Assembly (NCBI GenBank): GCA_016342495.1
Contig: JAEIOG010000027.1
Span: forward strand, 1 to 53,674
Length of the DNA: 53,674 nt
From: Phycisphaerae bacterium
GTDB lineage: Bacteria; Planctomycetota; Phycisphaerae; Sedimentisphaerales; SM23-30
Reading direction: 5' to 3'
Shown: positions 1 to 53,674 of the stretch, piece after piece
Position numbering within the stretch: the stretch's first letter is position 1
Layout of the letters: each line of letters begins with the position of its first letter
Made by a program: the position numbers and the translations under genes
The notes under the pieces: generated by a model
Database searches by the model: none
What the model was told of the DNA's origin: nothing
Seen by the model: only the letters and a program-made list of their open reading frames with translations

Positions 1-199
1 TCTGGCCATAGTAATTACCTTTCATCTATAGGTTAACATATCTATGACCATTTACACAGTTTATTTTACATCCTCGTAAGCAGCTCTTATTTGTGTGTAA
101 TCTGTGGATGATTTCTTGTATTCTCTGATCAAATCAGTTAGGATAGCTATCTGCTTTGGTTATGAGTTTATATGAAATGTTCATTTGTGAGGTAATCTT

Positions 200-1741
200 A
201 TGCTTAGTCGTCGTAGATTTTTACAGGTTAGCGGGTTGTTTTCCCTTTCTTTGCTCGGTGCGGGATGTTCGATGGCATCAAAGAAGCCTAAGCCGGCCCG
301 ACCCAATATCATTTTAATCCTCGCCGATGATTTGGGATGGTCAGATATTGGTTGTTATGGCTCGGAGATTGCTACACCCAACCTCGATAAGCTCGCCGAA
401 GGCGGAATACGCTTTCGGCAATTCCATAATACCGCCAAGTGCATGCCCTCACGGGCCTGTCTGCTGACTGGGGTTTATGCTCAGCAATGCGGAATGATGA
501 AACCGGCTAAGATTATCAATGCGGTGACCTTGGGAGAAGTCTTAAAGCCCGCCGGCTATCGCACGCTGGCTGTCGGCAAACATCACAGCACCGAAAACCT
601 GCACGAACGTGGCTTCGATAGGTATTATGGCCTGCGAGATGGATGCTGTAACTATTTTAACCCCGGCAAACAAAGACCCGGCGAAGGTAAACCGGCCCAG
701 AAAAGACCCGATCGCGCCTGGTGTATCGAAGATCAAACCTTTGAACCTTATACGCCGAAAGATAAGGATTTCTATACCACTGACTATTTTACCAAGTATG
801 CCGTCAAATATCTCGATGACTATAAAGATGAGCAAAAGCCGTTCTTTATGTATGTCGCTTATACCGCCCCGCATGATCCGCTGATGGCCTGGCCCGAAGA
901 TATCGCTAAATATGAAGATACCTACAACGTTGGCTATGAAAAGATACGCGCGGCCCGCTATAATAAGCAGCTCAAGCTGGGACTTGTCGATGAAAAACAC
1001 TATCCACTATCTGAGCCGACCCATAAGCCATGGGATTCACTTTCTGATAAAGAAAAAACTGAACAAAGTCGAACCATGGCAGTCTATGCAGCAATGATTG
1101 ACCGGATGGATCAGGGTATTGGCAAGATTATTGACAAGCTTAAAGCCATCGGCAAGGCAGACAGTACCCTTATCATGTTTGCCGCCGATAATGGGGCATC
1201 AGCGGAGATGGTTCGCATCGGTGGAACCGGGGAAATTGGATCGATGACCCGCTGGACCTCACTTGGTAGCGACTGGGCCAACATAGGTAATACCCCGCTA
1301 CGCTATTTCAAAAACTATAGCTATCAAGGGGGGATATGTACACCGCTTATCGCTAACTTTCCTGGGGTTACCAAAGCCGGAAGCTTCTGTGATTTCCCCG
1401 GACATTTCATTGATTTCATGCCTACCATAATGGAATTGACCGGGGCGAAATATCCAGCAACCTTTGATGGTTCAGTTATAACCCCACTCCAAGGTGAAAG
1501 CTTCGCCGATGCGATCAAGGGCAAGCAAATCAAACGCACCAAACCCATTTTCTGGCAATGGTCCAAAGGCAAGGCTGTCCGCCAGGGCAAATGGAAACTG
1601 GTCAAATGGGCAAACGAAGACTGGAACCTCTTTAACATGGATGAAGATAAAAGTGAAATACACAATTTAGCCAATAAAATGCCAGAGAAAGCCCGGGAGA
1701 TGCAGGCTTTATATGAAGATTGGGTCAAGTCGCTCATTTAG
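200..1741 (+). CDS. exported sulfatase (arylsulfatase family, type I)
   Basis: Hydrolyses sulfate esters, most likely on sulfated polysaccharides outside the cytoplasm. The N-terminus carries a twin-arginine stretch (SRRRFL, residues 3-8), a hydrophobic core and a lipobox-like AGC at 21-23, suggesting Tat export and possibly lipidation. The core motif CMPSR at 81-85 is the formylglycine signature C-x-P-S-R. Metal-binding ADDLGWSD lies at 42-49 and a conserved VGKH follows. Its 513 residues are normal for the family. An anaerobic or aerobic maturase is needed for Cys81 and is not in this window. Substrate is not predictable from sequence alone. The start ATG is preceded by a GAGG-like SD. Confidence 0.93.
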   Translation: MLSRRRFLQVSGLFSLSLLGAGCSMASKKPKPARPNIILILADDLGWSDIGCYGSEIATPNLDKLAEGGIRFRQFHNTAKCMPSRACLLTGVYAQQCGMMKPAKIINAVTLGEVLKPAGYRTLAVGKHHSTENLHERGFDRYYGLRDGCCNYFNPGKQRPGEGKPAQKRPDRAWCIEDQTFEPYTPKDKDFYTTDYFTKYAVKYLDDYKDEQKPFFMYVAYTAPHDPLMAWPEDIAKYEDTYNVGYEKIRAARYNKQLKLGLVDEKHYPLSEPTHKPWDSLSDKEKTEQSRTMAVYAAMIDRMDQGIGKIIDKLKAIGKADSTLIMFAADNGASAEMVRIGGTGEIGSMTRWTSLGSDWANIGNTPLRYFKNYSYQGGICTPLIANFPGVTKAGSFCDFPGHFIDFMPTIMELTGAKYPATFDGSVITPLQGESFADAIKGKQIKRTKPIFWQWSKGKAVRQGKWKLVKWANEDWNLFNMDEDKSEIHNLANKMPEKAREMQALYEDWVKSLI

Positions 1742-1922
1742 AAGTTAGGTTGATTTTTGAGGAAAGCATGAACACCTGCCCTGTTTTTACCCTGTATCGT
1801 TTGATGCTATAGGCCAGATTTCTCAGGTTTATCTTTCGGATTGCAATCTCCTGAATAATGCTTAAAATATTAAAAGAGATGTTATTAACAAGTATAATAC
1901 ATTTTTTGATTGGAGAATTATT

Positions 1923-2210
1923 GTGACAGGTAAAGGTGCAAGTACTTTCGGTATTTGGTTCGGGATAATGAATACATTTATTGGTTTTTGTGTGATGATG
2001 GATAACTCCAGTGACCCGGGAGGGAGCGTTTTTGTCTATTGCGGGACTTTTATTATAATGGCAAGCATTATCGCAGCATCCATTATCTCACCTAAGAGCG
2101 TTGAAGAACCCACTCTCAGTAAAGCCGCAACTGACATCAAGGATGTATTGGGCGATGCTGTGGAGCAAGCGAACATGAAAATAGATGATGAATCCATGGG
2201 AACAGAATAA
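1923..2210 (+). CDS. small membrane protein, unknown function
   Basis: A 95-residue protein with two hydrophobic segments (about residues 8-24 and 37-58) and an acidic, charged C-terminal tail of about 35 residues predicted to face the cytoplasm. Translation probably starts at GTG, with GGAG about 8-9 nt upstream in an otherwise AT-rich leader. I recognise no family. It lies 181 bp after the sulfatase and converges with the GH94 gene, so it seems to be a single-gene unit. It could be a small stress or assembly membrane protein, but nothing in the sequence decides this. Confidence 0.6.
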   Translation: MTGKGASTFGIWFGIMNTFIGFCVMMDNSSDPGGSVFVYCGTFIIMASIIAASIISPKSVEEPTLSKAATDIKDVLGDAVEQANMKIDDESMGTE

Positions 2211-2298
2211 GTAAAGAGTATTCGATTGACTATAAGCCATTACCTGACTTGGCAAAATAAGGCAAAACCGCAATACTAATCACTTACACAGTCTCTTG

Positions 2299-4692
2299 TC
2301 AGCCCATCAAGACTTTAACATCATTAACTGTACCCTTCTTCTGGGGTGGTATCGGCCCTTCGATTGGCTGACCATTGAGCATGATCGACTTGACACCCTT
2401 TTGGACATGGTTAGAATTGCTCACCGCGATATTATAGGTTGCCCCCTTGAATTTACGGGTAACGGTGAAGCCCGGCCAGGCCGATGGTATGCACGGGTCA
2501 ATTATCAGCCCATCGAAGCTGGTACGGATGCCGAGCATCCAGCGGGTAGCTGCGGTATAGGCCCAGCCAGCAGAACCAGATAGCCACGGATGGCGGGCCT
2601 GGCCGTGTTTGGCGTGGTCTTTGCCCATAGCGAACTGGCAATAGCTGTAGGGTTCTGCGATGCGAATATCAGCTTTATCGTTTTGTTTATATGGGCACAG
2701 GGCAGAATAATATTTGAAGGCCCGGTCGCCATTGCCGAGAATACATTCGGCGATAAAGGCCCATGGGTTTGGATGACTGAAGATTGATGCATTTTCTTTG
2801 ACACCCTTATAGACCCGGGTTACAAAACCAACGCTATCATTGGGGGTTGCAAATGCTGGCCATGACAGATGTAAACCATAGTCGCTGTAGAGATGTTTTT
2901 CAACTGCATCCATTGCCGACTGGGCTTTCTTACCGGAAGCAACACCGGACATTACCGCCCAGCTTTGAGCGTTCAAAAACAGCTTGCCTTCTTTGTCTTT
3001 GTTGGTGCCGAGCTTTTTACCTTTGGCGGTGATGCCGCGGATATACCATTTTCCATCCCATAGATGTTTATCGCAGGCAGCTTTGACGGTGTCAGCCATC
3101 TTGGTGTATTTGCGAACATCGGCTTGTTTGCCCAGGAAGCTGGCCGCTTCGATAAAAGCGTTTAATGCCCAGTGATGCATGAAAGAAACCATAGCGGTTT
3201 CGCCACCTCCGAGATTTATACAGTCATTCCAGTCTGCCCGCAGACCTTTGCAGATGCCGGTAGCACCAACATGCTTGGCAGAAAAATCCAGAGTTTTTTT
3301 CAGGTGGGTATAGACTGTAGCTTCGCCTTTATCGGCATAGGGCAGCACTTCATCGAAAAATTCGACATCGCCGGTTTCTTTAATATATTCGCAGACCGAA
3401 ACCACCAGCCACAGCACATCGTCGCTGCAGACATGGTCCAGAGTTGGTATTTGCAGACCGCCAGTTGGATTATGGACGATGGTGGGTATAGAAAGTTTAC
3501 TGCTGTCATCGCCATCATTGAGGTCAGCCGGGTCGAACAGATGAATCCCAAAACCAGCAGAACATTGCCCGCGCAGCAACTGCCGCATACGCCATTTAGC
3601 TTTTTCAGGATTTGTATGGACGACACTCATTACATCCTGAGCGGTATCACGGTAGCCCAAACCTGTGCGACCGCCAACTTCGATGAATGATGCGAAACGA
3701 GACCAGACAACGCAGGTTTCAGCCTGATAGAGATTCCAGATATTGACCATGGAATTCATGGCAGCATCGGGAGTCTGGCAGTTATATACTGAGATTTTAT
3801 TGTCCCAGTATTGGGCCAGTTTTTCGAAGGCCTTGTCAATATTGGTAAGATTGGAGTATTTCTTGCGGATACGTTTACCAACCTTGCGGTCGCCAACACC
3901 AAGCATAAAGATAATACGGATTTCTTCGCCGGGTTCAATTTTGAAAGCCTTGTGCAGTGAACCGCAATGATTGCCGGTGGTTTGCTGGCTGTTAGAGCAG
4001 CGCCCATTGATAACAGCCTGAGGGTTGGTTTCGGTATTGTAGGTACCAATGAATTCATCTCGGGTGCAGTCAAAGCTGTCGGCATCAAAGCTGGAAGCCA
4101 TATAGTGATAGGTGTCAGGGCCATAGAAAAAGTCATACTCGATAACGCTGTCTTTACAGCTGGCACCGGAGGCATACAGACCCATTTGGAAGTCCTGGTT
4201 ATCCAGGTCGATTTTATGCAGGGAGAATTCAACATAAGAAAACAGGCTGATATTGCGAGTTTTCTTGGTGGTATTCTTAATCTTGACATCCCATAGCTCA
4301 ACATCATCGCCCTGAGGGATAAAAAGAGTCTTTTCAGCTTCGATGCCTTTATAGCTACAAGCATATTTGCTATATGAAAGACCATGGCGGCATTGATATT
4401 TAGCTTTTTTGAGGTCTTTGCCCACTGGCTGCCATGAGATCGACCAGTAGTCTTTGGAATCGTCATCACGAATATAGACATAATGGCCCGGTCGATCTAT
4501 TGGTACTGCATTAGCTCGAAAACGGGTTATACGGCCAAACTGGGCAGACTTATAAAAACTATAACCCCCGGCATTCTGGCTCATGACGCTACACATATTC
4601 TCCAGCCCCAGATAATTAGTCCAGCTGGTCGGCAAATCGACCTTTTCGATTACATATTCGCGGTTTTCATCATCAAAATAGCCATAACGCAT
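2299..4692 (-). CDS. GH94 beta-disaccharide phosphorylase (cellobiose/chitobiose phosphorylase-like)
   Basis: Cytoplasmic inverting phosphorylase that splits a beta-linked disaccharide with phosphate, giving a sugar 1-phosphate. The N-terminus MRYGYFDDENREY and the block GGYSFYKSAQFGRITR are typical of cellobiose phosphorylases. The (alpha/alpha)6 core holds GLRADWNDC, in which the last Asp (residue 490 with this start) is the expected proton donor. There is no signal peptide. About 797 residues is standard. The open frame extends upstream to a TTG at 4707, but the ATG at 4692 has TTGGAG nine bases ahead and begins at the family's conserved N-terminus, so I chose it. Cellobiose versus N,N'-diacetylchitobiose specificity is not decided. 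No transporter is adjacent. Confidence 0.93.
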   Translation of the reverse strand: MRYGYFDDENREYVIEKVDLPTSWTNYLGLENMCSVMSQNAGGYSFYKSAQFGRITRFRANAVPIDRPGHYVYIRDDDSKDYWSISWQPVGKDLKKAKYQCRHGLSYSKYACSYKGIEAEKTLFIPQGDDVELWDVKIKNTTKKTRNISLFSYVEFSLHKIDLDNQDFQMGLYASGASCKDSVIEYDFFYGPDTYHYMASSFDADSFDCTRDEFIGTYNTETNPQAVINGRCSNSQQTTGNHCGSLHKAFKIEPGEEIRIIFMLGVGDRKVGKRIRKKYSNLTNIDKAFEKLAQYWDNKISVYNCQTPDAAMNSMVNIWNLYQAETCVVWSRFASFIEVGGRTGLGYRDTAQDVMSVVHTNPEKAKWRMRQLLRGQCSAGFGIHLFDPADLNDGDDSSKLSIPTIVHNPTGGLQIPTLDHVCSDDVLWLVVSVCEYIKETGDVEFFDEVLPYADKGEATVYTHLKKTLDFSAKHVGATGICKGLRADWNDCINLGGGETAMVSFMHHWALNAFIEAASFLGKQADVRKYTKMADTVKAACDKHLWDGKWYIRGITAKGKKLGTNKDKEGKLFLNAQSWAVMSGVASGKKAQSAMDAVEKHLYSDYGLHLSWPAFATPNDSVGFVTRVYKGVKENASIFSHPNPWAFIAECILGNGDRAFKYYSALCPYKQNDKADIRIAEPYSYCQFAMGKDHAKHGQARHPWLSGSAGWAYTAATRWMLGIRTSFDGLIIDPCIPSAWPGFTVTRKFKGATYNIAVSNSNHVQKGVKSIMLNGQPIEGPIPPQKKGTVNDVKVLMG

Positions 4693-4837
4693 ATCATTTT
4701 GCTCCAAAATTTGGGGAATCTTATTATTTTTAGTGCTTATAATAGCGTTATGAAGCAGGGTTTGCTAATCGAATATATCGAAAAAAGCAGGTTTTATCAT
4801 AGCTGGGCAGTTTTTTTAATATTTTCCTAAAAAGGGG

Positions 4838-4866
4838 TTGACTTTTTGTTATAAACCCCATATTAT
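4838..4866 (+). promoter_or_regulatory. sigma70-type promoter of tRNA-Val
   Basis: TTGACT (4838-4843) and TATTAT (4861-4866) are separated by 17 bp, and the tRNA begins 13 bp after the -10 box, leaving a short 5' leader. This is the expected layout for a housekeeping promoter driving a lone tRNA gene. Confidence 0.75.
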
Positions 4867-4879
4867 TCTCTATCTCGAC

Positions 4880-4953
4880 GGGCGTGTAGCTCAGTTGGCT
4901 AGAGCGCCTGCCTTACAAGCAGGATGTCAGGGGTTCAAGTCCCTTCCCGCCCA
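4880..4953 (+). tRNA. tRNA-Val (anticodon TAC)
   Basis: Cloverleaf read by eye. Acceptor strands are 4880-4886 and 4946-4952, with one T-C mismatch at pair 6. The D-arm contains TAGCTCAGTTGG. The anticodon stem is CCTGC/GCAGG around loop CTTACAA, putting TAC at 4914-4916 (reads GTA valine codons). The T-loop is TTCAAGT. Discriminator A is at 4953 and CCA is not encoded. Confidence 0.95.
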
Positions 4954-4961
4954 TTACCGTT

Positions 4962-4996
4962 AAAAAAGCTGGGTATTAAAGTATCTGGCTTTTTTT
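4962..4996 (+). terminator. intrinsic terminator after tRNA-Val
   Basis: AAAAAAGC (4962-4969) pairs with GCTTTTTT (4988-4995), and the 3' arm is itself the T-run. It lies 9 bp past the tRNA. The stem is weak in GC but well placed. Confidence 0.55.
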
Positions 4997-5181
4997 ATGC
5001 GCAAATATAGCCCAGCTAAACCAAGCTTATAAAATTGCCTACCTTCGGGGGGAGGTGGTTTTTTTAAAGCTTGATATATATCTGGTATTGTTTAGAATCT
5101 ATTTTATGGTTATTATTGTATTTTTTATCACCTTTGTACTTTTGACGGTCTGGCACCGCGTTTAATTAATTTAGAAAACTG

Positions 5182-5616
5182 ATGGCTAAAAAGAAACTTC
5201 AGGCAAAGATAGTCAGCTATGGCATATATACCCCGTGGGACCGCCAAAGTAAACGGTTGCCGGATATTCTTGAATATACTACGGTTGTTCCCAATCGTCT
5301 GGATATTGAGTTTGGCTATATTATCAATATCAAGCAGGGCCGTGGGGAAAAGCTGACCTTTTGTATTGAGCATCCGCCGTTTAAGAATAGTGCTGGTGAT
5401 GTCGCGCCGGCTTTTACCGGAGAGGTATATGTCCGCCACAGCGATTTCAATTTCTTTTTAGGCGATACTATCTGGGCCCCGGTCGCAGATAAGGTCGGAC
5501 CCTGGCAACTGACAACTTTATGGAATGATGATATAATCGCGAAAAAGACCATTAATGTCGTTCCGGAAGATCAATATGAAAGTTCTTCAGATAATTCATT
5601 ATATACTAAACTGTAA
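5182..5616 (+). CDS. DUF3859-like protein of unknown function
   Basis: A 144-residue soluble protein without signal peptide or membrane segment, predicted to be mostly beta. The pattern resembles DUF3859: an N-terminal strand with YGIYTP, a central GYIINIKQGRGE, then GPWQLTTLWND near the C-terminus. The assignment is from memory of the family pattern and is moderate. No catalytic motif is evident. The SD is weak. The next gene starts 17 bp downstream, so the two may be co-transcribed, but that link gives no functional clue. Confidence 0.7.
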   Translation: MAKKKLQAKIVSYGIYTPWDRQSKRLPDILEYTTVVPNRLDIEFGYIINIKQGRGEKLTFCIEHPPFKNSAGDVAPAFTGEVYVRHSDFNFFLGDTIWAPVADKVGPWQLTTLWNDDIIAKKTINVVPEDQYESSSDNSLYTKL

Positions 5617-5632
5617 AAAGGAGTTCACAGCC

Positions 5633-6520
5633 ATGAAAATGTTTTTCGTATCGATGGTGATGATAATAGTTTTGGCAGGTTGCCAAAAAGTAAGTGACTT
5701 AAATAATGAGGTAAAGGCGATGGAACCTTTGACGATGCAGATATGGCCGGCAAGTGCCCTGGACGAAGGTGCCGGATTGCACACTGAAACTACCGAACCC
5801 CAGAAAAACGATGGAGTGATTCGGTTCAGGAATGTCACAGCGCCATCAATTGCGGTTTATCAGGCCAAAGGCTTTGAAGGAGTCCGTCCGGCGGTCTTAG
5901 TCTGTCCTGGAGGAGGCTATAATATTCTGGCTCATAATCTTGAAGGCACCGAAATCGCCCAGTGGTTTAACTCTATCGGTGTAACTGCTATTGTTCTGAA
6001 ATATCGGGTTCCGGGCCAGCGGGACAATGCTTTTAAAGATGTTCAGCGTGCCCTGCGAATGGTCCGGGCAAATGCCGGACAGTATAATATCGACCCGCAG
6101 CGGATTGGTATAATGGGTTTTTCTGCTGGGGGACATTTATCGGCCCGGCTTAGCGGTGATTATGATAGTAAAGTATATCAGCCACTCGATGAAATAGATA
6201 AGGTAAGCTGTCGACCTGATTTTGCCGTATTGATTTACCCGGCCTATCTGGTCAATAAAGCCAATGAAATCAGCCCGGAAATCAAGGTAGATCGTAAAAA
6301 TCCCCCGGTATTTCTTGTGCAAACCTTAGATGATGGTATTCGGGTTGAAAATGCCATCTATTATGCCCTGGCGGCTAAAAAGGTCGGCATCGCAGCTGAG
6401 CTACATGTCTTTGCTGATGGTGGCCATGGCTATGGTATGCGGCCCAGCGTGCACGCAGTTTGCCGTTGGCCTCAACTGCTGCAGAGTTGGCTCAAAGCTA
6501 AGGGCTTTCTGACTGAATAA
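5633..6520 (+). CDS. alpha/beta-hydrolase lipoprotein (acetyl-xylan/sugar esterase-like)
   Basis: Probable carbohydrate deacetylase or feruloyl-type esterase. The N-terminus has a signal peptide with lipobox LAGC (Cys17), so it is likely anchored facing the periplasm. The alpha/beta-hydrolase fold is shown by the oxyanion loop CPGGGY (91-96), nucleophile elbow GFSAGG (Ser164), an acid in TLDDG and the His in DGGHGYG near the C-terminus. The frame is open back to 5555, but the ATG at 5633 is preceded by AAAAGGAG and gives a proper signal peptide; the extra 26 residues are rejected. The 295-residue length fits BD-FAE/Axe-like esterases common in polysaccharide degraders. Confidence 0.88.
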   Translation: MKMFFVSMVMIIVLAGCQKVSDLNNEVKAMEPLTMQIWPASALDEGAGLHTETTEPQKNDGVIRFRNVTAPSIAVYQAKGFEGVRPAVLVCPGGGYNILAHNLEGTEIAQWFNSIGVTAIVLKYRVPGQRDNAFKDVQRALRMVRANAGQYNIDPQRIGIMGFSAGGHLSARLSGDYDSKVYQPLDEIDKVSCRPDFAVLIYPAYLVNKANEISPEIKVDRKNPPVFLVQTLDDGIRVENAIYYALAAKKVGIAAELHVFADGGHGYGMRPSVHAVCRWPQLLQSWLKAKGFLTE

Positions 6521-6550
6521 CGTAAATTGGGTTTTGATTTCGTCCGGAAT

Positions 6551-6587
6551 TAAAAAAAAGGCAGCGAACCCTGAAGATTCGCTGCCT
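6551..6587 (-). terminator. intrinsic terminator of the chemotaxis operon
   Basis: On the minus strand AGGCAGCGAA and TTCGCTGCCT form a perfect 10-bp stem around a 9-nt loop, followed by eight T residues. It lies 22 bp past the MCP stop codon. Confidence 0.9.
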
Positions 6588-6608
6588 GGTTAAGTTTATT
6601 AAATTTGT

Positions 6609-9302
6609 TTAGAATTCGGATAAGTCATCATCAAATGGTATGGTTGTTTGAGCGACTTTGGCATTAGCTGGTTGCGATTTGTTGCCCGCAGTTTGTGAGC
6701 CAGAAGCAATCTGGTGGAATGCCTGGTCGGATTTACTCAATGATTTGCCTTTAGATTTCGAATGGCTTGAACCATTTGAACCGCCAATTATGACAGCAAG
6801 TTGATTAATGACACCATTCATTTGTTCAGCTTGAGCATTGAGTTCCTCTGAGGCAGAAGCGGACTCTTCGGCATTAGCAGCATTTTGCTGGGTAACCTGG
6901 TCCATTTGGCTCATGGCAGTATTGACCTGGTCGATACCTTGAGTCTGTTCTTGTGAAGCAGAAGATATTTCACCGATTAAGCTGCTGACTTTTTGGATTG
7001 AACCAGTTATTTCATCAAGTGATTTGGCAACTTCATTGGTGATTTCTACGCCATTGGTTGCATTCTTAACCGATTCTTCAATCATTTCAGAAGTGTTTTT
7101 TGCAGCTTCTGCTGACCGCATCGCCAGATTACGAACCTCTTCGGCGACCACGGCAAAACCTTTACCAGCTTCGCCAGCTCGAGCGGCTTCAACTGCGGCA
7201 TTTAAGGCCAGCAGATTAGTCTGGAAAGCAATTTCATCAATCACTTTGATGATCTTTGAAGTTTCCTGCGAGCTGCGTTGGATTTCAGTAATAGCTTCAC
7301 TCATCTTAGACATTGAATCAGTTCCGGTTTGTGAGGCTTTGTTTGCATCATTTGCCAGGGTATTGGCCTGCTGAGCATTGTCAGCATTTTGACGGGTCAT
7401 GGTAGCCATCTCTTCCAATGAAGAAGAGGTTTCTTCCAGTCCGGCAGCTTGTTCTGAAGCTCCTTCGGCCAGTGATTGCGACGAAGCGGAAACCTGAGAA
7501 GAAGCCGAGGAGACCTGTTCAGCACCAGTTGCCAATTCGCTAATGATACGATTAATAGGTTTGGTGATGCCTCTGGTAATAACGATGGCTAAAGTCAGAC
7601 CAACAGCAATAGCGGTAATCAAACCAAAGATCATGACCATCGATGAACTTGACAAGGCGCTAACAGCATTGTTGGCGATATTGGTAGTTTCATCCATGCC
7701 AGCTTTAGCGGTCATTTGGGCGGCATCAAGAACTTTTAGAGCAACTTCGCCTCTTTTTTCACTGATAGTTTGAACGGCAAGCCAATTATTCAGCAGGCTG
7801 TTCATGGCGGTGCCATACTGGTCGGCAGCGGCTTTGGTATTGTTGATTTGAGCTATGTTAACATCATTACGAGTTATTTTACGTAGCTGAGCGAAGAGGT
7901 CATCCATAGTTTTGAAGTTCGCCTGGGCATCGGTTATGATTTGGGGGCTGCGTAAAGCCTGAGATTTAAATGCTGCAATACGGGTTGCATTGCCGGTGTC
8001 GATAATATCATTGACAATATTAATTTTCGCGAGACGTTCTCCCAAATCAGTGGTTAGTTTGGCTTGTTGGCCAGCCAGGAAGTCATTACAGTTTGCAACA
8101 TATTGTGCGGCATTGGTATCCATCGCTTTGCGGGAAGTTTCAAGAGTGAGATAATCTTTCTGGAAAGATTCTATGGCTGCATAATACTGATCGGCAGCAG
8201 CTTCGGTGTCATCAATTCGTTTGATGTCATCGGCAGCGCGAGTGGTTTTTCGCAGCTCTGCGGTTTTTGCATGAACTTTTTTGAGCGTGGTTAAAGCTTC
8301 GGTCAGGATTTCCGGGTCATTGGTAGCCTGAGCCTTGAAATTCAGGACACGGGCGGCATTGCCCAGGTCAATGATGTCATTAACCAGAGTTATTTTCCCC
8401 AGACGTTCGGGCAGATTCGCATTTTCGGTAGTAAAATCTTTTGTCATTTTTTCATTCTGGCCCGCCAGGAAGTCATTGCAGGTATTCATATAAGTATTTG
8501 AAGCCTGATCCATTTGTTCTCGATATGACTGGAGACGGGTTTGCACGGCCAGAAAGTCTTCCATGCCTTTTTTATAACCAGCGGCAGCAGATTCGGTATC
8601 ATCAATACGTTTGAGATCATCAGCGTCTGAGGTTATTTTTCTGAGAGCATCGGTTTGGGTCTTTAATTCATTTAATTTACTGATAGCATCATTCATGAAT
8701 TGGGGGTCATCAGTTGCCTGGGATTTGAAGTTGGAAACCCGGGCAGTCGTGCCAATGCTAACGATTTCGGTAACTAAGCGGATTTTATTCTGACGATCGG
8801 CCAGCTCATTGTTAAAGGCTTTGTTCTGGCTTTCCAGGAAGTCTGCACAGTTTTTCATATATAAAGCGGCTGAGGTATCCAAAGTGTTGCGATTTTCGGC
8901 AAGTGCTTTGTTTTTTTCAACGGTTTGATTGGAAAGATCCTCATATTGTTTGATCTGGCTTTCGACGCCTTCGATTGCGCCTTTGAGTTTGACCAGGTTT
9001 GGTGATTTGTCGGCTAAGTCTTTGGCTTCTCCGATATATTTATGGACATTTGCCAGATTGCTGCGGCCTTCTTTGAGATATTTGTCTTCTTCGGTGAAGG
9101 CATAGCCGCGCATGGCATACATTGTCGACAAAGAGTTTCTTTCGATATCGCTGGCGACCCGAACTTCCGGCACATATTCTTTAGCTAACATGGTAGACTG
9201 GCCTTCGACGCCTTTCATATTGTAGATAGCCAGGCCACCTAAGACACAAAGGATCGCGATTAAAGCTAAAAAGCTACAGATGATTTTTGTTCCAAGTTTC
9301 AT
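6609..9302 (-). CDS. methyl-accepting chemotaxis protein with multiplied helical sensor modules
   Basis: Transmembrane chemoreceptor that relays ligand signals to CheA/CheW. TM1 is at about 7-28 and TM2 at about 553-577. A short HAMP-like stretch follows, then a signalling coiled coil with the hairpin tip [16 protein letters not shown] (688-703). The extracytoplasmic part of about 520 residues is a chain of about four related helical modules starting near 49, 176, 306 and 429. Copies share phrases such as [18 protein letters not shown] and FKSQALRSP, and RIDDTEAAA. It resembles a doubled HBM (helical bimodular) domain. No CheR-tethering pentapeptide ends the protein. SD AGAGGAT precedes the ATG. 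It is last in the cheW-Fn3-MCP operon. The ligand is unknown. Confidence 0.93.
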
Positions 9303-9358
9303 TTTAATATCCTCTAAAAAAGTTTTACATAATTACATTAAATTTAACATTTCAATTA

Positions 9359-9967
9359 CTAAAGCACAGCCATAATGGTATTGCTGGGCATTCCTGCCCC
9401 GGTTTTATTAACGGCGATGATACGATATTCCCATTCGATGGCCCGGGGCTGATCGATAAGATTGATTTCGTTGGTCATAGCCATGGAAACCTGCTGCCAT
9501 GGTCCTTCGGGCCGCTGTCTTCGCTGGATATTGTAGGCAGCTACCGCACCGCCATCGGCGGGAGCTTTCCAGCATAGCTTAATAGTGCCTTCGCCTTCAT
9601 CAGGGGCGGTCAATTCCAAAGCCTGACCGGGCAAAGCCAGCGGCGTTTTTGGTTTACGGCCATCCCAGCCGATTAACTGGAGTTTGGTGGCATCATTGCC
9701 GACCAGGTTTACGGCATAATTAATATCCTTATGCATATTGTCGGTCATAAGTTCCAGAGCGGCATCTTTGTCGGCGACCGCGGCGGTATAGGCGGCTTCG
9801 GCGGCACTAACTGCGGACTTTTTGATATTATAATCAGCCACGCTTAAGGAAAGATTAACTACCGAGACTATCGGATCCGGGTAAATAGCGGTATTATCAG
9901 TAAATCCGCTGACCATATTCAAGGCCAGAGCTACAATATCCGCTTCTTTTTGTGGAAAAGTTGCCAT
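9359..9967 (-). CDS. small fibronectin type III domain protein
   Basis: A 202-residue protein. The N-terminal half (1-105) is predicted mostly helical and begins MATFPQKEADIVALAL. An Ala-rich helix around 55-75 could form a coiled coil. The C-terminal half (about 108-202) is one Fn3 domain with the characteristic KLCWKAPADGGAVAAYNIQRR strand pair and the EYRIIAVNKTGAG strand. There is no signal peptide, unusual for Fn3 proteins, so it looks cytoplasmic. Strong SD AAGGAGATA precedes the ATG. It sits between the repeat tract and the MCP in the chemotaxis operon. A structural or adaptor role for the receptor is only a guess. Confidence 0.75.
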   Translation of the reverse strand: MATFPQKEADIVALALNMVSGFTDNTAIYPDPIVSVVNLSLSVADYNIKKSAVSAAEAAYTAAVADKDAALELMTDNMHKDINYAVNLVGNDATKLQLIGWDGRKPKTPLALPGQALELTAPDEGEGTIKLCWKAPADGGAVAAYNIQRRQRPEGPWQQVSMAMTNEINLIDQPRAIEWEYRIIAVNKTGAGMPSNTIMAVL

Positions 9968-10012
9968 TTTTGAGTTATCTCCTTATTAAATAAAGGTTTA
10001 TGCTGCAAATCC

Positions 10013-10315
10013 TTATCGGTTTATTGCGATAATTAATTTTAAATTGCCAATATCAAGCTTGATCTTGCCAATACTAAGCTTGAAATTGCCAATACCTGAC
10101 TTAAAATTACCAATACCAGGCTTCGAATCGCCAATACCTGACTTGAAATTGCCAATATCAGGCTTCGAATCGTCAATACCTGACTTGAAATTGCCAATAT
10201 CAGGCTTCGAATCGTCAATACCTGACTTGAAATTGCCAATATCAAGCTTCAAATCGTCAATACCTGACTTGGAATTACCAATATCAAGCTTCAAATCGCC
10301 AATATCAAGAGGCAT
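10013..10315 (-). CDS. possible heptapeptide-repeat ORF (doubtful)
   Basis: An open frame of 100 codons starts 14 nt after the cheW stop and is made almost entirely of about 13 seven-residue repeats of the type DIGNFKS/GIDDSKP. Position and length would suit an operon gene, but the upstream SD is poor. Two further frames (one on each strand) are also open across the same tract, which is expected of a 21-bp tandem repeat lacking stops. It has no signal peptide or known domain. I consider it more likely a non-coding repeat than a protein. Confidence 0.25.
   Translation of the reverse strand: MPLDIGDLKLDIGNSKSGIDDLKLDIGNFKSGIDDSKPDIGNFKSGIDDSKPDIGNFKSGIGDSKPGIGNFKSGIGNFKLSIGKIKLDIGNLKLIIAINR
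10042..10314. repeat. 21-bp tandem repeat array, about 13 units with 42-bp higher-order period
   Basis: Imperfect 21-bp units resembling TTGCCAATATCAGGCTTCGAA alternate with units such as TCGTCAATACCTGACTTGAAA, giving a 42-bp super-unit in the middle of the array. Units are least alike at both edges and most alike in the centre, consistent with growth by slippage or unequal exchange. Many units contain AAGCTT or TTCGAA palindromes. The array fills the cheW to Fn3 spacer inside an operon. Confidence 0.9.
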
Positions 10316-10328
10316 CTGCCAGGTTCAT

Positions 10329-10856
10329 TTACATTTCGGCATTATTTTCATCATCTTCATAAATATCGGTGATGTTCATTAAGTTCTGGTCAATCAGGGC
10401 TTTTTCGATATCGAGCAGGATTTTGACTTTCCCGCCGACTTTACCCATGCCCAAAATGAAGTTAGTCTCCAGCGAAGAGCCAAATTCCGGGGCCGGCTCG
10501 ATTTCTTCAGCGGTGATATCCAGAACTTCTGAAACATTGTCAACAACGATGCCGGTGGCCAGCGTATTGTCATTTTGTTCGATTTCGATGACAATAATGC
10601 AGGTCTGCTCGGTGATGTTGACTTCTTCCATGGAAAACCGGGTTCGCAGGTCCACAATCGGGATCACCTTACCGCGTAAGTTGATAACGCCTTTGATTTC
10701 CGGTGGTGTCTGCGGTACTGAAGTGATATCCTGGTAACCAATGATTTCTTTGACTTTGAGGATTTGCAGGCCATATTCCTCTTTGCCCAGGGCAAAAGTC
10801 AGGTATTTACCTGCGATGCTGCTGGATGTTTTTAGTCGTTCTAATGTTGTAGCCAT
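10329..10856 (-). CDS. cheW: chemotaxis coupling protein CheW
   Basis: Adaptor that links chemoreceptors to the CheA kinase in the cytoplasm. The 175 residues form a single CheW domain: KYLTFALGKEEYGLQILKVKEI near the start, the conserved PEIKGVINLRGKVIPIVDLR around 52-71, and GIVVDNVSEVLDI later. The acidic tail (IYEDDENNAEM) is extra. A strong SD (AGGGGG) precedes the ATG at 10856. It is the first gene of the minus-strand operon ending with the MCP. CheA, CheY, CheR and CheB are not in this window, so the core pathway must be encoded elsewhere. Confidence 0.96.
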   Translation of the reverse strand: MATTLERLKTSSSIAGKYLTFALGKEEYGLQILKVKEIIGYQDITSVPQTPPEIKGVINLRGKVIPIVDLRTRFSMEEVNITEQTCIIVIEIEQNDNTLATGIVVDNVSEVLDITAEEIEPAPEFGSSLETNFILGMGKVGGKVKILLDIEKALIDQNLMNITDIYEDDENNAEM

Positions 10857-10895
10857 TCGAAGCCCCCTGTAAAAGTAGAATTAATGGTAATAAAA

Positions 10896-11013
10896 GGGGA
10901 CCTCTGGTAATTAACATTTGTTATTACCGGTGATGTCAGTTGCCGGGAGTTTTTTGACCGATGCGACCGACACGCCTCTGGGTTTTCAACAAAATTAATT
11001 GTCAGAGGTTCCC
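10896..11013. other. 118-nt rod-like inverted repeat in the cheW/GH97 gap
   Basis: The 413-bp gap 10857-11269 has no credible gene. It contains an outer inverted repeat, 10896-10914 with 10995-11013 (16 of 19 Watson-Crick; the other three are G-U if transcribed from the plus strand). Inner pairings continue toward the loop: TTTGTT with AACAAA, and TGTCAGTTG with CGACCGACA. An alternative local hairpin, GGTAATTAAC with GTTATTACC, competes with the left arm. It lies about 40 bp upstream of cheW. It could be a leader RNA, a small RNA or a MITE-like element. I match it to no known riboswitch. Confidence 0.65.
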
Positions 11014-11222
11014 AGCTTTAACTTCGACTCAAATAGCAGTTGATATAAGATAAATTCATTAATATTGACTTAGAAGTATGACGAAAATACCCCCGGGGAG
11101 GTAAAGCTCTTGTTGACAATGCTTTATGCCGAGGAAATTGCAGCTGGGAATAATGAAAATTTCCCTGGAGAAATGAAATTAAAAGATTATAGGACAGAAA
11201 ACAGCTCAAAAACCGCCCATTC

Positions 11223-11265
11223 GCTTCTGGTCTCAAGGGAAATATAAGCCCTTGAGACCAGAAGC
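11223..11265 (-). terminator. strong hairpin just after GH97 gene
   Basis: GCTTCTGGTCTCAAGGG (11223-11239) and its exact complement (11249-11265) form a perfect 17-bp stem with a 9-nt loop, 5 bp past the GH97 stop. No T-run follows directly (the nearest is about 10 nt further), so it may be a terminator or an mRNA 3'-end stabiliser. Confidence 0.6.
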
Positions 11266-11269
11266 AGGG

Positions 11270-13201
11270 TTATTTTGTTGGAGTTAATATCATGCAATGA
11301 CCGCCGCCGGGAGCCATTTTGATTTTGATGGTGTCACCGGCACTGATGGTAGTCTTTTTCACCTGATAAGCCTGACGATTATTGATATAATGAGTATCGG
11401 TGGCATCTTCCAGGAGTATTGCCTGGTATTTCCCGGTTTCCAGAAAATCAAGTTTGATCTCTATTTCGCGGGCTTGTTCATTGGTTGCCGATGCGATGAA
11501 TATGTTTTCATCATTGCTGCGCATCATTACAATATACTGGCCTATTTCACCAGCTAAAGTTTTGCTTTGGGTCCAGGGCATTTTTTGTTTAGCCAGAAAA
11601 TTGAACAGCTCCGGGTGTTTTCTATAAGAATCCGCTGAATCCGGCAGGGCACATAAGCCACTGAATGCTATCAAAACCCGGGCAGCTTCTGCGACAATGG
11701 TTGTATGCACTTCTTCAAACATTCTTGGGCGTTGCTGAACCGAATTTTCCAGGTCAAACATGCCATTGCACATATCGATAGCCCCCGGCAGCATATTAAC
11801 AAAGACTTGTGTGCAGAAATGACCTGGGGTAAAAGCCCGCTTGGCATCGGATTGGGAATGACAGAATTCCCTGGTTATACAATTAGGCCAGGTTCGGCTA
11901 TCGCCACATGGTGGAACGGGCCCATCATGGAAATCGCACATCAATTTATATTTGGCACAAAGCTGGATTACCTTACGTGTATGATCAATTTTTGGTTGAC
12001 CGGCGGCGACTCGCATAAAGCCATATTTAATACCAATAGCCCCCCAGTCAGCATAAGCCTTCAATACTTTTTCTAAACCGTATTTTTTAGCCCCCACATC
12101 ATTGAGATAGAGAAATACGCCAATGTTTTTACTGTTAGCATACTTAACCAATGCCGGGACACCTTTGTCGGTTGTGGTTGGGTCAGAGTCCTGGCTGAAC
12201 TCCTTGCCATACCAGTCGGCATCAATTAACAGGTAAGGTATGCCGCTTTCGGCGGCCAGATCTACAAAACGTTTCCATGAATCCATATCCAAATCATAAG
12301 TGAAACCATCATCTGCTTTATGGCCCCATGCCCGCCAGTCCCAAAAAGAAATACCTGGTTTAATCCATGAAGTATCAGCTATCGCGCAGGGAGGGTTTAG
12401 ATTCTCTAATATATCTGAATCTATGAGTGCCCCAGGTTTATCGCCTATTGCTATTACACGCCAGGGAGTTTTCATTGCGGTTTTAATATCAGAAGTTGTT
12501 AGCTTTGACGTAAAGGTATTGCTGTTTTTCTTACTGGTCAATTCCATCCATCCAAAATCATAAATAGCAGCTTCCATTATGGCCATATAACAATTATTAT
12601 CGACTTTGATAGTCATGGGCCATTTTTGTTTCCCATCGACATCAGCCAGTTTAATCGGGCCGACATTAGGCCATTCGCCATTATAAAACCATGCGGTATA
12701 ATTGCCGGCAAACGCAAACTCACTATGGTCGGCATTGACTTTCATTGATTCTAAGGTTTTGCCATCTGCCCCCAGCACATAGCGAAAAGCAACCCCATCA
12801 TTAAAAGCTCGAAATTCAATATCAAGTTTTTGTTTTGATTTTACGCTTACCAGCTTAACTGTCATTTCTCGATAATTATTTATGACCGTTTTCCTTTTGC
12901 CCCAGACTGGCTTCCAGCTGTCATCGACCTTGCGATGTTTCTGGCCAATTTCTTTTAAGCTGGTCAGGTCCAGCCCTTGTATGTCAAGACCGAGCCGGGA
13001 TTCGCTGATTAATACTGTATTATCTCGAAGTACCTTATAATAAGGTATTCCTTCTTTAATTGAAAAGTCGATTTTAGTTCTGCCGTCTGGGGATGTGATG
13101 TTGTTCTGATCGAAAGTATTCTGGCAACCCAGAAGCCCGAAAGTCCCCAGAAAGACTATTGAAAAGATAGCCCAACGTCTTGTTTTTGTATAATTTAACA
13201 T
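11270..13201 (-). CDS. GH97 family glycoside hydrolase lipoprotein
   Basis: Alpha-glycosidase (GH97 enzymes act as alpha-glucosidases or alpha-galactosidases). A signal peptide with lipobox LLGC (Cys26) suggests membrane anchoring. The N-terminal beta-sandwich (about 30-280) opens with SPDGRTKIDFSI and includes FRAFNDGVAFRY. A (beta/alpha)8 barrel follows with SFWDWRAWG and YLLIDADWYG, and a C-terminal beta domain ends the protein. The 643 residues are typical. Active-site positions are atypical: the barrel strand reads GIKYGF (390-395), where retaining members have an Asp nucleophile, and CDFHDG (422-427) replaces the HE motif of SusB-type inverting members. Substrate and mechanism are therefore uncertain. 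Confidence 0.9.
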   Translation of the reverse strand: MLNYTKTRRWAIFSIVFLGTFGLLGCQNTFDQNNITSPDGRTKIDFSIKEGIPYYKVLRDNTVLISESRLGLDIQGLDLTSLKEIGQKHRKVDDSWKPVWGKRKTVINNYREMTVKLVSVKSKQKLDIEFRAFNDGVAFRYVLGADGKTLESMKVNADHSEFAFAGNYTAWFYNGEWPNVGPIKLADVDGKQKWPMTIKVDNNCYMAIMEAAIYDFGWMELTSKKNSNTFTSKLTTSDIKTAMKTPWRVIAIGDKPGALIDSDILENLNPPCAIADTSWIKPGISFWDWRAWGHKADDGFTYDLDMDSWKRFVDLAAESGIPYLLIDADWYGKEFSQDSDPTTTDKGVPALVKYANSKNIGVFLYLNDVGAKKYGLEKVLKAYADWGAIGIKYGFMRVAAGQPKIDHTRKVIQLCAKYKLMCDFHDGPVPPCGDSRTWPNCITREFCHSQSDAKRAFTPGHFCTQVFVNMLPGAIDMCNGMFDLENSVQQRPRMFEEVHTTIVAEAARVLIAFSGLCALPDSADSYRKHPELFNFLAKQKMPWTQSKTLAGEIGQYIVMMRSNDENIFIASATNEQAREIEIKLDFLETGKYQAILLEDATDTHYINNRQAYQVKKTTISAGDTIKIKMAPGGGHCMILTPTK

Positions 13202-13677
13202 GATTTTTCCTTTTTTTTTGTTATTGAACTATATTTTTTAATTACTTTTTTTCCGGTCGATGATTCTGGGTGAAATATGTATAATACCTGATTAAAAGGC
13301 AAAAAATGATGTTTTTGGGGTATTTTTTGCTAATATTCAAAATCTTAATTTACCATATTAACCAAATTGTCAGGCCCAGTATACACATTAAATATATTAA
13401 ATTGAATATATTTACGTTTTTTTTAGAGATATTTGTAGTAAATGAATTTTTCTAGGGTATAATGCACGCATTCTTTAGTTCCTTTATTAAGTTGGATTAT
13501 AAAGAATGATTGGTATTTTATAGTTATAGTTAGGTTTTCCGATATAGTTGGTTTTATTCCTGCCCAATGCGATTTTCGCTTGGTCGTATTTCCTGACAAT
13601 TTGGGCACTTTACCCCTTTCTGTGGATCTGGAAAGTTTAAATGAGATCTGAAAACCCGATGAATATGGAGATATATT
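13202..13677. other. AT-rich non-coding gap upstream of the RRM gene
   Basis: These 476 bp hold no convincing ORF. TATAAT at 13458-13463 is a plausible -10 box, although its -35 (TTGTAG, 19-bp spacing) is poor. If used, the RRM mRNA would carry a leader of about 200 nt, a feature often seen in cold-responsive RNA-binding protein genes. No strong hairpin was seen. Confidence 0.4.
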
Positions 13678-13992
13678 ATGGGTAAAAAGTTATATGTTGG
13701 AAATCTTAGTTACTCAACTGATAGTGCTAGCCTGGAAAACATGTTTTCCGAATTTGGCACAGTTGAAAGTGCAAACGTCATCATGGACCGCGAAACCGGT
13801 CGCAGCAAAGGTTTTGGCTTCGTAGAATTCGCTGAAGAATCCGATGCTCAAGATGCTATTACTGCAATGGATGGCAAAGATAGTGATGGCCGTAGCCTCA
13901 AAGTCAACGAAGCTAAACCACAAGTGAAACGCACTGGCGGTTTCGGTGGCGGCAACGGTGGCGGTGGTGGTGGCGCAAGACGTCGCTACTAA
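13678..13992 (+). CDS. RRM-domain RNA-binding protein with glycine-rich tail
   Basis: Binds single-stranded RNA; bacterial members are often cold-regulated or act as RNA chaperones. One RRM fills residues 1-82 with RNP2 KLYVGNL (4-10) and RNP1 KGFGFVEF (43-50). The tail from about 88 is glycine-rich and ends ARRRY. The layout matches the cyanobacterial Rbp type and plant GRPs. SD GGAG lies 8-9 nt before the ATG. It is monocistronic, with a long upstream leader region and a strong terminator just downstream. Identification of the family is secure; its RNA targets are unknown. Confidence 0.95.
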   Translation: MGKKLYVGNLSYSTDSASLENMFSEFGTVESANVIMDRETGRSKGFGFVEFAEESDAQDAITAMDGKDSDGRSLKVNEAKPQVKRTGGFGGGNGGGGGGARRRY

Positions 13993-14008
13993 TTAAGTTC
14001 TGATTTCT

Positions 14009-14046
14009 AAAAGGGTTCAAAGCTTCATTGCTTTGGACCCTTTTTT
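14009..14046. terminator. bidirectional intrinsic terminator between RRM gene and minus-strand operon
   Basis: GGGTTCAAAGC and GCTTTGGACCC form an 11-bp stem (one G-T) with a 6-nt loop, flanked by AAAA and TTTTTT. It ends the RRM gene on the plus strand and can also serve the thioesterase gene, which stops at 14052 on the minus strand. Confidence 0.92.
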
Positions 14047-14051
14047 AATAG

Positions 14052-14492
14052 CTACGAATCAGTGCGTTTGATACAAAACTTTCCTTTGGCGGTGACTAGA
14101 ACTTTTTCATTTTGCAAAATTTTAGCTTCCAGAAAATATAGAGGAGAATGTACCTTTATGATTTTAGCTCGTATCATGCCTTTAACTTTAGGCAAAACCG
14201 GATGAGCGAATCGAGTTGCCAGTTCCACCGTTACTGCGGTGATTCCCACTGAAAATAAGCATTGACACATTGCCTCATCCAGCAAAGTACAGGTTATTCC
14301 ACCATGTAACATATCAGAATAACCTTGAAAAATTTCATCTAGTTCAAATTCAGCTTCTATCGCTCCTGGTTCACTTACCCGGAAGCTTAGTTTTAAGCCA
14401 TGTTTATTGGTCTTGCTGCAAACAATGCAGCCGGGATGCTCCTTTTGACACATCCCGGCGAGATCTATTTGTGTGTCTGTTTTATTTTTCAT
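14052..14492 (-). CDS. PaaI/YigI-type hotdog-fold thioesterase
   Basis: Probable acyl-CoA thioesterase. The 146 residues form one hotdog domain with the motif GYSDMLHGGITCTLLDEAM, where HGG and the following acidic residue belong to the PaaI-type active site. The N-terminus has a small Cys/His cluster (GMCQKEHPGCIVC) that is not typical and could bind metal. It is the last gene of the minus-strand cluster, 17 bp after the NifX-like gene, so co-transcription is likely. Its substrate and link to the metal-cluster genes are not evident. Confidence 0.85.
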   Translation of the reverse strand: MKNKTDTQIDLAGMCQKEHPGCIVCSKTNKHGLKLSFRVSEPGAIEAEFELDEIFQGYSDMLHGGITCTLLDEAMCQCLFSVGITAVTVELATRFAHPVLPKVKGMIRAKIIKVHSPLYFLEAKILQNEKVLVTAKGKFCIKRTDS

Positions 14493-14509
14493 GTGATATT
14501 TTGTTAACC

Positions 14510-14848
14510 TTAATGGTCGCAGATATTAGTCCCACATTTAAGCTCATTATTCAAGAACATCTCAGCTAATATTTCGGGGCTATCAGCAGGTGCGCCAACC
14601 AAAACCATAACATTATTCTGTTCAAATAGCTGTTGGGCACGCTGTCCCATTCCGCCGGCTATTACCAGATCAACTCCTAAATCACCAATCCATTTGGGCA
14701 ATACTCCAGGTTCATGAGCAGGAGGTGTTAAATCTTCTCGCTGGCCAATTGTTTTATTTTCTTTGTCAATTTGTACAATCGCAAATTTTTCACAATGGCC
14801 AAAGTGCATACATAGTTTTCCGTCTGCTATGGGGATAGCAATTTTCAT
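14510..14848 (-). CDS. NifX/NifB-type Fe-Mo cofactor-binding-like protein
   Basis: Small (112 aa) protein of the dinitrogenase iron-molybdenum cofactor fold (NifX, C-terminal NifB, ORP, MTH1175-like). The N-terminus MKIAIPIADGKLCMHFGHC is characteristic, as is the central DLVIAGGMGQRAQQLF. The CMHFGHC segment could offer Cys/His ligands, and CGTNICDH ends the protein. In anaerobes such proteins bind Fe-S or Mo-containing clusters outside nitrogen fixation. The gap to the upstream ATPase gene is 17 bp, so they are likely co-transcribed. No nif structural genes are present. Its natural cluster is unknown. Confidence 0.9.
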   Translation of the reverse strand: MKIAIPIADGKLCMHFGHCEKFAIVQIDKENKTIGQREDLTPPAHEPGVLPKWIGDLGVDLVIAGGMGQRAQQLFEQNNVMVLVGAPADSPEILAEMFLNNELKCGTNICDH

Positions 14849-14865
14849 GTTCTTATTCCTTAAAA

Positions 14866-16683
14866 TTATAGTGAAAGTTTACTGATTATCTTTTGCCAGA
14901 TAATTCTTATTTCTTTTGCCAAAGGGCAATTGTCAGCATATTCCAGCAAGGTTTGACCTTGCTGTTGGGCGGCGGTAAATAGTGGGCTGTATCCAAGTTG
15001 GCCCAGAACTTCAATATTATTGTCCTTGCCGCATTTTACAATTTTTTCGCTGATATCAAGATTGATATCTGATTTATTGATTATGATCCCAGCTTTAATT
15101 TTGAAATGCTGCACCAGTTCAATTATTCTTTGCAGGTCATGCAAGCCTGAGACTGTTGGCTCTGTTACCAGTACCGCATAACTTGTTGCTCCAATCGATG
15201 CGATTACCGGGCAACCTGTCCCAGGGGCACCATCCAGCACAACAGGTCTATTTATATCATGAACGTTAATTCGGTTGGCCGCATTCTTTCTTACCAATGT
15301 TACCAGTTTTCCGGAATTTTCCATGCCTGGGTTTAATGTTGCGTGGCTCATCTTGCCATAACGTATATTGGAGAAGTACCAACGGCCATCAATAGAATCT
15401 TTTTGATCAATGGCATCTACAGGGCAGACATGCAGGCAAGCGCCGCAGCCTTCGCAATTATCAACGATTTGATATGTTTTGTTTTCATTCTGTTTGACGG
15501 CGTTAAACTGGCAAATATTGTGGCATTGGCTGCAAATGGTACATTTTTCAGTATTAATGACCATTTTTCGACCGCCAATAAATTTCTCACATTCCAATAT
15601 ATCCGGCTTAAAGAGCAAATGTAAATCCGAAGCATCTACATCGCAATCACCAACGGTTCCTTTTGCCAGCTGCCCAAAACAGGCCGCCAGTGATGTTTTG
15701 CCCGACCCGCCTTTGCCGCTGATTATGGTAATTTCTTTTGGCGATACCATGCTGTCGGCGATCTCTCTTTTTTCGTAGTCTTTATATCGGGCTAAATACA
15801 TGGGCTCTTGTAGCAAAGTTGCTTTCGATGATTTTGCAATAGGTCTTTGAGTCAGCTTAGCGGCAATATTATCAAATATTTCCTGAAGTCCATCAATCTG
15901 ATTTGTCGGTAATTGACCAGTAGAATAGCATTGAGCTATTTCTTTGCTATCAGGTATTTGGCCAATAATTTCTAATTGTTGGCTTATGCACCAATTCTGC
16001 AGTGCTTTTAGATTGCCAGTCTCGGCTCGATTAATGATAATGCACGGTTCGATATTCATCGCCTGACACATTTTTACCGAAAGCTTCAAGTCATGTATAC
16101 CAAAACGTGTTGGGTCAGTTACCAGCACCACATGATCAGTGTCTTTTATGGTATTTACTACCGGACAACTAGTCCCCGGAGGCGAATCCAATATGACGAA
16201 TTCATTTTTTGGGGTGGTTTTGAGCATCTCAATTAATTTGACAGTCATTCCACCGGCTCCGGCTTGCAAAGTCCCCCAGTGCAGATCAATACCATCACAG
16301 TTACTATTATAGATATCACCAATTTTTCTTTGGCCAATTATTAGGGCATCTTTAGGGCATACTAACTGGCATGCCTGGCACCATCGGCAAAGCTCAGGAA
16401 ATACCATCGCGGTTTTTTTACCTACCACTATGGCATTAAAATAACATGCATGGCTGCATTTGCCGCACAGGTCGCATTTATCCGGGTCAAATCCTTCGAC
16501 ACAATTATTAAATTGTGGTTTTTTCTCGACATCGGTTGGTTTTAAAAATAGATGCGCATTGGGTGCTTCTACATCGCAGTCAATAAAAGATACTTTTTGT
16601 TTTTTGGCTAATGAGTCAGCCAAACAGGTAGCTACAAAGGTTTTGCCAACGCCGCCTTTACCGCTGGTTATCGCTATTTTCAT
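14866..16683 (-). CDS. fused tandem MinD/ParA-type ATPase with four ferredoxin clusters
   Basis: One 605-residue polypeptide containing two complete copies of the P-loop ATPase/ferredoxin protein usually encoded as two adjacent genes in anaerobes. Copy 1 has deviant Walker A GKGGVGKT (8-15), two 4Fe-4S motifs (Cys70/73/76/80 and Cys99/102/105/109) and DSPPGTSCP (166-174). A linker of about 40 residues follows. Copy 2 has ISGKGGSGKT (321-330), Cys381/384/387/391, Cys410/413/416/420 and DGAPGTGCP (484-492). Such proteins are thought to assemble or transfer metal clusters with NifX-like partners, which are encoded on both sides. It resembles the Desulfovibrio ORP-complex pair DVU2103/DVU2104 fused. 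No internal start or stop splits it. Confidence 0.93.
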   Translation of the reverse strand: MKIAITSGKGGVGKTFVATCLADSLAKKQKVSFIDCDVEAPNAHLFLKPTDVEKKPQFNNCVEGFDPDKCDLCGKCSHACYFNAIVVGKKTAMVFPELCRWCQACQLVCPKDALIIGQRKIGDIYNSNCDGIDLHWGTLQAGAGGMTVKLIEMLKTTPKNEFVILDSPPGTSCPVVNTIKDTDHVVLVTDPTRFGIHDLKLSVKMCQAMNIEPCIIINRAETGNLKALQNWCISQQLEIIGQIPDSKEIAQCYSTGQLPTNQIDGLQEIFDNIAAKLTQRPIAKSSKATLLQEPMYLARYKDYEKREIADSMVSPKEITIISGKGGSGKTSLAACFGQLAKGTVGDCDVDASDLHLLFKPDILECEKFIGGRKMVINTEKCTICSQCHNICQFNAVKQNENKTYQIVDNCEGCGACLHVCPVDAIDQKDSIDGRWYFSNIRYGKMSHATLNPGMENSGKLVTLVRKNAANRINVHDINRPVVLDGAPGTGCPVIASIGATSYAVLVTEPTVSGLHDLQRIIELVQHFKIKAGIIINKSDINLDISEKIVKCGKDNNIEVLGQLGYSPLFTAAQQQGQTLLEYADNCPLAKEIRIIWQKIISKLSL

Positions 16684-16764
16684 TTTTTATTTTCAAATCC
16701 TTATGTTCTTGTTCCAGCATTTCTATTCTTTAAGAAATACTCAGTTGGTCCTGCGATTCAATAA

Positions 16765-17738
16765 CTATTTCTTGGCTTGTGGCGGGCCAAATATCTTATC
16801 GGTAAATTTGACATACCACGCAGCTGATTGAACCTGTATTATATATGCTAAAGCGATAATTAAAGCTATTTCTGTTCCTTGTTTGCCAAAAACTGTCATC
16901 GCAATAGCCAGGGCAATCGATAGGTTTCGCATAACTGTGCCATAGACCAAAGCAATGCCATCTTCTCTATTAAAAAATAATTTCCCTACGATTGTACTTA
17001 ATAAAAAATTAAAACTGTAAAGTAATAGCAATGGTATTAATATGTATAGTAACTCCATGGGCTGGTCAACTATCGTTTTGGCCTTTAATGCCATTGCTAC
17101 AAAAACAATTCCCAAAACCCAATAGTTGAAATCATGGGAAATTTCTTTTTAATATCCTTTTGATATTTTTCCTGGCCATATTTCCAGATTATAAATCTTT
17201 GGGTTCCATAGCCGGCAATCATAGGCAAAAAAACTATGATAACTATCTGTTTGAAAACATTTAATAAAGGAATTTCAATAGCAGCTCCCATCAGCCATTT
17301 AGCATAAAGAGGTGTTGCCAATGAACCAATTATAAGGCCAACTACTGTCATTTTGATGGCTGCATTAATATTGCCTTTGGCAAAACCTGTCCATGAGATG
17401 GTCATGCCGCTGGTTGGCAATAATGCTGCTAAAAGCAAGCCAAGGGCTGTCAACGGTTTATCATTAAAAAACAGTTTGCCGATCCCAAATGCCAGAAAAG
17501 GAATAATAGCAAAATTGATAAATTGGGTTGCCAGCTGAACTTTCGTATCGCCTTTTGAGAATACCTTTTTAATCTGGAGATTCACCATCATCGGGTATAC
17601 CATTAAGAAGGTTAAAGGCATAATAGTGATTTTCAGGCATGAAGGATCATTGGTATAACCAACTATAATGCCTAAAACCATACATATTGGTATATTGTAT
17701 ACCAGATATTTCTGTAATAATGATATTTTATTCCACAT
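16765..17738 (-). pseudogene. BASS/ArsB-type permease, frameshifted
   Basis: Membrane transporter of the bile acid:sodium symporter superfamily (COG0798-like), often annotated arsenic resistance. Two overlapping ORFs, 17097-17738 and 16765-17115, give the N- and C-terminal parts of one permease of about 324 residues and ten helices. The frame changes by one base, most likely at the A5G tract (17146-17150 on the plus strand shows T5): one extra base, or a -1 slip there, gives the continuous KDIKKEISHDFNYWVLG. The ACR3 catalytic Cys is not visible; the equivalent helix reads LLPTSGMTISWTGFAKG, so arsenite transport is doubtful. It may be a pseudogene, a sequencing indel or frameshift expression. 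It lies 6 bp after the CxxC gene. Confidence 0.75.
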
Positions 17739-17744
17739 TTTTCT

Positions 17745-18077
17745 TTACGCTAATTCTTCCAATGTTTCAATAACTAATGGCAAATGTGTATATGCCGGCC
17801 CGCCACCCATTAAAACAGCTACACTGGCAGCTTCGATTATTTCTTCCGGGCTAGCTCCTGCATCCAGGCATTTTTTGACATGTAAAATTATGCATGGTTC
17901 ACATTGTTTGGCCAGACCGATGCCTAATGCTATGAATTCCTTTTCACGTACAGTTAAAGCTCCTTCAGTCATGATTCTTTTGAATAAAAATGAAAAACCA
18001 TCCATGGTGGGTTTGGCTTTTTCTTGCATTTTTTTAACGTCATTTGCGAATTTTTCCAAAAATTCTTTTGAATTCAT
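17745..18077 (-). CDS. carboxymuconolactone decarboxylase/AhpD-like protein
   Basis: A 110-residue all-helical protein of the CMD/AhpD superfamily. The motif CEPCIILHVKKCLDAG supplies the redox-type CxxCxxxH that marks AhpD-like peroxidase or thiol-redox members, followed by the usual GASPEEIIEAASVAVLMGGG. It acts in the cytoplasm, probably as a disulfide reductase or peroxidase partner. It is located between the NifX-like gene (28-bp gap) and the permease (6-bp gap) in one operon. It may protect or reduce cluster proteins, but that is inference. Confidence 0.88.
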   Translation of the reverse strand: MNSKEFLEKFANDVKKMQEKAKPTMDGFSFLFKRIMTEGALTVREKEFIALGIGLAKQCEPCIILHVKKCLDAGASPEEIIEAASVAVLMGGGPAYTHLPLVIETLEELA

Positions 18078-18105
18078 CTTAATGTTCCTTCTTGTTTAGG
18101 TTGTA

Positions 18106-18468
18106 TTACCAGTGGCCTTGTACATTAGCCTGTTCCATTTTTAATAGCTGGCCATCCAGGTATTTTTTTAAGGCCTGGTTGGCACTAATTTCTTCTACGA
18201 CTTGATAAACTTCAATGCCATCGCCTTGCAAAGCCCGCATGGCTTTAGGACCAACGTTCTTTGCGATTAAAATATCCGCTCTGGCATCTAATAAATATTG
18301 AGCGGTTTTTAGACCGGCACCCTGGGCGGCTTGTAAATCCTGTTGATTTGCGATGAATTGCCAGTTTTTAGTTTCTTCATCATATATTGCAATATAGCCT
18401 GTACGCCCAAATCTTGCGTCGATTAAAGAATCAGGGTTGTCATTTATGGCACAAAATGCGATTTTCAT
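18106..18468 (-). CDS. NifX-like/orange-protein-like cluster-binding protein
   Basis: A 120-residue member of the dinitrogenase Fe-Mo cofactor family, distinct from the copy at 14510. MKIAFCAI, SLIDARFGRTGYIAIYD and the GAGLKTAQYL and GPKAMRALQGDGIEVY segments match the fold of the Desulfovibrio orange protein (ORP), which carries a Mo-Cu-S cluster. No obvious Cys ligand lies outside Cys6, as in ORP, where the cluster is held non-covalently. Its ATG overlaps the stop of the DUF134 gene by 4 bp, so translation is coupled. Cluster identity here is unknown. Confidence 0.88.
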   Translation of the reverse strand: MKIAFCAINDNPDSLIDARFGRTGYIAIYDEETKNWQFIANQQDLQAAQGAGLKTAQYLLDARADILIAKNVGPKAMRALQGDGIEVYQVVEEISANQALKKYLDGQLLKMEQANVQGHW

Positions 18469-18833
18469 TGTTGTTCTCCATTATTTACTTTTTTATTACA
18501 GCACTTCCCGTGTCGCCCCCGACCTTCACCGCCTTTGGGGCAACGGTTTATTATAGGGCCACCTTCGAAACAGATTGCTTTGCCTTCGGTTAAGGCTTCG
18601 GCGATTTTCTTCCTGGCACTGGAATATATGCGTGTTACTGTTGGTCTGGATATATTCATTAATTCAGCGGTTTTAGCCTGGTCATGTCCTTGATAATCCA
18701 AGAGATGAATGGTTTCAAATTCATCCAGGCCCAAAACAACTTTCTCCAACTGCCTGGTTGGTATACCCGCTGGCTTATATATTATCGAGCCGGGTATTCC
18801 GCTGATATATCTATTTTTATGTGGTCTGGGCAT
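18465..18833 (-). CDS. DUF134 (UPF0251) helix-turn-helix regulator
   Basis: DNA-binding protein of the UPF0251/DUF134 family, commonly encoded next to NifX-like and MinD-ferredoxin genes in anaerobes. It starts MPRPHKNRYISG and contains an HTH with GHDQAKTAELMNISRPTVTR, like a sigma-70 region 4 type. The C-terminus is Cys-rich (CFEGGPI, CPKGG, KCCNKK) and could bind a metal or cluster as a sensor. The frame is open back to 18917, but the ATG at 18833 begins at the conserved N-terminus and has GTGAG ahead, so the longer N-terminus is rejected. First gene of the operon, probably its autoregulator. Confidence 0.9.
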   Translation of the reverse strand: MPRPHKNRYISGIPGSIIYKPAGIPTRQLEKVVLGLDEFETIHLLDYQGHDQAKTAELMNISRPTVTRIYSSARKKIAEALTEGKAICFEGGPIINRCPKGGEGRGRHGKCCNKKVNNGEQQ

Positions 18834-19121
18834 ATTGCTCACTTTCTTATTTGTTTTGAACTTATGTTCATAATGAGTATTGCTAAAAAAAACTATTTTG
18901 TCAAATACAAAAACCAATTTATTTTCTTCATTATTCAGGTTTATATGTAGAATTGTGTTTTTACTTTGTCTTATTCTCTATTTCCATTTGCATGTCCCAG
19001 CCTAATTAAATATAATAAATTTAATGAATAATTGTCCTTTTACTGAATTGGTTTAGGGGTGAACTATAGTAATAGTTAATATTTAGCAAACCATAATTCC
19101 ATAATAGCAAAGGTAAACGAA

Positions 19122-20054
19122 ATGACGAAAATTATTACCAAATTCTCTTTTGCTCTGTTGCTGTCAAGTCTGATTTTATTAAACGCAGGGTGTCAAAAAA
19201 AACAATGTAAAAATGAAATGTTCCCCGTAGCTAGTCCTATCCCAGATCACATCGCTTTGGACTTTGATCTCGACACCAATTTTTATAAAAAATGCGTGAT
19301 GGCCGGCCCCGTTCCGGTTGTCAGTTCAGAAAATGTCAATGATTATGCTCTTAAAGAAGCAGCGTGGCTGATTCTGGATATGATGGATTATAGACCAGAA
19401 ATTCTTCAGGAAATTGGCGACCGAAAAGTTCATCTTGCGATCATGGGCGTAAATGAATTTACTTCTGATATCCCTGAACACAGCAATTTCTTCAAACCCA
19501 AAGATAAAAACTTCTGGGATCGTCGTGCTCGTGGTCTGGGTGCAACTGATCGAAGTAAAACTTTTTCCTGTGGCGAAGAAAACCTGCTCTGTTACAAAGG
19601 CGATCCTTATTGGCAGGAGAATATCCTTATTCATGAATTCGCTCACGTTATCCACCTGATGGGTTTAAATAAGATGGATCCCAATTTTGATAAGCGACTT
19701 CAGGATACTTATGAAAAAGCTTGTGCCGCTGGCAAATGGAAAACTTTTTATGCTGGAAGTAATTCCCGGGAATACTGGGCAGAAGCTGTCCAGTCCTGGT
19801 TCAATGACAATCGCGAAAATGACCATGACCACAATCATGTCAATACCCGTGCCGAATTGAAAGAGTACGATCCTGATATTGCTGAACTTGTATGCGAAGT
19901 ATTTAGTGATAAACCACGTAAATATAAAAAACCTGCGGATCGCCCTGAATCACAGCGTCTGCATCTGGTTGGCTACCAGACCGAAACTGCACCAGAATTT
20001 GTTTGGCCTGAAATCCTTGTCCACGCAATGGACAACCCGCCAGAAAATTACTAA
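19122..20054 (+). CDS. lipoprotein with gluzincin-type zinc-peptidase motif
   Basis: A 310-residue exported protein with lipobox NAGC (Cys24). The peptidase motif HEFAHVIH (His171, Glu172, His175) is followed 46 residues later by REYWAEAVQSWF, where Glu221 is the likely third zinc ligand. This arrangement resembles MtfA/anthrax lethal-factor-like gluzincins. A His/Asp-rich stretch (ENDHDHNHVN, about 232-241) could bind extra metal. I do not recognise a named family. Substrate is unknown; cell-envelope or extracellular proteins are plausible. SD AAAGG precedes the ATG. It is monocistronic with its own terminator and is divergent from the DUF134 operon. Confidence 0.8.
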   Translation: MTKIITKFSFALLLSSLILLNAGCQKKQCKNEMFPVASPIPDHIALDFDLDTNFYKKCVMAGPVPVVSSENVNDYALKEAAWLILDMMDYRPEILQEIGDRKVHLAIMGVNEFTSDIPEHSNFFKPKDKNFWDRRARGLGATDRSKTFSCGEENLLCYKGDPYWQENILIHEFAHVIHLMGLNKMDPNFDKRLQDTYEKACAAGKWKTFYAGSNSREYWAEAVQSWFNDNRENDHDHNHVNTRAELKEYDPDIAELVCEVFSDKPRKYKKPADRPESQRLHLVGYQTETAPEFVWPEILVHAMDNPPENY

Positions 20055-20072
20055 TTCACAATGATAATATTC

Positions 20073-20105
20073 AACCTCGAAAATTAAGTTTCGGGGTTTT
20101 ATTTT
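20073..20105 (+). terminator. intrinsic terminator of the zinc-peptidase gene
   Basis: AACCTCGAAA (20073-20082) pairs with TTTCGGGGTT (20089-20098) around a 6-nt loop, with one T-G pair, followed by TTATTTT. Confidence 0.85.
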
Positions 20106-20125
20106 AATAAATGGAGTTGGAACTA

Positions 20126-21001
20126 ATGAGAAAGATTCTTATAACTGGCACATCGGGCTTCCTTGGCTTTAACCTCTTGCGGCAAGCTCCCTCAAACGCA
20201 ATCATTTATGTTGCGGCTCATCAGAAAGAAATTCCAGGTGACCCGGCAAATGCGATTTCGCTGGATATTACCAATATCAAAACAACCATGGAAGCTATCA
20301 AGACGATTAACCCCGATGTTATTATCCACGCCGCCGCTTTGGCTGATCCTGGCCAGTGTTTCAAAAATCAGTCGTTGGCTATGCAGGTAAATGTTGATGG
20401 CTCAATCAATATCGCCAAAGCTGCTAAAGCTGTCAATGCCCGCTTTATTTTTATCTCGACTGACCTTGTATACAAAGGCGATTCTCAGAATTACGATGAA
20501 TCTCAGGCGGGCGACTGCTGTTTCTATGGCCAGACCAAACTTGATGCTGAGCAATCTATAACTGAAATTATGCCTAATGCTTTCATTGCCCGCATAGCTT
20601 TGCTTTTTGGCATAGGCCATGTCAATCGTCGCTGTTTTGCTGAACAGGTAATCGAAAATGTGCGAAAGGGCGATACTGCCAATCTTTTTACTGATGAATA
20701 TCGCTGCCCATTACAGGTCAATAACCTGTGCGAAATCCTCTTTGAAGCCGCTGTCCGGCCCGAAATTCAGGGCATATACAATATTGGCTCCCCAGACCGC
20801 ATTAGTCGCTATGATTTTATTAAAACTATTTGCCAACGTCTAAATCTTGATACAAATTTACTAAATCCAACCAGAATTTCTGATATAAACTTTGCCGAAC
20901 CCCGCCCGGCTGATTGCTCAATGAACATCACCAAAGCTCAAAATATATTCAAAACCTCGCTGTTGCCTCTCGCGAAAACAATCCCCCAAATCTGGCCCTG
21001 A
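20126..21001 (+). CDS. NAD(P)-dependent sugar reductase, RmlD-like extended SDR
   Basis: Short-chain dehydrogenase of the dTDP-4-dehydrorhamnose reductase type (RmlD_sub_bind). From the chosen Met, KILITGTSGFLGFNLL gives the Rossmann GxxGxxG. Further motifs are HAAALADPGQC, ISTDLVYKGD (catalytic Thr/Ser region) and FYGQTKLDAE with the YxxxK pair. The ORF is open from 20111, but that ATG overlaps a TGGAG that is better read as the SD for the ATG at 20126. The 291 residues are normal. No other rhamnose genes are adjacent, so the true nucleotide-sugar substrate is uncertain. Confidence 0.88.
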   Translation: MRKILITGTSGFLGFNLLRQAPSNAIIYVAAHQKEIPGDPANAISLDITNIKTTMEAIKTINPDVIIHAAALADPGQCFKNQSLAMQVNVDGSINIAKAAKAVNARFIFISTDLVYKGDSQNYDESQAGDCCFYGQTKLDAEQSITEIMPNAFIARIALLFGIGHVNRRCFAEQVIENVRKGDTANLFTDEYRCPLQVNNLCEILFEAAVRPEIQGIYNIGSPDRISRYDFIKTICQRLNLDTNLLNPTRISDINFAEPRPADCSMNITKAQNIFKTSLLPLAKTIPQIWP

Positions 21002-21032
21002 AAATGCATGTTAACCCCTGCATACTTATAAA

Positions 21033-21064
21033 AAAAGGGTACAACTTATAAGTCATACCCTTTT
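21033..21064. terminator. bidirectional terminator between the SDR gene and leuB
   Basis: AAAAGGGTA pairs with TACCCTTTT, with an inner ACTTATAAGT palindrome extending the hairpin. It sits between two convergent genes and carries A- and T-runs on either side. Confidence 0.85.
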
Positions 21065-21091
21065 AAAAACTAAATTTGCATTATCGGCGTT

Positions 21092-22171
21092 CTATAGTGT
21101 CGCCAGCGTTGCCGCTACCATGTCGCCGATTTCCGTTGTGGTATAGCCCATTTCATTAGCAGCCATACTTTTCATCTTAGGCGTAGTGAGCTTGACCGCT
21201 GCTTCAATGCCACGGGCTGCCTTATCCAGTCCCAGTGACTCTAGCATCATTGCACCAGAACAAATTGCAGCTAATGGATTAATTGCGTTTTTACCTGTCC
21301 ACATCGGGGCAGTGCCACCAATAGGTTCAAACATGCTCAAACCTTCTGGGTTGATATTGCCGCCTGCTGCGATGCCCAGCCCACCCTGGGTAATAGCGCC
21401 GAGGTCTGTAATGATATCGCCAAACATATTGCTGGTCACCAGAACATCAAACCATTCCGGATTGATAACCATGTACAAACATGTGGCGTCAACATGATAG
21501 TAATCACGTTTGATATCAGGATATTCAGCATCACCTAATTCATTAAATACTCTATCCCAAAGGTCAAATACAAAGGTCAAAACATTAGTCTTGCCAACCA
21601 AGGCTACGGTATTGTGTTCACCAACGCCACGGGCTTTTTTCCCATACTTGCGGGCATACTCAAATGCAAAACGCAGACATCTTTCGACTTGTTTGTAACT
21701 GTAAACCATTTCCTGGATTGCTACTTCGTCTTTGGTCCCTTTCATTGAGAATCCGCCGCAACCGGTATATAATCCGCCGGTATTCTCGCGAACCACGACA
21801 TAATCAATTTCTTTAGGGCCTTTATTTTTGATCGGACTTTCCACACCCGGGTAAAGCTTAACAGGGCGAAGATTGATATACTGGTCCAGCTCAAAACGAA
21901 GCTTCAGCAGGATACCTTTTTCCAAAATCCCAGGTTTGACATCCACATGGCCAATCGCACCTAATAGCACGGCATCATGCTTTTTTAATTCTTCGACAGC
22001 ATTGTCCGGCAAAACTTCTCCGGTCGCTAAATAATGCTCACCACCGAAGTTATATTCAGTTGTTTCGTATTCAAATCCATATTTTTCGCCTGCGGCTGCC
22101 AATACTTTCAAAGCTTCAGCCGTGACCTCTGGCCCGGTTCCATCTCCTGGTATAACACCAATTTTATACAT
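21092..22171 (-). CDS. leuB: 3-isopropylmalate dehydrogenase
   Basis: NAD-dependent oxidative decarboxylation of 3-isopropylmalate in leucine biosynthesis, cytoplasmic. KIGVIPGDGTGPEV opens the protein. LLKLRFELDQYINLRPVKLY is the substrate-binding segment with the Arg residues of the actinobacterial/archaeal LeuB type, and VTSNMFGDIITDLGA is the metal-binding Asp segment. FEPIGGTAP is also present. The length is 359 residues. The frame is open to a TTG at 22186, but the ATG at 22171 with AAAGG upstream is the better start. Related isocitrate or tartrate dehydrogenases cannot be fully excluded. No leuACD genes are adjacent. Confidence 0.88.
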   Translation of the reverse strand: MYKIGVIPGDGTGPEVTAEALKVLAAAGEKYGFEYETTEYNFGGEHYLATGEVLPDNAVEELKKHDAVLLGAIGHVDVKPGILEKGILLKLRFELDQYINLRPVKLYPGVESPIKNKGPKEIDYVVVRENTGGLYTGCGGFSMKGTKDEVAIQEMVYSYKQVERCLRFAFEYARKYGKKARGVGEHNTVALVGKTNVLTFVFDLWDRVFNELGDAEYPDIKRDYYHVDATCLYMVINPEWFDVLVTSNMFGDIITDLGAITQGGLGIAAGGNINPEGLSMFEPIGGTAPMWTGKNAINPLAAICSGAMMLESLGLDKAARGIEAAVKLTTPKMKSMAANEMGYTTTEIGDMVAATLATL

Positions 22172-22296
22172 CACTAAACCTTTCAATTTTCAATATTGCT
22201 TATGCAAAACGTGTATCTATGGACAGTATACTACCATTTGCCTATCAAACAATCAATGCCAATTTCATAGTCCAAAATTCATTTTCTTATCGCTAC

Positions 22297-24486
22297 CTAC
22301 ATTGCTTCTAAACGTGCATACTGTAATACCAGCGTTTTTCTGGATCCGCTGCTAAATTGCACTTCTACTTTCGGTTGGCTGCCGCGTGGCATTATCTTGG
22401 TAATCTTGCCCCGGCCCAATGATGGATGCATAACTATTTGGCCTACCGTAAAACCAATATTGGGAACTTTACTGCTGGCTGCGGGTTTCTTTTTTGTGAT
22501 CGATTTGTATTTCATATCACCTTGATAGCTGTCGCCTGATACAAACCCAACATTGTCATTAAACTCGTCACCGGTTTGTGAGGAAATAACTTCCAGTTCT
22601 GGCAATTCCCCAAAGAACCGTGATTTAATCGTAGCATTGGTCATCCCGTGGATTGTGCGGTTATGGGCATAGCTCATCGCCAGATTCTCTTCTGCCCGCG
22701 TTATCCCGACAAACAGCAATCGCCTTTCTTCTTCCATTTCTTTTTCATTGTCGGCACTTCTGCCATGCGGGATCATCCCTTCTTCGCAGCCAACAATCAC
22801 TACTACCGGAAACTCCAAGCCTTTGGCTGCATGTAATGTCATCAGCGAAACTGCCCCAGCTTCTTTATCATAAGCATCAGAATCACTCGCCAACGCTATC
22901 TGCTGTAAATATTCAGCTAAGTTAGGCTCTTCGGATTCACTGTCATATTGAATTGCCGAGTTAATTAATTCCATTACATTGTCTGGCGCTTCTTCATTTT
23001 TCTCACATGCTAAGGTGTCTTTCATTCCGGTTGCGATATAGACCTTATCCATTAGTTGGCCAACCGGTTCATTCAGGCCTTTGCGCATATTTTCTATGAG
23101 CTCGACAAATCCTTTAATTTTATTTTTTGCCCCGCTATTGATCGTTGTCAGGTCATCGATATTTTTTAGCACAGACCACATGTCAATTCCACGCGTTTCG
23201 CCATGTTCAATTACCCGTGCAATTGTTGTATTGCCGATTCCGCGTGTAGGGCGGTTTATAACCCTTTGCAAAGAAATCTGATCTGCTGGATTCACCATTA
23301 GTTTCAAATATGCCAGCATATCTTTGATTTCTTTACGCTGGAAGAATTCCAGTCCTTTGACAATTTGATAGGGCACATGTTCCCGACGCAAGGCTTCTTC
23401 CAGCACCCGGCTCATGCTGTTAGTGCGATAGAATACCGCCATCTGCCGATATTCATAGCCATGCTCTTTATGCAAATCTGCTAAGTATTTGCCAAGTCCT
23501 TTTGCCTCTTCGTATTCATTATAGTATTCATAAATCACAGCATCTTTGCCGCTACCTTTAAATGCGATAAGGTCTTTGTGCTTACGTTCTTTATTATTTT
23601 GAATCAGCGTGTCGGCCAGGTTTAAAATCTCAGGTGTCGAACGGAAATTCTCTGCCAGCGTTACGGTCTTGGCATTAGGATAATCTTCTTCAAATGCTAA
23701 AATATTCCCGATATCAGCGCCCCGCCAACCATAAATTGACTGGTCTGGGTCGCCTGTTACGAATAAATTATGATGATTTAACGACATTCCTCGAGCAATC
23801 TGATACTGGCAATGATTGGTATCCTGATATTCATCTACCAGTAGATACTGGTATCTTTCATTCAATTTATCACGAAAACTCTGGTCATCACGCAACAGAT
23901 ATGCAAATTTCATCAAAAGATCATCAAAATCCACCGCTTGATTTTCTTCCAGAACTTTTTGATAAGCCGCATAAATGCTGGCTACTTTCTTGGCCATGAA
24001 ATCAAATTCATGTTTGGCCTGGATCATGTCCGGCGTTTTCAAATCATTTTTATAGTTGCTTATCCGGTTGAGCATCGCCCCGGGCTGGAAATTCGTTGGG
24101 TCCAGCTCTAGATTTGATAATGCCTGTTTCATTGCAGTTTTTTGGTCGGCGGTGTCATAAATTGTGAAATTCTTATCTAACCCCACTTCTTCGTGGAATT
24201 CTCGTAGTAGCCGCGCGCACAAGCTATGGAAGGTGCACATGGTCGTCCCATTTGGCACTCGCATTGCTGCCAACCGGTTTCGCATCTCCTGGGCGGCCTT
24301 ATTGGTAAAGGTTATCGCTAATATATTCCAGGGTTTTATCCCCTGACTTATTAAATATGCGATTCTATGCGTAATAACCCGCGTTTTGCCAGAACCTGGT
24401 CCTGCCAATACTAGCATCGGCCCTTCGATATGGGCTGCTGCCAACCTCTGATTTTCTGTCAAATTCGCAAGTATGTTATTTCCCAA
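22297..24486 (-). CDS. pcrA: UvrD/PcrA-type DNA helicase
   Basis: Superfamily 1A 3'-5' helicase for repair and replication-conflict resolution. N-terminal LTENQRLAAAHIEGPMLVLA carries the Q-motif. Walker A GPGSGKT is at 29-35, motif II is DEYQDT, and the C-terminal helicase motifs include TLHAAKGLEFPVV and GITRAEE. The last about 50 residues (GQIVMHPSLGRGKITKI onward) form the Tudor-like PcrA C-terminal domain that contacts RNA polymerase. Its 729 residues are full length. The 125-bp spacer to leuB downstream suggests independent expression or a loose operon. Confidence 0.95.
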   Translation of the reverse strand: MGNNILANLTENQRLAAAHIEGPMLVLAGPGSGKTRVITHRIAYLISQGIKPWNILAITFTNKAAQEMRNRLAAMRVPNGTTMCTFHSLCARLLREFHEEVGLDKNFTIYDTADQKTAMKQALSNLELDPTNFQPGAMLNRISNYKNDLKTPDMIQAKHEFDFMAKKVASIYAAYQKVLEENQAVDFDDLLMKFAYLLRDDQSFRDKLNERYQYLLVDEYQDTNHCQYQIARGMSLNHHNLFVTGDPDQSIYGWRGADIGNILAFEEDYPNAKTVTLAENFRSTPEILNLADTLIQNNKERKHKDLIAFKGSGKDAVIYEYYNEYEEAKGLGKYLADLHKEHGYEYRQMAVFYRTNSMSRVLEEALRREHVPYQIVKGLEFFQRKEIKDMLAYLKLMVNPADQISLQRVINRPTRGIGNTTIARVIEHGETRGIDMWSVLKNIDDLTTINSGAKNKIKGFVELIENMRKGLNEPVGQLMDKVYIATGMKDTLACEKNEEAPDNVMELINSAIQYDSESEEPNLAEYLQQIALASDSDAYDKEAGAVSLMTLHAAKGLEFPVVVIVGCEEGMIPHGRSADNEKEMEEERRLLFVGITRAEENLAMSYAHNRTIHGMTNATIKSRFFGELPELEVISSQTGDEFNDNVGFVSGDSYQGDMKYKSITKKKPAASSKVPNIGFTVGQIVMHPSLGRGKITKIMPRGSQPKVEVQFSSGSRKTLVLQYARLEAM

Positions 24487-24629
24487 AACAAACTCCTATT
24501 ATTAGCATCCCTGCTAATAGTATCCTGATTTTTTCAATATATAAACAATCCAGTCAGGATACCATTAATCGGCCTTGACAGCAAGATAATTATTTTGACA
24601 GAAAATGGTCTTGGTAGATTTCCTGTTAT

Positions 24630-26045
24630 CTATTTTGTCGAGTTTTGGCCTTTAGCCATTTTTTGATACCGTAAGAATACAACGCCGTCGGCGGGTATTT
24701 CAAATGTGTACTGCTTTGAAGCTGGTATGAACTTGCCAGTCCAGGCATTTTTTATCGTGTAGTTGTATTCGATGTTTAAGGCCAAATCTTTCAGATCAAC
24801 ATTAATCTTCGTACTATTTTTCCCATCTCGATTGAATATTCCGATCCAGCCACTGTCTGTTTTACCATGCTGAGTTGTTTTCCATACATCGATTTTGTTG
24901 GCACGATGTACGAGTTTTCCAATAACAGCGTTTTTATTACAGGCTAAGATTTCAGGATTGATAAACAGACTCAGAGAAAATTCATCCATGCTATATAATA
25001 CTCCGCCCAGCATCAATGGTGAAGCGGCCATAGCACGTTGGGTCATAAATGTGCGTTTTTGGTCTTTGGTTAGTTTGCATTGCCACCCATCATTTACTGT
25101 TATGTAAAGGTGACCAAAACAGATCATGTCCATATCAAGAAAACTGCCAACTTCCGGACCAGTATAATCCTGCATGGCTTCCCAGCGTCTAAAAGTCGTT
25201 TCCAGAGATCCTCTGTTATCCCATATGTCGCTGGTGATACGTACCATATTTGCTTTCTTGTAGGCATTGCTGTGTTCAATTTTGATGTGATCCCCGGGTG
25301 ATAGACTTAGAATAATTTTTCGATCGCACTTTGCAATTGCCTTTGCTACAGCTTCTACTTCATCTGGATTCGGAACGATATCGTCAAATTTAATAAAGTC
25401 AACTCCCATGTCTGCATATTTTTTGATTAGACCATCGTAATATTCCTGGGCGCCAGGTTTACTCATATCTACACCATAATTCCACCACGGAGCAATTGCC
25501 CAAGGGCAATAGGATTTCTTGTCAACTATGTCCAGCATGTGATAATCTGTTCCCTCAATCGGGAGATTTTCTTCGACGGCTCTGCGGTTGATACCTCTTA
25601 GTAGCCAGATGCCGAATTTGACCCCTTTTTTATGAGCATAATCAATAGTGTATTTTAGTCCATTAGGGAAAAAGTATTTATGGGAGCCAGGTCGACCATA
25701 TTCATCCAGGGCAATCGTAATTCCTTTGCCTTGGCCTGATAAAAACCACCCATTGTCTACTGTGACAGTGTTGTATCCGTAAGGTAGTAGGTTTTTGCTG
25801 ATGAAATCGATATTTTTAAGTAATTCTTTTTCCGTAACAGCGATGCTGTATCCTGTATAACTATTCCATCCCATGGGAGGGCTAGGGCGTTCTTTGATAG
25901 CGTTTTCTATTTTTTTTGGTATTTCTACGGTTCTGCTTTCTTCATAAACAGAACACGATGTAAGAGTTACTACAAGCAATATAGCCAGAATCCAAATTGC
26001 AGGAATTGATCTGAACATGCGGACTTCAAATTGGTTTAAAAACAT
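24630..26045 (-). CDS. GH27 alpha-galactosidase-like lipoprotein
   Basis: Retaining glycosidase of clan GH-D, probably alpha-galactosidase (family also contains alpha-N-acetylgalactosaminidases). Lipobox LTSC with Cys31 indicates a membrane-anchored exported protein. The barrel starts PPMGWNSYTGY (56-66), a clear GH27 signature. The nucleophile is expected at Asp221 in FIKFDD and the acid/base at Asp273 in RITSDIWD. A C-terminal beta-domain (about 375-470) follows. SD AAAGGAT precedes the ATG at 26045. The gene stands alone on the minus strand with no terminator obvious to me. Confidence 0.92.
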   Translation of the reverse strand: MFLNQFEVRMFRSIPAIWILAILLVVTLTSCSVYEESRTVEIPKKIENAIKERPSPPMGWNSYTGYSIAVTEKELLKNIDFISKNLLPYGYNTVTVDNGWFLSGQGKGITIALDEYGRPGSHKYFFPNGLKYTIDYAHKKGVKFGIWLLRGINRRAVEENLPIEGTDYHMLDIVDKKSYCPWAIAPWWNYGVDMSKPGAQEYYDGLIKKYADMGVDFIKFDDIVPNPDEVEAVAKAIAKCDRKIILSLSPGDHIKIEHSNAYKKANMVRITSDIWDNRGSLETTFRRWEAMQDYTGPEVGSFLDMDMICFGHLYITVNDGWQCKLTKDQKRTFMTQRAMAASPLMLGGVLYSMDEFSLSLFINPEILACNKNAVIGKLVHRANKIDVWKTTQHGKTDSGWIGIFNRDGKNSTKINVDLKDLALNIEYNYTIKNAWTGKFIPASKQYTFEIPADGVVFLRYQKMAKGQNSTK

Positions 26046-26161
26046 TTATATTATCCTTTCCGTGTGTTTGATATTATTAACTTTTATTTGAGTATAAAGT
26101 ATCTTGGATAAATGTGCAATTGTTTTGATAACGAAGATCTCCATGTCAACGAGTTTATTGG

Positions 26162-26600
26162 GTGGCAAATCTTGGGACAGTTGACAAAGGCAGTAAATCA
26201 TTTAAAGAGAAGGCTCTGGCTCAGGAATTTAAAGAACATTGTGAAAGGCGAGCGAATCAAATCAAAAAAACAGTATTTGTTGAAAACGTCTTTTTGAATG
26301 ATGCTGTTGAACAATGGAAAGATTTTTGCCTGGGATATACTGAACAGACCAGAAATCTTTATATTCTTCTTGTTGAGAAGTTCATTGAATTCATTGATGG
26401 CGATGTGATTTATATAACTGATCTAGAAACTTCTGATATTAAGTAACCGTTCTGTGAAGCACAGGTATTTATTGGCTTGGTTGCCAGTTATTGGCAAGGG
26501 CAGAAAGAAAAGAACGATAGGTCTCAACGATATCGCTGTTGGAATACTTGAAGAAATCAAATATCGAGAAGTTATAGTCTGTTGGTATTTGAATATTATA
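26162..26600 (+). pseudogene. remnant of a tyrosine recombinase (phage-type integrase)
   Basis: Two broken plus-strand reading frames. The first (26162-26446, 94 codons) has AVEQWKDFCLGYTEQTRNLY and KFIEFIDG, resembling the SAM-like core-binding domain of tyrosine recombinases. The second (from 26454, other frame) has GKGRKKRTIGLNDIAVGILE, matching the start of the catalytic domain (GKGxKxRxIPL type). The rest of the catalytic domain with its R-H-R-Y residues is missing and sequence between the parts appears deleted. This is a decayed integrase, a trace of past insertion of a mobile element next to the V-ATPase operon. Confidence 0.65.
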
Positions 26601-26602
26601 GC

Positions 26603-26640
26603 AAAAAAACACGACATAGTTTTGACGCTATGTCGTGTTT
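26603..26640 (-). terminator. intrinsic terminator of the V-ATPase operon
   Basis: AAACACGACATAG (26607-26619) and CTATGTCGTGTTT (26628-26640) form a perfect 13-bp stem with an 8-nt loop. On the minus strand a run of seven T follows, 24 bp past the atpK stop. Confidence 0.92.
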
Positions 26641-26663
26641 GATTTTTAATAAGCTAATTTAAC

Positions 26664-27215
26664 TTACATGCCAAGACATGCCATCGCAGTTTCAGCACCT
26701 TCAGCTACTTCTGGGAGAGTTGGGATTAGTTTCATTAAGAATACCATAGCAAAGATACCTACGGTTTCGACAACACCCAGAGTAATCAGGATGAATGCAA
26801 AACCTTTGCCATCGCTATCGCTTAGCCCCCGGATACCAGCGGCGGCGGCTTTACCCTGCATCCATGCCGAAAGCATTTCTGCTATGCCTACAGCGATACC
26901 AAGACCAAAGAGGACACCAGCATTGCTTGCAGTAATATCTGAAAATTCATAAACAGCACTCATTTTGTTCATAATAATCATTGCATATAGAGTCTGTGAG
27001 ATAGGCAGACCCAAAAGAATGATATAAGTAAAGCTCAGCGTTTTGTTTGCTTTGCCTTCTTTGGCCCATGCCCCCGCAGCAGCACAACCAGCGGTACCTA
27101 TACCGATAGCTGAACCAAAAGCGGCAAGCCCCAGAGCGATTGCGGCCCCAATCTGAGCCATAAATACCAAGCCATTAGTTTCAGCCAATACATTTGTGAA
27201 AGTAGAAGTCATCAT
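26664..27215 (-). CDS. atpK: V-type ATPase subunit K (membrane rotor proteolipid)
   Basis: Rotor-ring subunit that carries the transported ion. The 183 residues form four membrane helices, i.e. two fused hairpins. Helix 2 has GLPISQTLYAMIIM and helix 4 has GVVETVGIF, so the only membrane carboxylate of the usual site is the Glu in helix 4, with Gln in helix 2, as in Na+-binding K subunits of the NtpK type. GIAVGIAEMLSAW precedes it. SD AGGAGA precedes the start. Last gene of the operon. Na+ coupling is plausible but inferred. Confidence 0.93.
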   Translation of the reverse strand: MMTSTFTNVLAETNGLVFMAQIGAAIALGLAAFGSAIGIGTAGCAAAGAWAKEGKANKTLSFTYIILLGLPISQTLYAMIIMNKMSAVYEFSDITASNAGVLFGLGIAVGIAEMLSAWMQGKAAAAGIRGLSDSDGKGFAFILITLGVVETVGIFAMVFLMKLIPTLPEVAEGAETAMACLGM

Positions 27216-27218
27216 TAG

Positions 27219-28985
27219 TTATTTCTCCTGAATAGTTTGTTTTGCGAAAGGTTTATAAGCACAACCCACCCATTGCATACCTAGGTTGTTTGAAAATTCC
27301 AACATATTAAGACGCACACCATGTGCGAACAGAGCGATAATAGCCAGCCCCAGATTAAGACTATGGCCCAGCACCAGTATCGGTACCATCATAATTGGTC
27401 CAGCACCCATACCCAGCTCGTTGAAACTTTGAGCCAGGACACCAGAAGCCAGACCAACAGCCATCAGACGTACATAACTGATAATGTCTGAGAAAGCCGA
27501 TAGCATATCCAGCGGAAAGCTTGCCAGCCCGATTGCGAGCATTTTTACCACATTTTTATTTGGTGCGGTAAAGACAATCGCCAGAGCAGCACCTGCGATC
27601 AGGAAGTAAGGCCACGGAGTGTCCATGCCAAGGGTACCGCCCATCACGAACATTTTCACTACGCCATACATACCCCAGATAAAAATTGCCCAGCCCAGAC
27701 TGCACAGAGCCCGAAGACTTGGAGCTTCTCGAACTACCTGCCAAAGCTTAGCACAGCAAAGGTGAATTGCCCCCATGGTGAAACTGATATTCATCATAAG
27801 ATTTCTCGACTCATCAGTCATATCCACTGGAATGAGAGGATTGGGATAAATCAGTTTACCAAAGAAGCTGCCACAGAGGAAGCCCCAAACCAGCGTTACG
27901 CCACCGATGACCATCAAAAGTTTGGTAAACGGTTCGCCAAGGGCTTTGGAGACTTTCTTGAAAGCCAACATTGGTCCAAACAGCAAGATGGCACCATAAG
28001 CACCATCGCCAATCAGAATCGCTGCAAATATTGGCAGTGCCAACATAAAGGGAATTGAAACATCAAATTCTTTATAGCCTGAGACCGTCCCCAGTACACT
28101 AAAGAGACCTTCAATGGGCTTGGCCCAATTTGGAATCTTTAGCAGTGTTGGCGGAGCATCATCTTCGGTGGGTTCATAAATATCAATGCCAGCAGAAATG
28201 TTGGCAGCTTCAAAAGCTGGTGCAATATCATTTTCTGCACCATCGGGAACCCAGCCTTGAATAGCAAATATATCTTCGTCATCTAATGCACTATTAGATA
28301 TCTGACTGAAACTTACTTTTTCATCGACGTGTACTACATGCTCTTTTAATTGTTCAAGCATATAAGCCAAACATTTAAGCTTTTCTGTATTTTCCAGCTG
28401 CGTCTTTTCGATTTGGGCAGCTTCAGCTTTGATTGTCGGATTGTCCTTGGTAGGGAGCAATATTGGTTCTGCGGTTTCTGGTAGTTCAAATTCGCTACAG
28501 TCAGAGACCAGAGCAACTAAAGCCTTGCCACCTGTTTCGTTTATAACCTGTACAAAAGAGGCATTGAGTTTTTCGACATTTTCGGTTTTGGTTGTTACAA
28601 AGCAAATATGCACATTGGCATCGGTAAGGTAATCGATATCAGCTAACTTAGTATCGCCCCAGGCAGCTTGGCTGCTAAGCTGACGATGCAGGGCATTCAA
28701 TCGATTTTCCAATTCAGCATTGGTGCGTTCAACTTCGAGAATTTCTTGGATTGCGTCGTTGACTTCCAGCAAAGTTTTTTCACCTTCGGCTGTAATCGAC
28801 GAAAGAATCTGAATTGCCCGTTTGAGTTGTTCTTGTGCCAATACAATGTCATCTGTTGCCACAGCGGTCGAAGGGTCAACAGGGACGACATGCAATACAC
28901 CCAGCTCATGAAGCTTGTCTAAAGTTTTTTCCTGGTCGTTCTTTTGAACTGCCAGGTACATCTTTTTCATTTTTACTATACTCAT
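27219..28985 (-). CDS. atpI: V-type ATPase subunit I (a-subunit homologue)
   Basis: Stator and ion half-channel subunit. The N-terminal half (about 1-300) is soluble and coiled-coil rich, beginning IVKMKKMYLAVQKNDQEKTL. The C-terminal half (about 300-588) holds roughly seven membrane helices, including GDGAYGAILLFGPMLAF and FSDIISYVRLMAVGLASGVLA, the conserved helix pair next to the rotor with its Arg. Length (588) fits the short bacterial/chlamydial type. Its ATG overlaps the atpD stop region, so coupled translation is likely. The gap to atpK is 3 bp. Confidence 0.95.
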   Translation of the reverse strand: MSIVKMKKMYLAVQKNDQEKTLDKLHELGVLHVVPVDPSTAVATDDIVLAQEQLKRAIQILSSITAEGEKTLLEVNDAIQEILEVERTNAELENRLNALHRQLSSQAAWGDTKLADIDYLTDANVHICFVTTKTENVEKLNASFVQVINETGGKALVALVSDCSEFELPETAEPILLPTKDNPTIKAEAAQIEKTQLENTEKLKCLAYMLEQLKEHVVHVDEKVSFSQISNSALDDEDIFAIQGWVPDGAENDIAPAFEAANISAGIDIYEPTEDDAPPTLLKIPNWAKPIEGLFSVLGTVSGYKEFDVSIPFMLALPIFAAILIGDGAYGAILLFGPMLAFKKVSKALGEPFTKLLMVIGGVTLVWGFLCGSFFGKLIYPNPLIPVDMTDESRNLMMNISFTMGAIHLCCAKLWQVVREAPSLRALCSLGWAIFIWGMYGVVKMFVMGGTLGMDTPWPYFLIAGAALAIVFTAPNKNVVKMLAIGLASFPLDMLSAFSDIISYVRLMAVGLASGVLAQSFNELGMGAGPIMMVPILVLGHSLNLGLAIIALFAHGVRLNMLEFSNNLGMQWVGCAYKPFAKQTIQEK

Positions 28986-29635
28986 TAGCTGGCCTCCTCT
29001 TGTTCTTTATGGCAATGGGGAGTGCAATGAGCTTCCTCTTCGGTTATCTTACCCTTAGCAATCTTTGCTCGCCCAACAGCTGCTGCCATTGCATCGCTGA
29101 GCTGAATCCGAATACGGCGTATATTTTCTTTGGCTTCGGGAATCTTGACCTTCTCAAACAGATTAACTCGCTGAACAATCTTGGTTAATTCATTGGTCAG
29201 CAGATCATACTGTTTCTGATATACATCCATCTTAGCTCTGCAGATATTAACTTTTCGCAAATCTGCTAAGGCTGCATCAACCCATGCTGGCGTTGAAAAC
29301 AAACTATAGCGTTCTTCGCTGAATTCCGCACCTTCAAACATCGGAATTTTTACCCCAGCTATATTGGTAATGCTGGTCTTGATATTTCTGCATTTGGCTA
29401 ATTCCTGAACATTGATACCAGCAATATCGCCAAAAATAGCGACATAACGGTCAAATTTATCCTGGGCCTTATTTAACGCCTCTTCAGCTTCATCACGCTG
29501 CTTTGCGATATTTCGCAAAGTCATCTGCAACTGCTGCTGTTTGAGCTTGAGCATCGGCAGATACCGCTGAAATCGCTGCATCGTATCACGCTGAAGCTTT
29601 AGCTCAGGTCGGGTTAATTTTATCTTTTTAGCCAT
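28985..29635 (-). CDS. atpD: V-type ATPase subunit D (central stalk)
   Basis: Central rotor shaft subunit, a long coiled coil. Starts AKKIKLTRPELKLQRDTMQRF, the family's N-terminal helix, and has the matching C-terminal helix with KVKIPEAKENIRRIRIQLSD. The length is 216 residues. A His/Glu-rich tail (AHCTPHCHKEQEE) is unusual and might bind metal. It lies between atpB (42 bp upstream) and atpI (overlap). Chlamydia has the same order. Confidence 0.95.
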   Translation of the reverse strand: MAKKIKLTRPELKLQRDTMQRFQRYLPMLKLKQQQLQMTLRNIAKQRDEAEEALNKAQDKFDRYVAIFGDIAGINVQELAKCRNIKTSITNIAGVKIPMFEGAEFSEERYSLFSTPAWVDAALADLRKVNICRAKMDVYQKQYDLLTNELTKIVQRVNLFEKVKIPEAKENIRRIRIQLSDAMAAAVGRAKIAKGKITEEEAHCTPHCHKEQEEAS

Positions 29636-29677
29636 TCTTATTTTCCATTAATTTAATTACTTATGCCTCTTGCCTCT

Positions 29678-30994
29678 TTAAGCACTTGCTTTTTCTTCCA
29701 GAGGTTTAGGCCAATGAGCTTCGATAATCGATCGACGAATACCGGTTTCCGCTGGTTCGAAACATTCAGCTAAAATCGCCCAGCAGCGATCCAGTGCTTC
29801 AAACAAAGGAATATTCACTGAAAGGTCCATGATCTTGCTTTCGAATAAATCGCCATATTTAATCAGTTGTTCATCCCAGCGAGACATTTCAAAACCCATA
29901 TCCCGTTTTTCACGAGTTTCACGGCATTGCGAATAAAGCTGTAGACAGCCATCCATAATAGCACGATGATCATCACGACTGTCACCATTAACCTGCTGTT
30001 TCAAACGACTAAGCGAACCAAATGGCTCAATACGTCCATTACGCAGATAAAACTGACCTTCGGTAATATAACCAGTATTATCAGGTACCGGATGAGTAAC
30101 ATCATCACCCGGCATGGTTGTAACCGTTAATAATGTCATAGAACCGGCACCATCAAAGTCAACCGCTTTTTCATAACGTTTGGCCAGCTGACTGTAAAGG
30201 TCACCCGGATAACCACGATTTGATGGAATCTGTTCCATAACAATCGCGATTTCTTTCATCGCGTCAGCAAATGCTGTCATATCTGTCAACAATACCAGCA
30301 CTTTTTTGCCCTGCAATGCAAAGCTTTCGCCTACTGCCAGACACATATCAGGTACAAGCATACCTTCAACGATTGGGTCTGCTGCTGTATGAATAAACAT
30401 AATCGAACGCCCCAGAACTCCGCCATCTTCAAATGCGATTCTGAATTTCAGATAATCATCATGCCTCAGGCCAATTCCGCCTAAGATAATGACATCGGCT
30501 TCCGCTTGCAGACCAACTCGAGCAAGCAATTCATTATATGGCTCACCAGCAACACTAAAGATCGGCAGTTTCTGCGATTCAACCAGTGAATTGAAAACAT
30601 CAATCATCGGAATACCAGTTTGTACCATCTGGTCAGGCATACGGCGGCATACCGGGTTCACCGCTGGTGATCCGATTTCCACGGGTTCTGCCTGCACTTC
30701 TGGTCTTCCGTCACGAGGCATACCGGAACCATTAAAAATCCGACCCAGCAAATCATCGCTGAAAGGCACCTGCATAGGCTTGCCCAAAAATCGAACTTTA
30801 TCCTCGGTTGATACACCCTGAGTGCCACTAAATACCTGTAAACTTACTCTGTCGCCTTCGATATGTACTACCTGGGCCAGAGAACTCTGGTTGGCCGAAC
30901 TTACAACCGCAAGTTCTTCATAGGCTACACCAGTTGCCCGAACGGTAACAACATTACCGGCGATTCGCATAATTTCATCGTAGTATTTTCTCAT
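29678..30994 (-). CDS. atpB: V-type ATPase subunit B (non-catalytic)
   Basis: Regulatory nucleotide-site subunit of the A3B3 head. The Walker A position reads [15 protein letters not shown], without a lysine-containing P-loop, as expected for [14 protein letters not shown] and [17 protein letters not shown] are B-type signatures. The frame is open to 31033, but the ATG at 30994 ([13 protein letters not shown]) has AAAGGTGAG just upstream and starts at the conserved N-terminus, giving 438 residues. Confidence 0.96.
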
Positions 30995-31079
30995 ATACTC
31001 ACCTTTATTCTTTATTATTGAAACACAATGCACTTATGCCTTGTGCCTTACAAACTGACCAACAGGGCAGTTTATATAT

Positions 31080-32801
31080 TTAACGACCTTTATTAGCTAT
31101 AAAACTATCAATGTCGCCCAAAATCTTATTATATTCATCACCTTCAAAAGGTGCATAGTTCCAGTTTCTAAACAAATCTGTTCCGTTAACCATTATTCGG
31201 CGGGCCTGATCTTTTTCTTCAAATTCAAAATCAAGCTTAATCAGTTCAATAATTTTGCCAAAAACAAATTTCTGACGATCACCATTACAAGCTGCATCGA
31301 CTTCATCAAAGGCATTTTGTTGCAGGTAAACACTATCAAAAAATTCAGATTTTAACATGACAGCAAAGTCTTCCACTGCAGTACCTTCTTCGCCCACAAC
31401 AGTCATCATCTGTTTGATTTCATTTCCGCGTTTCAATAACGACTGAACTTCGGCAACCTTAGCCATGTCGATAATTCCCGTATATTTGCTCCATGAATCC
31501 AGTGGATCAATCGCAGGATAACGACGGGCATCAGATCTTGCACGGCTCAAACCATGAAATGCACCCACAACCTTCAATGTACCCTGGGTTACAGGTTCTT
31601 CAAAGTTACCACCTGCCGGTGATACTGTTCCGCCAATAGTCAGCGAACCTAGTGAGCCATCATTAAGTTCAAGGATGCCGGCACGTTCATAAAAACCTGC
31701 GATACGACTTTCCAGATATGCTGGAAACGCTTCTTCGCCAGGAATTTCTTCCAGACGACCGGATACTTCACGCATAGCCTGGGCCCAACGTGATGTTGAG
31801 TCCGCCAGCATCAAGATATTCAAACCCATCTGGCGATAATATTCACCCAGTGTCGCAGCGGTGTAAACCGATGCTTCACGAGCTGCAACAGGCATCGCAG
31901 AAGTATTACAGATAATAATCGTTCTTTCCATCAGGCTCTTGCCGGTTCGTGGATCGTTCAGCTCAGGAAATTCACGCAAGGTTTCTACAACCTCACCTGC
32001 TCGTTCCCCACAAGCTGCAACAATAACAATATCAACATCAGCATGACGACTCATTAACTGTTGCAAAACTGTTTTGCCCGCGCCAAAAGGCCCAGGGACA
32101 CAGAATGTACCACCTCGGACAACCGGGAACATCGAATCGATAATTCGTTGCTGGGTTACCAATGGCTCCACAGGCATCAAACGTTTCTTAGAAACATTCA
32201 AGGCTTTCTTGACTGGCCAGCTTTGGCTCATCTTTACCGAAATCCCATTGCCTTCAGCATCGGTGATAATCGCAACTTCCTGGCTATTATCGTATGAACC
32301 GGCTTCGACAATGCTTTGGACTGTAGCCTTGCCTTTCAGGGTAAAAGGCACCATGATTTTATGATTAAAGATACCTTCTGGAACCGTACCAATAGCATCA
32401 CCAGCAATAACAATATCGCCGATCTTAGCTGTTGGCGTAAAGTCCCATTTCTTGACCATATCCAAACCTTCGATATAATTACCAGGTTTCAGGAAAAAGC
32501 CAATTTTTTCTGAAAGTTTAGGTAGTGGGTTTTGCAGACCATCATAGATCTGACCTAATAATCCCGGGCCTAAGGTTACCGATAACATCTCTTCCTGAAA
32601 TTCAACGATGTCACCTGCTTTCAATCCACGTGTTTCTTCAAATACCTGTAAATCCGCTACGCTTCCACGAATACGAATTACTTCACTTAACAACCTTGCC
32701 CCGTCTTCACGCAGACAATAGCCTATCGAGTTTTGTACTACTCGATCAGGAATGTCTACAACTACCAGGTTGCCAGATACTGCTACGATCTTACCTTTCA
32801 C
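31080..32801 (-). CDS. atpA: V-type ATPase subunit A (catalytic)
   Basis: Catalytic nucleotide-binding subunit. Walker A GPFGAGKT is at 237-244. ACGERAGEV supplies the catalytic Glu and arginine context, and LADSTSRWAQAMREVSGRLEEIPGE (motif followed in part) is typical. The A-specific non-homologous region is at about 110-190. The start codon is GTG at 32801 with GAGG 9-10 nt upstream. The 573 residues match chlamydial/spirochaetal A subunits. Confidence 0.97.
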   Translation of the reverse strand: MKGKIVAVSGNLVVVDIPDRVVQNSIGYCLREDGARLLSEVIRIRGSVADLQVFEETRGLKAGDIVEFQEEMLSVTLGPGLLGQIYDGLQNPLPKLSEKIGFFLKPGNYIEGLDMVKKWDFTPTAKIGDIVIAGDAIGTVPEGIFNHKIMVPFTLKGKATVQSIVEAGSYDNSQEVAIITDAEGNGISVKMSQSWPVKKALNVSKKRLMPVEPLVTQQRIIDSMFPVVRGGTFCVPGPFGAGKTVLQQLMSRHADVDIVIVAACGERAGEVVETLREFPELNDPRTGKSLMERTIIICNTSAMPVAAREASVYTAATLGEYYRQMGLNILMLADSTSRWAQAMREVSGRLEEIPGEEAFPAYLESRIAGFYERAGILELNDGSLGSLTIGGTVSPAGGNFEEPVTQGTLKVVGAFHGLSRARSDARRYPAIDPLDSWSKYTGIIDMAKVAEVQSLLKRGNEIKQMMTVVGEEGTAVEDFAVMLKSEFFDSVYLQQNAFDEVDAACNGDRQKFVFGKIIELIKLDFEFEEKDQARRIMVNGTDLFRNWNYAPFEGDEYNKILGDIDSFIANKGR

Positions 32802-32875
32802 TGGTTTATCCTCGCTAGTGTTTTATATTGTTTATTACTGAGTTGTCATTTTAAATGACTAGCTCGGCAATTTTT

Positions 32876-32900
32876 AACTTAACTTAACTTAACTTAACTT
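32876..32900. repeat. pentanucleotide AACTT x5 microsatellite
   Basis: Five perfect AACTT units (AAGTT on the coding strand) overlap the last codons and the stop of the DUF2764 gene. Copy-number change would not alter the protein much because the TAA lies in the first unit read. Confidence 0.9.
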
Positions 32901-33574
32901 TCTTTATTTTCCGCAAGTCGCTGCCATCTTTGCATCAATAACAGCTTGGCGCCATAGGCGATAATTTCATCATCACTGAAACTAAACCAGTCATCATTTT
33001 CGACCAGCCATTTATATCTGGCTTGATCCAGAACTCGTAAACCTGACAATGGGTCTGCTGCCCCAGACCATTCATTCACCAAACGAGTGAAATCCACAAA
33101 ATTGTCGGCAAGTTCAGTTGCCACCAGATAATTATGTGGATCCAGCCCCAGTGATTTAGCTCTGGCTTCTGCCAATGCATTTCGCAATGCTACTTCGTAT
33201 TGTACCCATTCGGATAAAAATTGACTGGAATATCGTTCTGCCAGTTCAAAAATATAACGATAATAGCTGCCCCAGAGATGATCTGGATTTGTAGCGTCTT
33301 TTTCGTCGACTATACCCAAATACTCTGGTAGTGGAGCTTCATTCCGAACCTGTAGCTCAGTTAATACAATCGGTTGAGGTGTTTCTATTTCGCCGGACAA
33401 AAATCCCTGACGAACCAGAAGATCATCACTCAAAAACAATGCGCATAGCATCTCGGCACAGCCAGAACTTTCTTCTGACTTACCGATTAACTCTCCCATC
33501 GTTATTGGTAACGGATCTCCGAGCTGGCCTAAACCAGGTAGAGCAGCTAATAAATAATAGTTATTACCTGACAT
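32894..33574 (-). CDS. DUF2764 protein, V-ATPase operon component (likely subunit C equivalent)
   Basis: A 226-residue soluble protein, always found between atpE and atpA in chlamydial-type V-ATPase operons (the position of Chlamydia CT309). It starts NNYYLLAALPGLGQLGDPLPIT and contains YIFELAERYSSQFLSEWVQYEVALRNALAEAR-like helices in its middle; the length and helical content resemble V-ATPase subunit C/d, which has no other candidate here. A role as the rotor-top adaptor is inference from position and helical pattern. The gaps are 16 bp to atpE and 92 bp to atpA. Confidence 0.85.
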   Translation of the reverse strand: MSGNNYYLLAALPGLGQLGDPLPITMGELIGKSEESSGCAEMLCALFLSDDLLVRQGFLSGEIETPQPIVLTELQVRNEAPLPEYLGIVDEKDATNPDHLWGSYYRYIFELAERYSSQFLSEWVQYEVALRNALAEARAKSLGLDPHNYLVATELADNFVDFTRLVNEWSGAADPLSGLRVLDQARYKWLVENDDWFSFSDDEIIAYGAKLLLMQRWQRLAENKES

Positions 33575-33590
33575 TTTATTCTCCAGCTGA

Positions 33591-34202
33591 TTACTTAGCT
33601 AGTGCTTGGCGAAGAGTTGGACCAACTAATTCCATTAATGTTTCCACTACGGATTCTTTGGTAACTTCCATGGTAGCACCGCTGAAATTGAATTCAAAAC
33701 CGCTTTGGCGCAGTGTTGCCTTGAAATCTAATACTTTATGGTCATCGTGAACCATCTTGTTTAAGTTCTTGATAGCCCAGCCTACTAGTTGTTTATGGAC
33801 ATCGCTAGTTAAGCCAATTTTTACATTGCCTGTTCCGGCTATATCACTTTGGACATATTCCATGACTATTTTTTCAATCATATCACGAATAAAATCGCTA
33901 TTGTCCAGTTGCTGATCAACCGATTCGGCAATTAATGACTGAACTGTTTTTTCTAAAGCTTCACGCAATTTCAATGTTGCGTCTCGGGCTGCCAGTTCTA
34001 ATTCTGTTTTGCTGCGATTAATCAGATTCTCAGCTTCAGTTTTTGCCTCAGCAACAATTTTTTCTGCCTGCTGATTTGCTTGGGCAATGATGCTTTCGGC
34101 TTTCTTGGAAGCTTCATTGCGGATATCCTCGGCCTGTCGCTGACCTGACTGAACACCCTGTTCTTTTAGCTTGGCGACAAACGTTTCAATAGTGTCGGCC
34201 AT
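33591..34202 (-). CDS. atpE: V-type ATPase subunit E (peripheral stalk)
   Basis: Peripheral stalk subunit. The N-terminal about 90 residues are a long Ala/Glu/Lys-rich helix (IRNEASKKAESIIAQANQQ) and the C-terminal half is globular, ending VVETLMELVGPTLRQALAK, as in bacterial E subunits. The length is 203 residues. SD GGAG precedes the ATG. It is the first gene of the operon; the promoter must lie in the long upstream gap. Confidence 0.92.
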   Translation of the reverse strand: MADTIETFVAKLKEQGVQSGQRQAEDIRNEASKKAESIIAQANQQAEKIVAEAKTEAENLINRSKTELELAARDATLKLREALEKTVQSLIAESVDQQLDNSDFIRDMIEKIVMEYVQSDIAGTGNVKIGLTSDVHKQLVGWAIKNLNKMVHDDHKVLDFKATLRQSGFEFNFSGATMEVTKESVVETLMELVGPTLRQALAK

Positions 34203-35065
34203 AAGTTTAACTCCGTGTCATATTATTCTGATTCGTTTTTTGCCACCTACTACTCTGTTGGGCGGCCCTGTCTTGTTGGTAATCTGGTTTGATTACATAA
34301 TTTCTTCTATTGCAAGGTGAGACATACCCACGCTTGTGCTTGAATTATGCTAACGTTATAATCGTAATATATTACCCATACGCCTTAAACTTTCTCTATT
34401 AATGGCATGTGGAGTTACCAGTTCAATTTATATTCGTTAAGAATCTAATCTAACGCTTATGTTTTGTCCAGAAGAAATGGATATTTTTCCCATAAATTAA
34501 GAACGAAAAACTGGTCATTCTATTTATGGTTACCATTATTTTTTCTGCTTTTCCCGCAATCATTACTATTATCAAGCTTTTCTGCTTCATTAGAAACGAA
34601 ATTCGTGATATTTACTGATTAATCTGAGTATTCATATGAATCATTTTTGGAAAGTAATTACGGTAAGTCCAATAACTTTTTTACCGGTCATTGGCCCCCC
34701 AATGATTCCTTATTAGCCTATATCGGTACTTACTTATACAGCCTTGATGCTTAAATATTGAAAACCTGTGGATTTTTTCATGAAATGAAGAGAAATGGTA
34801 TTTTTGTCGCCTTTTAGCGTAAAATGCACATAATAGAAGAAAAATTTATATGAAACAAAATTCCTTGATGCACCGGATAATGCCCAATAACTAATCAGAA
34901 ATGCTTTTTTGGGTTAGGAGCTTAGATGGGCTATGCCCATGCTGGAAAAAACTAACATTTTAAATTGCCGTTTACCGCGCAGGCAAACACCACAACTTTT
35001 ATACTGCGTATCTCTGTGTGTCACTGTTAGTTTTTAACTTTCAAATTGACCGACATCTCGCGATA
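34203..35065. other. 863-bp gap with a long inverted repeat, no gene seen
   Basis: No credible ORF or known RNA was found. It must hold the V-ATPase promoter. Near its right end AAAAACTAACA (34947-34957) pairs with TGTTAGTTTTT (35025-35035). Inside, TTGCC (34965-34969) pairs with GGCAA (34982-34986). ATGGGCTATGCCCAT just to the left is another hairpin. The nested arms suggest a structured RNA of about 110 nt or a small element. Confidence 0.4.
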
Positions 35066-35794
35066 TTATTCCTGATCTTCTTGTTCGCCTGATACTCGAA
35101 GGTCAAAAGCCCGCCATATCAGCTTTGCTACTGCTCTAGGGGCCAGTTTTTCCGTATTGCAGACCAGATCAAAATATTTCGCGTCAAATGCATCTTTATA
35201 CAAAAAACTTTTGATGAATTTTTGCTGCTCTTTATCAGCTTTTTTTACTTCGATAATCGCTTTTTCCGAGCTGATATTATTTTCTCGGGCATAACGTTGG
35301 CTTCGAAGTTCAAAAGGAGCGGTTACTCGTACGCTTAATCCGCGTTTTCTGGGTAACACATGGCCAGCGCCACGACCTACGATAATCGCTCTGCCATGCT
35401 TGGCGATAACCAGCAATGCTTCAACCAGGTGTTTATAGTAACTGTACTGATCCATATGGCGGCTGGATTTACCACTAAAGAAGATGCTCATAGTATCTTG
35501 AATCCAGCCACGCGTCTTTTCATCAACGGTTTGCAGTACATCTTGATGCACGCCAAAGTTTTCTGCCATGAAATCTAGAATTTTCTTATCGTAATGGCCC
35601 CAACCCATCAATTCCGAAAGAATTTTTGCTACTTCGGCTCCACCACTGCCTACCTCGCGGCTGATAGTTATATAGTCTATCTCTGTTCCGCCAGATAAAT
35701 GGGCAGGTTCATGCTTTGCTGAATCTTGCCATTCTTTTATACGATTTTCCACTACTTTGGGAAATCTTTCACCAGGAACAAAATTGCCGGACAT
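35066..35794 (-). CDS. cytidylate kinase-like family protein
   Basis: A 242-residue P-loop protein of the cytidylate kinase-like family (PF13189 type). The variant P-loop is YITISREVGSGGAEVAKIL, in which SREVGSGG replaces GxxxxGK. Next come YDKKIL and a mid-protein AIIVGRGAGHVLPRKRG core strand, then VRVTAPFELRSQRYARE with phosphate-binding Arg residues. The family's substrate is not established; CMP phosphorylation is unproven. There is no signal peptide. It is isolated, separated from the V-ATPase operon by the long gap and divergent from the IclR gene. Confidence 0.88.
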   Translation of the reverse strand: MSGNFVPGERFPKVVENRIKEWQDSAKHEPAHLSGGTEIDYITISREVGSGGAEVAKILSELMGWGHYDKKILDFMAENFGVHQDVLQTVDEKTRGWIQDTMSIFFSGKSSRHMDQYSYYKHLVEALLVIAKHGRAIIVGRGAGHVLPRKRGLSVRVTAPFELRSQRYARENNISSEKAIIEVKKADKEQQKFIKSFLYKDAFDAKYFDLVCNTEKLAPRAVAKLIWRAFDLRVSGEQEDQE

Positions 35795-36132
35795 ATATAC
35801 GCTCCATAACTCTTTTTATTATAACTACTTGTGTGAAATTGAGGTCAGTCAGAATATCCATATCTGCCCTTAAAACCCAATTGTCACGTATCAATATTTA
35901 TTATATCGACAATATCAAACTAATATTTGCCTTTTTTATCCTTTTTAAATCGAGATATATTATAGAATAGTCCAATTTTATGAAAAAAAAACAAAAAATC
36001 ACAAAAAATCAGGATAATTTACCAATTTCAATAAATATATCTTTTAAGATATAGACTGGTGATTGAGATATGGTACAATATCTGCCTTAATAATAAATTT
36101 GCTACTTAATAATGTTTTTAAGGAAAGCTTTA
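35795..36132. other. AT-rich divergent intergenic region
   Basis: These 338 bp separate the kinase-like gene (minus) and the IclR gene (plus). They are very AT-rich with several A-runs around 35980-36010 and no clear gene, hairpin or repeat. TACAAT at about 36074 is a possible -10 for the IclR gene, without a convincing -35. Confidence 0.35.
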
Positions 36133-36963
36133 ATGGTTGATTCCTCGATAAATAAAAATGACAACAATCCTAATACTGAAGTTGCCAAAGATACCTCTAG
36201 ATACCATGTCCCTAATCTTGAAAGAGCTTTAAAAATCATGGAATTGCTGTCCAGCCATGCTCACGGCATGGGTCTTAGCGAAATTGCCGACAGGCTCAAG
36301 TTGCCTAAAAACAGCGTTTTTAGGATTTCTATGACATTGCTCAGTCATGGATATCTCTTTAGGAATGAAGATAATAAACGTTTTGCCCTCAGCCGCAAGC
36401 TCTTAGCTGTTGGATATGCTGCGGTCTCTGAACAAAATCTTATTGAATCGTCACGCGATGTCATGCGGTTACTGCGTAATGAACTCCATGAAACTGTTTT
36501 GCTTGGTGCACTTCTTGAAGATGAAGGAGTTGTTCTTGAGCAGATCGCTGGCACCCATCATTTTAAATTTATGGTTGATCCTGGTACCCGCTTCCTGCTG
36601 CATTGCAGTGCCTCTGGCAAAGCTATTTTTGCCTTTATGCCTGAAAAAGACCGGGAAAAAATCCTCGAAACGCATGTATTTGAACGTTTTAATGAAAGAA
36701 CCATTACTGATAAAGATGCTCTGCGTCAAGAATTAGCTAAAATTCGCCAGCGGGGCTATGCTACCGATGAAGCAGAAGAAGTCGAGGCCGCTCATTGTGT
36801 TGGTGCTCCTATCATGGATCAGCATGGGTTCCCCGTCGCTGCACTATGGACTACCGGACCTTCTTATCGTTTGCCAGTCACGGATTTTGACCGTGTTGCC
36901 CAGATAGTTATGTCCCACGCCGCGATTATATCTCAACGCATGGGCTATGATTTAATTAAATAA
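36133..36963 (+). CDS. IclR-family transcriptional regulator
   Basis: One-component regulator, usually of catabolic genes. An N-terminal winged HTH (about 25-90) has NLERALKIMELLSSHAHGMG and EIADRLKLPKNSVFRI. A GAF-like effector domain follows, with LHCSASGKAIFAFMPE, RGYATDEAEEVEAAHCVGAPI and GFPVAALW. The frame is open from 36112, but the ATG at 36133 with AAGGAAA ahead is preferred (276 residues). It is 88 bp upstream of the propeller/cytochrome gene on the same strand, which may be its target; this is inference. Confidence 0.92.
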   Translation: MVDSSINKNDNNPNTEVAKDTSRYHVPNLERALKIMELLSSHAHGMGLSEIADRLKLPKNSVFRISMTLLSHGYLFRNEDNKRFALSRKLLAVGYAAVSEQNLIESSRDVMRLLRNELHETVLLGALLEDEGVVLEQIAGTHHFKFMVDPGTRFLLHCSASGKAIFAFMPEKDREKILETHVFERFNERTITDKDALRQELAKIRQRGYATDEAEEVEAAHCVGAPIMDQHGFPVAALWTTGPSYRLPVTDFDRVAQIVMSHAAIISQRMGYDLIK

Positions 36964-37051
36964 ACCAAACTATAACGTGAATCGCAAGTGACACGACAAC
37001 CTTTGTTATATTTCAAAAACAGGAATAAGATTTTTTTAAGAGGGAATTAAG

Positions 37052-38917
37052 ATGCGTCGTTTAATATGTTTCGTTTTACCTGTAGCGATTGTAGCTTCTA
37101 TATTTTTTACTGCTCGTTCTCTGACTGGGCAGATTGCTCCTGATTCAAAAGAAATCCTATATCTTTCCCCGGCCAGACTGGTTTCTGATTCTGCTGGAAC
37201 TAAGCTATATATTGCTCAATATGAAGGCAAAAAAATTGATGTTTTTGAGGTGAAATCCAAAAAAATAACCAAATCAATTGCATTAGATGCCTCTGTTAAT
37301 GATCTTTGTATCTCTGCCGATGACAACACTCTTTATGTTACTACTGGTCAGTCTGATGGCTGTGTTTGTATTATCGATACTGCCACCGGCCATATCCTCA
37401 AAAGAATCAAGGTTGGCTATAGCCCAATCGCCCCGGCTTTGAGTGCCGATGGCAAAACTTTATATGTGTGCAATCGTTTTAATGATAATGTTGATTTTGT
37501 TGACCTGATTAATAATAAAGTTAAAGCTTCAGTTCCTGTCGAACGCGAACCTTATGCCTCGGTCTTAAGCAAAGATGGCCGCTGGCTTTTCGTAGCTAAC
37601 CATCTTCCCCGAAGGCCTGCTGCCCCTGCTGCTGATGATGATGGCATGGATTTTACTGTTGAAGCTTGCGTCTCTGTTATTGATACCCAGACCGCCAAAG
37701 AAGTTAAACGTATTGATTTACCCGATGGTGCCGTCGACTTACGTGGTTTAGATATATCTCCTGATGGTAAATTCGTTTATGTAACTCACATCTTAGCCCG
37801 TTACAATGTCCCGACTTCTCAGCTTGAACGCGGGTGGATTGATACCAATGCCCTTAGTGCCATTAATGTCGCTGATCAAAAGCTTTACAAAACCGTTCTG
37901 CTTGATGATGTCCAACTTGGTGCGGCAAATCCTTATAAAGTTAAATGCAGCGATGATGGCAAGTATATAGCCGTCACAATTTCCGGCACCCATGAAATCC
38001 ATGTTATTGACCGGTTGGCTATGCATGCGAAACTGGATACTGTCGTTAAAGATGACCAGGGTGAAATCGCCGATCCATTGAATTATCTGCCTTATATGCA
38101 GGGCCTGCGTAAACGCGTCAATCTCGAAGGTAATGGCCCCCGAGGCTTGGCTCTTATCGGTAATGTCGCTTATGCTACTCAATATTTCTCTGACTCATTA
38201 GCTCTTGTTGATCTTCAAACTTATAAAACTGAAGAAATCCCTTTAGGACCCGACAAACCTGTTACGCAAATTCGCAAAGGCGAAAGATTGTTCCATGATG
38301 CCAATCTTTGCTATCAAAAATGGCTTAGCTGTGCCAGCTGTCATCCTGATGTCCGTACTGATGGCATCAACTGGGATCTAATGAATGATGGTGCTTCAAA
38401 TCCAAAGAATGCTAAATCGCTTGTTTTAGCTCATGCAACCCCACCTTCTATGATTACTGGTATTCGTGCCAGTGCTGAAGTTGCTGTCCGGGCTGGACTT
38501 AAGTATATCCAGTTTTCCCAAAGACCGGAAGAAGATGCCCAGGCGATTGATGCTTTCCTGATTTCACTTAAGCCTTTGCCTAGCCCCTATTTAGTAAATG
38601 GTCAACTCTCTGAAGCGGCTAAACGTGGTAAATTAGTTTTTGAAAAGGCTTATTGTATCAAATGTCATGATGGTCAATATCATACCAATATGAAAAAATA
38701 TGATTTGCATACAACTTATGGCGTCGACTTAGGTGTACCTTTGGATACTCCAACTTTGTCTGAAGTCTGGCGCACCGCTCCATATCTGCATGATGGTGCT
38801 GCTACTTCGATTATGGATGTCTTAACTAAATTTAACCCTGAAGATAAGCATGGGAAAACTTCGCACCTGACCGAACAGGAACTAAAAGACCTTGCCGCAT
38901 ATGTCCTGTCGCTATAA
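37052..38917 (+). CDS. exported YncE-like beta-propeller fused to di-heme cytochrome c
   Basis: A 621-residue exported protein. A signal peptide lies at 1-27. Residues about 33-395 form a YVTN/YncE-like seven-bladed propeller, with repeated strands such as SADDNTLYVTTG, SADGKTLYVCN, SKDGRWLFVAN and SPDGKFVYVTH. The C-terminal part is a cytochrome c region with CASCH (427-431) and CIKCH (535-539), plus the typical APYLHDGAATSIMDVL seen in MauG/cytochrome c peroxidase-like proteins. Two c-type hemes are expected. It probably acts as a periplasmic oxidoreductase. SD AGAGGGAA and a strong terminator flank it. Confidence 0.92.
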   Translation: MRRLICFVLPVAIVASIFFTARSLTGQIAPDSKEILYLSPARLVSDSAGTKLYIAQYEGKKIDVFEVKSKKITKSIALDASVNDLCISADDNTLYVTTGQSDGCVCIIDTATGHILKRIKVGYSPIAPALSADGKTLYVCNRFNDNVDFVDLINNKVKASVPVEREPYASVLSKDGRWLFVANHLPRRPAAPAADDDGMDFTVEACVSVIDTQTAKEVKRIDLPDGAVDLRGLDISPDGKFVYVTHILARYNVPTSQLERGWIDTNALSAINVADQKLYKTVLLDDVQLGAANPYKVKCSDDGKYIAVTISGTHEIHVIDRLAMHAKLDTVVKDDQGEIADPLNYLPYMQGLRKRVNLEGNGPRGLALIGNVAYATQYFSDSLALVDLQTYKTEEIPLGPDKPVTQIRKGERLFHDANLCYQKWLSCASCHPDVRTDGINWDLMNDGASNPKNAKSLVLAHATPPSMITGIRASAEVAVRAGLKYIQFSQRPEEDAQAIDAFLISLKPLPSPYLVNGQLSEAAKRGKLVFEKAYCIKCHDGQYHTNMKKYDLHTTYGVDLGVPLDTPTLSEVWRTAPYLHDGAATSIMDVLTKFNPEDKHGKTSHLTEQELKDLAAYVLSL

Positions 38918-38940
38918 GAGATTATTAAGAATTAAAATAA

Positions 38941-38973
38941 AAACCCTCCAAATTTGATTTTGGAGGGTTTTTT
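38941..38973 (+). terminator. intrinsic terminator after the cytochrome gene
   Basis: CCCTCCAAA (38944-38952) and TTTGGAGGG (38959-38967) make a perfect 9-bp stem with a 6-nt loop, followed by six T. Confidence 0.93.
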
Positions 38974-39187
38974 CATTCCTTAAAATAGCATTATTTAATA
39001 ATAAAGGCATATAATTACCGAGTATGAATCAGGCATGTGGAAGTTTTGGTTTTTTACCAAATATACTCATAACAATTAAGTTTTTCCGTTTTATTGTCAA
39101 TAAGCTTATATCCTACAAAACTTAAATGTTGACTCTTTCAGATAAAATCATACCCTTTGGGTATAATCAATGCATTGGAATTTCAAT

Positions 39188-41266
39188 ATGAATAAATTAC
39201 AAAGAAATAAAAAACATGATTATGCTGTTCAAGCATATACGATTTTCCCTTTGAGGGTATTATTAATTTATTGGAGTTTTATTGTTATTTCTATTATCTC
39301 ACCTTCATCTGTTTTTGGTCAGCAAAGTCAAAATAATGATTCTTCATCCAATAAAGTCTACAAAGCTGGTATCCCCAATGTTCCACCTATTATGTACATG
39401 GATAAAGATGGCAAAATTGTTGGTTTTTCAGCTGAAGTCCTCGAAGCTGCAGCAGAAGACGAAAACATTCAACTGCAATGGGTCAATGGTTCCTGGGCTG
39501 AACTTTTCGATATGCTGATTGCTGGCCAGATTGATATATTACCTGGTATGCAGATCACCGCGACAAGACAGGAAAGCCTTGATTTTCTGGAAAACGATTT
39601 GTATATGATGTGGTCTGAACTTTATATCCCTGATGATATTGATTTGAATGCTATTCGTGACCTCAATGGTAAAAAAATTGGTCTGGTTATTAATGATAAC
39701 AATGCTGATGGCTTCATTAAATATATCGATAGATTTAAATTGAAATATGAACCAGTTTATTTCAAATCTCATAAACTCGCCATTCAAGCTGGACGTCGTA
39801 ATGAAGTTTTTGCTATTGTTGGGCCTATGGTTACCGGCAATGATGATTTTTGGGCTGGATTCAAAAGTTCAGGCCTCTATTTTAATCCTACCAATGTCGG
39901 CATTGCTGTTCCTAAAGGGAAAAATAATGAATTAGTAAATAAACTGGATATAAGGCTTGCTTTATACAAAGCTGATCAGAATTCGATCTATCATAGCTTA
40001 TATCAAGAGTATGGCATGGATGGCCCCGCAGACCACAATATTGTCCCACAGTGGGTAATGTACGCTTTTCTTGTCTCTATCTTAATTGGTATTATTGCAT
40101 GGACTTTTGTTTTTGCTCTGCGTATTCAGGTAAATAAAAAAACTTATCAATTAAAACAATATAGCGAAACTCTTGAACAAAAAGTCAAGAAAAGAACTGA
40201 ACAGCTTGATAAACAAAATAAATATCTCAAAAAAACTTTTCAGGAACTAAAGGCGGCGCAAACCCGACTGATACTTTCGGAAAAGATGGCTGTCCTTGGT
40301 AATCTCATAGCCGGTATTGCTCACGAAATTAATTCCCCTTTAGGTGCTATTGGTGCCTGCAATAGCGTGGTCAATCATCATATGAACGACGTAGTTGAGT
40401 GTATCGATGATTTATCAAGATGGTTTTGTGCTGACAATGGCCCATTGCTTAGAATGATGTTGAGTGAAAGTATTATCAAACAAATAGATAAAAATGTACC
40501 GTCTTATAAACTCATTCGGCAAAGTAGAATCGAAATAGCCCAACAACTCGAAAATGCTGACATTACCAACTGTTATGAAATAGCTAGTTTCATTATAGAT
40601 TTAAAATTGCAAGATAGTTGGCAACAATATATTGGATTATTAAAATCTCCTGATGCTTGCGAAATGATGACTGGCATTGTCAATATCGCCAATATTTTTG
40701 GCTGTTGCAATACTATAGAAATTGCAGTTGGTAAAGCTTCCCGCATCATTCAGGCTCTCAAAAAATATGTTCATATTGATTATTCGCAAATGGAATCTCC
40801 CCAGAAAAAACCTATTTGTGTCCGTGATGGCATCGAAACCGTGCTGATTTTGTTCCAGAATCGAATCAAAAATGATATTGATCTTGAAATTTACTTTGGC
40901 GACATACCAGTGGTCAGTGCTATCGAAGATGAGCTCAATCAGGTTTGGACTAATCTGATCCAAAACGCTATCCAGGCAATGGATAATTCTGGTGCTTTGA
41001 TTATCAATGTATATGAAAAAGATAAGGGGGTAATTGTCGAAATTATTGACAATGGCCATGGTATCGATGCAGATATTCTTCCCCGCATTTTCGAACCGTT
41101 ATTTACCACCAAAGCCCCCGGCCTTGGTATTGGCCTGGGAATGGACATCGTTAAAAAAATTCTTGATAATCACAATGGCACAATCAATGTTCAAAGCCAA
41201 AGTGGCAAAGGCACTACTGTCACCGTTTGGTTACCAGTAAGCACCGAAACAGATATGTCTGCCTGA
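39188..41266 (+). CDS. sensor histidine kinase with periplasmic SBP_bac_3 domain
   Basis: Membrane kinase that senses a small solute in the periplasm. Using residues counted from the ATG at 39188: signal anchor at about 20-40, extracellular solute-binding family 3 domain about 58-282 ([20 protein letters not shown]), TM2 about 291-311, a coiled coil, HisKA with [11 protein letters not shown] (His379), and HATPase_c with [16 protein letters not shown] and [12 protein letters not shown]. An extra helical stretch of about 130 residues separates the H-box and ATPase. The ATG at 39170 is only 3 nt past a TATAAT, so 39188 is preferred. No response regulator is adjacent; an orphan kinase. Confidence 0.9.
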
Positions 41267-41297
41267 TGTATAAAAACAGAAATAAACTGAAAATATG

Positions 41298-41789
41298 TTA
41301 ATATCTGCTCATTGCCCGTTTGACATCGCGTTCTTGCTGCTGAGACTTCATTTTATCTCGTTTGTCGGATTGACTTTTTCCTTGGGCGATAGCTATTTCA
41401 ACTTTAGCTAAACCCCGGTCATTGAAGTAAATCCTTGTCGGAACTACAGTTAGACCCTTTTGGTTGAGCTTAATCTCAATCTGGCGAATCTGTCTTTTAT
41501 GAATTAACAGCTTCCGGGGACGTTTAGGAACGTGATTATAGATATTGCCATGACTGTATTCAGATATATTGCATTCCAGCAAAAAAAGCTCGCCGCCACG
41601 TATGCGGCAATAGGCCTCGTCCAGCGATGCTTTGCCATTTCGTAAGGATTTAACTTCAGTGCCTTCCAGCACAACTCCCGTTTCCAGCTTTTCAATAAAA
41701 TGATAATTGAACCGGGCTTTTTTATTATTTATCCGCGGGCTAAAGGGTTTGTCCGCCTTATTTTCCTTTTTCTTACCTTTTTTTGCCAT
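41298..41789 (-). CDS. smpB: SsrA-binding protein SmpB
   Basis: Binds tmRNA and brings it to stalled ribosomes. An OB-fold core includes ARFNYHFIEKLETGVVLEGTEVKSLR and ISEYSHGNIYNHVPKRPRKLL, followed by a basic C-terminal tail (GKSQSDKRDKMKSQQQERD) that inserts into the mRNA channel. The ORF extends to a TTG at 41819, but the ATG at 41789 (MAKKGKKKEN) fits the family better, giving 163 residues. The ssrA gene was not found in this window. Confidence 0.95.
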   Translation of the reverse strand: MAKKGKKKENKADKPFSPRINNKKARFNYHFIEKLETGVVLEGTEVKSLRNGKASLDEAYCRIRGGELFLLECNISEYSHGNIYNHVPKRPRKLLIHKRQIRQIEIKLNQKGLTVVPTRIYFNDRGLAKVEIAIAQGKSQSDKRDKMKSQQQERDVKRAMSRY

Positions 41790-41933
41790 ATATGTCAGCT
41801 TATTTTCTATTTTTTCCAATGTTTTTCATACAACTAACCTAATAGCATAGCAAAATTTATACTCTCTGGCAAATCCTAATTAAACCTGTATTGTTTGCTG
41901 TGTGCGAGATTATTTTCTGGACGAAAATCAAGG

Positions 41934-42301
41934 TTAGCGGGTCGCTGCCGTTGGGCGATGTTTGTTGGAGATGGACAGAAGCCCCGAAGGGGCGGTATAT
42001 TTTAGCCCAGGGCATCGCCCTGGGGATAGAACGTCAAAGCCCATTTTATGCCCTGTAAGGGCAATATAATCAATCCCAAGGAATTATGTCGGCCTTACAG
42101 GCCTGAAAAGAGTGGCGTGGGCTTTACCCAGCTTTACCCAGGGTGTTGCCCTGAGCTATGTTATGCTGGCCTTACAGACCCGAATGGGTGGCGGCATTAT
42201 TGCGGAGTGTCGGATGGGTGGAACAGGTGTAGAGACAAGGCATGCCTTGTCTTGGTTGGGGTTAGTGAGTGTTTAGGGCAGGAATTAGCGGGTCGCTACC
42301 G
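41934..42301. repeat. element of GC-rich hairpins bounded by 17-bp direct repeats
   Basis: Within the 684-bp smpB to SSS gap, TTAGCGGGTCGCTGCCG (41934-41950) recurs as TTAGCGGGTCGCTACCG (42285-42301), 16 of 17 identical. Between them lie short GC-rich hairpins: GCCCCGAAGGGGC (41981-41993), CCCAGGGC/GCCCTGGG (42006-42024), GCCCT/AGGGC (42050-42062), GGCCT/AGGCC (42091-42103), and a perfect 20-bp palindrome (42233-42252). The GC content contrasts with flanking DNA. It looks like a non-autonomous interspersed repeat. The 91-codon ORF inside it is not credible. Confidence 0.75.
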
Positions 42302-42473
42302 CTTTCCTTTGTTTTTTTGTTAGAAATTATGATTATCAAAAAAAACTCGCAAGCCACTATTTGAAATTATCAATTTTATAGTTGCCGTCAGTGTTTCCTT
42401 AAGGTATTATTACCCTGCTATTGTCCCCACAATTAATAGCGTAAACTCATGTTTTTTTTTAAGGAGTTATTGT

Positions 42474-45056
42474 ATGCATTTACAAATGCTTGCTATGAAA
42501 TTAGCGAATGTTGACTGGGTCATCATTATAGCCTTCTTCCTGGCAATTATTGGTATCGGTCTGTTCGTTGCCCGGAAATCTGCCAAAGATTCCGAAGGCT
42601 ACTTCCTTGGTGGCCGTTCCATGCCTTGGTGGCTTTTGGGTGTCTCTATGGTTGCCTGTACCTTCTCTTGTGATACCCCAAACCTGGTAACCGGTATGGT
42701 CCGTGAAGGTGGTGTCGTTGCTAACTGGGGATGGTGGGCTTTTCTTATTACTGGTATGGTAACAGTATTTATCTATGCTCAGCTTTGGCGTCGAAGCAAG
42801 GTTATGACCGATCTGGAATTCTACGAAATGCGTTACAGTGGTAAATCCGCTGCTTTCATTCGTGGTTTCCGTTCGCTTTATCTGGGTGTGTTCTTTAACT
42901 GCCTTATTATGGGTACAGTAACATTGGCCGCCATCAAAATCGGCCAGGTTATCTTTGATGTCGAACCATGGGTTGCTGTTGTCGTTGGCTCTGTTGGCGT
43001 AGTTATCTATGCTACCGCTGGTGGTATTAAAAGCTGTATCTGGGCTGATTTCTTCCAATATTCAATCGCCATGTTTGGTGCTGTTTATGCCGCTATTGTT
43101 GCTTGTCGTCAACCTGAAATTGGTGGCCTGTCAAACCTCTTAACTCATACTGATGTTGTTGGTAAACTTAGCTGGATGCCTGATTTCTCTACCTGGCTGG
43201 CTTGGGTTCCTATGCTCCTTATTCCTGTCGCTGTTCAATGGTGGGCTGTATGGTATCCTGGTGCTGAACCCGGTGGCGGTGGCTATATCGCTCAGCGTAT
43301 GCTTGCCGCTAAAGATGAAAAGAACGCAATCGGGGCGACCATGTTCTTTAACTTCATGCATTATGCTATCCGTCCCTGGCCATGGATTATCGTTGCCTTA
43401 GCTTCGATCGTTCTCTATCCTGACTTAGCTTCCATCAAAGCTCAGTTCCCCGGTATCGATCCATCTTACCTCAAAGAAGATATCGCTTACCCGGTTATGA
43501 TCTCCAAACTTGGTCCTGGTCTTCTTGGTTTGGTTGTTGCTTCGCTGATTGCTGCATATATGTCAACTATCGGAACTCATCTTAACTGGGGTTCCTCATA
43601 TGCTGTCAATGACTTCTACAAACGTTTTATCAAACCTGAAGCTTCCGAAAAAGAACTTGTTGGTGTCGGCCGTATCGTTACTGTCATTCTTATGGTTATT
43701 GCCGCTTTCTTTGCATTGACTTTCCTGGAAGATGCTAATCAGGCTTTCAAAATCCTGCTTCTAAGTGGTGCCGGTACCGGTGCTATCTATATTATGCGTT
43801 GGTTCTGGTGGCGTATTAATGCCTGGACCGAAATTGTCGCTATGGTTGTCGCAACCGTTGTAGCTTTTTGGATCGTGCTGGGCGTTGGCGAACAGGGCAC
43901 ATTGAAATGGTATGTCGATAGCTCTTCGGTTAAAGCTCAGGTTTTCAAAATTGATGATCCGGCTTTGACTGCCGATATTACTGCTAGCATAGAATCTGGT
44001 AGTAAAAAAACTGATGAACTGACTGCTCTTTCTGCTGATAAAGTTTCTGTTTGGCGCAAAGCCAAAAAAGATCCTTTGGCTCGTGATCTGGCTCGTTTAG
44101 ATTTTGATGCGGCCAATAAAGCCGAAACCGACCACAATAATTCTATTACTGTGATGGCTCAGGTTAAGGCTAAAAGCAATATTGAATATGTCTACCAGGT
44201 GAAATCTAAAGAAGATGTCGAAAAGGTTATCGCCGACGAAATCGCCAAAGCCAAAACTGACGAAATAGAAGCTCCCAAAGCTACTTCTTACGAAGCTGTC
44301 GTTGCTGAATTTGCAGAACTTAATGCTGCAAAAGATGCCACAGCTAAAGCTTCCGACGCTGCATTAGTTGCTCATGGCTTGGCTCTTAAAACTGCAAAAA
44401 CCTATGAAGACCCTGCTCTTGTCGCTGCTCGCGAAGCACTGGTTGAAGCTGATGCAATTGCCTACAAAGCTAAGACTGCATTTGACCGTCACTATGCTAA
44501 ATATGGCATGACCGTTGCCGTGGTAAAAGATGGCCCGGATACTCCTGCATGGTTCGCTGACTTCAATACCTTCGTTGGTACATATGGCAAAGATGTTAAG
44601 GCTATTATCAAGGGCGATGCAATCTATGTCTATGAATCAAAAGTTGCTGGTTTGACTTTTGCAGTCCAGCTTCTGGTTTGTGTCATCTTTGTTACTATCG
44701 CTTGGATTCTGGCAACCTTCGTTACGCCTGCTGTTGACAAAGCTAAATTACGCAGCTTCTACAAAATCTGTCAGCCGGGTGGCCCTGGTTGGAAGAAAGT
44801 CGTCGCCGAAGCCAAAGCTGATGGCGAAGACATCGACTCTACCAATGGTATTGGCGACTGGAAAATGCCTATCCAGATCCTTTGTGTATTCTTTGGCTGT
44901 GTCGCTATCTATAGCTCACTGTTCGCCATTGGTAACTTCCTCTATGGCAACACTGGCTGGGGAATAACGATGCTGGCTGTCGCAGCGGTCTCTACGGTTA
45001 TCCTGTTTAACTTCTTTGGTAAGATCGGTGTCCAAACCGAAGAAGCTAAAAGCTAA
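42474..45056 (+). CDS. sodium:solute symporter (SSS family) with large soluble insertion
   Basis: Na+-driven importer, possibly for sugars. The N-terminal part (about 14-470) has the SSS core: ARKSAKDSEGYFLGGRSMP, YATAGGIKSCIWADFFQ and LIAAYMSTIGTHLNWGSSY. Residues about 473-722 form a hydrophilic, Ala/Lys/Glu-rich, mostly helical insertion placed between two membrane segments. Three more hydrophobic segments follow (about 724-750, 799-822, 828-848). At 860 residues it is much longer than usual (about 500-600). Strong SD TAAGGAG lies 7 nt before the ATG, and a terminator follows. Substrate is unknown. Confidence 0.9.
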   Translation: MHLQMLAMKLANVDWVIIIAFFLAIIGIGLFVARKSAKDSEGYFLGGRSMPWWLLGVSMVACTFSCDTPNLVTGMVREGGVVANWGWWAFLITGMVTVFIYAQLWRRSKVMTDLEFYEMRYSGKSAAFIRGFRSLYLGVFFNCLIMGTVTLAAIKIGQVIFDVEPWVAVVVGSVGVVIYATAGGIKSCIWADFFQYSIAMFGAVYAAIVACRQPEIGGLSNLLTHTDVVGKLSWMPDFSTWLAWVPMLLIPVAVQWWAVWYPGAEPGGGGYIAQRMLAAKDEKNAIGATMFFNFMHYAIRPWPWIIVALASIVLYPDLASIKAQFPGIDPSYLKEDIAYPVMISKLGPGLLGLVVASLIAAYMSTIGTHLNWGSSYAVNDFYKRFIKPEASEKELVGVGRIVTVILMVIAAFFALTFLEDANQAFKILLLSGAGTGAIYIMRWFWWRINAWTEIVAMVVATVVAFWIVLGVGEQGTLKWYVDSSSVKAQVFKIDDPALTADITASIESGSKKTDELTALSADKVSVWRKAKKDPLARDLARLDFDAANKAETDHNNSITVMAQVKAKSNIEYVYQVKSKEDVEKVIADEIAKAKTDEIEAPKATSYEAVVAEFAELNAAKDATAKASDAALVAHGLALKTAKTYEDPALVAAREALVEADAIAYKAKTAFDRHYAKYGMTVAVVKDGPDTPAWFADFNTFVGTYGKDVKAIIKGDAIYVYESKVAGLTFAVQLLVCVIFVTIAWILATFVTPAVDKAKLRSFYKICQPGGPGWKKVVAEAKADGEDIDSTNGIGDWKMPIQILCVFFGCVAIYSSLFAIGNFLYGNTGWGITMLAVAAVSTVILFNFFGKIGVQTEEAKS

Positions 45057-45076
45057 CCAAAATATTTCATAAAACC

Positions 45077-45113
45077 AAAGGCCACACTCTTAATACAGAG
45101 TGTGGCCTTTTTT
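45077..45113 (+). terminator. intrinsic terminator after the SSS gene
   Basis: AAAGGCCACACTC (45077-45089) pairs perfectly with GAGTGTGGCCTTT (45098-45110), 13 bp with an 8-nt loop, then T-run. It may also serve the minus-strand rhodanese gene ending at 45157. Confidence 0.93.
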
Positions 45114-45156
45114 AATAATTTACTTTTCTTAACTCTAAACCAATAGCAACAAAATA

Positions 45157-45753
45157 TCAATTCGTCTCAATCATCCAGTTAGCAAAGAAAGCCAGCATGA
45201 CATCAATATCAACCCCGCCATCCAGCCATCTTTGCGATAAAACCGCAAAGTCAGCTAAGCCGATTATCTCACCCTGACTCGGATTAAAAACAGCAGGGCA
45301 ATTATCCAGGTCATCATTTATGCCATCCATATCGCTATCGACACAGCCAACTGTTGGGAAATTTTGATACCAAGCTGATGTCCCGCCTCCGATATCATAG
45401 ATATTAAGGAACCCCTTACCATCCAGAAAGTTGGAAGCCAGATTGCTTCGATAGCCACTCTGGCATATTACCAGGATAATATCATCTTGATTAAAATCCT
45501 GATAGTTTGCCGCAAGAAAACCACTATTAAGCGGATAATTCATCGCCCCGGGCACATGGCCTATTGTCCCGCAATATTCCTGAGGCTCCCGAACATCGAT
45601 TATGATTATATCAGGATTTGCCAAAATCATATCACGCGCAAGATAGACCGAGATGTCGTTATGTAATGGCTCACCTGGCCCTGCATGAACTGAAATGTTT
45701 ACCAATAGACCAATAGCCACGCTAATAAGTAGATACCTGAACATTTTCCTCAT
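45157..45753 (-). CDS. secreted rhodanese with TSP3/dockerin-like tail
   Basis: A 198-residue exported protein. The signal peptide ends near HAGPG (about 24-26). The rhodanese domain at about 32-130 has DVREPQEYCGTIGHVPGA and the active-site loop CQSGYRS (Cys97), so sulfur transfer or a related phosphatase-like function is expected. The tail has a calcium-binding thrombospondin-3-like DSDMDGINDDLDNCP (139-153), then ADFAVLSQRWL and DVMLAFFANWM, which resemble the paired dockerin-like motifs of Phycisphaerae secreted proteins. Its sulfur acceptor and whether the tail docks to a partner are unknown. Confidence 0.85.
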   Translation of the reverse strand: MRKMFRYLLISVAIGLLVNISVHAGPGEPLHNDISVYLARDMILANPDIIIIDVREPQEYCGTIGHVPGAMNYPLNSGFLAANYQDFNQDDIILVICQSGYRSNLASNFLDGKGFLNIYDIGGGTSAWYQNFPTVGCVDSDMDGINDDLDNCPAVFNPSQGEIIGLADFAVLSQRWLDGGVDIDVMLAFFANWMIETN

Positions 45754-45904
45754 TATAATTCTCCAAAGCTATTTTCCTTGAAACCTTTATTTTTCACGAA
45801 ATCGCATCTTTATATAATACCAAATATTTTGTTTTGATTCAATACCGTGTATTATGCTAAAGTATTAAATTATTTTAATTATTAATTTTACTTACAGGTT
45901 TTAT

Positions 45905-47038
45905 ATGAATTGTCGATGTGCTTTATTAACAGCCGCCGCCGCCGGTGGAATTGCTATTGTCAGGATTGATGGTCCTGATAGTATGCTAATGCTGAAAAAA
46001 ATATTTATCCCTATTGCCGGGCAACTGGATACTGATGCGCTTTTGAGTGGTAAGTCTCTATTATTTGGTAGTTTACGTGATGGAGACGAAACTCTGGATC
46101 AGGTTGTTGTCGCTTATGAACCGGGACTTAATGCCGTTGATATTAATTGCCATGGCGGGATGCGGATTATTCAGAGGCTTATGATTCTTTTGAAAAATTA
46201 CGGTGCACAAGTTGTTGATAATAAAGAGCTTATATTAAATGAATCTATCGAGTCAGAGCTTCAGTATTATATAACTAAAGCTTTGGTTCCCAAGGCGGTT
46301 TTAGCTGTTGCCAACCAGTATCCAGCCGGTTTGTATCAGTGGGCCGGTGATATAATTAAGTCCTTGGAAAATAATGATTTAGGTGAAATACAAGAGCAGG
46401 TTAAAGATATTTTGGCAACTGCCCATATTGGCAAAAAATTGTTGGCCCCACCCATGATAGTTTTGGTCGGCCCGGTCAACGCCGGCAAGAGCACTTTGGC
46501 TAATGCTTTGGGTAATAAAGCGGTTTCAATCGCCAGCGATTTGGCAGGAACTACCAGAGACTGGACCTCGCAAGTTGTTGATATACAAGGGTTTGCCTAT
46601 AGATTGGTTGATACCGCAGGTCGTCGGGCTAGCGATGATATATTAGAACAGCAGTCTTTGATTTTGGCTAATGATTTGATTGAAAAGGCGGATTTGATTT
46701 TGCTGGTAGCTGGGGCCGATCAGCTCTATATGGTCGAAAAACAGCTTGAAGATTTGCCTGAAAATGTGAATGTTCTGGTGGTGATTAATAAGGTTGATTT
46801 GACCAGCGATGATGTTGTAAGTAATTGTTTAAAAAAGGGTTATATTTGTATCACGGCAAAGGAAAAAGACGGTTTTGACCAGTTGACAAGTGGTATAAAC
46901 GATACCATCGGGCTAAATCAATATGTCGATGGCCAACCTTTGGTCTTTACTGATCGGCAGCGTATTTTGCTGGAACAGATTATGACCACTGATAATGCTG
47001 ATGATATAAAAGAATTGTTAGCAAAATTGCGGGGCTAG
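45905..47038 (+). CDS. shortened MnmE-like (TrmE-type) GTPase
   Basis: Homologue of the tRNA uridine-34 modification GTPase MnmE. An N-terminal tetrahydrofolate-binding-like domain (about 1-110) has GGIAIVRIDGPDS and INCHGG. A reduced helical region follows, then a G domain with G1 GPVNAGKS (189-196), G2 GTTRD (215-219), G3 DTAGR (236-240) and G4 NKVD (295-298). The protein ends at 377 with ELLAKLRG and lacks the C-terminal helix and Cys motif (CIGKFC type) needed in true MnmE (about 450 aa). It is therefore either a divergent paralogue with a changed function or a lineage variant. Confidence 0.8.
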   Translation: MNCRCALLTAAAAGGIAIVRIDGPDSMLMLKKIFIPIAGQLDTDALLSGKSLLFGSLRDGDETLDQVVVAYEPGLNAVDINCHGGMRIIQRLMILLKNYGAQVVDNKELILNESIESELQYYITKALVPKAVLAVANQYPAGLYQWAGDIIKSLENNDLGEIQEQVKDILATAHIGKKLLAPPMIVLVGPVNAGKSTLANALGNKAVSIASDLAGTTRDWTSQVVDIQGFAYRLVDTAGRRASDDILEQQSLILANDLIEKADLILLVAGADQLYMVEKQLEDLPENVNVLVVINKVDLTSDDVVSNCLKKGYICITAKEKDGFDQLTSGINDTIGLNQYVDGQPLVFTDRQRILLEQIMTTDNADDIKELLAKLRG

Positions 47039-47264
47039 TTGGCCCAGCCAACAAAACTATTTCTGCACGTAGGCTCATATACCGCGGGTGGCAAAGGGTG
47101 CGAAAAGGCATGTTTTGCTCCAAAAATACCTGGAAAATGCAAAAAAATACCAAATAATACACGGTTTGAACACCTGGAAAATATATTCAGACGCAATAAA
47201 ATATGATTTTTTCGATCATTGCTGGTTGCTCTTTGTCGCTAAAATGTCACAAATTAATTTTGTT

Positions 47265-49382
47265 CTATTGGGCTATCAGTGTGTGGTCCCCTGATGGCAA
47301 TGGGTCGATAAAACGCATTTTGCCTTGCTTTTGGAGTGTTACAGGTTTGCCATCAAGAGTGATGCTGGTGTAACTTTCGCAGTTTTTTGGCAGGACAAAT
47401 CGGGCAGTCATATTAGCTGGAATATTCATTTTGAATGTACAAATGTCAGTTTTTCTGTCCATTGTTACAGTGATTTCGCCCCGTATCGTTGGAGTTTTAA
47501 TCTGAAAATGATTTAATGCTGCTGGCTGAGGATGAATTAATGCCTTGGCGAAACCAGCTTGAACAGGGCGGATGCCGGCAATGAAACGCGGGATAATATT
47601 GGCAGGAGCGGCGCCCCAGGCATGGTTCCAATCCTGATTAGGCTTGTAGGCAATCCCCCAGGCTTCCATGGTAATAGTCGATCCTTCACGGATCATGTTT
47701 GACCAGCTTCTTGAATCCTGAGAAACAATCAAATCCAGAGCGGCCTGCTCCTCTCCGGCTAGATATAAACCTTCAAGGAGATATTGGGCGGCATAAACGC
47801 TACAAGCCATTTTTTTTGATTTAACAAAATCGACAACTGCTGCCTTATTTTTTTCAGGTACCAGGCCAAAGGCCAAAGGTAACATATTGGCATGCAGCGA
47901 TGAATGGCTGCTGTCCTGGCCATCAATATATAAACCGGTGCTTTGATCATAAAAAACGCTCTGGTATGACTGATAAACCTGTCGGGCCTGCTGGCTGAAA
48001 ATCCGGGCATCTTCTGTTTTGCCAAGAACGATGGCAATTTTTTCCATTAAAGTCAAAGTATGATAATAAAATGCATTGATGACAGTATTAACGGGCTTGA
48101 AATCATATTTATCTCTTTCTGTGACAGGCCAGTCAACGATATCACGGAGTTTGGCGGTATTTAACAGACCATCGGAAGTTCGGGCATACTGAGAAAGAAG
48201 TTTAGTGTTTTTCAACTTGTCATAATGCTCAGCCAGAGATTCGCTATTGCCGGTATAAAGATAATCGGCCCATGCTATCATAATAGAATGCTGTTTCCAT
48301 TCGGTTGGCCAGGTCGGATGTTCCAACAAATATTCATGTGAATAACGAGCCAGAGTGAATTCCCTGTCAACGCAATAATGGCAAAGTTGATTGATATAAG
48401 CATCGGCTTCATAGGGTTTACGTTCACGGTCGCCATCGACATAAACGCCGCAGAAGCTGGTCGGTTTGATACTATAGTGGCAAAGCTGCCAGATTTGATT
48501 GAGAATTATATTGTCAGATACAAAAGAAGCCGCATTGTCATCAAATGGATAATGAACAGAGAGCTGTTTGAAATCGCCGAGGGTAACCGGATATGGGCAA
48601 TTGACTAATTCAACATATCGAAATGGCGCGATCCGGCCAAAATCAGCCGGGATTGCGATGCCAAGGGTTACTCCGGGCGGATGAATTTCATATGAGGCTG
48701 AACCATCCAGACTTTGTTTGGCTTGATAATAGCGGATGGTGCCGCCGGGTTTACGGTCGACAAAGCCATTTTTTAGCTTTTCGCCGAAATGAAATTCAAC
48801 GGTTGTACCAGAGAGGTTTTCTGACAATAATCTTTGAGGGATATCCCAACGCAAATATCCGAAAGCATCTTTGCCAAAATCTATCAGATAATGGTCGACT
48901 TGGATTTTTTTTATAGTAATGGGCGATATTTCGCTTGAGACTTGTTTGTACCGGGCAGTATGGTAACCATTAAGAGATGGCCCGGTTTTGATCTCTTGAA
49001 TCGACGACCAGTCTGAAGGTTCATTCGCATTATTCCAGATGCGAACTTTCCAGAAATAGGATCGGTTGACTGCTAAGGCTGAACCGGCATAAGATATATT
49101 TACCGAATCGGCACTGGCAACCTTTTTACTGTCCCATTTGTCGGGTTTGTTTTGATCCAGTAAAGAACAACTGCTGGCAAGCATAACCTGGTAGGCTTGC
49201 TGCATATCGCCAGAGACATCAGAATTAACAATCCATCCAAATTCCGGGCTGGAATCCTGAATTGTCGTTTCTTGCGGGTTGGCCATCAATTCACACATCA
49301 AGCCAGAAGGAGCTGATAAAGCAAAAACCATATTTGTAGTTAAAAGCAGTAATAATAATCCCAGTTTAATTTGTTTAATCAT
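47265..49382 (-). CDS. GH78 alpha-L-rhamnosidase-like exported enzyme
   Basis: Removes alpha-L-rhamnose from polysaccharides such as rhamnogalacturonan or ulvan-type glycans. The signal peptide is at 1-22. An N-terminal Fn3-like/beta-sandwich region (SPEFGW, SYFWKVRIWNN) precedes the (alpha/alpha)6 catalytic barrel. The family DERxGW region reads GVYVDGDRERKPYEADAYIN (312-331), and the catalytic-acid segment reads REGSTITMEAWG (565-576), with Glu573 the likely base position. A C-terminal beta-sandwich closes the protein. The 705 residues are shorter than many GH78 enzymes. Exact substrate is unknown. Confidence 0.88.
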   Translation of the reverse strand: MIKQIKLGLLLLLLTTNMVFALSAPSGLMCELMANPQETTIQDSSPEFGWIVNSDVSGDMQQAYQVMLASSCSLLDQNKPDKWDSKKVASADSVNISYAGSALAVNRSYFWKVRIWNNANEPSDWSSIQEIKTGPSLNGYHTARYKQVSSEISPITIKKIQVDHYLIDFGKDAFGYLRWDIPQRLLSENLSGTTVEFHFGEKLKNGFVDRKPGGTIRYYQAKQSLDGSASYEIHPPGVTLGIAIPADFGRIAPFRYVELVNCPYPVTLGDFKQLSVHYPFDDNAASFVSDNIILNQIWQLCHYSIKPTSFCGVYVDGDRERKPYEADAYINQLCHYCVDREFTLARYSHEYLLEHPTWPTEWKQHSIMIAWADYLYTGNSESLAEHYDKLKNTKLLSQYARTSDGLLNTAKLRDIVDWPVTERDKYDFKPVNTVINAFYYHTLTLMEKIAIVLGKTEDARIFSQQARQVYQSYQSVFYDQSTGLYIDGQDSSHSSLHANMLPLAFGLVPEKNKAAVVDFVKSKKMACSVYAAQYLLEGLYLAGEEQAALDLIVSQDSRSWSNMIREGSTITMEAWGIAYKPNQDWNHAWGAAPANIIPRFIAGIRPVQAGFAKALIHPQPAALNHFQIKTPTIRGEITVTMDRKTDICTFKMNIPANMTARFVLPKNCESYTSITLDGKPVTLQKQGKMRFIDPLPSGDHTLIAQ

Positions 49383-49806
49383 TTGATTATTCCATATTTT
49401 TTGTAAATAAGGTTAGTTCTCTTTAATCTTTATATTGGTTGCTGAATTGACCAATGCAACATCTAAGCTTTGAAAAATATCTAGATCACTTAGGAAAGCT
49501 TGTTTTTTGCTAATATATGAGACTTTGTTTGGAACCGATTCTATGAGTAGGAATGGTAGTTGTCAAGAGCGAATCATTGTGGGAGTTTTAAATGACGGAA
49601 TATGACAATGTTTTTTGTCCATATTGGTTGTCTGCAAATATGCAAGTATTTATAACTTGTTTTTGAATGCCCTTCTTGTTGACCGGGTGATTTATTACGG
49701 TATAATATAAATATCTGGGTTCAAACAATTTGCTTAGGCATCTAAGGTGAATAATATTGACGTATCGCTACTGATCTTAATTTTATACGGAAAAGGAGTT
49801 TATCCA
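49383..49806. other. non-coding region between the GH78 and catalase genes
   Basis: This stretch separates the divergent GH78 (minus) and catalase (plus) genes. The catalase promoter lies near its right end. No further gene, repeat or strong hairpin was seen in the rest. Confidence 0.4.
49679..49706 (+). promoter_or_regulatory. sigma70-type promoter of the catalase gene
   Basis: TTGACC (49679-49684) and TATAAT (49701-49706) with 16-bp spacing lie about 100 bp upstream of the catalase ATG. No obvious OxyR or PerR operator was recognised. Confidence 0.7.
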
Positions 49807-51264
49807 ATGGACAAAAAGAAGCTTACTAATAATGCCGGATCGCCCGTCTGCGACAATCAGAATGTGATGACCGCTGGCCCGCGTGGGCCACAGTTGCTGC
49901 AGGACGTGTGGTTTCTGGAAAAACTGGCTCATTTCGATCGTGAAGTAATTCCAGAACGGCGTATGCATGCTAAAGGTTCCGGGGCATTTGGTACCTTTAC
50001 GGTAACACATGATATTACGCAGTACACCAAGGCGAAGATTTTTTCAGAGGTTGGGAAGAAAACTGATATGTTTGTCCGATTTTCTACGGTAGCCGGTGAA
50101 CGCGGGGCAGCCGATGCCGAACGTGACATCCGTGGCTTTGCAATGAAATTTTATACCGAAGAAGGCAATTGGGACCTGGTAGGTAATAATACACCAGTAT
50201 TTTTCCTTCGTGATCCGCTAAAATTTCCCGATCTTAATCATGCCGTCAAACGTGACCCTAAGACTAATCTTCGCAGCGCCCGCAATAACTGGGATTTTTG
50301 GACTAATTTGCCAGAGGCTCTGCATCAGGTGACTATTACTATGAGTGAACGCGGTATACCGCTTTCATATCGGCATATGAATGGCTATGGCAGTCATACC
50401 TACAGCATGATTAATGCCAAAGGTGAGCGGTTCTGGGTTAAATTCCATTTGAAAACTCAGCAGGGCATTAAGAACCTGACCGATGCTGAAGCTGAGCAGA
50501 TTGTAGGCAAGTGCCGGGAAAGCCATCAGCGTGACCTTTTTGAAAGTATTGAAAAAGGTGATTTTCCGAAATGGGATATGAAACTCCAGGTTATACCGGA
50601 AAAAGAAGCGGCTAAATTCCCGTTCAATCCTTTTGATCTGACCAAGGTTTGGCCACACAAAGAATATCCGCTTATTGATGTGGGCGTATTTGAGCTGAAT
50701 AAGAACCCAGAGAATTATTTTGCCGAAGTTGAACAAGCTGCCTTTAATCCGGCTAATATTGTGCCGGGTATTGGTTTTTCACCAGATAAGATGCTTCAAG
50801 GTCGTCTGTTTTCCTATGGTGATGCCCAGCGGTATCGCCTTGGCGTAAATCATCACCTGATTCCTGTAAATCGGGCCCGCTGTCCGTTTCATAGTTTTCA
50901 TCGTGATGGTGCGATGCGTGTTGATGATAACCATGGTGGAACTTTGGGCTATGAGCCCAATAGTTATGGCCAATGGCAGGAACAGCCTGAATTTAGTGAA
51001 CCACCGCTTGCAATTGACGGTGCAGCCGACCATTGGAGCCATCGCGCCGATGATGATGACTATTATTCTCAGCCGGGAGCGTTGTTCCGCATGATGAATC
51101 CGCAGCAACAGAAAGCACTCTTTGGCAATACCGCCAGGGCCATGGGGGATGCTCCAAAAGAAATTAAACTCCGCCATATCGGCAACTGTATGAAAGCGGA
51201 TCCTGCATATGGCAAAGGTGTTGCCGATGCACTTGGGATTGACATGAGTGAAGTTTCTGATTGA
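49807..51264 (+). CDS. katA: monofunctional heme catalase
   Basis: Dismutates hydrogen peroxide in the cytoplasm. The 485 residues match small-subunit (clade 3) catalases. Catalytic His54 lies in [12 protein letters not shown], the distal Asn in [10 protein letters not shown], and the proximal heme Tyr in [14 protein letters not shown]. The frame is open from 49747, but the ATG at 49807 has AAAAGGAG ahead and gives the standard N-terminus. A clear promoter and terminator make it a single-gene unit. Its presence points to exposure to oxygen or peroxide in an otherwise anaerobe-like gene set. Confidence 0.97.
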
Positions 51265-51291
51265 AAATAGAAGTTTTAATGTGTTTTTAAG

Positions 51292-51330
51292 AGGGGTTGT
51301 CCGCTGTTAAGGTTGGCAACCCCTTTTTTT
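51292..51330 (+). terminator. intrinsic terminator after katA
   Basis: AGGGGTTG (51292-51299) pairs with CAACCCCT (51317-51324), followed by a T7 run. The loop is 17 nt. Confidence 0.9.
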
Positions 51331-51383
51331 ATCGTTTTGAGTAGGTTAAGGGCTGGCAGAGCGATTTTTTTTGGGATGGGTAC

Positions 51384-51411
51384 TTGACAGAATATAATTG
51401 AACGCTACAAT
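51384..51411 (+). promoter_or_regulatory. sigma70-type promoter of tRNA-Gly
   Basis: TTGACA (51384-51389) and TACAAT (51406-51411) with a 16-bp spacer sit 19 bp before the tRNA. Confidence 0.8.
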
Positions 51412-51430
51412 CTGAGTTCTGCAATGATTT

Positions 51431-51501
51431 GCGGGCGTAGCTTAGTGGTAAAGCTCCAGCCTTCCAAGCTGGTCATGTGAGTTCGATTCTCATCGCCCGC
51501 T
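51431..51501 (+). tRNA. tRNA-Gly (anticodon TCC)
   Basis: Acceptor strands GCGGGCG (51431-51437) and CGCCCGC (51494-51500) pair fully. The anticodon stem is CCAGC/GCTGG around CTTCCAA, giving TCC (reads GGA). The D-arm contains TAGCTTAGTGGTAAAGC, the T-loop is TTCGATT, and the discriminator is T. CCA is not encoded, and a T-run follows directly. Confidence 0.95.
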
Positions 51502-51953
51502 TTTTTAATGCGCAGAAATAATTTCTTAAGCCAGGGTTAATCCCTTGCTTCTATTTCTCTTATCCTATGTATTCTACTTATATTGCCAATAATTTTACCA
51601 GGTCAGGAGATTTATATCGCAAAAGGGATTTAAACGATGGTATGTTTGTATATTAACTAAATTGGTAAAAAAGTGGTAATATATGTGGTTTTTATCGATT
51701 TTATTGATTTTAATACTTGATTTTTTGTTGAAAATTAAGCAAAATACCTATTCTTTTGTAGCGGAATCTCGCTTTAAGTGTGCCAATTGATATAAACAGA
51801 AAATCTTAACAATTCTTTTTATATTTCCTAAATTAATATCAGCAAAAAATTTGCATAGGTGTTTTCTGAATGTGATAGTTGATACTGAGTATATATAAAA
51901 CAACTAGAGTGGCAGTAATTATTAGTACTGACTGGACATGAGGGAAATGTGCA
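51502..51953. other. AT-rich non-coding gap
   Basis: These 452 bp hold no convincing ORF, repeat or hairpin. The first bases after the tRNA (TTTTTT) may help terminate transcription. A promoter for the following metzincin gene must lie here, but I could not choose one. Confidence 0.35.
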
Positions 51954-53615
51954 ATGCTATTTAGACAGAGCAGAGAAGTAAGAAAAAGAAAAAAAGTGCG
52001 GTCGCGAAAATCAACTGGGAATAAATTTGTTCTGGAACAATTAGATAAGCGGGTATTGTTAAGTGTAAGTACCGATTTTATTGACGCGGCGGAGATTGTA
52101 GCCGATGATTTTGGGATGGCAACTTCGCAGGAAGCAGCCTTTGATTCCGCTGAGCAGGTGCTGTACCTAGATTTTGATGGGGCGATAGTGTATAATAATT
52201 ATCCAACAGATTATGATTTACATCGAAATTATGTATATGTGCCGCCATTTACGTTAGAAGGATTAGGTTTTAGTGGGCAGGAAGCTAATGCAATAAATAA
52301 TGTGATGCAGTTTGTACAAGAAGATTATGCTGCGTACAATATTACCGTTACTCAAGAAAAGCCCACTGAAGGGGGATTTTCAACTATATATATTGGTGGG
52401 ACTGGAGGGTATGCCCCAGGTTCAGTTATTGGCCGCGCGACTTATGATGTAGGGAATAGTTCAGATACCAATTATGGATTTGTTTATAGTGAAGTTATGG
52501 TAATGTTTGCTGAGGCAAGTAATGATGATGTTGATGTGTTCAGCGAATATTTAGCAAATGTAATAACTCATGAAGCAGCACATACATTTGGTTTGGCTCA
52601 TGTAAATGACACAAGTGCTATTATGAATCCTTTTGTGCCAATTGATCCTTTGACCTTATCATTTAGAAGTGATTCAGAGGCCTTGCTAGGGATAAATTTA
52701 GGTTATAAAAGCATTGGCGGGGATGATTATAGCGTTGTTGAGTCAGTTGGGGTTAATGAAGTTATTTCGGGTTTACTGGAAAGGCGTGCCGATACCGATA
52801 GCTTTGATTTTACTGCTGATGCCAGAGGTGAAATGGTAGTTGATCTGGATACTACTGTATACGGAAATCTGGATAGTGTATTATCGGTTTATGATGGTTC
52901 CGGTAACCTGATTACTTCAAATGATGATTATAATGGCCAAGATGATTCAAAATTAGTATTTAACGTTAGCCAGGGAGCTAATTATACTGTGGTGGTCAGT
53001 AGTTCTGGTGGTAATTCTTCGGGTACTTATTCATTAACTTTTGATGGCCCTGATGGCGGTGGCGGGGAAGTTGATCCTGCTTTAATATCTATTAGTGACA
53101 GTGTCGGCGTGGCAGATGACCTGGCGATGGATTTTGGAACATTGACTGTTGGCGATAATCTAATAAAGACATTTACCATCAGCAATGATGGTGGCGAAAA
53201 TTTAGTTATCAACAGTGTCATTACAGCTGGAGAATTTACGGTTGTCCCAGCTGATGGCAGCAGTGGTGTTATAACTTTAGCAAATGGTCAAAGCAAAAAT
53301 TTTAATGTAACTTATGCCCCTGGTAATGCTGGCATTGATAACAATAGTGTTGTTATAAACAGTAATAGTGGCGGTGTGAATACTGCTACGACAATTGATC
53401 TTGATGGTATTGGCCAACTGGCTCCTTCACTGATAGCAGTTAGTGATAGTGTCGGTGCGGCAGATGATCTGGCAATGGACTTTGGTACTCTTACTCTGGG
53501 TCAGAGCCTTGTTAAAACTATTACGGTATCAAATAATGGTGGAACTGACTTAGATATTACTCCGGCAATTAAACAAGTGAATTACCCCGCTTTTGCATAT
53601 TGCACTTTTTCGTGA
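51954..53615 (+). CDS. extracellular metzincin-type protein with PPC and ASH/choice-of-anchor-D repeats, C-terminally interrupted
   Basis: Large secreted zinc-protease-like protein. The N-terminus is basic and holds LEQLDKRVLLS (27-37), the planctomycete LExLxxRxLLS export motif. The metzincin motif HEAAHTFGLAH (206-216) has zinc ligands His206, His210 and His216, with Met-turn SAIMNP (222-227). A bacterial pre-peptidase C-terminal-like domain covers about 265-365 (DSFDFTADARGEMVVDLDT). A first ASH/anchor-D repeat spans about 379-488, and a second starts at 494 but stops matching near residue 539. The frame then ends at 53615 after unrelated residues. The gene is probably longer elsewhere and disrupted here. 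The start has only a weak SD. Confidence 0.85.
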   Translation: MLFRQSREVRKRKKVRSRKSTGNKFVLEQLDKRVLLSVSTDFIDAAEIVADDFGMATSQEAAFDSAEQVLYLDFDGAIVYNNYPTDYDLHRNYVYVPPFTLEGLGFSGQEANAINNVMQFVQEDYAAYNITVTQEKPTEGGFSTIYIGGTGGYAPGSVIGRATYDVGNSSDTNYGFVYSEVMVMFAEASNDDVDVFSEYLANVITHEAAHTFGLAHVNDTSAIMNPFVPIDPLTLSFRSDSEALLGINLGYKSIGGDDYSVVESVGVNEVISGLLERRADTDSFDFTADARGEMVVDLDTTVYGNLDSVLSVYDGSGNLITSNDDYNGQDDSKLVFNVSQGANYTVVVSSSGGNSSGTYSLTFDGPDGGGGEVDPALISISDSVGVADDLAMDFGTLTVGDNLIKTFTISNDGGENLVINSVITAGEFTVVPADGSSGVITLANGQSKNFNVTYAPGNAGIDNNSVVINSNSGGVNTATTIDLDGIGQLAPSLIAVSDSVGAADDLAMDFGTLTLGQSLVKTITVSNNGGTDLDITPAIKQVNYPAFAYCTFS

Positions 53616-53674
53616 TTGAAAAACTTTTTCACCTTCTTGGGTTTCCGCTGTAAACTCCGCATATACGAACTCAA
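53582..53674 (-). other. edge-truncated open minus-strand frame at the interruption
   Basis: Beginning at about 53570 the plus-strand sequence stops matching the ASH repeat. On the minus strand, a frame open from the window end reaches a TAA at 53584-53582 (30 codons, basic: RKPKKVKKFFNHEKVQ). Another minus frame is open too. It could be the C-terminus of an inserted transposase or just interspersed repeat DNA. Nothing more can be said at the edge. Confidence 0.25.

Follow-up and report, generated by a model that had tools for sequence, protein, structure and literature searches.

What kind of element is the hairpin-rich segment that separates two divergently transcribed genes, one smpB-like and one sodium:solute symporter-like, in the window, as we call the whole 53,674-nucleotide stretch of DNA analysed here? 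An earlier note had placed a non-autonomous element made of REP-like pieces, or else a structured RNA, at 41934-42301, with 17-bp direct repeats as its boundaries. We propose that the core of the segment, 41980-42181, is a miniature non-autonomous transposable element that arose by internal deletion from a one-gene parent of TnpA subclass 1.2, a reading to which we assign a probability of roughly 0.83. Its direct support consists of the repetition of the core, the inverted pairing of its ends, their association with a transposase gene, a remnant of the transposase C-terminus and covariation almost without G-U pairs.

Within its own genome (G000; 5.4 Mb in 221 contigs, 95% completeness), whose contigs are given below by C-numbers alone, with other G-numbers for relatives' genomes and L-numbers for individual loci, the composite repeat 41912-42315 has 63 matches, ranging from one full copy down to small fragments. 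The search for further copies that the earlier note had recommended thus succeeded, and the case it had named as fatal to an element, a unique locus in all relatives without the direct repeats, does not apply. The fullest second copy, on C6, covers 41912-42315 at about 90% identity between unrelated flanks, and its edges are sharp, with 82-97% identity inside and 56% and 52% in the flanks of a forced global alignment; the earlier observation holds, the unit being slightly longer than the bounds 41934-42301 first proposed. Folded as single-stranded DNA, 41934-42310 reaches -69.9 kcal/mol (z -3.75, with 0 of 100 shuffles equally good), and where at least five GC-rich hairpins had been claimed we count at least seven short ones by reading the sequence, beside the computed inverted repeats. 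The partial copies have other limits: that on C26 begins at 41959, the main match on C186 stops at 42191, and C94 holds 41981-42186 only. Since the copies end at differing points, we regard the segment as a mosaic, in which three repeat families are separable on sequence grounds: a family that we call R, a GTAG palindrome and the core (Table 1). The symporter-like neighbour has homologues in 39 of 40 relatives.

Table 1 Features of the composite repeat and of the genes on either side of it (positions in the window)
Feature	Position	Strand	Basis
Neighbour gene, smpB-like	41298-41819	-	Open reading frame; name from reading the translation, without family search
Left copy of family R, holding the first 17-bp repeat	41912-41979	+	97% identical to C6 there
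End 1, Acido-Lenti-1	41980-42024	-	Rfam RF01687, 50.6 bits (gathering score 37), E=2e-10
Hairpins of end 1	outer 41981-41993; TAG-footed 42006-42024		Within minus-strand end 1
Inner hairpin GCCCTGTAAGGGC of end 1	42050-42062		Read in sequence
Transposase C-terminus remnant, TGG GAT TGA (Trp-Asp-stop)	42070-42078	-	28-nt string match
Inner hairpin GGCCTTACAGGCC of end 2	42091-42103		Read in sequence; computed inverted repeat
End 2, Acido-Lenti-1-like, inverted relative to end 1	42137-42181	+	R1 model, 45.4 bits, E=3e-9
GTAG-footed palindrome, third repeat family, REP-like	42229-42253	+	29 of 63 genome matches
Right, partial copy of family R, holding the second 17-bp repeat	42277-42317	+	82% identical to C6 over 42277-42315
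Neighbour gene, sodium:solute symporter-like	42474-45056	+	Open reading frame; name from reading the translation, without family search

The direct repeats exist as described: the copies at 41934-41950 and 42285-42301 are identical at 16 of 17 positions, each contains AGCG-GGT-CGCT, and with up to three mismatches allowed they are the only two matches in the window, against 0.06 expected. The 15-base core of R, which they contain, has 22 exact copies in the genome, of which 17 lie elsewhere than in the composites of C6, C26 and C183, and the 17-bp repeats therefore represent a separate, dispersed repeat family; a target-site duplication was rejected on this ground, and the view of the repeats as element boundaries finds no support. 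Relatives checked for an empty site with a single 17-bp copy yielded none that was base-precise. R occurs mostly alone in the genome, its lone copies (L036, L045, L047) having in common an upstream TTTTCTGGACAAAAATC-type stretch. Among 79 R-core matches, the variant AGCTGGGCGCT[AG]CCG is present at 26 places (e.g. G000:C94:35987-36001 and C79:23209-23223); it could represent either a further family of repeats or a motif conserved in coding sequence.

One could still envisage the whole composite between the direct repeats as one mobile unit that has R at its borders and carries the core along, as 41912-42315 is common to the window and C6 with sharp edges. We consider this improbable, given that the core has different limits on C94, C186 and C26, that R is mostly solitary and absent from all six RAYT loci of the genome, and that a segmental duplication would look alike. 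The larger 404-bp composite with R, itself present at two sites, does count against our own reading as well, this being unexplained by TnpA alone.

The perfect 20-bp palindrome noted earlier was confirmed at 42233-42252, and 29 of the 63 composite matches are exact 25-26-nt matches to the GTAG palindrome that holds it. This palindrome is of the same type as GTAGAGACGTTGCATGCAACGTCTC, which adjoins a RAYT gene of the same genome (L012). Six PF01797 proteins are encoded in the genome, and GTAG palindromes lie near two of the RAYT loci (L010, L012), which fits the palindrome of the window. Might the core, too, be a REP or REPIN of RAYT type, moved by these genes? Its inverted doublets and a TAG foot resembling GTAG could be read in this way, yet for the core we find the idea most improbable, as the six RAYT-like loci have neither an RF01687 match at E<=0.1 nor a match to R1, our own model of the core ends, and the partner proteins found in relatives are IS200/IS605-type by NCBIfam (NF033573; three of three short ones over the cut-off) and not REP_Tyr_transpos. 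The RAYTs of this genome were accordingly rejected as partner of the core. At L010 (G000:C147, Y1 gene at 4803-5075), the RAYT-like gene is flanked on both sides by inverted pairs of GTAGGACAAGCAT-type palindromes, and this gene and the neighbouring sulfatase-like frame each read through one such palindrome (HYGIQDKQDACPTF) ahead of the start.

The core itself is an inverted pair of ends of the Rfam family Acido-Lenti-1 (RF01687), of which end 1 exceeds the gathering score; end 2 reaches only 16.1 bits with the Rfam model, under that score, and is recognised by R1, which we built from 15 equal-length sequences of this genome and its relatives. End 2 lies outside the training set of R1, and the match of end 1 (E=3.7e-15) is that of a training sequence. 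The genome holds 16 RF01687 matches, with minus/plus pairs spaced by some 148 nt on C6, C26, C186 and C94. Across this genome and its relatives the family is found in 19 of 40 genomes, with 0 to 46 matches each, and within the single genus g21 the counts are 0, 3, 11 and 19; the copies of this genus were tried as a guide to the element ends and proved too derived. In the phylum, 51 of 199 genomes carry the family, and among the matches read in these 199 genomes at least 12 minus/plus pairs 135-161 nt apart face one plus/minus pair within 250 nt, core-type pairs thus being inverted doublets of hairpin repeats in the manner of REPINs. Elsewhere, Acido-Lenti-1 units are arrayed in tandem, one roughly every 277 nt (L148, G015:C1:2483500-2487000), and derived motif copies are adjoined by GTCATTCCCGCG-type repeats, some of them tandem (L177, G029:C23; L182, G025:C22), which resemble the CGTC-REPs described as being without transposase in PMC3733652.

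Acido-Lenti-1 entered the literature as an RNA candidate in 2010, known in Acidobacteria and Lentisphaerae (PMC2864571), and a 2026 paper considers it beside protease genes, as possibly regulatory (PMC13298647). These reports, the Rfam match above the gathering score and helices that are conserved and covarying would all agree with a structured small RNA, acting in trans or on neighbouring genes, an explanation that we nonetheless hold to be very unlikely. The copy number described above, from 0 to 46 per genome with matches in both orientations and in inverted pairs, argues against it, as does the finding that in many phyla the motif lies at the flanks of a transposase gene. In 79 distinct motif sequences, whose alignment had been fitted to the structure, pairing in the helices reaches 97.4%, and 135 double changes stand beside 4 G-U among about 921 standard pairs, compared with 14 G-U among 200 standard pairs in a small control of nine tRNAs. 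Since the compensatory changes come almost without G-U, a hairpin read as DNA is favoured over an RNA. The suggestion of a structured RNA thus holds insofar as Rfam names the core an RNA, whereas the evidence favours a DNA element, which may have a secondary RNA role as well, DNA elements being transcribable too. In the open-licence text of PMC we found nothing that ties Acido-Lenti-1 to a transposase.

In relatives, short Y1 transposase genes directly adjoin RF01687 matches, and the full layout, consisting of an end, an inner hairpin, the gene, a second inner hairpin and the inverted end, is present on C90, C130 and C47 of G036 and on C12 of G027. In the autonomous elements on G036 C90 and C130, the inner hairpin GCCCTGTAAGGGC occupies the same position relative to the gene. 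The partner is an HUH/Y1 transposase of 148-150 amino acids that reaches solved TnpA structures by sequence (ISHp608 and ISDra2-type chains). Among 84 such proteins, WQxGY is found in all 84, Y---Q--HH in 81 and the HUH pattern in 79, and Quentin et al. 2018 (PMC6006769) give WQ and Y---Q--HH as the motif signature of TnpA subclass 1.2; they describe this subclass as generally without the typical terminal IS200 structures, and as low-copy and lacking the IS properties that its sister group has.

The protein search gave 20 subclass-1.2 loci above 100 bits in relatives, and at 14 of them Rfam or R1 places the motif no more than 350 bp from the gene; none was found near the gene at G036 C132, G036 C57, G032 C8, G014 C102 and G017 C74, and G039 C58 has weak matches only. 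At 19 other Y1 loci, R1 gave no match at E<=0.01. A protein tree, in which the deep forks are unresolved, was used solely for the separate grouping of five ordinary IS200-type rows. The genome G036 carries diverged transposase genes, with a mean identity of 50% among seven of them, beside 46 motif copies, and such a combination of few diverged transposases with tens of motif copies resembles a REPtron more closely than an expanding insertion sequence. One subclass-1.2 transposase, whose neighbours in the tree are Acidobacteriota and Chloroflexota rows, comes from a metagenome bin labelled Klebsiella pneumoniae (L224, CAMBFS010000007.1), a label that is probably wrong. The linked transposase that the earlier note had proposed to look for thus exists in relatives and was missing at home: the window's own genome, a draft of 95% completeness, gave 0 matches to a subclass-1.2 transposase yet has its 16 RF01687 matches, and this is evidence against our reading.

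The association extends beyond the genomes used for training. From a scan of named genomes, with protein alignment, we kept the best 80 of 583 confirmed loci, which span Planctomycetota, Verrucomicrobiota, Acidobacteriota, Bacteroidota, Chloroflexota, Zixiibacteriota and others. Around these best 80 of 583, 53 of 66 motif matches (E<=0.01) fall within 350 bp of the transposase gene and 13 farther off, a 44-fold enrichment per base beside the gene in which tandem matches are not independent; 44 of the 53 near matches have the expected orientation, minus upstream and plus downstream, and 9 are discordant. Near matches occur at 25 of the best 80 loci, on both sides at 12, while the remaining 55 have no R1 match within 350 bp and many of them have other inverted hairpin ends. 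A comparison free of any motif model, made on the 72 of these best 80 of 583 loci that have full flanks (8 were dropped for short ones), shows inverted-repeat flanks that exceed the 99th percentile of shuffling in two-base blocks at 54 loci, and that of mismatched loci at 42. Hairpin density beside the gene is seven times that found 600-1500 bp off, and TAG stands ahead of the stem in 33 of 101 upstream and 35 of 97 downstream hairpins close to the gene, compared with 3 of 73 distant ones. From the inverted flanks, the hairpin density and the TAG enrichment across loci we conclude that this architecture is more widespread than the sequence of Acido-Lenti-1.

At the level of whole genomes, RF01687 is present in 39 of 42 transposase-positive (match at E<=1e-20) and 12 of 157 negative genomes among the 199 of the phylum, and in the nearer set of 40 the motif is present in 10 of 11 positive and 9 of 29 negative ones; the genomes being related, p-values computed from these counts overstate their independence. 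The negative relatives with the motif, the loci without a near match and the near matches of opposite orientation speak against our reading. Two genomes, G009 and G008, have 45 and 26 motif copies and no intact subclass-1.2 transposase that we could find; either these drafts miss the gene or the repeats outlive it.

How the core relates to such autonomous elements is indicated by a 28-nt string, TGGGATTGATTA..TTGCCCTTACAGGG, which comprises the last codons and the following hairpin of the open tnpA genes on G036 C90 and C130. It recurs with 0 mismatches in the core of the window and on C186, and with 1 on C26, 2 on C6, 3 on C94 and 5 on C214, with no gene ahead of it in any of the own-genome copies. 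Keeping the hairpins and the last transposase codons without the gene, the core looks like an internal-deletion derivative; and as its genome lacks the transposase and only a two-codon remnant is left, we speak of a non-autonomous derivative rather than of a member of subclass 1.2. An intermediate exists at G013:C4, where a truncated tnpA lies between both ends. In G009, 19 of 20 copies examined can be aligned over some 95 bp as a three-hairpin unit between unrelated flanks, in which similarity ends at the outer hairpin and the inner edge varies. Remnant, intermediate and dispersed units are what internal deletion followed by dispersal would leave, to judge from the sequences.

The decayed element at G013:C4 (L141, 179000-181921) is situated between two copies of a host segment, a corrinoid-protein-like gene end plus a terminator, and looks like the outcome of a flank duplication, comparable to the pair of R copies that surrounds the element of the window. 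The flanks of the G013 elements, searched in eight genomes, gave no base-precise empty site, which together with the want of a defined target counts against our reading. The left-hand neighbour gene of the G013:C4 element recurs in G038, G023 and G019 and twice in G035, and of these five regions only L191 (G035) covers the stretch past the end of that gene; it has no element there, and its intergenic DNA is not alignable to the base. Plasmid and phage records offered no pair with and without the element, and one close plasmid homologue.

Mechanistically, we picture the parent as a single-gene element encoding a 148-150 aa HUH/Y1 single-strand transposase of TnpA subclass 1.2, each end of which would consist of three hairpins, one small and outermost, one larger whose 5' foot bears TAG, and one small and adjacent to the gene, with the two ends inverted relative to each other; the Acido-Lenti-1 'sRNA' of Rfam would then correspond to the outermost and the TAG-footed hairpin of a single end. 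By analogy with IS608-type enzymes the transposase would read the hairpins as folded single-stranded DNA, and on the model of IS608 and TnpA-REP it may bind the TAG-footed hairpin on single-stranded DNA, cutting and rejoining during replication. It could also move gene-less copies in trans, from which solo ends, arrays and inverted pairs would result, and the window would hold one such miniature element as part of a composite to which two further repeat families contribute, between divergent genes. Recognition, cutting and mobilisation by TnpA are thus presumed by analogy. It could also be speculated that the element, whatever its origin, is kept for host use, in promoter spacing, as a terminator or for RNA stability; the intergenic position and the absence of a subclass-1.2 transposase from its own genome would be in keeping with this, and copies that are 75-91% alike are not recent. 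We deem such use unlikely, and a terminator would be hard to explain where both divergent genes lie downstream.

More broadly, we think it likely that Acido-Lenti-1 is not an RNA gene but the recognition end of a hitherto unrecognised, phylum-spanning, REP-like TnpA subclass 1.2 system, which would form a second REP-type lineage beside the RAYTs, with inverted, multi-hairpin, TAG-footed ends and with few diverged transposases that keep up solo ends and inverted pairs by the tens in each genome. The evidence suggests that the 'small RNA' family RF01687 comprises the DNA ends of a widespread jumping-gene system. Two orphans would thereby be joined, the Rfam 'sRNA' receiving a DNA explanation and the transposase subclass its ends, and a single-strand DNA substrate, directly testable, is offered for the whole subclass. 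Acido-Lenti-1 annotations should accordingly not be taken as regulatory RNAs (compare PMC13298647).

Among known systems, Acido-Lenti-1 RNA is the closest in sequence, end 1 of the core scoring above its gathering score; known as an sRNA candidate, it is here one end of a paired, transposase-linked DNA repeat. With IS200/IS605 elements (IS608, ISDra2) and their miniature derivatives the system shares the HUH/Y1 transposase, hairpin-bearing ends beside the gene, here in relatives, and gene-less derivatives. It differs in that its ends comprise several hairpins each and are inverted rather than in the same orientation, as in the 44 of 53 near matches at the best 80 of 583 loci. In IS608, both ends are read on one strand. 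REPINs and their RAYTs are similar in their inverted doublets, in few transposase genes facing tens of repeats and in a tetranucleotide-like hairpin foot, which here is no strict GTAG but a conserved TAG preceded by an apparently variable base; unlike theirs, the partner is TnpA subclass 1.2 and not a RAYT, and the motif was at none of the six own RAYT-like loci. TIRYT elements likewise combine a Y1 transposase with flanking inverted repeats and are reported in Acidobacteria among others, but their proteins are RAYT-like, 20 of 26 falling in subclass 2.1, and their repeat is of GGGG type, as opposed to the series of hairpins here. Hairpin-ended HUH/Y1 miniature elements are already known; what appears to be new is the link of this Rfam family to TnpA subclass 1.2, together with inverted multi-hairpin ends.
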